A DNA stretch of 33,773 nt from Chloroflexota bacterium. Lineage in GTDB: Bacteria > Chloroflexota > Anaerolineae > Anaerolineales > Anaerolineaceae. Within the stretch, counting starts at the first letter, position 1. Each line of letters begins with the position of its first letter. Of this stretch, positions 1 to 33,773 are shown in pieces. The notes under the pieces are model-generated. The model searched no databases. It saw only the letters and a list, made by a program, of their open reading frames with translations, and was not told the origin of the DNA. A program made the position numbers and the translations under genes. The stretch is from contig JAJXZS010000026.1 in the NCBI GenBank assembly GCA_021779955.1, forward strand, positions 1-33,773. The letters run 5' to 3'.

Positions 1-7
1 TTAGGTT

Positions 8-86
8 GTGAGCGGCTCAAGTACGGAATGGGAGCTCCCCAACGGGCAGCAGCGAGCGCGTAGGGGAGAAGCAGCGGGCAGGCATC
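8..86. repeat. 79-bp direct repeat, copy 1
   Basis: Compared by eye with 213-291, the last 42 bp (45-86) are identical to 250-291. The preceding 37 bp (8-44) align without gaps to 213-249 at 25 of 37 positions. The two copies are offset by exactly 205 bp. The pattern of an identical 3' part and a diverged 5' part suggests either selection on the 3' part or recent partial gene conversion; this is inference. Confidence 0.85.
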
Positions 87-152
87 CTGACGTCAGCTTG
101 GCTGCGCACACTCCAGCCGCTTCGTCCCGAGTCGAAAGGCCCTGTACAAGGC

Positions 153-205
153 GGGAGGGTCTCGCAGCGCATCAGAGCGAGACGCTTCACCGCGCAGACC
201 CTCCC
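153..205. repeat. Nested inverted repeat between the two direct repeats
   Basis: Ten bases at 153-162 (gggagggtct) are the exact reverse complement of 196-205. Inside, 159-165 (gtctcgc) is complementary to 177-183. The two pairings overlap and so are alternatives. An RNA read from either strand could fold two ways, but no function is evident. Confidence 0.5.
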
Positions 206-212
206 TTACGGG

Positions 213-291
213 GTGAGAGGCTTCCGCAGGGAATCGGTGCACCCTACCTGGCAGCAGCGAGCGCGTAGGGGAGAAGCAGCGGGCAGGCATC
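213..291. repeat. 79-bp direct repeat, copy 2
   Basis: Second copy of the repeat at 8-86; 42 bp at 250-291 are identical to 45-86. It lies 24 bp before the pepF terminator hairpin, so on the minus strand it is downstream of the terminated transcript. No terminal inverted repeats or target duplications were seen, so nothing marks it as an insertion sequence. Confidence 0.85.
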
Positions 292-310
292 GCGTCGTCC
301 ACAAATGCAG

Positions 311-339
311 CAAAACAGGCAGGGAAGCTTCCCTGCCTG
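311..339 (-). terminator. Rho-independent terminator of pepF
   Basis: A perfect 24-bp palindrome spans 316-339, giving a 12-bp stem at most. On the minus strand it is followed by TTTTG, and it begins about 20 nt after the pepF stop codon. This fits an intrinsic terminator for pepF. Confidence 0.75.
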
Positions 340-360
340 CTGACGTTTGGACCATTGCCG

Positions 361-2136
361 TTATTTGCTTGACTTCTCCAGGTTGTCGATCAATCCGGTC
401 AGTACATCGAAGCCGCCCTGCCAGAAGGAAGCCTTGCGCACGTCGACACCTGCGTCGAGCAGGATCTTCATCGGCGCTTCGGACCCGCCTGCCGCAAGCA
501 GCTTCACATACTTGGGCTTGAACGATTCGCCCTCTTCCTTGAAGCGCTTGTACAGGGCAAGCACAAGGAGTTGGCCAAAGGTGTAGGCATACACATAGAA
601 CGGCGTGGCATAGATGTGCGGGATGGAGACCCATTCCCACTTGAACTCATCCGATAGCTCGACGGCATCGCCGAACTGCTTCTCGAGATTCTTGTAATAG
701 GCATCAGAAATCTCGTCCACCGAGGCGCCTTGGATCACCATCGCGTGGGCTTCCTTCTCGAAGAGGGCAAAGAATGCCTGGCGCTGAATGGTGGCATAAG
801 CATCGTCCATCTGGCGGAAGACCAGGTCGCGCCTGACCGCTTCGTCAGTTTCGGTGGCCAGCAGGCGGTCGACGAGCATCATCTCGCCAAAGGTGGACGC
901 TGTCTCGGCCAGCGGCAGGTTCGCATGCTGGGTGAATAGCGAATGGTGCTCGGCCAACATCGAATGGATGGCATGCCCAAGCTCGTGCGCCATGGTGGCG
1001 ACGTCGTCGGCATGCCCCTGGTAATTCAGCTTGACCCAGGGCGTGAGCCCGGGTGTGACGGTCCAGCAAAAAGCTCCGCCCTGCTTGCCCTTGCGCACCT
1101 CGGAATCCAGGTGATCCTCATCCAACACGCGCTGCGCCAGTCTCTCGAAACGCGGATCGAACTCGCGGAATGAATCGAAAACGGTTTCCGCTGCCTTGTT
1201 GAAGGGATATGGCTTGTCTGCTTTGGTTACAGGCGCATAGATATCGTACCGGCGTAGTTTCTTCATGCCCAGCAGGCGCGCCTTGAGCTTGAAGAAGCGC
1301 TGAAAAACGCCGACGTTCTTCTGGCAAACATCGAGCAGCGTGTCGATCACCTCGTCTGGCAGGTCGTTGGCGAGGTTGCGTGCAGAAATCGGGCTGGAGT
1401 AATGGCGGAGGTTGATCTGCTCGTTGCGCCAATCGCGCACCAGGGTCTGATAGATCTGACCCAGGATGGGGCCGTCGTTGCCGTAGACGCGGTAGAGCTC
1501 CTGGAAAGCGCGGGCTCTCAGCTCGGGGTCGCTCTGCCGGACGTACATCATCACCTCGCCGCGGGTCAGTTCTTTAACTTCGCCATCCACCTCTACTTTG
1601 AAACCATAGCGGTTGGTGATGGAGTCGTAGAGCGTGTTGAAGGCGTTCACACCTGTCACATTCTTGGTGTTGATGACCTTCTCCTCAGGTTCAGAAACGG
1701 TATGCGGTTTGAAGTGGCGCATGGCTTCGAGCCAGTACCGGTAATCGCCACTTTCCTTCATCAGGCGGTCAGCTGCGGTATCGGCAAGGTCCTTCCACCA
1801 CAGATCGAAGAAGAGGATGCGGTTCTCGGTTTCGGCGATCACCTGGTCGGTTTGGGCTGTCAGCGTAAGCGCCGCCTGGTTCTGCGTATCCTCGGTGAAC
1901 CACAAACCGGAGTATCCGTTGAGTTTGTGCAGAACCCGGGATATCTCCTCAAGGGCATGGATCGTGGCCATAAAATCGGAAGAAGAAATATCCTCTTTCA
2001 GGATCGCCCGCCTTCTCTCGAATTCGGTCACCATCTTTTCCAGGTCGGCAAAGGCCGCCTTGATCTTCACGTCCGGGTTCGAGTAGATATCGGTCAGGCT
2101 CCAGCGTTTTTGGGTGTACCTTTTCACAGTTGCCAT
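361..2136 (-). CDS. pepF: Oligoendopeptidase F-type M3 metallopeptidase
   Basis: Cytoplasmic zinc peptidase of family M3 (M3B), which cleaves short peptides during protein turnover. The 591-residue length is normal. The zinc motif HELGH is at residues 384-388, with a glutamate (E411) in the LAETASTFGE segment as the likely third ligand. An N-terminal helical domain precedes the catalytic domain, as in the family. There is no signal peptide. The ATG at 2136 is preceded by an AGAGGG ribosome site about 6 nt away. The gene appears monocistronic: its own promoter lies upstream and a strong terminator follows. The neighbouring phosphatase gene is about 200 nt upstream on the same strand and ends in its own terminator. 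Confidence 0.93.
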   Translation of the reverse strand: MATVKRYTQKRWSLTDIYSNPDVKIKAAFADLEKMVTEFERRRAILKEDISSSDFMATIHALEEISRVLHKLNGYSGLWFTEDTQNQAALTLTAQTDQVIAETENRILFFDLWWKDLADTAADRLMKESGDYRYWLEAMRHFKPHTVSEPEEKVINTKNVTGVNAFNTLYDSITNRYGFKVEVDGEVKELTRGEVMMYVRQSDPELRARAFQELYRVYGNDGPILGQIYQTLVRDWRNEQINLRHYSSPISARNLANDLPDEVIDTLLDVCQKNVGVFQRFFKLKARLLGMKKLRRYDIYAPVTKADKPYPFNKAAETVFDSFREFDPRFERLAQRVLDEDHLDSEVRKGKQGGAFCWTVTPGLTPWVKLNYQGHADDVATMAHELGHAIHSMLAEHHSLFTQHANLPLAETASTFGEMMLVDRLLATETDEAVRRDLVFRQMDDAYATIQRQAFFALFEKEAHAMVIQGASVDEISDAYYKNLEKQFGDAVELSDEFKWEWVSIPHIYATPFYVYAYTFGQLLVLALYKRFKEEGESFKPKYVKLLAAGGSEAPMKILLDAGVDVRKASFWQGGFDVLTGLIDNLEKSSK

Positions 2137-2158
2137 AAAGACCCTCTTTTAAGAATGT

Positions 2159-2174
2159 CTGCACGCTCGTGCAG
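2159..2174. promoter_or_regulatory. Hairpin in the pepF leader
   Basis: ctgcacg at 2159-2165 pairs with cgtgcag at 2168-2174 across a 2-nt centre. It sits between the putative -10 box and the pepF ribosome site, about 20 nt from the start codon. It could be a repressor operator or an RNA hairpin; the sequence does not decide. Confidence 0.35.
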
Positions 2175-2226
2175 TGCAGATGAAATGTCAGTATTCTGCG
2201 GTATGAACAACCACAGACAGGATTCA

Positions 2227-2232
2227 ATTATA
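2227..2232 (-). promoter_or_regulatory. Putative -10 box of pepF
   Basis: A perfect TATAAT on the minus strand lies about 90 nt upstream of the pepF start codon. No good -35 hexamer is found 16-18 nt further upstream, as for several other promoters in this window. The predicted leader is about 80 nt and contains the 2159-2174 hairpin. Confidence 0.45.
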
Positions 2233-2284
2233 CACGAAGGGCTGAATGGCGGATGGCACTGAAGGAAGAGAGGAATTCTGGCGA

Positions 2285-2320
2285 TGAGAAAAGATGCCCC
2301 AGATCAACCGAATCGGGGCA
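2285..2320 (-). terminator. Probable terminator of the phosphatase gene
   Basis: On the minus strand TGCCCC (2320-2315) pairs with GGGGCA (2300-2295), followed by TCTTTTCTC. The stem is only 6 bp with a long loop that can pair further internally. The position, 25 nt after the phosphatase stop, supports a terminator. Confidence 0.5.
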
Positions 2321-2345
2321 AACGCTTTTATGGGGTGACCTGTAA

Positions 2346-3131
2346 CTACTGGAGCGCGTGTATCTTTTCGAGTATGGCTTTATGAATCAACGGGTTTGCT
2401 GCGATCATGGCATAAGGCGGCTTAAGGTAGTCCGGGCCGCCATTAATATCGGTCACAACGCCGCCCGCTTCCTCGACAATGAGCGCCCCAGCGGCAATGT
2501 CCCATGGGTGGATCGAAAGCTCCCAGTAGCCGTCGAATCTGCCACAGGCTACGTAGCAAACGTCGAGCGCGGCCGATCCCAGGCGCCTGACCCCCTGGCT
2601 ATTGCGCGTAAGCTCAGAGAAGTAGCGCATGTTGCGGTCGAAATCTTGCCCCTGGCGGTCGTAAGGGAAGCCTGTCACCAGCAGGGTTTTAATCAGCTCG
2701 CCCACTTCCGTAACATGGATGGGCTCCCCGTTCAACCATGCGCCTTTGCCTCGTTCGGCGCTGAAGCATTCATCGAGGGATGGATCGTAAACCACGCCCA
2801 TCTGCACCTCTCCGCGGTACTGATAGGCGATCGAGATCGAATAAATGGAGAGCCGGTGCGAGTAGTTTACCGTGCCGTCCAGCGGGTCGACGATCCAGCA
2901 GCTGTCGCGCATGCCGTTGACCGCGCCGCTTTCCTCGGAGAGGATCGAGTGATCAGGATAGCGGGTGCGAATCTGGCCCAGGAGATAATCCTCGCTTTGC
3001 TGGTCCATCTCGGTGACCACGTCCACCTCGCCCTTGAAGCGGATTTCGTGAAGAGTGTGAAATCCCTCGTGAACGATCTTGCCTGCGTTCATTGCGAGCG
3101 TAATGATCTCATCCAGTGTGGGTTGGGTCAT
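2346..3131 (-). CDS. Inositol-monophosphatase-family phosphatase
   Basis: Mg2+-dependent sugar or inositol monophosphatase (IMPase/SuhB/CysQ superfamily), cytoplasmic. The family signatures are present: the metal-binding Glu pair in LSEES (residues 66-67), DPLDGT at 82-87, and the C-terminal WDIAAGALIVEEAGG motif. Its 261 residues match the family size. The start codon at 3131 lies 3 nt after the stop of the HD hydrolase gene and its GGAGAG ribosome site is inside that gene, so the two are translationally coupled. The substrate cannot be told from sequence: inositol-1-phosphate, fructose-1,6-bisphosphate, histidinol phosphate and PAP phosphatases all share these motifs. Confidence 0.9.
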   Translation of the reverse strand: MTQPTLDEIITLAMNAGKIVHEGFHTLHEIRFKGEVDVVTEMDQQSEDYLLGQIRTRYPDHSILSEESGAVNGMRDSCWIVDPLDGTVNYSHRLSIYSISIAYQYRGEVQMGVVYDPSLDECFSAERGKGAWLNGEPIHVTEVGELIKTLLVTGFPYDRQGQDFDRNMRYFSELTRNSQGVRRLGSAALDVCYVACGRFDGYWELSIHPWDIAAGALIVEEAGGVVTDINGGPDYLKPPYAMIAANPLIHKAILEKIHALQ

Positions 3132-3134
3132 GAT

Positions 3135-3770
3135 TCAACGCTCTCCTTTGACCTCGGCCAGCAGCTGGACAAAGAACTCATCCAGGTAAAGGCTGCGCTC
3201 ACGAGCTAACTGCTTTGCGGTTGGCGTAAACAGTCGGCTCTCGATTTTGCGCAGCTTGAAAAGATATTCATGATAGGCGCTGTGCTGTTCCCCTGGAATT
3301 TCCTTGCCTGTTTCGAGGAATTGCTTAGAGGGTTCTGATACGAAAGGTGTGCCTGCCAGCGCTGCATAGACCACTACCCGGATTGCGCCGATGGCTCCCA
3401 GGACGTCGAGCTTGTCCGCGTCGAAAAGACATTTGGCTTCGATCGTCGCGGGCGGCTCCCTGTCATCACGAAAACGGTGGGCACGAATGCAATGTTGTAC
3501 CGCGGCGATGCGCTCCGGGCTCCAGCCTTCCTCAGCCAGCACTTTGCCCGCGAACTCTGCTGAACGCAGGTGGTGTGCGAGACGTACCTCGCTGCCCGGT
3601 GTGGTTCCGTCTGCATCGTGAAGCAGGGCAGCCGCATGGACGATCTCAATATCGGCTCTTTCAGCTTTTGCCAGGCGCTCTGCCATGGTATAGACCCGCT
3701 CGATATGGCTGAAGTCGTGGACAGCATCGGTGTGCTGGTACCATGTTCTTGCGTTTTCCAATGTCAGCAT
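3135..3770 (-). CDS. HD-domain phosphohydrolase (YedJ-like)
   Basis: Small soluble metal-dependent HD hydrolase of 211 residues. The motif series is complete: H22 in HDFSHIERV, H51-D52 in AALLHDAD, a histidine pair in HCIRAHRFR, and a later DADKLDVLGAIG segment typical of the YedJ/uncharacterised HD group. Such proteins hydrolyse phosphate esters of nucleotides or related compounds, but this subgroup has no fixed substrate. The gene lies 26 nt downstream of hutI and 3 nt upstream of the phosphatase gene. It has a poor ribosome site, so expression probably depends on the operon. A role beside hutI is not obvious. Confidence 0.88.
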   Translation of the reverse strand: MLTLENARTWYQHTDAVHDFSHIERVYTMAERLAKAERADIEIVHAAALLHDADGTTPGSEVRLAHHLRSAEFAGKVLAEEGWSPERIAAVQHCIRAHRFRDDREPPATIEAKCLFDADKLDVLGAIGAIRVVVYAALAGTPFVSEPSKQFLETGKEIPGEQHSAYHEYLFKLRKIESRLFTPTAKQLARERSLYLDEFFVQLLAEVKGER

Positions 3771-3796
3771 GGATTCAATCCAATCTCGATAAGAAA

Positions 3797-5059
3797 TTAA
3801 GCCTGTGAAGCAGAGGGGTAAATAACCCCTTTCTTAATCACCGTTTGGATCAGGTTACCCCCGAAACGATACGCCAGGTCGCGATAATCGTCTGTCGAAA
3901 GGATGAGCAGGTCGGCTTGTTTACCCGGCTCAAGCGTGCCAATTCGATCCGCTCGACGGATGGCGGCCGCTGCGTTGATGGTCGCTGCTGCGATCGCCTG
4001 GGAAGGCGTGAGCCCCATCGCACGGCAGGCCAGCGCAATGACAAATTGCATGTTCCCGCACCAGGCAGTTCCGGGGTTGATGTCAGATGCCAGGGCGAGC
4101 AGTCCGCCCGCCGCGATGATCTCTTTTGCGGGCGTGTAGTGCGGGTCACCCAGTCCAAAGGGCGTACAGGGCAGAGCAACTGCAACGGTGTCGCTTTGCG
4201 CCAGGTTGCGAATGTCTTCCCCAGAGGTCTTCACCAGGTGATCGGCCGATGCAGCGCTCATCTCGGCAGCCAGGCTGGCGCCGCCAAGATTTTCGAACTC
4301 GTCGACGTGTAATTTGAGCGGGAATCCCTGGTCTTTTGCGCAGGAAAGGATCCTGCGGGTCTGCTCGAGATCGAATACGCCCTTCTCGCAGAAAACATCC
4401 ACGAAGGGCAGCGGTTCGGCAGGGCAATTTTCCTGCCACCAGGCTATGACCGCAGGGATCATTTTGGCAACAAGCAGATCGACGTAACCTTCCACGTTTC
4501 CTGAGTATTCAGGCGGTACCGCATGAGCACCGAGAAAAGTCGGGGCCAACTCCAGCGGACCTTCGTGGTCGAGTTCGCGGATCGCCTTTAGCTGCACCAG
4601 TTCGGCGCCAGTCTCCAGTCCGTAGCCCGTTTTCACTTCGGCTGTGGTCGTACCGTTTCGGAACATGGCGTTCAGCCTGCTTCGAGTCTGTCCGAGAATC
4701 GTCTCGTACGCGGCTTCGCGCGTGGCTTGCACCGTGGCGTTGATACCCCCGCCGGCAGCCATGATCTCCATATAGCTTTTACCCTCGAGACGCATTTCGA
4801 ATTCTTTCGCGCGGCTGCCTGCCCACACTACATGCGTGTGCGGATCTACAAAACCGGGCATCACGACTCTCCCAGCCGCTTCCAGCGTCTCTTCGGCCGG
4901 AAATTTGGCCAGGAGCTCTGCAGTCCTGCCGGTTTCAACGATGCTGCTGCCGCGGATGAGAACCGCTCCGTCTTCCATAATGCCCAGGCGGCCCAAATCG
5001 CTTCCGCGCTGCGGACCGCCGGAGAGTGTGATCAGTTGGGACGCGTGCGTGATCAACAT
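3797..5059 (-). CDS. hutI: Imidazolonepropionase
   Basis: Third enzyme of histidine degradation; it hydrolyses 4-imidazolone-5-propanoate to N-formimino-L-glutamate. It is an amidohydrolase-superfamily protein of 420 residues, normal for HutI. Metal ligands are seen in VDPHTHVVW (H74, H76) and in KLHVDEFENLGG (H251, E254). The segment TAEVKTGYGLET (139-150) is also typical of HutI. An AGAAGG ribosome site precedes the ATG. hutH, hutU and hutG are not in the window. The upstream neighbour, 57 nt away on the same strand, is an MFS transporter that might import a substrate; this is inference only. Confidence 0.93.
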   Translation of the reverse strand: MLITHASQLITLSGGPQRGSDLGRLGIMEDGAVLIRGSSIVETGRTAELLAKFPAEETLEAAGRVVMPGFVDPHTHVVWAGSRAKEFEMRLEGKSYMEIMAAGGGINATVQATREAAYETILGQTRSRLNAMFRNGTTTAEVKTGYGLETGAELVQLKAIRELDHEGPLELAPTFLGAHAVPPEYSGNVEGYVDLLVAKMIPAVIAWWQENCPAEPLPFVDVFCEKGVFDLEQTRRILSCAKDQGFPLKLHVDEFENLGGASLAAEMSAASADHLVKTSGEDIRNLAQSDTVAVALPCTPFGLGDPHYTPAKEIIAAGGLLALASDINPGTAWCGNMQFVIALACRAMGLTPSQAIAAATINAAAAIRRADRIGTLEPGKQADLLILSTDDYRDLAYRFGGNLIQTVIKKGVIYPSASQA

Positions 5060-5095
5060 GAGGAAATGCCTTCTCTACTTGGGCGTTACGCTTCG

Positions 5096-5101
5096 ATTAT
5101 A
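5096..5101 (-). promoter_or_regulatory. Possible -10 box for hutI
   Basis: TATAAT on the minus strand lies in the 57-nt gap between the MFS stop and the hutI start, about 37 nt before the ATG. There is no clear -35 element. It could give hutI and the two downstream genes their own promoter in addition to read-through from the transporter. Confidence 0.35.
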
Positions 5102-5116
5102 GCCCAACGTGGTGAT

Positions 5117-6316
5117 TTAAATCTGTTCGACGTTGGCAGCTATCTCGGCTTTGGGCAGGCGGATGAGGCTCAACGCAAGGAGGGCCAGCATGTTCAACAT
5201 CGCGGCCGAAAATCCATTGGCAGAGATACCGAAATGCCAGAGCGCAGGTCCGAGCACATCGCCCATTGCGCGGCCGATGGAAAAGGCAGCGATCAATAGC
5301 GCCATCATGGTTGCCCTTGCCCGGGGGAAGACTTCGGTCATCAACGGCAGCGAACTAATGATCGCAATTTCAAACGTGGCGTAATACAGGAACAGCCAGG
5401 CGAATACCCCGGTCAAGGAATGGTTGAAGAAAGGGAGGGATAACGAAACAATACCGTTTGCGATGAGCCCCAGGGCGACAGACTTCTGTTTGCCCAGGTG
5501 GTCGGCGAGATAGGCGGTCAGCCCCTCCCCCACAAGCTCGGAGATGCCGATGAGCAGCGATGCCGAGCCAAGTGCCGCGATCTCGACGCCGTAGGAGAAT
5601 TGTATCCATGCGCCAAAGACCACGTTGATCACCTCATTGGCGCCGCAAACGAACACCCCAAAGGCCATCCCGAGCAGGGCTGCCTTGTTAGTGAAGATCT
5701 TTCCAAAATCTTTGAAAACGCTGCTCGCGTTGTTTTCGATGCGGGTTTCCTTGGGGAGAAGGCGCCAGACGAGCAGCATCATAATTGCGGCAGCAATTCC
5801 CAATAAGAGGAAGGGGAAATACCAGGTTGTCTGTTCGATAATCCAACCCGCGATAGGCACAATAATAACAAACGAGAGAGCCCAAGAAGTTTCGGTGATC
5901 GCCAGGTAAAGACCGCGCTTCTCGTAGGGCACATGGTCGCCGACGTACGCTTGCATGGCAGGCAGAAAGAGATTATTGCCTAAATTACCAAGAAGAATCG
6001 CCAGGAAGAGCGTGGCGTAGCTGGGCAGCAATCCCGCAAGCAGAGTTCCCGCCAGTAAAATGCCAATACCAAGGAGCATGCCGGTTTTACGCCCCCTGCG
6101 ATCGGCGATCGGGGCAAGGAAGGGGGCTGCTGCGCTGGCGAGGAAGGAAAAGCCGATGGCCAGCGAGATCTTACTGATGTCTACCTGGAGATTTTGAGCA
6201 AAGACCGCCAGGTACGGGTAAACCACGCGCACCACTGAGGTGAGCATCAGGCGGGTCGAGGTGAAGAGCGCAACCCGGCCATTCAATTGCTTTAAGGTCA
6301 CTGGTTCTTCTGTCAT
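5117..6316 (-). CDS. MFS family transporter
   Basis: Integral membrane transporter of the major facilitator superfamily, 399 residues with about twelve hydrophobic segments. The loop 2-3 signature appears as ADRRGRKTG around residues 71-79, and a second, charged loop falls mid-protein. The substrate is unknown; it resembles drug-efflux or sugar-type MFS members and has no specific marker. An AAGG-type ribosome site lies just before the ATG. A strong minus-strand terminator ends only 14 nt upstream of the start codon, so transcription must begin inside or just before that hairpin or arrive by read-through. Confidence 0.88.
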   Translation of the reverse strand: MTEEPVTLKQLNGRVALFTSTRLMLTSVVRVVYPYLAVFAQNLQVDISKISLAIGFSFLASAAAPFLAPIADRRGRKTGMLLGIGILLAGTLLAGLLPSYATLFLAILLGNLGNNLFLPAMQAYVGDHVPYEKRGLYLAITETSWALSFVIIVPIAGWIIEQTTWYFPFLLLGIAAAIMMLLVWRLLPKETRIENNASSVFKDFGKIFTNKAALLGMAFGVFVCGANEVINVVFGAWIQFSYGVEIAALGSASLLIGISELVGEGLTAYLADHLGKQKSVALGLIANGIVSLSLPFFNHSLTGVFAWLFLYYATFEIAIISSLPLMTEVFPRARATMMALLIAAFSIGRAMGDVLGPALWHFGISANGFSAAMLNMLALLALSLIRLPKAEIAANVEQI

Positions 6317-6330
6317 AAACCTTCCCGGCT

Positions 6331-6369
6331 AATAAAACGCCCCCTCCACCAAATGAAACGGAGGGGGCG
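6331..6369 (-). terminator. Strong intrinsic terminator after the 85-aa gene
   Basis: Ten perfectly paired bases (cgccccctcc at 6338-6347 with ggagggggcg at 6360-6369) enclose a 12-nt loop. On the minus strand they are followed by TTTTATT. It terminates the 85-aa gene that stops at 6387 and sits directly ahead of the MFS start codon at 6316. Confidence 0.9.
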
Positions 6370-6386
6370 CGAATGGAAGAATTGGT

Positions 6387-6644
6387 TCAATCGATCGTAC
6401 TCTGCGGCCGTTCCGGTAAGTTGCTGAAATATACGGTCAGGCTGGTATAGGATTTGACCCTGCCTATTTTGATCAGCCAGTCCAGATCCTCGTTCACAAT
6501 GTGATGGCTGATATCGCGTTCTTCGACAGTGATGAAGTCACCCGAGCGAACGTCCTGAAATACCGTGTCGCCCCAATCGATGGCGATCGTTCCGTCTTGT
6601 AAAACCAATACCCATTGCCGGTTTACCGGGGTGCCTTCTGCCAT
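6387..6644 (-). CDS. Hypothetical 85-aa protein
   Basis: I do not recognise this family. It is a small soluble protein, acidic overall, with alternating hydrophobic stretches (WVLVLQDGTIAIDWGD, DWLIKIGRVKSYTSLTVYF) that suggest a small beta-rich fold. It has no cysteine and no membrane segment. The ATG is preceded by AGGA at 7 nt. It lies 72 nt downstream of the Rrf2 gene on the same strand and is closed off by a strong terminator, so the two may share a transcript. No function is proposed. Confidence 0.7.
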   Translation of the reverse strand: MAEGTPVNRQWVLVLQDGTIAIDWGDTVFQDVRSGDFITVEERDISHHIVNEDLDWLIKIGRVKSYTSLTVYFSNLPERPQSTID

Positions 6645-6716
6645 GTAATGATCCTATATCTCTTGTGCAGGGTGACTATGTGGATGCGAAAGTTACGAAC
6701 ACAAGAAGTCAATACA

Positions 6717-7115
6717 TTATGCAACAAAAGATGCAAATGTGGTAGTCCGAAGTCGTTTGACAAGTTCAGATTGTGCTTCGCACCAGACGTCGTGGATTGG
6801 GCAATGGTCACCGAAGGTGCACACATCAGCTTTCAGGGTGCATTCATTCAAAGCGATGGGACCATCAATGGCTTCGACAACCTCTAGTAGGTTGATCTGG
6901 TTGGCAGGGCGGGCTAATCTCACACCGCCCCGGGCTCCTCGAGAGGTGTGAATCAATCCCGCAATCGAGAGCTGAGAAATGATCTTGGCCAGGAAGGAGG
7001 GGGGAATCTTCTGCGTGTCGGCAATCTGATTGGTTGCAGCACGCTGGTTGTCATCGAGGCGGGTCAGAAAGAGCATTGCCCGTAACGCATAGTCGGCTTG
7101 GCGAGTGATCTGCAT
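6717..7115 (-). CDS. Rrf2-family transcriptional regulator
   Basis: DNA-binding regulator of the Rrf2 group (IscR, NsrR, RsrR, CymR relatives). It has 132 residues: an N-terminal winged helix (MQITRQADYALRAMLFL at the start, then KIPPSFLAKIISQL as recognition region) and the family signature SRGARGGVRLA at 58-68. Cysteines C92, C99 and C105 (C-X6-C-X5-C) are followed by C112. The first three match the position of the iron-sulphur ligands of IscR and NsrR, although the first gap is one residue longer than the X5 usual in IscR. A GAGGAAG ribosome site precedes the ATG. The gene is divergent from the thioesterase gene across 156 bp, a natural site for autoregulation. Confidence 0.9.
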   Translation of the reverse strand: MQITRQADYALRAMLFLTRLDDNQRAATNQIADTQKIPPSFLAKIISQLSIAGLIHTSRGARGGVRLARPANQINLLEVVEAIDGPIALNECTLKADVCTFGDHCPIHDVWCEAQSELVKRLRTTTFASFVA

Positions 7116-7259
7116 ATAATTCTTCCTCTTTTGGTAAAATGGGTAAAAACACTCTTTATTGTATTTATTCTATTCTACACCCAATTTGTACGAAAGTGAT
7201 AGGTGTAACCCTTTTACGGTGACCTTAGTCGCAGGCAGGGTGCATTCTTCTTACGGTTG

Positions 7260-7271
7260 TATAATCTTGAT
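7260..7271 (+). promoter_or_regulatory. -10 box and predicted leaderless start of the thioesterase gene
   Basis: A perfect TATAAT at 7260-7265 is followed by exactly 6 nt and then the ATG at 7272, so the expected transcription start is the A of the start codon. No Shine-Dalgarno sequence can exist on such an mRNA. The -35 region is poor. An upstream in-frame TTG at 7257 would lie before the transcription start and is therefore unlikely. Confidence 0.6.
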
Positions 7272-7694
7272 ATGACTGAATATAAATTCTACACCAGTAT
7301 CCCCGTTCGCTACGGCGATTTAGACCCCCAGTGGCATGTCAATAATGCGCACTTTTTCACTTTCCTTGAACAGGCGCGCATCAGCTACCTGGTTAAATTG
7401 GGCCTCTTCAAGGGTAGCAATTTCCTTGACTTTCCGATCATTGTCGCCGATGCACATTTAACTTACAAGCAGCCGATTCCTTTTGGCGTCAATGTGGATA
7501 TCGGGGTTGGCGTGACGAAGATCGGCACCAAGAGCCTTACCTTTGAATACGCTGTGCTCGACCCAGATCACGCAAAGGTGTATGCCACAGGCGAGACGAT
7601 CATGGTCGCATTCGACTATCGCATCAATGCCACGGTCCCCGTTTCACCGGAATGGCGCGAACGGATCGGCCGCTTCGAAGATAAAACCTACTAG
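7272..7694 (+). CDS. Acyl-CoA thioesterase, 4-hydroxybenzoyl-CoA type (hotdog fold)
   Basis: Soluble hotdog-fold thioesterase of 140 residues that probably hydrolyses an acyl-CoA. The signature RYGDLDPQWHVNNAHFFTF fits the 4HBT/YbgC pattern D-x-D-x3-H-V-N-N, with D16 or D18 as the expected catalytic acid and EQAR ending the motif. The start is placed at 7272 because a TATAAT box ends 6 nt before it. The M42 peptidase gene follows 15 nt downstream on the same strand, suggesting co-transcription. Substrate preference cannot be read from sequence. Confidence 0.88.
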   Translation: MTEYKFYTSIPVRYGDLDPQWHVNNAHFFTFLEQARISYLVKLGLFKGSNFLDFPIIVADAHLTYKQPIPFGVNVDIGVGVTKIGTKSLTFEYAVLDPDHAKVYATGETIMVAFDYRINATVPVSPEWRERIGRFEDKTY

Positions 7695-7709
7695 AACGGA
7701 GAGTAAATC

Positions 7710-8762
7710 ATGCTGCCTGTGCTTCCTCCAGTTGATGAGTCTTCATTATTGACGTTCCTGGCCGATCTGCTGGATACCCCCAGTCCGACCGGTTTCTCCG
7801 ACAAAGCCGTTGAGTTGACCGAGCACGCCTTCGAAAAGATCGGCGGCGTCTCTTTCTCTCACACGCGTAAAGGCGCACTGTTGGTGAAGGTCGAAGGTGA
7901 GCATAAGGATGCTCCGCGCGCCCTCACCGCCCATTTGGACACTCTGGGTGCGATGGTGAAATCCATCAAGAGCAACGGCAGGCTGGCACTCACGCAAATC
8001 GGCGGCTACGCCTGGAATTCGATCGAAGGTGAAGGCTGCACCGTATTTACCGAAAGCGGAAAGCAGGTGCGCGGTTCGATTTTGCTGGACAAAGCGTCCA
8101 CACACGTTTACGGCTCCAAAATGTCCGAGTCGCCGCGTAATGCCGAGACCATGGAAGTCAGGATCGATGAAGAGACGTCTTCTGACGAGCAGACACGTGC
8201 ATTGGGCATCGAAGTGGGTGATTTCGTGGCTTTCGACGCGCGCGTGGAGATTACCAACGGCTTCGTGAGGTCGCGTCACCTTGACGACAAGGCCTGCGCC
8301 GCGTGCCTGGTTTCGGCCGTCCAGAGCCTTCGCCGTGCCGGCCTCAAACCCGCTGAGACCACGTATATCCTCTTCAGCAACTACGAGGAAGTCGGCCATG
8401 GCGCAGCCGCCGGCATCCCGGCAGAGGTGACCGAGTTGCTGGCTGTCGATATGGCAGCCGTCGGTGAAGGTCAAAATTCGGATGAAACCCACGCCACCCT
8501 GTGCGTAAAAGATTCAGGCGGGCCGTATCACTACGGTCTCAGCCGGAGGCTGCGAAAATTGGCGCAGGACTATGAAATCCCATTCAAAGTCGATATTTAT
8601 CCTTATTACGGATCAGATGGGGAAGCCTACTGGCGCGCAGGCGGCGACGTTGCCGTGGCTTTGATTGGGCCAGGGGTAGATGCTTCTCACAACTATGAGC
8701 GCACCCATTCCAAAGCGCTGACGGCAACCACAAAGTGGGTGCTGGCATATCTATTGAATTAA
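7710..8762 (+). CDS. M42-family metallopeptidase, resembling the NAGGN-cluster subgroup
   Basis: Cytoplasmic dinuclear-metal aminopeptidase of 350 residues (family M42, FrvX/glutamyl aminopeptidase type). Expected metal and catalytic residues are visible: H75 and D77 in TAHLDTLG, D192 in RHLDDKA, E226-E227 in NYEEVGHG, D247 in AVDMAAVGEG and H333 in YERTHSKAL. From memory, AHLDTLGAMVK, EGQNS and GVDASHNYERTH are closest to the M42 proteins encoded with N-acetylglutaminylglutamine amide osmolyte synthesis, but none of those partner genes is in this window. The GGAGAG ribosome site and the 15-nt spacing point to co-expression with the thioesterase. Confidence 0.88.
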   Translation: MLPVLPPVDESSLLTFLADLLDTPSPTGFSDKAVELTEHAFEKIGGVSFSHTRKGALLVKVEGEHKDAPRALTAHLDTLGAMVKSIKSNGRLALTQIGGYAWNSIEGEGCTVFTESGKQVRGSILLDKASTHVYGSKMSESPRNAETMEVRIDEETSSDEQTRALGIEVGDFVAFDARVEITNGFVRSRHLDDKACAACLVSAVQSLRRAGLKPAETTYILFSNYEEVGHGAAAGIPAEVTELLAVDMAAVGEGQNSDETHATLCVKDSGGPYHYGLSRRLRKLAQDYEIPFKVDIYPYYGSDGEAYWRAGGDVAVALIGPGVDASHNYERTHSKALTATTKWVLAYLLN

Positions 8763-8782
8763 TCAATGGGAAAATCGCCTGA

Positions 8783-8810
8783 CTCTCGCCAGAAGCGGGA
8801 GATTGATTTC
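8783..8810 (+). terminator. Weak hairpin after the M42 gene
   Basis: ctctcgc (8783-8789) pairs with gcgggag (8795-8801) with one G-T pair and a 5-nt loop. The following attgatttc is only modestly T-rich, so termination is doubtful. Confidence 0.35.
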
Positions 8811-8856
8811 ACTTGCCTGAAGTCCGGTGGAAGGGAAAACTATGAATTTTTTAAGG

Positions 8857-8899
8857 TTGATAATCAGCTAATACGAATTTTATACGCACGGTGTACAAT
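8857..8899 (+). promoter_or_regulatory. Candidate clpC promoters
   Basis: TTGATA (8857-8862) and TATACG (8881-8886) are spaced by 18 nt and look like a sigma-70-type promoter. A second -10-like TACAAT lies at 8894-8899 without a good -35. Either would give a leader of about 140-155 nt before the clpC ATG. No CIRCE (HrcA) or CtsR operator was seen. Confidence 0.45.
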
Positions 8900-8928
8900 C
8901 GAAGAAATTGAACAGAATAAGGCTTGAA

Positions 8929-8964
8929 AAGCTGGTAAAATATACGGCTAAGCTGATAAATATA
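8929..8964. repeat. 21-nt-spaced direct repeat in the clpC leader
   Basis: aagctggtaaaatata at 8929-8944 recurs as aagctgataaatata at 8950-8964, one base shorter. The 21-nt offset equals two helical turns, as for tandem sites bound by a protein on one DNA face. It lies about 80-115 nt before the start codon. Confidence 0.45.
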
Positions 8965-9044
8965 GTCAGAATATTAAGGAGCATGGTCTCCCGTTATCGA
9001 AGCATCACGTTCTTATTGGTAAGGAGTGATGCAGGAGGAACAAA

Positions 9045-11549
9045 ATGGCCGGAATGGAGCATTTTACACAGAGAGCCAGGCGGGTGTTAGCACTGGCGCA
9101 TGAGGAGGCGGAAAGCTTACACCAAAGCAGCATCTTTACCGAACATCTTCTGTTGGGATTGATTGAAGAGGAAGGTGGAGTTGCCGGGCGCGCATTGCGG
9201 GACCTGGGTCTCGAATCGGATCGCGTTCGTGAAATGGTGGAACGCCTCAGTGGCTATGGCCGTGGGGAAACCCAAAAGATCGAATTATCCGCCGGTACTC
9301 AACAGGTGCTGGAATTTGCCATCGAAGAAGCACGGACGCTGGGTCATCAATATATCGGTACGGAACATTTATTATTAGGACTTGTCCAATCCACTGAAGA
9401 CCAGGCGCCGGAAGTGCTGCGAAAACTGGGTGTGACGCCGGAGCAGATTCGCCGTCAGACACGCCGTGTCATGCAGGAAAGCACGAATTTGCCGGCCACA
9501 ACGGGCGGCGCTCCTTCAGCGCACCATGAAGAAAAAAAGGAAGCCAAGACCCCGCTGGTTGATCAACTGGCTACCGACCTAACCACGCTTGCCGAAGAAG
9601 GCAGGTTGGATCCTGTGATCGGACGCCAGAAAGAGATCGAACGTCTGATCCAGATCCTGGCCCGCCGCAACAAGAACAACCCCGCGCTGATCGGTGAGCC
9701 TGGCGTTGGCAAGACCGCTATCGTCGAAGGGCTGGCACAGCGCATCGTTGACGGCGACGTCCCTGCCCCGCTGGTGGGCAAGCGTGTGCTTCAACTTGAC
9801 GTTGGCTCGCTGGTAGCTGGCACCATGTACCGTGGTCAATTCGAGGAACGCCTCAAACGCGTGATCGATGAGCTTAAAGCCTCCAAGGCAATCCTGTTCA
9901 TCGATGAGTTGCATATGCTGGTAGGCGCAGGATCGGCCGGCTCGTCTGTCGATGCTGCGAACATTCTCAAACCGGCGCTCTCGCGCGGTGAGTTGCAGGT
10001 GATCGGTGCAACTACGATTGACGAATATCGCAAGCACATCGAGTCAGATGCAGCACTTGAACGGCGCTTCCAGCCGATTCTGGTGGAAGAGCCGAGCATT
10101 CCTGAAGCGATCGAAATTCTCAAGGGCGTGCGCTCGGCTTACGAGGAGCATCACCGGTTGGTGATCTCTGATGAAGCGCTCGAGCAGGCTGTCAAGCTCT
10201 CGGCGCGCTATGTGAGCGACCGTTTCCTGCCCGATAAGGCGATCGACCTGATCGATGAGGCATCCTCGCGGGTTCGCATGTACAAAAGCCCTGCAGCTCA
10301 AGAATTCAAGACCCTGATGTCGCAGTTGAAAGATGTTCGCGAGAATCGCAACCTGGCCGTTGAAGATGGGCGTCATGACGATGCCCAGGAATTGCTCAAC
10401 AAGGAGAACGTTCTCGAGGACAAACTCGAGAAACTACGCACCGGTTGGGATCGGGCGACCAGCCCTGTAGTGACCACAAATGATATTGCCGAACTCGTCT
10501 CCATGTGGACAGGTGTACCCGTAATGCAAATGGCGCTGGAAGAATCCGAACGTTTGCTGCATATGGAAGAGGAGTTGAGCAAGTCCATCGTTGGGCAGAA
10601 GGAAGCCATCGAGAGCATTGCCAAGGCTGTTCGCCGCGGGCGGGCAGGACTCAAAGATCCACGCAGGCCAATCGGATCCTTCATGTTCCTCGGCCCCACA
10701 GGCGTAGGAAAGACCGAGCTCACCAAGTCACTGGCACGCTTCCTGTTCGGGAGCGAGGATGCCCTGGTGCAGATCGATATGTCTGAGTTCATGGAACGCC
10801 ACAACGTGAGCCGCCTGGTCGGTGCTCCTCCGGGTTATGTAGGCTACGAAGAAGCCGGCCAGTTGACCGAAGCGATTCGCCGCCGCCCTTACTCGATCGT
10901 CGTCTTCGATGAGATCGAGAAGGCTCACCCTGAAACTCACAACATGCTGCTTCAGATCATGGAAGAAGGCCAGTTGACCGATGCGCGCGGCCATAAGGTC
11001 GATTTCCGCAACAGCATTATCGTGATGACGTCGAACATTGGCGCAGAAGAAATCCGCCGTTCGGGCACGTTGGGTTTTGCGGTCAAACGCGATGAGAAGG
11101 TGGAAGAAAAAGAAACGTACGAAGAGATGCGCAAGAAGCTGCTCGACAGCTTACGCAAGGTTTTTCGTCCTGAATTCATCAACCGTCTCGACAGTGTTGT
11201 AGTCTTCCACCCGCTCAACCAGGAAGACATCCGCACGATCGTTGGACTGGAACTGCAGAAGGTTTCCGATCGGCTTGGCGAGCACAACCTGAGCCTGCGC
11301 GCTACGGATGCCGCTCTCGAGTTGATTGCGAAGGAAGGCTATCATCCCGAGATGGGTGCGCGTCCATTACGCCGGGTGATCCAGGATCGCGTGGAAGACC
11401 GGCTCTCGGATGCAGTCCTCTCACACGAATTCAACGACGGAGATGCTGTGCTGATCGACGCCAAAGATGGTGAGATCCTGCTCAAGCACGACCGCCGCAA
11501 GAAAGTCGAGAAGGCAGTAGAAAAACCGGAAGAAATGCCAGTCGGATAG
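9045..11549 (+). CDS. clpC: ClpC-type AAA+ unfoldase
   Basis: ATP-driven unfoldase that feeds proteins to the ClpP protease. It has 834 residues: two Clp-N repeats (about 1-145), AAA-1 with Walker A GEPGVGKT (217-224), a short middle region with a UVR-like segment around 430-450, and AAA-2 with Walker A GPTGVGKT (550-557). LGF at 676-678 is the likely ClpP-docking loop, which separates it from the disaggregase ClpB. The start has a good AGGAGG site; a second ATG at 9054 is possible. It stands alone: the ctsR-mcsA-mcsB partners of Firmicutes are absent nearby. Confidence 0.96.
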
Positions 11550-11561
11550 AATAAAGAAGCA

Positions 11562-11593
11562 CCTGCCAGAGCCAGCCTCTGGCAGGTTGTTTA
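11562..11593 (+). terminator. Intrinsic terminator of clpC
   Basis: A perfect 10-bp stem (11562-11571 with 11577-11586) and a 5-nt loop are followed by ttgttta. It begins 12 nt after the clpC stop. It implies that the downstream arsC-type gene is transcribed separately or by read-through. Confidence 0.85.
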
Positions 11594-11622
11594 TTCGCAA
11601 GGATGGGAAAAAGTTCAATCAT

Positions 11623-12057
11623 ATGCAAACAAGAATGGAGATAACAACACCTAGAAGGGTTTTATTCCTGTGCACGGGTAATTCCTGCCGGTCACAGATT
11701 GCTGAAGCTCTGGTGAATGCAGACCCCGGCCATAACTGGCGGGCTTTTAGCGCCGGATCGTCTCCCACCGGATACGTGCATCCCCTGGCGCTCAAAGTCC
11801 TCGAGGAAGTGGGCATCCATCACAAGGGTACATCCAAATCACTGGACACTTTCAAAGATCAGAGCTTTGATCTGATCATCACTGTCTGCAATGACGTCGA
11901 AGAGAATTGCCCTGTGTGGTTGGGCGGAGGAAGGCAACTGCATCTCGCTTTTGCCGATCCTGTCAAAGTGGCAGGTACGGATGATGAGAAGCTTAAGGCA
12001 TTCAGAAGATTACGCGATGAAATGCGATTGAAGATACTGCCTGTACTGCCCGTGTAA
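11623..12057 (+). CDS. arsC: Thioredoxin-coupled arsenate reductase / LMW-phosphatase fold
   Basis: Protein of the low-molecular-weight tyrosine phosphatase fold, 144 residues from the chosen start. The P-loop CTGNSCR holds the nucleophile C17 and R23; C89 and C96 in ITVCNDVEENC complete the three-cysteine relay of thioredoxin-linked ArsC. All three sit 7 residues later than C10/C82/C89 of the staphylococcal enzyme, so spacing is conserved. A DP acid motif follows (FADPVKV). The start is uncertain: ATG 11623 and ATG 11635 both lack a clear ribosome site, and an in-frame TTG at 11587 lies in the clpC terminator and is rejected. No arsR, arsB or acr3 gene is adjacent. Confidence 0.85.
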   Translation: MQTRMEITTPRRVLFLCTGNSCRSQIAEALVNADPGHNWRAFSAGSSPTGYVHPLALKVLEEVGIHHKGTSKSLDTFKDQSFDLIITVCNDVEENCPVWLGGGRQLHLAFADPVKVAGTDDEKLKAFRRLRDEMRLKILPVLPV

Positions 12058-12225
12058 TCAATTGAACCCCTAAGGCTGGGTGCCTAAGCCTCGATCCCAA
12101 TTGCCCTCGAGGTTGTTTCCGCTGATCTGGAACTGCGTATGTGGGTGTTCAAAGGCGTCGCCTTTACCCGCTGCTCCCTGCCAAGTAAGAACCCGCCTGC
12201 CCGTTTGCAACATCATAGACAAAAG

Positions 12226-12257
12226 AACCCCTTTTTGTTCACGAGAAAAGGGGTTTT
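12226..12257. terminator. Bidirectional terminator between the arsC and rhomboid genes
   Basis: aacccctttt (12226-12235) pairs perfectly with aaaaggggtt (12246-12255). It is followed by TTTTA on the plus strand and by CTTTTG on the minus strand. It serves the converging arsC (+) and rhomboid (-) genes. The 168 nt between arsC and this hairpin hold no gene that I can support. Confidence 0.85.
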
Positions 12258-12275
12258 ATAGATAAATTTGGATTC

Positions 12276-12926
12276 TTATTGCGCGATTGATGGTTGGCGC
12301 AGGCGCTGCAACTTTCCGCGAACCAGGAAAGTGATGAGCAGCCCGGTGGAGAACCCACCAATGTGTGCCATGTAAGCTACGCCGCCGCTGGGGCCCGCAA
12401 CGAGTTCGCTGAACACCTGGATGGCAATCCACAGACCGATCACAAGCCAGGCACGCAGGTTTACCACAAAGAAGATCAGCAGCACGCGTACACGTTGCCC
12501 TGGGAAAAGTACGAGGTAGGCTGCCATCACCCCTGCAATCGCGCCGGATGCTCCAAGGTTGGGAACCGTAGATGTGGGGCCTGCAAATACCTGGGCAAAG
12601 GTTGCGATGATTCCGCACAAAAGATAGAAGAGGAGGTAGCGGAAATGCCCAAAAGCGTCTTCTACATTGTCCCCGAAAATCCACAGGAAAAGCATATTTC
12701 CCAGGATATGCAGCCAACTTGCGTGCATGAACATGGCTGTGAACACGGTGTAGAAGAGCCCCACCGGGTTCGCCAATAGATTGGCTGGAGTCACCGAATA
12801 TTGCTGAATGAAAGCGTTGCCTTGTGAAAGCTCGATCAAGAACACGATAAAACATGCGACGATGATTGCGTAATTCATGTAGGGGAAAGTCTTTCGGCCG
12901 GTTGTGTCGTCACCAATGGGCAGCAT
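12276..12926 (-). CDS. Rhomboid-family intramembrane serine protease
   Basis: Membrane protease of 216 residues with about six hydrophobic segments. The catalytic serine is S127 in GASGAIAG and the histidine is H188 in MAHIGGF. The HASWLHILGNMLFLWIFGDN segment (68-87) is the conserved loop 1/TM2 region. The ATG at 12926 is chosen because a GGAGG site lies 5 nt before it. A longer frame from 12956 would begin upstream of the transcription start expected from the TATAAT at 12964-12959, and would put the ribosome site inside the coding sequence. Substrates are unknown. Confidence 0.93.
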   Translation of the reverse strand: MLPIGDDTTGRKTFPYMNYAIIVACFIVFLIELSQGNAFIQQYSVTPANLLANPVGLFYTVFTAMFMHASWLHILGNMLFLWIFGDNVEDAFGHFRYLLFYLLCGIIATFAQVFAGPTSTVPNLGASGAIAGVMAAYLVLFPGQRVRVLLIFFVVNLRAWLVIGLWIAIQVFSELVAGPSGGVAYMAHIGGFSTGLLITFLVRGKLQRLRQPSIAQ

Positions 12927-12958
12927 CATTACCTCCTTTTCATCTGTACTACTCATTT

Positions 12959-12964
12959 ATTATA
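12959..12964 (-). promoter_or_regulatory. -10 box of the rhomboid gene
   Basis: A perfect TATAAT on the minus strand predicts transcription starting near 12952. The AAAAGGAGG site at 12940-12932 and the ATG at 12926 fit a leader of about 25 nt. The -35 region is poor. Confidence 0.5.
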
Positions 12965-12998
12965 CAGATACATGTGCCCTGGGGTTCACCCGATTCCT

Positions 12999-13555
12999 TC
13001 AATTTCCTCCCAAAATCAGTTCAGCCAAAGCATTCACCTCTGAACAGAGCTCATCCATCGCCGAGACCGCATCAACAAGAGCCGCTTTATTCATACAGAG
13101 CTGTGCAAAGACGGTCTCAACCCTGGCAATGAAACGCTCTGGACAAATGGAGAATCCGATTGTTGCTCCAAGCGCCCCCTTTTCGTCCATCCAGTATTGT
13201 TCATTGAGGGCAAATAAAACGACCAGCATGCATTCACCTACGGTTTGTTCCACAAGGTCGAGATCGCAATAAATCAGGCCCACCTCGCGGCCGGCGATCT
13301 GCAGCCAACTCCCGGCGTTGATGTACGGTCCCCATCCACTGATTGGGGTGACCAGGCCGGTTTGAAGCCTGTCGTCCATACGTGAAGCCAAACGATCGAG
13401 CGCTTGCACGTCGAGGGGGTTATCCTGCCTGTAGTACAAACCGAGATCGACATCCGATTCCGGGGGGGTGGTTTCCTCGCGCACGCGATCCGACCAGCAC
13501 GATTGCATGAACGCCACGGATTCGCTTCAATCCTTAGATAACGGTAGGGCCTCAT
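12999..13555 (-). pseudogene. Frameshifted nucleotidyltransferase-domain protein
   Basis: The family hallmark GSRARG...SDVDLGLYY of pol-beta-type nucleotidyltransferases is split between frames. One frame reads VHAIVLVGSRARGNHPP. After a 7-base homopolymer (G7 on plus, 13462-13468) another frame reads PESDVDLGLYYRQDNPLD and runs to the stop at 12999. Removing one base from the run restores the motif. The N-terminus needs either a TTG start at 13530 or a second indel near 13520, which would join RIEANPW to VHAIVLVG and allow the ATG at 13555. The open C-terminal frame alone (MAFMQSC... from 13517) lacks the GS motif and would be inactive. It may be a real pseudogene or a sequencing error. Confidence 0.8.
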
Positions 13556-13636
13556 CCGGTAGAGCGTTCTTGGTATGAGTAAACCTATGCCAAAAAAAAT
13601 ATCTTTGTTTATTCAGGAAATTTGGGCACAAACGGT

Positions 13637-14122
13637 TTATTTAAGACGCAGGATCATCTTTTGACTGAGATCTTCGAATCCTTCATCCTGATAAAACTGG
13701 TGCGCCGACCAATTGAATTCATAAACGGTCAGTTCGATGGCATCGCAATTGGTATTTTTCGACCATTCAATGACCTTATCCATCAATGCAATGGCAATTC
13801 CCTGCCGGCGCGCAGTAGTAGTCACATACAAGCTGTCGACCACCATAATCTTGCGGGGCACAAGAAGCGGGATCGGCGAGCTGAGCTTGGTAGCAAGTGT
13901 AATAAATCCGAGCAAGACTGAATCGCGTGACGCCACATAGGTCACCCCCTGTGTCTCAGTTGGCGGGGGGAAGAAAAAAGACCGTTCACGAGACTTGCTC
14001 GTGTATGTTTGGAAGATGTCAGGGAGCTCGTCGATATGCAATTCATCCAATTCGGCGCACAGCGCGCAAAGCTGATCGTAGTCCCCGTCCAATGCCTTGC
14101 GAATGACGACCTGTGGGTCCAA
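13637..14122 (-). CDS. GNAT-family N-acetyltransferase
   Basis: Soluble acetyl-CoA-dependent acyltransferase of 161 residues. The acetyl-CoA-binding motif A is visible as VDSLYVTTTARRQGIAIALM (R/Q-x-x-G-x-A/G in RRQGIA), followed by the motif B region CDAIELTVYEFNWSAHQFYQDEGF. The TTG at 14122 is taken as start because GGAGG lies 5 nt before it and a TACAAT -10 box just upstream of that. A much longer open frame extends upstream but is non-coding in character and would cross the promoter and the terC hairpin. The substrate is unknown. Confidence 0.87.
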   Translation of the reverse strand: MDPQVVIRKALDGDYDQLCALCAELDELHIDELPDIFQTYTSKSRERSFFFPPPTETQGVTYVASRDSVLLGFITLATKLSSPIPLLVPRKIMVVDSLYVTTTARRQGIAIALMDKVIEWSKNTNCDAIELTVYEFNWSAHQFYQDEGFEDLSQKMILRLK

Positions 14123-14138
14123 TTCTTCCTCCTTCCGT

Positions 14139-14144
14139 ATTGTA
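14139..14144 (-). promoter_or_regulatory. -10 box of the GNAT gene
   Basis: TACAAT on the minus strand lies 8 nt before the GGAGG ribosome site. The predicted mRNA would begin at, or a base or two before, the ribosome site, giving a leader of about 10 nt. It supports the TTG start at 14122. Confidence 0.45.
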
Positions 14145-14173
14145 GCATTAAAGAAAACCAGCAGTCCTGTAGC

Positions 14174-14222
14174 GAATTGCACCCCTTTCTGTTGGTTGTG
14201 TCCAACTTTTGGGGTGCAATTC
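14174..14222. terminator. Long interrupted palindrome after terC
   Basis: gaattgcacccc (14174-14185) is perfectly complementary to 14211-14222, and inside it gttgg pairs with ccaac. It begins 32 nt after the terC stop. There is no T-tract on either side, so if it is a terminator it is atypical; it may instead be a small palindromic repeat element. Confidence 0.5.
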
Positions 14223-14253
14223 AATCCGGCTGCCGGTTGAAAATTCGAAGTAT

Positions 14254-15129
14254 TCAGTCGATTACAGTTTGCTTTGCGCGCCTGGCAAACAAGGGTGATA
14301 TCCACGACCAGGCTAGCTTGCCTAGCGCCAGGAATGGCACCAGCGCCCAATCGACCAACTCGTTGACGTTCGCAAATCCCTGCGCCAGCCAAAGAAGCAC
14401 CGGGTTGAGCTTTTGAAGCAATTTTGAATGGGCATAAAGCAGTGCAAGCGCGATCGTACCGATGCTGATTCCAAAACGCAGCCACGAATTGATCTCGATG
14501 TGTGCAAATTCGGTAATCAAGAGCTCGGCCCCGATGTTCAGGATAAGCAGGTATGCTGCTTTCTTGAGCACCGGTTCTTTGTCCACCAGGTAGCTGAACC
14601 AGCCGGCCGCAAAGCGCATTAGCAGGATTCCGATGAACACACCGCAGATGACCACCCAGAGTTTGCTTGAGAGTGCCACGGCAGCCACAACATTGTCGAG
14701 GCTGAAAATCAGATCAGTCAGCTCGATGGTCACAACGATCGACCAAAAGTTCACCGAAACGATCGGATGGGTATGAGGATCGTCTTCGTTTTCCTCGGCT
14801 TCGCCCAGGTTGTCGAAAGCCAGGCGGATGAGGTAGGCTGCACCGACCACCTTGATCCATGGATTGTGGCTCACCATCGAAGCCGCGAACAGCATGGCGC
14901 CGCGCCCGACGTAGGCTCCGAGCAAGCCCACGCGTAAGGCTGCGGTACGCTCGTTACCCAGCAAGGGATGAAGAGCATCGCCAATTTTCTGAAGGCTTTT
15001 AGGCCACGGAACCGGATTTTTATCTGGAAGATGTGAGACCATCGTTCCCAGGACCGCGGCATTATCGATCGAAAGCACCCCTTCGAGGAAGATCAACTGC
15101 AAAATAATGACCGGAATGGTCCAATCCAT
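14254..15129 (-). CDS. TerC/YjbE-family integral membrane protein
   Basis: Multi-pass membrane protein of 291 residues in the TerC superfamily, whose members include manganese exporters that supply exoenzymes (MeeF/MeeY type) and tellurite-resistance TerC. Both acidic signatures are present: LEGVLSIDNAAVLG (E16, D22, N23) and ELTDLIFSLDNVVAAVA. The start at 15129 is chosen because GGAGG precedes it by 4 nt and the protein then begins directly with the first membrane helix. A longer frame to 15261 adds a non-family tail. No yybP-ykoY manganese riboswitch was recognised upstream. The ion carried is not established by sequence. Confidence 0.9.
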   Translation of the reverse strand: MDWTIPVIILQLIFLEGVLSIDNAAVLGTMVSHLPDKNPVPWPKSLQKIGDALHPLLGNERTAALRVGLLGAYVGRGAMLFAASMVSHNPWIKVVGAAYLIRLAFDNLGEAEENEDDPHTHPIVSVNFWSIVVTIELTDLIFSLDNVVAAVALSSKLWVVICGVFIGILLMRFAAGWFSYLVDKEPVLKKAAYLLILNIGAELLITEFAHIEINSWLRFGISIGTIALALLYAHSKLLQKLNPVLLWLAQGFANVNELVDWALVPFLALGKLAWSWISPLFARRAKQTVID

Positions 15130-15451
15130 AATGCCTCCAGCGGTGTTGTTATGATAAGTGTTTGAGAAGAACCGGGTGTGGTGCGATAGCCGGTTGCTAT
15201 TTTCCAATAAGGCTGTGAATCCCCAGATAATTTGAGGAGTGTATCCTGATCGCAGCATCAATGGATAGTGATAATCTACACATCTCGTACTGTATTAAAT
15301 CCGTATAAACTTGAATTCGTTGGAAACGATCATACAATGGTATGAACAACAACAATGCGAGATTTGACACCGTCTTATTCGTAGATTATCCTTAAATCAT
15401 CTGAGGATTAGGACCTGAAAGCTTTCGATCTTGATCCTGGTTGGAGGGATT
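15130..15451. other. Divergent intergenic region terC / glgC
   Basis: This AT-rich 322-nt region holds the ribosome sites of both flanking genes and the glgC promoter at 15364-15392. I looked for a manganese riboswitch on the terC side and did not find its conserved core. No other gene or repeat is seen. Confidence 0.6.
15364..15392 (+). promoter_or_regulatory. glgC promoter
   Basis: A perfect TTGACA (15364-15369), a 17-nt spacer and TATCCT (15387-15392) form the best -35/-10 pair in the region. The expected start near 15399 gives a leader of about 50 nt and probably also serves the downstream ATPase gene. Confidence 0.55.
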
Positions 15452-16714
15452 ATGGAAAATATGAATGATGTCCTCGCAATCATTCTGGGTGGAGGGCGCG
15501 GAAGTCGTCTTTTCCCGCTCACCCAGATGCGTTCCAAGCCTGCGGTCCCGGTCGCTGGAAAATACCGCTTGATCGATATTCCCATTAGCAATTGCATTAA
15601 TTCCGGCATTCTAAAGATCGCGGTGCTGACACAGTATAACTCCGTTTCTCTTCACCGTCATATCAGCCGTACTTACAATTTTGATGCTTTCCACACCGGT
15701 TGGGTGCAAATTTGGGCAGCCGAGCAAACCGTATCCAATATGGATTGGTACCAGGGTACGGCAGACGCTGTACGCAAGCAGCTTTTTGAAATCAAAGCCA
15801 CACGTGCCAAATATGTGCTTGTCCTGGCGGGTGATCACCTCTACCGTATGGATTACGAGAAGATGATGGAACTCCATCTCGGCCGCGGCGCTGATGTGAC
15901 TGTTGCCGTAAGGCCGATCTCCATGGCCGATGCAAAACGATTTGGCATACTCAAGCGCAATAAATCGCTCCGCTTGACCGATTTCGAAGAAAAGCCTACC
16001 GACCCTTCCATCCTGCAGCGCTTCGTAAGCCGCGACGATCCGGAACTGCCTCTGCTGGGCTCCACAGGCATTTATCTATTCAATATCGATGTTCTGATCG
16101 ATCTTCTCGCGCATAGCGAGTACGACGATTTTGGCAGCCATGTGATCCCATCAGCAATCAAGACTCACCAGGTGATCGGCTTCGACTTCGAAGGTTATTG
16201 GGAAGATATTGGAACCATTCGCTCCTTCTATGATACTAACCTGGCGTTGTCGATGCCGGATGCCCCATTCAAATTCATCGATCCCGAACGGCCGATTTAC
16301 AGTCACCCTCGATTTCTTCCAGGTTCGGTCATCGAAAACAGCGAATTTGAAAATGTGCTGCTTGCTGAAGGATGCTGTATCGTGCATGCTGAGATCCGTC
16401 ATTCCATTATCGGTTTGCGTAGCCAGATCGAAAGCGGAGTAGTTATCCGCGATTCGATCCTTATGGGCAATGATTACTATGAGAATGCATGCCTTGAAGA
16501 GGAAGGTGGAATGATCAACCTGGGGATAGGTGCAGGCTGCATCATCGAAGGCGCGATCATCGACAAGAACGCGCGTATAGGACGGGGAACGCTCATCAAG
16601 CCGTTCCCTCGAGGTACCGATATCGATGGAGTGGGGTGGGTGGTTCGAGACGGCATCGTTGTGATACCCAAGGATACTACGATCCGTCCAGGCACTCGCA
16701 TAGTCCCTGAATAA
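15452..16714 (+). CDS. glgC: Glucose-1-phosphate adenylyltransferase
   Basis: Makes ADP-glucose from ATP and glucose-1-phosphate, the committed step of bacterial glycogen synthesis. It has 420 residues. The N-terminal nucleotidyltransferase domain shows GGGRGSRLFPLT, KPAVPVAGKYRLIDIPISN, DWYQGTADAVRK, LAGDHLYRMDY and FEEKP. A C-terminal left-handed beta-helix follows (hexapeptide-like GAGCIIEGAIIDKNARIG). The ATG at 15452 has a GGAGG site 4 nt upstream; a TTG 21 nt earlier is in frame but would include that site. glgA is not in the window. It shares a 19-nt junction with the Ca2+-ATPase gene. Confidence 0.95.
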   Translation: MENMNDVLAIILGGGRGSRLFPLTQMRSKPAVPVAGKYRLIDIPISNCINSGILKIAVLTQYNSVSLHRHISRTYNFDAFHTGWVQIWAAEQTVSNMDWYQGTADAVRKQLFEIKATRAKYVLVLAGDHLYRMDYEKMMELHLGRGADVTVAVRPISMADAKRFGILKRNKSLRLTDFEEKPTDPSILQRFVSRDDPELPLLGSTGIYLFNIDVLIDLLAHSEYDDFGSHVIPSAIKTHQVIGFDFEGYWEDIGTIRSFYDTNLALSMPDAPFKFIDPERPIYSHPRFLPGSVIENSEFENVLLAEGCCIVHAEIRHSIIGLRSQIESGVVIRDSILMGNDYYENACLEEEGGMINLGIGAGCIIEGAIIDKNARIGRGTLIKPFPRGTDIDGVGWVVRDGIVVIPKDTTIRPGTRIVPE

Positions 16715-16733
16715 TAAGGAGATTATCAACAAC

Positions 16734-19577
16734 ATGGCGCTTTCAAAGGTGGAAGAAAGTAAGATTGATTCAAATGAAATAAAGGTCACCTGGCATTCCC
16801 TGTCCGCAGATCAGGTTCTTCAAAAGCTCAAGTCTGCCCCCCAATCCGGGCTTTCGACTTCCGAAGCCCAAGCTCGGCTTGAGAAGGTTGGCCCCAACCA
16901 ATTGAAAGAGAAACCCAGGCCAACTTTCTTTCAACTTGTGCTGGCGCAACTCAAGAGCTTCGTAATCATCCTTCTCGTTGTCGCAGCTTTGGTTTCCTTG
17001 ATCTTGGGGGAATACATCGATGCGAGCGCCATCCTGGCGATCGTGCTCCTGAACGCGATCCTTGGCGTAGTCCAGGAGAGCCGGGCTGAAGAAGCCCTTG
17101 CCGCCTTGAAGAAGATGGCAGCACCTGAAGCCCAGGTGCTGCGCGATAGCCGAAGAATCTCGCTACCAGCACCGCAGCTTGTTCCCGGCGACATTGTCTT
17201 CCTCGAAGCAGGTAACTATATCCCGGCAGATGTACGGTTGCTCGAAGCGGTCAATCTCAAGATCGACGAGGCATCTCTCACGGGCGAATCGAACGCGGTG
17301 GAAAAGAATGCCATGGCCGTGCTCGATGCGGACATTTCACTGGGCGACCGCAAGAATACAGCCTTTATGGGCACTGTCGTTACATATGGCCGCGGCAAGG
17401 GTGTGGTGACCAGCACCGGCATGCACACCCAATTGGGCCTCATCGCCGACATGCTTCAAGCGGTCGGCACCGAAGAGACGCCTCTTCAGCGCCGCCTTGA
17501 CCAACTCGGCAAGACCCTTGGCATTGCCTGCCTCGCGGTCTGCGCGGTTGTGTTTGGTGTTGGCTTCATCGAAGGCGGCAATCCGCTCACTCTCTTCATG
17601 ACCGCAGTCAGCCTGGCGATTGCAGCAGTACCAGAAGGCTTGCCCGCCATCGTCACCATCAGCCTGGCTTTGGGCATGAAAGAGATGATCAAGCGCCATG
17701 CCCTCATCCGCCGTCTTTCCTCCGTCGAGACCCTTGGCTCAGCCACCGTGATTTGCTCGGATAAAACAGGCACGCTCACCCAAAACATTATGACGGTTAC
17801 CCGCATTTGGGTGGATGGTGAGTTCGTTAAAGTCACGGGAAGTGGCTACGAACCCGTTGGTGACTTTTATGTCAATGACAAGAAGATTAATCTGGATGAA
17901 TTCCCGGCGGTGCGTACTGCCCTGTGGGTAGGCGCCTTGAATAACGACGCTTCGCTCGAAGAGACGCCAAGCGATAATGGCCATCCCAATGTCCGCCTGG
18001 TTGGCGACCCAACCGAAGGGTCCATCCTCGTCGCTGCGTTGAAAGCCGGAGCGGTCGAGACTGATCTTGATGAAGCCTACCCCCGTGAGAAGGAGATTCC
18101 CTTTGATTCTGAACGCAAGCGCATGGTCACCATTCATGCGATCAAGAATCCGTTAGCCGGGGATATCTCACCATTTGTGGATGATTCGCGTAAAAACGCT
18201 TATGCCATTGCAGTCAAAGGCGCGCCAGATATCGTGCTCAAGTTGTGCTCTCGTTACCAACCCATGGACGATCATGCGCCAACTGCCATGGACGAAGTCA
18301 AGCGTGCAGAGATTCTGGCCGCCAACGATGCAATGACCAAGGATGCCCTGCGTGTGCTTGGCGTCGCATACCGCGTGGTGAACGAGGTTGCCGAGAAAGT
18401 GCAAAGTGAAGATATCGAGCAGGACCTGATTTTCGTCGGCTTGCTTGGCATGATCGACCCGGCCCGCCCTGAGGTGGCACCTGCCATCAAGGTTGCTTCG
18501 AATGCGGGCATTCGAACCATCATGATCACGGGCGATTATCCCAACACTGCGCGTGCCATCGCAGAAAGCATCGGGCTGCTCCGACCTGGTCACCATGTGC
18601 TTACCGGCGCCCAGTTGGACGACACTTCCGATCAGCAGCTGACCAAAGAAGTTGAACAAACAGACGTCTTCGCCAGGGTTTCTCCAGAGCACAAGATGCG
18701 TATCGTGGATGCTTTGCGGGCGAACGATGAAATCGTCGCCATGACAGGTGATGGAGTCAACGATGCCCCCGCCATCAAGCGAGCCGACATTGGCGTTGCC
18801 ATGGGCATCACAGGTACAGATGTAGCCAAAGAGACCGCCGACATGGTACTCACCGACGACAACTACGTTAGCATAGTCTCCGCCGTCGAACAGGGCCGCA
18901 TCATTTACTCGAACATTCGCAAGTTCGTCTACTACCTGATCTCGTGTAACCTGGCGGAGATCCTGATCATCTTCCTACCCACAGCTTTCGGAAGGCTCAT
19001 CTTTCCGTCGAGCATTTCACCTGACCAGTACGCACCTCTCACGGCGATCCAGTTGCTTTGGCTCAACCTGGTCACCGACGGCGCTCCGGCGTTGGCTTTG
19101 GGCACCGAAAAGGGCGATCCGGATATTATGGATCAGAAACCCCGACCACCGCGGGAACCGATCATCAATTCAAGTATGTGGGTGGGCGTAATCGCTCAAA
19201 CGATCGCTTTAACCTGCGTCACTTTGCTAGCATTCTGGATCGGGCACAATCACAATATGATCTACGCCGAGACCATGGCCTTTGTCACCCTGGCACTGGC
19301 AGAACTACCGATGGCATACGCTGCCCGATCTGAGCGCTTCGCACTTCTCAAGATTGGTGTTTTCAGCAGCAAATGGATGAACTACGCGGTACTCGTTTCT
19401 GTCATCCTCGTTCTGGCAGTGGTTTACATACCAGGCGTTAACACGGTCTTTGGCACCGTTCCGCTTGGTTTCCGCGAATGGGAATTGATCCTGCCGCTCG
19501 TTCTTGTGCCAATGGTAGTGTCAGAGATCACAAAAACCATTCTGCGTGCGCCCCAGAAGAGGAAAGCAGCGAAATAA
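16734..19577 (+). CDS. P2A-type (Ca2+) P-type ATPase
   Basis: ATP-driven cation pump of 947 residues in the cytoplasmic membrane. The phosphorylated Asp is D343 in CSDKTGTLT; the actuator-domain TGES loop and the hinge GDGVNDAP are present. Calcium-site residues of SERCA align by eye: E301 in PEGLP (TM4), N739 and E742 in NLAEI (TM5), N778 and D782 in NLVTDG (TM6). The TM8 glutamate of site I appears replaced by alanine (VTLALAEL), as in pumps that move one Ca2+. An AAGGAG site precedes the ATG. It is probably co-transcribed with glgC, with no obvious metabolic link. Confidence 0.93.
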   Translation: MALSKVEESKIDSNEIKVTWHSLSADQVLQKLKSAPQSGLSTSEAQARLEKVGPNQLKEKPRPTFFQLVLAQLKSFVIILLVVAALVSLILGEYIDASAILAIVLLNAILGVVQESRAEEALAALKKMAAPEAQVLRDSRRISLPAPQLVPGDIVFLEAGNYIPADVRLLEAVNLKIDEASLTGESNAVEKNAMAVLDADISLGDRKNTAFMGTVVTYGRGKGVVTSTGMHTQLGLIADMLQAVGTEETPLQRRLDQLGKTLGIACLAVCAVVFGVGFIEGGNPLTLFMTAVSLAIAAVPEGLPAIVTISLALGMKEMIKRHALIRRLSSVETLGSATVICSDKTGTLTQNIMTVTRIWVDGEFVKVTGSGYEPVGDFYVNDKKINLDEFPAVRTALWVGALNNDASLEETPSDNGHPNVRLVGDPTEGSILVAALKAGAVETDLDEAYPREKEIPFDSERKRMVTIHAIKNPLAGDISPFVDDSRKNAYAIAVKGAPDIVLKLCSRYQPMDDHAPTAMDEVKRAEILAANDAMTKDALRVLGVAYRVVNEVAEKVQSEDIEQDLIFVGLLGMIDPARPEVAPAIKVASNAGIRTIMITGDYPNTARAIAESIGLLRPGHHVLTGAQLDDTSDQQLTKEVEQTDVFARVSPEHKMRIVDALRANDEIVAMTGDGVNDAPAIKRADIGVAMGITGTDVAKETADMVLTDDNYVSIVSAVEQGRIIYSNIRKFVYYLISCNLAEILIIFLPTAFGRLIFPSSISPDQYAPLTAIQLLWLNLVTDGAPALALGTEKGDPDIMDQKPRPPREPIINSSMWVGVIAQTIALTCVTLLAFWIGHNHNMIYAETMAFVTLALAELPMAYAARSERFALLKIGVFSSKWMNYAVLVSVILVLAVVYIPGVNTVFGTVPLGFREWELILPLVLVPMVVSEITKTILRAPQKRKAAK

Positions 19578-19594
19578 CTCTGGCCTGAATCAAG

Positions 19595-19631
19595 AAGACG
19601 ACCCGGAACAGAAGTGTCTCCGGGTCGTCTT
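19595..19631. terminator. Bidirectional terminator between the ATPase gene and rnhB
   Basis: A perfect 13-bp stem (19595-19607 with 19619-19631) has an 11-nt loop. On the plus strand it is followed by tcagttttg. The arm abuts the rnhB stop codon directly. The convergent gene ends make a shared terminator likely, though neither tail is a long T-run. Confidence 0.75.
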
Positions 19632-20294
19632 TCAGTTTTGATCTTTGTCTAGCAATTCGATTGGGTCAAAGCTGTGTCTGTGGATGGGGCAAGGCCCATA
19701 CTCTGCCAGGCGCTCCTGATGCAGCGCGGTTCCATATCCTTTATGGCGTTCAAAAGCAAATTGAGGGTAGAGGCGGGTGGATTCCACCATCCATCCATCG
19801 CGTGCAGTTTTTGCCAGGATTGAGGCGGCTGCAATGCTGAGACTGCGCTGGTCGCCCTTGATGAGAGCGGTCTGTGCCATGGGTATTTCTGGTAGAAACA
19901 ATGCGTCGATAAGAAGATGAACGGGTAGACACGGCAAGGCCGTAATTGCACGCTGCATGGCAAGCCGTGTGGCATGGATGATACCCCAGTGGTCGATCTC
20001 GCCGGATTCAGCGAAGCCTACCGCCCAGCCTATCGCCAGATCTTTGATCAGGGGAGCCAGAGCTTCCCTTTGCTGGGGTGTCAGTTGCTTGGAATCGCGC
20101 ACGCCGGCTAGTTTTTTGTCGATCTGAGTGGATTGAGGAAGCATCACGGCTGCAGCAGCCACGGGCCCAGCCCATGCACCGCGCCCGGCTTCATCGATGC
20201 CTGCAACCAGTGTGCACCCTGCTTGCCAGAGCGCATCTTCGAATTCAAGATTGGGCGCAACGGGTATTAGGGCCCGATCAAGCCTTCTGGTCAT
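19632..20294 (-). CDS. rnhB: Ribonuclease HII
   Basis: Cytoplasmic endonuclease that cuts RNA in RNA-DNA hybrids and at single ribonucleotides in DNA. It has 220 residues. The signature GIDEAGRGAWAGPV supplies D34 and E35; D130 in HLLIDALFLP and D166 in AKTARD complete the acidic site. GDQRSLSIAAASIL is the conserved substrate loop. The start codon lies 17 nt inside the 3' end of the upstream glycosyltransferase gene, so translation is probably coupled. The pairing with a glycosyltransferase seems to be packing, not function. Confidence 0.95.
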   Translation of the reverse strand: MTRRLDRALIPVAPNLEFEDALWQAGCTLVAGIDEAGRGAWAGPVAAAAVMLPQSTQIDKKLAGVRDSKQLTPQQREALAPLIKDLAIGWAVGFAESGEIDHWGIIHATRLAMQRAITALPCLPVHLLIDALFLPEIPMAQTALIKGDQRSLSIAAASILAKTARDGWMVESTRLYPQFAFERHKGYGTALHQERLAEYGPCPIHRHSFDPIELLDKDQN

Positions 20295-21012
20295 AAACTC
20301 CCCTGCGTAGTTGGCGACGGATGGTCAGCAGGTCGAGAGCCATGTGCAGAGAGTCGCGCAGCATGTGAATTTTGCTGCCGGTGAAGTACTGCCAGCGAAT
20401 AGGCACTTCGATCACCTTGTAGCCCTTGCGCAGGGCAACTGCCAGGATTTCGACATCGAACGCCCAGCCGTTCAACGTTTGCAGCGGAAACAATGCTTCT
20501 GCAGCTTCGGCTGTGAAACACTTGAATCCGCATTGGGTATCCTGCAACTGGGGCAGCGTTAACCAGCGCACCATGGTGTTGAACACCCGACCCACCAGGT
20601 GACGCGAGATCGGCTCGCCCAGGCGTTCTGCTCCGGGAGCCTCACGCGAGCCGATCGCGATATCATAGCCTTCGCGACGGGGCGGCAGGAAGGAATCGAT
20701 CTGATCTACTGACATCGAGAGATCGACATCACAAACGAACCGATACCGACCGCTTGCTGCGAGTATCCCTGTGCGCACGGCATTGCCCTTACCCGGCCTT
20801 GACTCTCGCAAGACATGGCAATTGGAGTTGCGACGGGCGAATTCTTCAGCGAGTTCGAGCGTACGGTCGTTGCTCGCGTTTTCTACGATCACCACCTCGC
20901 TGTCGAAAGTGTGATTTGCCAGGTATTTCTCTATCTGCTGAATCGCCGCAGGCAGCCGGGATTCCTCGTTATGAGCGGGAAGGACGATCGAAAGATAAGG
21001 GGTAAGTGTCAT
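20278..21012 (-). CDS. GT2-family glycosyltransferase (dolichyl-phosphate-glucosyltransferase-like)
   Basis: GT-A fold glycosyltransferase of 244 residues that probably transfers a sugar from a nucleotide sugar to a polyprenyl phosphate. The motifs are LSIVLPAHNEESRL at the N-terminus, ENASNDRT, a CDVDLSM segment with the metal-binding DxD (D95, D97), and DTQCGFKCF, which is characteristic of the Alg5/DPM-like group. There is no large membrane domain. The start at 21012 forms an ATGA overlap with the stop of the upstream TPR-type gene, deciding against a start 30 nt upstream. The adjacent GT-C-like membrane protein could use its lipid-linked sugar; this is inference. Confidence 0.9.
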   Translation of the reverse strand: MTLTPYLSIVLPAHNEESRLPAAIQQIEKYLANHTFDSEVVIVENASNDRTLELAEEFARRNSNCHVLRESRPGKGNAVRTGILAASGRYRFVCDVDLSMSVDQIDSFLPPRREGYDIAIGSREAPGAERLGEPISRHLVGRVFNTMVRWLTLPQLQDTQCGFKCFTAEAAEALFPLQTLNGWAFDVEILAVALRKGYKVIEVPIRWQYFTGSKIHMLRDSLHMALDLLTIRRQLRRGVYDQKA

Positions 21013-21581
21013 GGCTGGACGGTGGTGAAAAAGGCGGGGCAAACATCGGCATTATAAACTGCGCTGATGCTTTTCGTGTCCAAATTAGGATCGGATTTGA
21101 GCTGATCGTGCCAGATCTGGCAAAGTGGTGGTTTGGTCAGGTAAGATTTCTTCAAAGCTGCCTGGCTGAGAGTGACAGCATTCGCAATGTCGCCAGTATG
21201 CATATAAGCGCTAACGAATGGCAGGTATTCGATTCCTTCGAGCGGAACCAAGTTGGCATTCCTCGCCTGTTCAAAATAGGAAATCGCCTTTTCCCATTGA
21301 CCTTTGCTCCGTGCAAGATCACCTTTTTCGAAGTAGTAGCACCACGTATCGCTACCATTGAAGTCGTAGATATTCCTCAGGCCATTAACGCCGGTATCTG
21401 CGTCCATAATCCGGTCCTGGTTGGTCAACTCAGCATAAGACGGAAAGCCCTCGACGCCGGTTCCCTGTAGCAAAGAGATCGTCTCATCCACCACCCACAG
21501 ACACCCGGTCGGGGGAATGTAAATGCTCACAGTATTTGAAGCCGATGTAGAGAAGTGATCGTTCCTCAAGCTCCCCTCCAC
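21009..21581 (-). CDS. TPR-like soluble domain protein, possibly the split C-terminus of the upstream gene
   Basis: 190-residue frame from a GTG start at 21581. The middle WCYYFEKGDLARSKGQWEKA (99-118 or so) and the following GIEYLPFVSAYMHTGDIANA look like TPR helices. From memory, related Chloroflexota proteins carry this WCYYFEK-type domain at the C-terminus of a long GT-C-like membrane protein, after a beta-rich segment like VSIYIPPTGCLWVVDE. Here it overlaps the end of such a gene in another frame. Adding one base to the C4 run at 21573-21576 would fuse the two frames as ...TRLWRGSLRNDHF.... There is no ribosome site of its own beyond coupling. Confidence 0.65.
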   Translation of the reverse strand: MEGSLRNDHFSTSASNTVSIYIPPTGCLWVVDETISLLQGTGVEGFPSYAELTNQDRIMDADTGVNGLRNIYDFNGSDTWCYYFEKGDLARSKGQWEKAISYFEQARNANLVPLEGIEYLPFVSAYMHTGDIANAVTLSQAALKKSYLTKPPLCQIWHDQLKSDPNLDTKSISAVYNADVCPAFFTTVQP

Positions 21582-22708
21582 AAGCGCGTCAGGATGGTAA
21601 CCAGGTTATTGATGTTGTAGTAGCGTGGACCTGTGAGCCAATAATCGGGTGTAAAGTCAAGAAGCACATTCGATCCAGTCTCTCGCCCGCTCAAGGCGGC
21701 ATTTTCTGCCTTTTGCCATCGGGAAAGAAAATGGTAGTAGATCCAAGCTGTGGCTATCCCAATCAGCAGTGACAACCAGAGAGTCATCGTCACTACGCTT
21801 GCATCGAGGGGTAAGAGGCGATCTGTCCAGGCGCTGAGAAGCATAAAACGCAGATCGCTATAGATGGTATTTCCGAACGCCAAAAAAGTCGAAAATGGGG
21901 TGGTAATCACTTGCTCAAATATGAAAGGATAGTTACCGCTTGCACCCCCCATGGCTGCAGGGAAGAGTACCATGCGCCAGTAAAGGTAGATGCCAAAGAT
22001 GACGATATAAGCGCCCCAGAATTTTATTGTTCTGAGAAGGGTTCTTGCCTTTTTCTCCTCAGACCTGGCGAGCACAAGGAAGATGAGCACCGGGCGGATT
22101 GCTTCGAGACCCACGAAGTATTCCATGGTAAAGAGGCTGACGCCGGTTAGCAGAAGGCTTAAGGGGTAGAAGATCCAGAACCGCTTCCGGTCTTTCATTG
22201 CCAGCACCAGGGTCAATAACGACAGACCGAAGACGGTGTAGGTCAGGAAGTGCGATCCGAAAGCCACTGATGCGTACTGATCCGAGAATCCGGGGAAGAC
22301 GACGAACAAAGCGGCTGTCCATTGCCAGAGCGTTTTTTGTCTGGGGAAGATGAGCAGAAACGTGAAGTAAAGCCCGAGTGCCGCCGTCCAGCGGAAGAGG
22401 ATTACCGAGAGCTGCCAGGCAAAGGCTGAATCGCGGCAGATCGGCAGCAAAATGGCATAAGTCCAGGATTGGAAGGGCCTGTCATAACTGAAGTATTGCC
22501 ATACAGCCGTCTTATCTGCCATATGCACGAACATGAGCGGAGGCCAATCATCCCAATAGAAGCCCAACTGGGTGATGAAAACTCCGTAGGTCACAAGAGC
22601 AAGAGCCAGCAACGCAAGCGGAAAGCCCCACGGATGTTCCTGGAAGAACGAGCGAAGCAAACGAATTGCCTTATCGATCTCAGTTCGGATCACCCTGGCA
22701 GGCTCCAC
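21566..22708 (-). CDS. GT-C-like multi-pass membrane protein
   Basis: 380-residue integral membrane protein with roughly nine to ten hydrophobic segments. The first outer loop holds WDDWPP (D53, D54), the acidic motif typical of GT-C glycosyltransferases that use lipid-linked sugars, and DRPFQSWTYAI follows as in related Chloroflexota proteins. The start is GTG at 22708 with no clear ribosome site, 50 nt or so after a TATAAT at 22769-22764. The C-terminus (GPRYYNINNLVTILTRLW) ends abruptly and overlaps the TPR gene. The pair probably represents one broken or shortened gene. The donor and acceptor are unknown. Confidence 0.7.
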   Translation of the reverse strand: MEPARVIRTEIDKAIRLLRSFFQEHPWGFPLALLALALVTYGVFITQLGFYWDDWPPLMFVHMADKTAVWQYFSYDRPFQSWTYAILLPICRDSAFAWQLSVILFRWTAALGLYFTFLLIFPRQKTLWQWTAALFVVFPGFSDQYASVAFGSHFLTYTVFGLSLLTLVLAMKDRKRFWIFYPLSLLLTGVSLFTMEYFVGLEAIRPVLIFLVLARSEEKKARTLLRTIKFWGAYIVIFGIYLYWRMVLFPAAMGGASGNYPFIFEQVITTPFSTFLAFGNTIYSDLRFMLLSAWTDRLLPLDASVVTMTLWLSLLIGIATAWIYYHFLSRWQKAENAALSGRETGSNVLLDFTPDYWLTGPRYYNINNLVTILTRLWRGA

Positions 22709-22763
22709 GTCGCGAGAAAATATCGAGGATTTGTTGCGTTTCGAAACCGCAATCCTAAGCGCA

Positions 22764-22769
22764 ATTATA
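22764..22769 (-). promoter_or_regulatory. -10 box upstream of the GT-C gene
   Basis: A perfect TATAAT on the minus strand lies 55 nt before the GTG start codon. There is no good -35. It would drive the four-gene unit down to rnhB. Confidence 0.4.
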
Positions 22770-22883
22770 CCTGAGTGTGTTCCAACGGGTTTGGGGAATT
22801 GGGAAGGTGCCCGGTAGGCAGACTTTGCAGCTTGTTGACGCCATCATGGCAGAATCGTCAATACAATTGATGGTTAAAAAAAG

Positions 22884-22957
22884 TCGGGGTGGGCGGACTT
22901 GAACCGCCGACCCCCGCGTCCCAAACGCGGTGCGCTGGCCAACTGCGCTACACCCCG
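22884..22957 (-). tRNA. tRNA-Pro (anticodon TGG)
   Basis: A full cloverleaf of 74 nt folds on the minus strand: 7-bp acceptor CGGGGTG/CACCCCG, D-stem GCGC/GCGC, anticodon stem CCGCG/CGCGG with loop TTTGGGA, and T-arm GGCGG-TTCAAGT-CCGCC, with discriminator A. Anticodon TGG reads proline CCA codons and, by wobble, other CCN codons. The CCA tail is not encoded. One base after the gene comes T7 on the minus strand (22882-22876), which should end the transcript. Confidence 0.97.
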
Positions 22958-22966
22958 ATGGCTAGA

Positions 22967-22995
22967 GTATAATCGGAATACTCGTGAACAGTCAA
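22967..22995 (-). promoter_or_regulatory. tRNA-Pro promoter
   Basis: On the minus strand TTGACT (22995-22990), an exact 17-nt spacer and TTATAC (22972-22967) lie just upstream of the tRNA. The predicted start is about 3 nt before the mature 5' end. The -10 overlaps by 5 bp the TATAAT of the divergent esterase gene. Confidence 0.7.
22968..22973 (+). promoter_or_regulatory. -10 box of the esterase gene
   Basis: TATAAT on the plus strand, embedded in the -10 of the divergent tRNA promoter. The transcript would start near 22980 and include the AAGGAG ribosome site before the ATG at 23012. The -35 region would fall inside the tRNA gene. Confidence 0.5.
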
Positions 22996-23011
22996 GGAGA
23001 ACCATTCCCGT

Positions 23012-23914
23012 ATGCATCCCCACACCGAGCGTATTCCAACTCTGAGCCTGGCCCTCTTCATCGTGGCATTTCTGCTGACCGCCTGCGTTGCCCAACCTTC
23101 ACAGACGCCAATTCTCGTGATCCCAACCTCGATTTTGACCATGCTCCCCTCACCTGCCGTTACACCAACGCCGGACGCCACAGCGCCGGTTTCCGTGGTA
23201 TGTACGCAGACCAAGGGTGAGATTCGCCGTTTCGAATTTACGACTGACCTGCTCAAGTACCCGCTCAAGGTCAACGTTTACATGCCACCTTGCTACTCAG
23301 CTAAAGGGAGCCAGACCTACCCTGTGCTTTACATGCTCCATGGCATGACCGACACCAATCAACAGTGGATCGATCTGGGCTTGACGGACGCTGCGGATAA
23401 ACTCATCGCGCAGGGTGATATCCATCCGCTTATTATCGTCATGCCCAATGAAGACAGCTGGCAGCTCACCCCCGAACAATCCAAATATGAAGATGCCATC
23501 GTCGATGTGCTCATCCCCTGGGTGGACGAGCATTTTTCCACCTGTTCGGCCAGGCAATGCCGCGCCATTGGCGGCCTTTCCCGCGGAGGGAACTGGGCGG
23601 TAAAGATTGGCCTCGAGCATTGGGATCTTTTTGCTGCCATCGGCGCGCACAGCACTCCGCTATTCAGCGGGGGAATCTCGTGGCTTACTCAGGCAACAGC
23701 CAACCTGCCTTCGATTTACGACGCACCTGCCATGTATCTGGATGTAGGCAACAAGGATGAAAATCTGCGCCAGGTGACCGAGTTCGAATCAACTCTCACA
23801 GAATTGGGCATCGCCCATGAGTTTCACCAGAATACCGGCTACCACGAAGCAGCATACTGGAGCGCTCATGTGACAGACTATCTGCTCTGGTATGCAAGCA
23901 TACTGGAAAAATAA
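23012..23914 (+). CDS. Secreted lipoprotein esterase (esterase D / feruloyl-esterase family)
   Basis: Alpha/beta-hydrolase of the PF00756 esterase type, 300 residues. A lipoprotein signal peptide ends in the lipobox LTAC with C25 as the lipidated residue, followed by a Thr/Pro-rich linker (about 28-58), so the enzyme is probably membrane-anchored on the outer face. The catalytic triad is visible: S190 in GGLSRGG, D249 in DVGNKDENL and H278 in GYHEAAYW; the oxyanion region is YMLHGM (H110-G111). AAGGAG precedes the ATG. It probably cleaves a carbohydrate ester or acyl ester from outside; the substrate is unknown. The gene runs into the histidine phosphatase gene tail to tail with only 12 nt between stops. 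Confidence 0.9.
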   Translation: MHPHTERIPTLSLALFIVAFLLTACVAQPSQTPILVIPTSILTMLPSPAVTPTPDATAPVSVVCTQTKGEIRRFEFTTDLLKYPLKVNVYMPPCYSAKGSQTYPVLYMLHGMTDTNQQWIDLGLTDAADKLIAQGDIHPLIIVMPNEDSWQLTPEQSKYEDAIVDVLIPWVDEHFSTCSARQCRAIGGLSRGGNWAVKIGLEHWDLFAAIGAHSTPLFSGGISWLTQATANLPSIYDAPAMYLDVGNKDENLRQVTEFESTLTELGIAHEFHQNTGYHEAAYWSAHVTDYLLWYASILEK

Positions 23915-23926
23915 ACTTTTGAGAAT

Positions 23927-24550
23927 CTACGAAACTTGACCCATAACCTGGTCGCCCCATTGCAGGCAATGGCGCTCGTTGGCGGAGAATTGACCGATCA
24001 CGATTGCAGTATTCCTTAATGGGTGTTTGAGAATGAAGTCGAAGTCGACATTGTCCAGGATCTCAGGCAGCATCAACATATATAAGCCGCCGTGGCTTAT
24101 AGCCAGAACACTCACTTCTTCCGCCCCGTGCTCGTCTATCAGGTGCTCGATGAAAGGAAGAAAGCGCCGTTTGATATCGTTGAAGCTTTCGCCTCCTTCC
24201 ACTTTTTCATCTCTTTTTTGCGGGTCACCCCAATGGATGAAGAGGTCCTTGTGCAATTGCCAGGCTTCCTCATCCTCCCTGCCCTCGAGCACCCCCAGAT
24301 TGTATTCGAGAAGCGCTGAACTTTGAATCACTGTTATATTCAATTCATTCGCAAGGATCTGCGATGTCTGAACCGCCCTCAGAATCGGGCTGGTAAAGAT
24401 ATTCTTGAATCGAATGCCTTTTAGATCTTGGGCAAGTGTTTCTGCCTGGCGGACCCCTTTTTCCGTCAAGGGATAGCCATCGATTTCGGTTGACAGGACA
24501 TGTTTTACATTGGCTTCGCTTTCTCCATGTCGTACGAAATAAATCTTCAT
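23927..24550 (-). CDS. Histidine phosphatase family protein (phosphoglycerate-mutase-like)
   Basis: Cytoplasmic phosphatase of 207 residues in the cobC/GpmB branch. The phospho-histidine is H8 in VRHGESEAN; R58 in SPILRAVQTS, E82 and H153 in ISHGGLYM complete the active site. There is no signal peptide. The start codon lies 1 nt from the stop of the DUF84 NTPase gene, indicating an operon. Family members act on sugar phosphates, nucleotides or cobalamin precursors. With the NTPase beside it, a nucleotide-related role is possible but not shown. Confidence 0.92.
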   Translation of the reverse strand: MKIYFVRHGESEANVKHVLSTEIDGYPLTEKGVRQAETLAQDLKGIRFKNIFTSPILRAVQTSQILANELNITVIQSSALLEYNLGVLEGREDEEAWQLHKDLFIHWGDPQKRDEKVEGGESFNDIKRRFLPFIEHLIDEHGAEEVSVLAISHGGLYMLMLPEILDNVDFDFILKHPLRNTAIVIGQFSANERHCLQWGDQVMGQVS

Positions 24551-24551
24551 C

Positions 24552-25079
24552 TTAATAAAGCTCCGGGTTCTTGAAAGGGATCAAGGCGAACACCACCGCA
24601 GGAACGTATAGGCCGGCTCTGTCGATCACATCTCCTGTGAGTAACCCGATCGCTCCGTTCGCCTGTTTGGAATTATTTCGTGAAAATATACGATCGTCTG
24701 CTTCGCCGAGTTCCACCCCCTGCCTGACCAAATCCGCCACAATTTTCGGCAGAAAGAATTCGCCCGATCTGCCGCGTCCCATGCATTCACCGGATAAGAT
24801 GACCACCCAGGCAAATGTTCCCATGCCGATGGGCCAATCAGCGGCACCGCCCTCGATGCCTATCCAAAAGTCGCCTTCAGGATAACGTCTCTTCATTTCC
24901 TCGGCTCGTCGGGTTGCCCCACTTAAAGTCTCCTCGTCCGTCATGGGTTGCGTGGGTATGCCAAGGTCGACCGTCTCATTAACAAGCTTGAATCGCTCAT
25001 CAGGGAACATCGCCTGGAAGCCCCTCAACGCGGCTTGACACTTCACCGGGTTGCCGGAGGCAACAATGATTGTCTTCAA
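24552..25079 (-). CDS. Inosine/xanthosine triphosphatase (DUF84, YjjX-like)
   Basis: Probable house-cleaning phosphatase that removes ITP and XTP from the nucleotide pool. It has 175 residues, normal for the family. The N-terminal VASGNPVK (6-13) is the triphosphate-binding motif, and ETLSGATRRAEE, GIEGG and the C-terminal RNNSKQANGAIGLLTGD stretch match the family. The start is TTG at 25079, chosen for the AAGGAG six nt upstream and because it places the first strand KTIIVASGN at the N-terminus. A longer frame upstream would read into the terminator region of the DUF4332 gene. Confidence 0.88.
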   Translation of the reverse strand: MKTIIVASGNPVKCQAALRGFQAMFPDERFKLVNETVDLGIPTQPMTDEETLSGATRRAEEMKRRYPEGDFWIGIEGGAADWPIGMGTFAWVVILSGECMGRGRSGEFFLPKIVADLVRQGVELGEADDRIFSRNNSKQANGAIGLLTGDVIDRAGLYVPAVVFALIPFKNPELY

Positions 25080-25124
25080 GCTTCTCTCCTTGGTTTGTGA
25101 TCGATCTGTTCTTTCAAAACACAC

Positions 25125-25152
25125 AAAAAAAGGGCGGTTCGCTTGACCGCCC
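25125..25152 (-). terminator. Intrinsic terminator of the DUF4332 gene
   Basis: On the minus strand GGGCGGT (25152-25146) pairs with ACCGCCC (25138-25132), followed by T7. It is a textbook terminator 20 nt after the DUF4332 stop. The DUF84/phosphatase pair downstream therefore needs its own start within the next 50 nt or read-through. Confidence 0.9.
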
Positions 25153-25171
25153 CATATTCGAACGTAAGGTT

Positions 25172-25576
25172 CTAATAAGTGAGCTTGCGTGGAAGTTTTT
25201 TAGCTTGCTCGATCCAATCTTTCACCTGAGGTTCGATCGGCATCTTGCGCACGAGTTTCTTGGCAGTATTGACTTCGACCATCTTTGCGAACAGATTGGC
25301 TGGAACTCGCTTGGAAAGCTCGACAACGGTATCCACCCCAGACGCTTCGAGAAGATCGGAGTATTCGCTGCCGACTCCCTTGATCCTGTATAGATCGGCG
25401 CGATTGACCCACTCTAGGATCATTGTTTCATCGATTCCAGTTTTGGCAGCCAGATCCTTTCGCCCCTTCGGCGTTGCTGCAACTTCCAGAAGAGTATCTG
25501 TGGTCGCAACACCGGCTGCCTTTAATTTCTTGGCATAAACAGGGCCGATACCCTCAATATCGATGATACTAGCCAT
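25172..25576 (-). CDS. DUF4332 helix-hairpin-helix protein
   Basis: 134-residue soluble protein of the DUF4332 type. Two helix-hairpin-helix-like units are seen: IEGIGPVYAKKLKAAGV (7-23) and IKGVGSEYSDLLEASGV (65-81). A basic C-terminus follows (KKLVRKMP, KKLPRKLTY). HhH units usually bind DNA or RNA backbone without sequence preference; the family has no settled function. An AGGAGG site lies 8 nt before the ATG. It appears to be a single-gene unit. Confidence 0.85.
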   Translation of the reverse strand: MASIIDIEGIGPVYAKKLKAAGVATTDTLLEVAATPKGRKDLAAKTGIDETMILEWVNRADLYRIKGVGSEYSDLLEASGVDTVVELSKRVPANLFAKMVEVNTAKKLVRKMPIEPQVKDWIEQAKKLPRKLTY

Positions 25577-25682
25577 AATCCATTCCTCCTGAATTGTTGT
25601 TTCTGATTCGTTCCTTATAGTATCAGTATAGTCAAAAACAGATGAAATACAACTTGGCAGAGTCGTTCACATTCCCTTGCGT

Positions 25683-25695
25683 TATAATCATTCCC
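25683..25695 (+). promoter_or_regulatory. -10 box and predicted leaderless start of gatC
   Basis: TATAAT (25683-25688) is followed by 7 nt and then ATG at 25696. The expected transcription start is at the start codon, and there is no ribosome site between. An upstream in-frame ATG at 25642 lies before this promoter and is rejected. Confidence 0.6.
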
Positions 25696-25983
25696 ATGAG
25701 TCTGACCTTGAAGGAAGTTGAGCACATTGCCGAGTTGGCCCGCCTGGATCTGACGCAAGCCGAGAAGGAACAATATCGCGAACAGCTTTCCGCAATACTC
25801 GACTATGCGCAACGACTCCAGGAGGTGGAAACCACCAACATCCCTCCAACGTCAAGCGTGCTGCCGTTGAGCACTGACCTGCGCGATGACGTGCCCCAGC
25901 CTGGCCTGACCACCGAAGATGCTCTCAAAAATGCCCCCGAAAAGAAGAACGGGCAGTTCAAGGTACCCCCGGTGTTCGAATGA
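25696..25983 (+). CDS. gatC: Asp/Glu-tRNA amidotransferase subunit C
   Basis: Small belt subunit that holds GatA and GatB together in the tRNA-dependent amidotransferase. Its 95 residues are normal for GatC. The N-terminal helix pair shows LKEVEHIAELARLDLT, and the extended C-terminal part shows PTSSVLPL and LRDDV. The start at 25696 is set by the promoter geometry and by the family N-terminus. The stop overlaps the gatA start as ATGA, giving tight translational coupling. Confidence 0.94.
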   Translation: MSLTLKEVEHIAELARLDLTQAEKEQYREQLSAILDYAQRLQEVETTNIPPTSSVLPLSTDLRDDVPQPGLTTEDALKNAPEKKNGQFKVPPVFE

Positions 25984-27461
25984 CCTCAAAATTGATCGAT
26001 CTTACCGTTGTTCAACTCCTTAGCGGACTCAAACATGGTGAATTCTCATGCGTAGAGGTTGTCAGGGCGTACCTCGATCACATCCAGGCTGTAGACCCGA
26101 AGGTGCATGCATTCATCACCGTCTTGCCCCAAGAAGCCATCGAGGCCGCCGCCAAAGCGGATGGTATTTACGTATCCGCCCGAAGGTCTGGATCGCTCGA
26201 ATCCCTCCCCCCTCTCCTGGGTTTGCCCATTGCGGTCAAGGATCTGGTAACGGTAAAGGGAGTACGTTGCACCTGCGGTTCTCCGATCCTCGATAATTTC
26301 ATCGCACCTTTCACAGCTACTGGTGTGCAACATCTTCTCGATGCAGGCGTGATCATCCTGGGCAAGACCAATACAGACGAATTTGCCATGGGCTCTTCCA
26401 CCGAAACCTCGGCATCCGGCCCAACTTTCAATCCCTGGGACCTCAGCCGTGTGCCCGGCGGCTCCAGTGGTGGATCTGCGGCGGCTGTGGCTGCGCGGAT
26501 GATCCCTGCGGCTATCGGCACTGACACGGGCGGTTCGGTCAGGCAGCCGGCGTCCTTCTGTGGAGTGACAGGCATCAAGCCCACATATGGACGGGTAAGC
26601 CGTTACGGCCTGGTGGCTTACGGTTCCTCTCTCGACACGATGGGTGTGCTCGCTCGCACTGCCGAAGACGCTGCACTTCTCTTTTCATACATGGCCGGCT
26701 TCGATCCCCTCGATGCCACAACGGTCAAGGTACCTGTTCCAACCATTGATCTTGCAGAACACCAGGAGATCAGGGGTATGCGCATTGGTGTTCCAGCGGA
26801 ATACTTCATCAAGGGCATCCAGCCCGAAGTTGAGAAGAGCGTCCGCGAAGCAATTCAATTGCTGGGTTCGTTAGGCGCTTCGGTGACCGAAGTCAGCCTG
26901 CCGCACACCAAATATGCTTTGCCCGTCTATTACTTGATCGCCCCGGCTGAAGCATCGGCCAATCTGGCACGCTATGATGGCATCCGTTACGGCGTCCGGG
27001 AAGATGAAGCATCCCTCGGCGACATGTTCCGAAAAACACGCGGACACGGTTTTGGACCCGAAGTGAAGCGGCGCATCATGCTGGGCACTTATGCTCTCTC
27101 TGCAGGATACTACGATGCCTATTACGCCAAGGCGCAGAAGGTGCGCACCCTGATCAAGCGTGATTTCGACGAGGCATTCCAGCGCGTGGATGCCATTGCC
27201 TGCCCGGTCGCGCCTTCAACTGCTTTCAGGCTCGGTGAGCATGCCGGCGACCCGCTGGCCATGTACCTCGAAGATGTGTTCACGTTGCCCACCAATCTGG
27301 CAGGTGTTCCGGGGTTGGCTTTTCCGATCGGCTTCGATTCGAGCGGCATGCCCATCGGTATACAGCTCATGGGCCCGCATTTCAAAGAAGATACGATTTT
27401 CAAGCTCGCCCACGCCTACCAGCAAGCTACAACCTGGCACAAACAGCGTCCCCAACTGTAA
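25980..27461 (+). CDS. gatA: Asp/Glu-tRNA amidotransferase subunit A
   Basis: Glutaminase subunit of GatCAB; it releases ammonia from glutamine for amidation of misacylated Glu-tRNA(Gln) or Asp-tRNA(Asn). It has 493 residues. The amidase-signature Ser-cisSer-Lys triad is intact: K87 in LPIAVKDLV, S162 in GGSSGGSAA and nucleophile S186 in GTDTGGSVRQPA, with the 75- and 99-residue spacings of characterised GatA. It overlaps gatC by the ATGA. gatB lies 3.4 kb further on, so the complex is encoded at two places in this window. Confidence 0.96.
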   Translation: MTSKLIDLTVVQLLSGLKHGEFSCVEVVRAYLDHIQAVDPKVHAFITVLPQEAIEAAAKADGIYVSARRSGSLESLPPLLGLPIAVKDLVTVKGVRCTCGSPILDNFIAPFTATGVQHLLDAGVIILGKTNTDEFAMGSSTETSASGPTFNPWDLSRVPGGSSGGSAAAVAARMIPAAIGTDTGGSVRQPASFCGVTGIKPTYGRVSRYGLVAYGSSLDTMGVLARTAEDAALLFSYMAGFDPLDATTVKVPVPTIDLAEHQEIRGMRIGVPAEYFIKGIQPEVEKSVREAIQLLGSLGASVTEVSLPHTKYALPVYYLIAPAEASANLARYDGIRYGVREDEASLGDMFRKTRGHGFGPEVKRRIMLGTYALSAGYYDAYYAKAQKVRTLIKRDFDEAFQRVDAIACPVAPSTAFRLGEHAGDPLAMYLEDVFTLPTNLAGVPGLAFPIGFDSSGMPIGIQLMGPHFKEDTIFKLAHAYQQATTWHKQRPQL

Positions 27462-27701
27462 GACTTAATTTCGTCAGCCGATCTTTTGCCATAATCAGAA
27501 TGTTCTGAATATCTCTGCCTGTTCGACACTTGGGGATGTCAGCATCGATTGCGAATTGCGTTCATTCCATTTTCATTGGTCCCCTTTTGTGGTTCTCATG
27601 TCTCGGTTTCGATTTTACAACTCCCATTCTCTACCCCCATTCTTACGCTCTTTCGCATCCTGCTCCCTTTTTTTACGTATTAACAATCAAAAGGAGAAAA
27701 A
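27462..27701. other. Intergenic region before the YccF gene
   Basis: The 240 nt have a pyrimidine-rich plus strand. They contain a small inverted repeat (tcagaa 27495-27500 with ttctga 27503-27508) soon after gatA and CCATTCTC-type motifs at 27624-27642. No clear promoter or terminator hairpin with a T-run was found. The AAAAGGAG ribosome site of the next gene is at the right end. Confidence 0.5.
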
Positions 27702-28142
27702 ATGGCTGACTCGAACTATTCTTCTGTGAACACCGATCTGGGGCCAGGATGCCTGGTGCGCGGATTATACTTCATCTTTATTGGCCTCTGGCTGGGCGCC
27801 ATCTGGATCGTTGTCGCATGGATCTTCAATATCACCATCATCGGTTTGCCGCTTGGCCTGGCGATGATCAATAGCTTGCCGCAGGTGATGACGCTGCGTC
27901 CAGCCCGCCGCCAGACGACTGTGGAGATGCGCGATGGTGTACCTGTCATCCGCACAGGCCCGGTGCCGCAGGAAAATTTCTTCGTCAGGGCGATCTACTT
28001 CGTTCTCATCGGATGGTGGTTCAGCCTGATCTGGATGGCGCTCGCCTGGGCGCTCACCGGGGTTACCCTTGGATTGGGTCTCCCCATCGCTTTCTGGATG
28101 TTCGACCGCGTCCCCGCCTTAACCACACTCAGGCACACATAG
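27702..28142 (+). CDS. YccF-domain membrane protein
   Basis: 146-residue inner-membrane protein made of two similar halves, the typical YccF architecture. LVRGLYFIFIGLWLGAIW / IIGLPLGLAMINSLPQVMTL in the first half matches FVRAIYFVLIGWWFSLIW / GLGLPIAFWMFDRVPALTTL in the second. Each half contributes two hydrophobic segments. A central charged linker (RPARRQTTVEMRDG) joins them. The function of the family is not known. An AAAAGGAG site is 6 nt before the ATG and a terminator follows, so the gene seems monocistronic. Confidence 0.88.
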   Translation: MADSNYSSVNTDLGPGCLVRGLYFIFIGLWLGAIWIVVAWIFNITIIGLPLGLAMINSLPQVMTLRPARRQTTVEMRDGVPVIRTGPVPQENFFVRAIYFVLIGWWFSLIWMALAWALTGVTLGLGLPIAFWMFDRVPALTTLRHT

Positions 28143-28166
28143 AATTTCCAATCGACATTTTCTTTC

Positions 28167-28204
28167 ACAGGCAATTCACTTCATGGGTGAGTTGCCTGTC
28201 TTTG
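28167..28204 (+). terminator. Intrinsic terminator of the YccF gene
   Basis: A 13-bp stem (28167-28179 with 28187-28199) contains one G-T pair and a 7-nt loop, followed by cttt. It begins 24 nt after the YccF stop. The remainder to 28366 is a pyrimidine-rich promoter region with a possible -10 TAAAAT at 28309-28314. Confidence 0.75.
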
Positions 28205-28366
28205 CGCGAGAATGGATCATCACAAATCACTCATGCTATTACTACTTTCGGTTCTTGGCATTCTCCATTCCCGGCTCTCAGTTCTCGATGCATTTTCCCA
28301 TTTTCGAGTAAAATAGAGTGGCAACTGAATGCGAATATGTCCGACTCCAAACAGTGACAGGAGTTT

Positions 28367-29380
28367 ATGACTTCTTCTTTTACAATTGTGATTCCGATGG
28401 CCGGGTTGGGTTCTCGGATGAGACCGCATACCTGGAGCCGGCCAAAGCCGCTGCTTTACCTGGCCGGCAAAACTGTTTTAGATCATTCGCTCGACCAGTT
28501 CACCACCCTCCCTAATATCGACAAAGCAGAATATGTATTCATCGTCAGTCCGAACCAGGGTGACCAGATTCAAGAGCACATGCATGGCACTCATCCTGAG
28601 ATGAAAGTACATTATGTCGTGCAGGAGCAGATGCGTGGACAGTCCGATGCGATCAACCTCGCCAGAGAGTATATTCACGGTCCCACTCTGATCGCTTTTT
28701 CCGATACGCTGATCGAGGCCGATCTGGGCTTTCTCAGCGATGAGATCGCTGACGGGATCGCCTGGGTAAAACGGATGCCCGATCCGCGCCGCTTTGGCGT
28801 AGTCGACACGAACTCGGACGGCTGGGCTGAACGGCTGATCGAGAAACCCAAAGACGTCTCAAAGAACCTCGTCCTGGTTGGGTTCTACTACTTCCATGAA
28901 GGTAAGGATTTGCTCAGAGCCATCGATGAGCAGATTCAGCGCGGTATTCGCCTGAAAGAGGAATACTTCCTGGCCGATGCGATCAATCTGATGCTCGAGA
29001 AGGGCGCTAACTTCCGAACCGAGACCACCGAGGTCTGGTTGGATGCTGGCATCCCCGAGGCGCTGCTTGAAACCAATCGTTATCTGCTGGATCACGGCCG
29101 CGGCAATCATTCACCCTCCACAAAGATCGATGGCGTGACCATCATTCCTCCGGTTTCCATTGCACCTGGCGCCCACCTTGAATGCTCTGTGGTTGGCCCC
29201 CACGTGACCCTTGGCGAGGGATGTGCGCTTAAGAATACGGTGATCCGTAATTCCATTATCGAAGCCGGAACCCAAATATCTGATATCGTCATCGAAGGCT
29301 CGCTCATCGGGCGAAATGTCATTCTCCAGGGCAGGCCCGAGAAGCTGAATATTGGTGACAACTCATGGATGGAGATGTAG
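28367..29380 (+). CDS. Sugar-phosphate nucleotidyltransferase with C-terminal beta-helix
   Basis: Enzyme of 337 residues that joins an NTP to a sugar-1-phosphate (RmlA/GalU/GlmU-like group). The nucleotide motif is IPMAGLGSRMRPHTWSRPKP (9-28), followed by AFSDTLIEADL as the metal-site region and LIEKP as the sugar-binding loop. Hexapeptide-like repeats near the end (VVGPHVTLGEGCALKNTVI, IIEAGTQISDIVIEGSLI) form a left-handed beta-helix. The product nucleotide sugar cannot be fixed by eye; dTDP-, UDP- or GDP-sugars are possible. An AGGAG site precedes the ATG. It is followed by an overlapping 74-aa gene. Confidence 0.9.
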   Translation: MTSSFTIVIPMAGLGSRMRPHTWSRPKPLLYLAGKTVLDHSLDQFTTLPNIDKAEYVFIVSPNQGDQIQEHMHGTHPEMKVHYVVQEQMRGQSDAINLAREYIHGPTLIAFSDTLIEADLGFLSDEIADGIAWVKRMPDPRRFGVVDTNSDGWAERLIEKPKDVSKNLVLVGFYYFHEGKDLLRAIDEQIQRGIRLKEEYFLADAINLMLEKGANFRTETTEVWLDAGIPEALLETNRYLLDHGRGNHSPSTKIDGVTIIPPVSIAPGAHLECSVVGPHVTLGEGCALKNTVIRNSIIEAGTQISDIVIEGSLIGRNVILQGRPEKLNIGDNSWMEM

Positions 29381-29589
29381 AAAACCGGGTGGAGTGCTAT
29401 TCGGGATTCGAATACCCCGAACGACCCCTGGCAGTGATTTGGCAGGGAGAACGCCTGGAAGTCGATGAAATCCTCGAGTCCAAACGGACACCCAAAGGGA
29501 AAACCTTTAGAGTGACGGTTAAGAATGGGCTTGTTTTCGTGCTTGAGTACGACCAGCATGCGGATCGCTGGAGCATCATCCCCGGATAA
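29365..29589 (+). CDS. Hypothetical 74-aa protein
   Basis: Small soluble protein that I cannot place in a family with confidence. PLAVIWQGERLEVDEILES and FRVTVKNGLVFVLEYDQHAD read as alternating beta strands, in the manner of small barrel-like domains such as DUF6504; the resemblance is weak. The ATG lies 16 nt inside the end of the nucleotidyltransferase gene in another frame, so translation would be coupled. The next gene follows 32 nt later. Codon use and in-phase placement between two real genes make it likely to be genuine. Confidence 0.65.
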   Translation: MDGDVENRVECYSGFEYPERPLAVIWQGERLEVDEILESKRTPKGKTFRVTVKNGLVFVLEYDQHADRWSIIPG

Positions 29590-29621
29590 CCGGCGGAAAA
29601 CATTCTCAACAAGGAGATAGC

Positions 29622-30782
29622 ATGCGCGACCAAGTTCTTTCAAGGCGAGTGGCAGGCCTGAAACCTTCAGGCATTCGAAAATTCTTCGATATTGCTGCAA
29701 CAATGAAAGACATCATCTCACTTGGGATCGGCGAACCCGATTTCTGTACTCCCGATCCTATCCTGCAGGCAGGCATCCAGTCTCTTCAAAGAGGAGAAAC
29801 CCACTACACATCGAACTATGGCATTATCGAGCTCCGGCGGGCGCTTTCAGCGCACATCGAAAAACTCTACGGCGTGCATTATGATCCGGATACCGAGATC
29901 GTGATCACGGTCGGGGGTTCCGAGGCGCTCAATCTTGCCGCGATTGCCCTGGTCGACCCTGGCGATGAAGTGATCATCCCCACTCCTTGCTTTGTCTCCT
30001 ACCAGGCTGCCATTATCATGGCCGGCGGTATCGCAGTTGAGGTGCCGAGCCGCATGGAAAACAACTTCGCGCTCGACCCCGAAGATATACGCCGCGCCAT
30101 AACTCCGCGCACCAAAGCGATCCTCATCGGCTATCCCAACAACCCAACTGGTGCGGTCGCCAGCCGCGAAGCATTGCTCGCAGTCTCGAAGATCGCAGAA
30201 GAACACGATCTGGTCGTCATATCGGACGAAATCTATGACCGCCTGGTTTACGGCGTAAAGCACGTCTGCTATCCTGCGCTGCCTGGAAACCGCGAACGCT
30301 CACTCTTGCTCGGCGGCTTTTCCAAAGACTACGCCATGACCGGCTGGCGCATCGGTTACGCCTGCGGACCTGTGAATATCATCAAGGGTTTGCTGCGGGT
30401 GCACCAGTACATGGTTATGTCAGCCCCTACCATGTCGCAGAAGGCAGCTCTCGAAGGCCTTGCCAGCGGCGAACCGTACATCCAGCAGATGGTCGCTGAG
30501 TATGACCGCAGGCGCAAGCTGATCGTAAACGGCCTCAACGCCATGGGGCTGCCCACTTTCGAGCCGAAAGGCGCCTTCTATGCCTTTCCCAAGGTAAGCG
30601 TCACAGGTCTGGACGATGACACCTTCGCCAACCGCTTGCTCCAGGAGGAGCACGTGGCGCTGGTGCCCGGCAATTCGTTTGGACTGGGCGGCGAGGGCTT
30701 CGTCCGCTGCTCTTATGCCACAAGTTACGAAAAGATCGAACAGGCCCTGGAGCATATCGAGCACTTTGTCAACCGCATCTAA
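29622..30782 (+). CDS. PLP-dependent class I/II aminotransferase (aspartate/aromatic type)
   Basis: Cytoplasmic aminotransferase of fold type I, 386 residues, near the PatA/AspC-like Ib group. The lysine that binds PLP is K235 in GGFSKDYAMTGWRIGY, preceded by YPNNPTGAV (the N and P residues of the cofactor pocket) and ISDEIYDRLVY. The C-terminal arginine for the substrate carboxylate is in GFVRCSYA. An AAGGAG site lies 5-6 nt before the ATG. Substrate specificity is undetermined; aspartate, aromatic amino acids and N-acetyl-diaminopimelate are all known in this clade. A terminator follows. Confidence 0.92.
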   Translation: MRDQVLSRRVAGLKPSGIRKFFDIAATMKDIISLGIGEPDFCTPDPILQAGIQSLQRGETHYTSNYGIIELRRALSAHIEKLYGVHYDPDTEIVITVGGSEALNLAAIALVDPGDEVIIPTPCFVSYQAAIIMAGGIAVEVPSRMENNFALDPEDIRRAITPRTKAILIGYPNNPTGAVASREALLAVSKIAEEHDLVVISDEIYDRLVYGVKHVCYPALPGNRERSLLLGGFSKDYAMTGWRIGYACGPVNIIKGLLRVHQYMVMSAPTMSQKAALEGLASGEPYIQQMVAEYDRRRKLIVNGLNAMGLPTFEPKGAFYAFPKVSVTGLDDDTFANRLLQEEHVALVPGNSFGLGGEGFVRCSYATSYEKIEQALEHIEHFVNRI

Positions 30783-30807
30783 AGCGGCTCAAGAATGCGT
30801 ACTTCAG

Positions 30808-30836
30808 AAAGGGCCATCGGCAGATGGCCTTTTTTC
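30808..30836 (+). terminator. Intrinsic terminator of the aminotransferase gene
   Basis: ggccat (30812-30817) pairs with atggcc (30824-30829) and extends outward through one G-T and three A-T pairs. It ends in T6 (30830-30835). It lies 25 nt after the stop codon. Confidence 0.85.
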
Positions 30837-30889
30837 TTTCGCATACCGGTAACCATTCTCCACTCTCGATTCTCGAGCCTCTATCGTGT

Positions 30890-30903
30890 TACAATCACGC
30901 ATT
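30890..30903 (+). promoter_or_regulatory. -10 box and predicted leaderless start of gatB
   Basis: TACAAT (30890-30895) is followed by 8 nt and the ATG at 30904, so transcription should begin within a base or two of the start codon. No ribosome site is present. An in-frame GTG at 30886 is upstream of the -10 and is rejected. Confidence 0.55.
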
Positions 30904-32361
30904 ATGAAATACGAACCTGTCATCGGGCTCGAAATCCATGCAGAGTTGGCGACGGCTACCAAGATGTTTTGTTCGTGCCGCCTCGTCGACACGACTCAGG
31001 CGGCGCCAAATACTACGGTTTGTCCTGTGTGTGCGGGCATGCCGGGCACATTGCCGGTTGTCAATCGCAAGGCCGTCGAATACGGCATCAAGGTTGCCCT
31101 GGCGCTTGACTGCGAAGTCCAGCACTCCAGTATTTTTGCTAGAAAAAATTACTTCTACCCTGATCTACCCAAGGGTTACCAGATTTCGCAATATGAGTAT
31201 CCCCTGGCCACCCATGGCAAATTAGTGGTCGACACTCCTAAAGGTGAGCACACGATCCATGTCACCCGTGTGCACCTCGAAGAAGACACGGGCAAGCTGA
31301 CCCATATCCACAACGGCAAAGAGGATTACTCGCTGGTCGATCTTAATCGCGCAGGCGTTCCACTGCTCGAGATCGTTTCAGAGCCTGACATGCATTCGAT
31401 CGAAGACGTGCGTGGATATTCCACCGGCTTGCGTGCCATCGTGCGCGAACTCGGCGTCAATTCCGGGGATATGGAAAAGGGTGTGATCCGATTCGAAGCA
31501 AACGTTTCATTGCGTCCTGCCGGATCGAGTGTATTGGGCACCCGTGTCGAGATCAAGAATCTCAACAGCTTCCGCGCCATGGAGAGGGCGATTCTCTTCG
31601 AGATCGAGCGCCAGACCAGGCTGCTCGAATCAGGCAAACCCGTTCAACAAGAAACATTGGGCTGGGACGAACCCAACCAGACCACATATTCACAGCGTTC
31701 GAAGGAAGAAGCGCACGACTATCGCTATTTCCCGGAGCCCGATCTCCCACCCCTGGTTGTCGAACCCGAATGGGTGGAGCAGATCAGGGCCAGCCTGCCC
31801 GAGCTTCCCCGGGCAAAAGCTCTGCGCTTCCGCAATACTTTTGGATTGTCCCCTGTCGAAGCCGGCATTCTCGTCTCTGAACGCGAGATCGCCAACTACT
31901 TCGAGGATGTTGTTTCGCATTTGAAGACCGTCACGCCCCGCACCGCGGCCGTCTGGCTCACAGGTGAGATCTTCGCCTGGATGAATCAGACGAATACTCC
32001 ATGCGATCAGATCAAGATTACACCGAAGCAGTTTGCTGATCTGCTCGAAGAAGTCCAATCCGGAAAGATTAATCAAAACACCGGAAAAGCCGTGCTTTCG
32101 CAAATGCTCGAAACCGGCGAGAGCGCGGCCAGGATCATCTCAGACCGAGGGCTCGTCCAGGTTTCAGATACAGCCTTCATCGCCAACCTGGTCAGCCAGG
32201 TGCTGAGCGAACACCCCGCCGAGCTTAACAGCTATAAGACCGGCAAGCTGACTCTCGCCAACTGGTTCTTCGGACAGGTAATGAAAGCAGCAGGGGGCAA
32301 GGCAAATCCGGCGGTGCTGCGAAGAGAGCTGGAGAAACAACTCAAGCATTCCCTCGAATAA
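30904..32361 (+). CDS. gatB: Asp/Glu-tRNA amidotransferase subunit B
   Basis: tRNA-binding and kinase-like subunit of GatCAB that activates Glu-tRNA(Gln) or Asp-tRNA(Asn) by phosphorylation before amidation. It has 485 residues. The cradle domain opens with PVIGLEIHAEL; C23, C25, C40 and C43 (FCSC...CPVC) form a zinc knuckle; VDLNRAGVPLLEIVSEPD and YRYFPEPDLPPL are invariant family segments. The C-terminal YqeY-like tail (about 330-485) is complete. It is expressed from its own predicted leaderless promoter, separately from gatCA. Confidence 0.96.
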   Translation: MKYEPVIGLEIHAELATATKMFCSCRLVDTTQAAPNTTVCPVCAGMPGTLPVVNRKAVEYGIKVALALDCEVQHSSIFARKNYFYPDLPKGYQISQYEYPLATHGKLVVDTPKGEHTIHVTRVHLEEDTGKLTHIHNGKEDYSLVDLNRAGVPLLEIVSEPDMHSIEDVRGYSTGLRAIVRELGVNSGDMEKGVIRFEANVSLRPAGSSVLGTRVEIKNLNSFRAMERAILFEIERQTRLLESGKPVQQETLGWDEPNQTTYSQRSKEEAHDYRYFPEPDLPPLVVEPEWVEQIRASLPELPRAKALRFRNTFGLSPVEAGILVSEREIANYFEDVVSHLKTVTPRTAAVWLTGEIFAWMNQTNTPCDQIKITPKQFADLLEEVQSGKINQNTGKAVLSQMLETGESAARIISDRGLVQVSDTAFIANLVSQVLSEHPAELNSYKTGKLTLANWFFGQVMKAAGGKANPAVLRRELEKQLKHSLE

Positions 32362-32458
32362 TTTCCAAAAAATTACAAATTTCTGCTTGAAATATGCAGA
32401 TTGTGGTGTTTAATGAAGATAGCATCAGCCGTTCGCTTCATATTGGAGGGATACAGGC

Positions 32459-32950
32459 ATGCCTCAAACAGGAACCACGATCGCTTTTATCGTCCTGATG
32501 GCTATCGTGATCATAGGCGTGATCGTCTACGTCTACATGACCATGTCGAGCCAGCAGAAGGAGCGGCAAAAATCCGCTTCACAGCCGGACTCACCTAAGC
32601 CCCCAACCGCACAAGGCTCAGCCAGTTTTGCAGAATTCTCTGCCCTGGTCAACCAAAATCAAAAAGCCGAAATCGTCCTCCCATTACTTGACCTCTATAC
32701 TGCCAAAATACGCATCGCCAACATGCTCAATGCTCCGGGAGCGCTGGGGATCTCACCATTACGCCTTGATCGCAACCTCGACGCCGAATGCACGGTCTGT
32801 GGGAAGAGGATCGCCGGAGTCAGCTTTGCACCGCCTGCCACTGACACCTGCGAAACCCCGGAGTGCAGCTCGAAGTTCTACAAGCTGCGCTGGTTGGCCA
32901 TCACTGAAATCCCCGAAGAGATGCAGCCCACAAGCGGCTGGGTGGACTGA
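32459..32950 (+). CDS. Membrane-anchored protein with a putative zinc-binding CxxC...C pair
   Basis: 163-residue protein of unknown family. An N-terminal membrane helix (about 8-28) is followed by a basic, Pro/Ser-rich linker (33-56) and a cytoplasmic-looking domain. C111, C114, C131 and C136 (CTVC ... CETPEC) suggest one zinc site. GGAGG lies 9 nt before the ATG. It is 97 nt downstream of gatB without a visible terminator between, so read-through is possible. No function is proposed. Confidence 0.75.
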   Translation: MPQTGTTIAFIVLMAIVIIGVIVYVYMTMSSQQKERQKSASQPDSPKPPTAQGSASFAEFSALVNQNQKAEIVLPLLDLYTAKIRIANMLNAPGALGISPLRLDRNLDAECTVCGKRIAGVSFAPPATDTCETPECSSKFYKLRWLAITEIPEEMQPTSGWVD

Positions 32951-33020
32951 GCCAAACGCTATCAAATCAGGTCAATCGTCTGATTAATAAGATAAAAGAT
33001 CGCTAAACTTACATTTTTCA

Positions 33021-33072
33021 GCCAATTTTGGCACTTAATCACCTTGACGGAAGAGCATTTCTCGATTAATCT
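33021..33072 (+). promoter_or_regulatory. Putative gdhA promoter with upstream operator-like palindrome
   Basis: TTGACG (33044-33049), a 17-nt spacer and TAATCT (33067-33072) form the best promoter candidate, about 160 nt before the start codon. The palindrome gccaattttggc (33021-33032) lies 11 bp ahead of the -35, an activator-like position. The -10 is weak, which would suit an activated promoter. Confidence 0.4.
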
Positions 33073-33103
33073 TAAGAGGAATGATCGAGTGGAGGAACCA
33101 AGT

Positions 33104-33170
33104 GCATTGTTGGTGCGGTTTCAATGCGCAAAATCGCGGGCACGGGACCGGTGTGTCCGCGTTATTATTT
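33104..33170 (+). promoter_or_regulatory. Structured leader RNA upstream of gdhA
   Basis: Two hairpins can form in the leader: gcattg (33104-33109) with caatgc (33122-33127), and gcgggcac (33136-33143) with gtgtccgc (33153-33160). The second is followed by gttattattt, giving a terminator-like end about 65 nt before the start codon. It may be an attenuator or a structured regulatory RNA; I recognise no known class. Confidence 0.4.
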
Positions 33171-33234
33171 AACAGGCCAGATTCCCTCCCACGTTTCAAC
33201 AACTCACAATCCTAACCTGTAAGGAGAGTTCTGA

Positions 33235-33773
33235 ATGGCGAAAAGTATTAACGCGTTTGAAATGGCCCAGGCTCAATTCGACCACGTCGCCGAGCAGTTG
33301 AAGCTCGACCCCCAGGTCTCCGAGCTTTTACGCTGGCCGCTGCGGGAATTCCATTTCCGCATTCCCGTCCGCATGGACGATGGCACGCTGCGTGTTTTCC
33401 AGGGTTTCCGCGTGCAGCACAACGACGCTCGAGGTCCTTCGAAGGGCGGTATCCGCTTTCACCCTGCTGAGACGATCGATACCGTACGCGCTCTGGGCAC
33501 CTGGATGACCTGGAAATGCGCTGTTGCCGATATCCCCCTGGGTGGGGCTAAGGGCGGCGTTATTGTCGACCCTGCCACCCTTTCGGTGACTGAAAAAGAG
33601 CGCCTCTGCCGCGGATGGGTGCAGCAGATGTGGCGGAATATTGGTCCACGCCAGGATGTTCCTGCTCCAGATGTCGGCACAACCCCCCAGATGATGGGCT
33701 GGATGATGGACGAGTACTCCAAGCTCGTAGGCGCTTTCACCCCCGGCGTCATCACAGGCAAACCCCTTGGCTC
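33235..33773 (+). CDS. gdhA: Glutamate dehydrogenase, 5' part (cut by window end)
   Basis: Translating from ATG 33235 gives 179 residues with no stop before the window ends, so only the N-terminal half of a ~415-residue Glu/Leu/Phe/Val dehydrogenase is present. It interconverts glutamate and 2-oxoglutarate plus ammonia with NAD(P). K70 in [11 protein letters not shown] and K94 in TWKCA bind substrate; K106 in [10 protein letters not shown] is the catalytic lysine and D146 in VPAPDVGT the catalytic aspartate. AAGGAG precedes the ATG by 7-8 nt. Coenzyme preference depends on the missing Rossmann domain. Confidence 0.95.

Follow-up and report, generated by a model that had tools for sequence, protein, structure and literature searches.

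A consensus −10 element held 6 to 9 nucleotides before the gatC start codon in Anaerolineales, and the probable leaderless start of gatC–gatA

The gatC–gatA locus

The window, by which we mean the whole stretch of DNA analysed, comprises 33,773 nt from a Chloroflexota bacterium in the order Anaerolineales (GenBank assembly GCA_021779955.1, contig JAJXZS010000026.1, positions 1 to 33,773). It carries gatC and gatA in tandem, facing away from a DUF4332 gene (Table 1). Because this nearest upstream gene is divergent, gatC cannot be reached by read-through from it. A sequence-only reading of the locus had pointed to TATAAT-N7-ATG with no Shine-Dalgarno sequence (SD) in front of gatC, and to a gatA start by ATGA overlap. 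Both features are present: the first is exact at 25683-25698, and the gatC stop and gatA start share the ATGA at 25980-25983, the arrangement expected for termination-reinitiation. The search from −22 to −4 of gatC gave an anti-SD duplex energy of +0.7 kcal/mol, and thus no SD.

Table 1. Features of the gatC start element and its surroundings (positions in the window)
Feature	Position	Strand	Remarks
DUF4332 gene, divergent, SD-led (AGGAGG)	25172..25576	−	Pfam PF14229
Divergent intergenic region, 119 bp, between gatC (no SD) and DUF4332 (SD AGGAGG)	25577..25695	.	
Extended −10 position, CGT in the window	25680..25682	+	TGn in 23/51 genes, middle G in 39/51
−10 promoter element TATAAT of gatC	25683..25688	+	Exact consensus; 6-9 nt before the gatC start in 51/67 genomes of the order, own included
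7-nt discriminator CATTCCC	25689..25695	+	CCC end abuts the predicted +1
gatC start codon ATG	25696..25698	+	Orthologue N-termini aligned; transcription predicted to begin at its A
gatC, Glu-tRNA(Gln) amidotransferase subunit C, 95 aa	25696..25983	+	Pfam PF02686 (GatC), 82 bits
GGTG, weak SD-like, 5 nt before the gatA ATG, within gatC Pro-Val codons	25971..25974	+	
gatA, amidase subunit, 493 aa; start overlaps the gatC stop in ATGA	25980..27461	+	Pfam PF01425, 522 bits

From the first base of TATAAT to the A of the gatC ATG is 13 nt, which fits the spacing of TA-led genes (TANNNT about 12 bp upstream). At the extended −10 position the window keeps the G and lacks the T. The assignment of the start codon is backed by the orthologues, whose N-termini align at this codon or within a few codons of it. 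A two-hexamer scan of 25400-25800, which demands a −35, found no −35/−10 pair.

The window alone leaves chance possible, since its single TATAAT-N7-ATG compares with 0.12 expected and at least one site arose in 12 of 100 shuffles. In the genome to which the window belongs, the pattern is in excess beyond chance: 39 sites were counted against 9 for a backward control pattern. The figures were 68 against 12 for TATAATN{6,7}ATG and 24 against 10 for TATAATN{13,14}ATG. For TATAATN{6,7}ATG, the forward-plus-reverse count exceeded the backward control in each of 81 genomes, with the smallest margins in G075 (32 against 25) and G043 (85 against 70). Among 203 ORFs, chosen greedily in 233.8 kb of the window's own genome, exact TATAAT did not peak clearly at N6-7, each of these two distances having one ORF. 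One-mismatch forms occurred before 5, 2 and 3 ORFs at N6, N7 and N8 vs 0-4 elsewhere; with so few cases and uncertain starts, these counts serve as leads only.

Conservation of the element and relatives with a leader

The sequence-only reading had named the −10-to-ATG distance in related Anaerolineae as the comparison to make. A gatC gene was located in 67 of the order's 81 genomes, counting that of the window, and the sequence upstream was read in every case. Judged by gatC, the closest relatives with a name are metagenome genomes labelled Anaerolineaceae or Chloroflexi. An exact TATAAT stands 6-9 nt before the same gatC start codon in 51 of the 67, which are kindred genomes and not independent cases. 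The distance is 6 nt in 15 of these, 7 nt in 30, 8 nt in one and 9 nt in five, so that 45 of the 51 fall at 6 or 7, and the proposal of a leaderless gatC promoter gains from it. As controls, stretches of equal size lying another 20-110 nt upstream had an exact TATAAT in 29 of 6030 cases, and the remaining ATGs of these loci in 6 of 3089. Allowing N10 brings the count to 52 of 67, and these represent 36 of the 49 genera and 11 of the 15 families. At least nine changes of the near-TATAAT state are needed on a rapidly built gatA tree, many of whose forks are weak and some of whose rows are short.

What is kept is the hexamer and its distance, because the 36 nt upstream of TATAAT cannot be aligned (median pairwise identity 0.28 among the 51). 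The TGn of an extended −10 is found in 23 of the 51, where 2.7 cases would be expected (Table 1), and no −35 is conserved, as TTG occurs in only 1-2 of the 51 genes at each spacing from 15 to 19. The base before the ATG is C or T in all 51 near-TATAAT genes. We had considered this pyrimidine as proof that +1 lies at the A and dropped it, because the bias is almost as strong in SD-type gatC genes (62/74, vs 67/70).

An SD was scored at a duplex energy of −5 or lower over −18 to −5, or over −22 to −4 in a wider variant. By the first, an SD is present in 1 of the 52 near-TATAAT gatC genes of the order (N10 allowed) vs 7 of the 15 others; by the second, 3 of 51 pass vs 8 of 16. The arrangement is absent at N4-9 from 16 of the 67 genes, and 8 of the 15 that lack TATAAT even at N10 also lack an SD by the cut-off.

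Some relatives keep TATAAT and have an SD leader. In four members of the order (L019, L026, L033 and L040) TATAAT lies 28-32 nt upstream, and an SD stands between it and the start codon (dG −5.9 to −14.9). Two Anaerolineaceae loci (L346 and L349) and one from HGW-Chloroflexi-10 (L347) have TATAAT 31-36 nt upstream together with an SD (dG −5.9 to −6.1), and the locus from HGW-Chloroflexi-2 (L348) is identical to L033 (genome G022). A further candidate for a switch of initiation mode, L072, was left out, as its TATAAT is 48 nt away and no evident SD accompanies it. Similar pairs exist in a family of another class (f26): in one genus TATAAT lies 8-9 nt before the gatC ATG in five genomes, and in a second genus three genomes (L140, L145 and L156) combine a TATAAT at 26 nt with an SD (dG −8.6). 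Among all 131 gatC loci outside the order, exact near TATAAT was found in 6 (the start of one, L206, is uncertain) and a one-mismatch form in 11 more; TATAAT 10-39 nt away was found in 26 and an SD in 70.

One other site deserves a separate mention. At G018:C12:75190-75217, each strand of ATTATAAT reads TATAAT, and an ATG follows at 7 nt in either direction, one of the two being that of gatC. From its layout this could be a bidirectional leaderless promoter.

Contrast genes

Other genes were run through the same classifier with the best 30 loci of each, own included for DUF4332 and the thioesterase. The DUF4332 gene had a near −10 in none of its best 30 loci and an SD in all 30. In the window, a 4HBT thioesterase (ATG at 7272) is preceded by TATAAT-N6-ATG at 7260-7274; exact TATAAT stands at N5-9 in 25 of its best 30 loci, and 6 of the 30 pass the SD cut-off. 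TATAAT-N7-ATG is also found elsewhere in the same genome (L006, G000:C5:35170-35185), before a gene that from its sequence we take to be a ROK-family kinase. Its best 30 loci, in which paralogues may be mixed, had exact near TATAAT in 14 and an SD in 10. Because these counts differ from gene to gene, a near TATAAT is not general to starts, gatC is not the sole case, and the mode of initiation tracks the gene.

The gatB gene of the window (ATG at 30904) presents TGTTACAAT-N8-ATG at 30888-30906, giving the enzyme another leaderless-like start. Across its 12 same-genus loci, TAAAAT at N9-10 was counted in 10 and TACAAT in 2; for the 11 apart from the window, the distance is N9-10. Deep conservation of the gatC kind was not upheld for gatB: none of its best 30 loci has an exact near TATAAT, 3 come within one mismatch and 13 have an SD. 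The genome also carries a second GatC-like (2.9e-9) and GatB-like (4.5e-38) pair at G000:C30:52716-55108, and second GatB-like matches are present in many relatives.

Interpretation and relation to known systems

We propose that the 16 bases from TATAAT through ATG very probably form a compact start element, in which a promoter leads to a leaderless gatC and from there, plausibly, to re-initiation on gatA. The housekeeping-sigma RNA polymerase would recognise the consensus −10 with no −35, helped in many relatives by an extended −10. Recognition of a −10 by a sigma-70-type factor puts +1 about 7-8 nt past the hexamer. At gatC this position would be the C or A of CCC-ATG, so transcription is predicted to start at, or within about 2 bases of, the A, and the leader would be absent or 1-2 bases long. 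With such a leader, ribosomes would have to begin at the 5′-terminal AUG, and would do so with no SD. That the predicted gatC mRNA is leaderless or very short-leadered is well supported at the level of sequence by the comparison of orthologues.

Ribosomes that end at the ATGA could in part re-initiate on gatA, perhaps with help from the GGTG, since the overlap permits termination-reinitiation. That gatA translation depends on that of gatC, as the sequence-only reading had suggested, is plausible. We do not put it more strongly because the GGTG could aid either re-initiation or independent initiation.

There are three alternatives to weigh. The one that survives best concerns the gatA half alone: gatC would be leaderless, and gatA would start independently from its weak SD and not by re-initiation. 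We regard this as a real possibility, though we lean away from it. The GGTG lies 5 nt upstream with an SD duplex energy of −5.6. In the order, where gatA starts were assigned by a rough rule, the 67 junctions comprise 24 overlaps (19 of them the 4-nt ATGA), 28 gaps of 0-30 nt and 15 gaps above 30 nt, and an energy of −5 or lower is found at 23 of the 24 overlapping gatA starts and at 19 of the 28 with a gap of 0-30 nt. On the other hand, the GGTG falls within Pro-Val codons and may exist for the protein. Moreover, the accessible text of Huber et al. 2019 (PMC6728339) reports that, of 14 overlapping pairs tested elsewhere, 13 were strictly coupled, the SD contributing to a variable degree.

A second and improbable alternative is that an upstream promoter yields a leadered gatC, or a longer one. 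An in-frame ATG at 25642 preceded by TATAGT at 25627-25632 (together 25627-25644) would give a protein 18 aa longer, and this TATAGT-N9-ATG could be a leaderless start of its own. However, the orthologues of the order align from about codon 1 of the shorter protein (MSLT), and their TATAAT, where present, precedes the MSLT codon and not the equivalent of 25642. A longer leader would in any case bring no SD at 25696, and the scan upstream, with its demand for a −35, offered no hexamer pair. The last alternative, that TATAAT lies near the ATG by chance or as an AT-rich patch that helps 30S/S1 initiation of the ordinary type on an mRNA with a leader, draws on the window counts and on the eight members of the order with neither near TATAAT nor SD, but seems to us far-fetched, because the near-fixed spacing of an exact hexamer in 51 of 67 genes, the enrichment of TGn and the retention of TATAAT in relatives with an SD leader would be expected of a promoter but not of an AU-rich patch.

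A bolder extension of the leaderless reading is that each gene in the order stably inherits its own mode of initiation, gatC and the 4HBT thioesterase remaining leaderless behind a near-invariant TATAAT and DUF4332 remaining SD-led. Selection would keep the leader off gatC, so that production of GatCA, and with it of correct Gln- and Asn-tRNA, would go on under throttled SD initiation. We consider this speculative and rather unlikely.

If the compact start element is what we take it to be, these genomes would offer clear, testable leaderless genes in a little-studied phylum, and one gene would be seen to keep its promoter 6-9 nt from the start codon despite turnover of the surrounding sequence. 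Relatives that share the −10 but differ in whether they have an SD leader would be natural pairs for studying changes of initiation mode. Gene callers that rely on an SD to fix starts would then call for caution in these genomes.

In the literature searched, a library with few subscription papers and no preprints, nothing was found on conserved leaderless orthologues, the only match for leaderless mRNA in Anaerolineae concerns anti-SD types, and no work on transcription start sites of leaderless genes in Dehalococcoides was found. PMC6160228, in its accessible text, discusses GatCAB and leaderless reporters and mentions no leaderless gatC. In the accessible text of Nakagawa et al. 2017 (PMC5397173), the third, leaderless/S1-linked component has a negative mean for the two Chloroflexi included, and this lack of a leaderless-type bias fits a minority mode.

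Three known systems come close, each as described in the part of the source accessible to us. The ATGA termination-reinitiation pairs of Huber et al. resemble gatC–gatA in the 4-nt stop/start overlap; coupling was tested there, whereas gatC–gatA is known from its sequence and overlaps in a minority of loci. The −10 elements adjacent to ORFs that Zhong et al. 2025 (PMC12340547) describe in Deinococcus-Thermus likewise lie 6-7 bp before the ORF and are conserved among Deinococcus homologues. There, however, the middle of the motif varies, TACACT is commonest and, to judge by the section headings, expression was tested; the gatC case involves TATAAT in another phylum. Closest are the TA-led leaderless bacterial genes of Zheng et al. 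2011 (PMC3160421), which like gatC have TANNNT, or TAtaaT, about 12 bp before the start and no SD. In that study Chloroflexi had leaderless genes in 4 of 12 genomes, at an average of 4.7%, with a TAtaaT pattern, and the turnover of initiation signals between orthologues was measured in Actinobacteria. It gives fractions at the level of genomes, whereas gatC is one gene followed through one order, with its exact distance and with relatives that have an SD leader. Thus gatC appears to be of the TA-led leaderless kind already known, Chloroflexi included, and what it adds, as far as our searches of the literature go, is the depth of its conservation.
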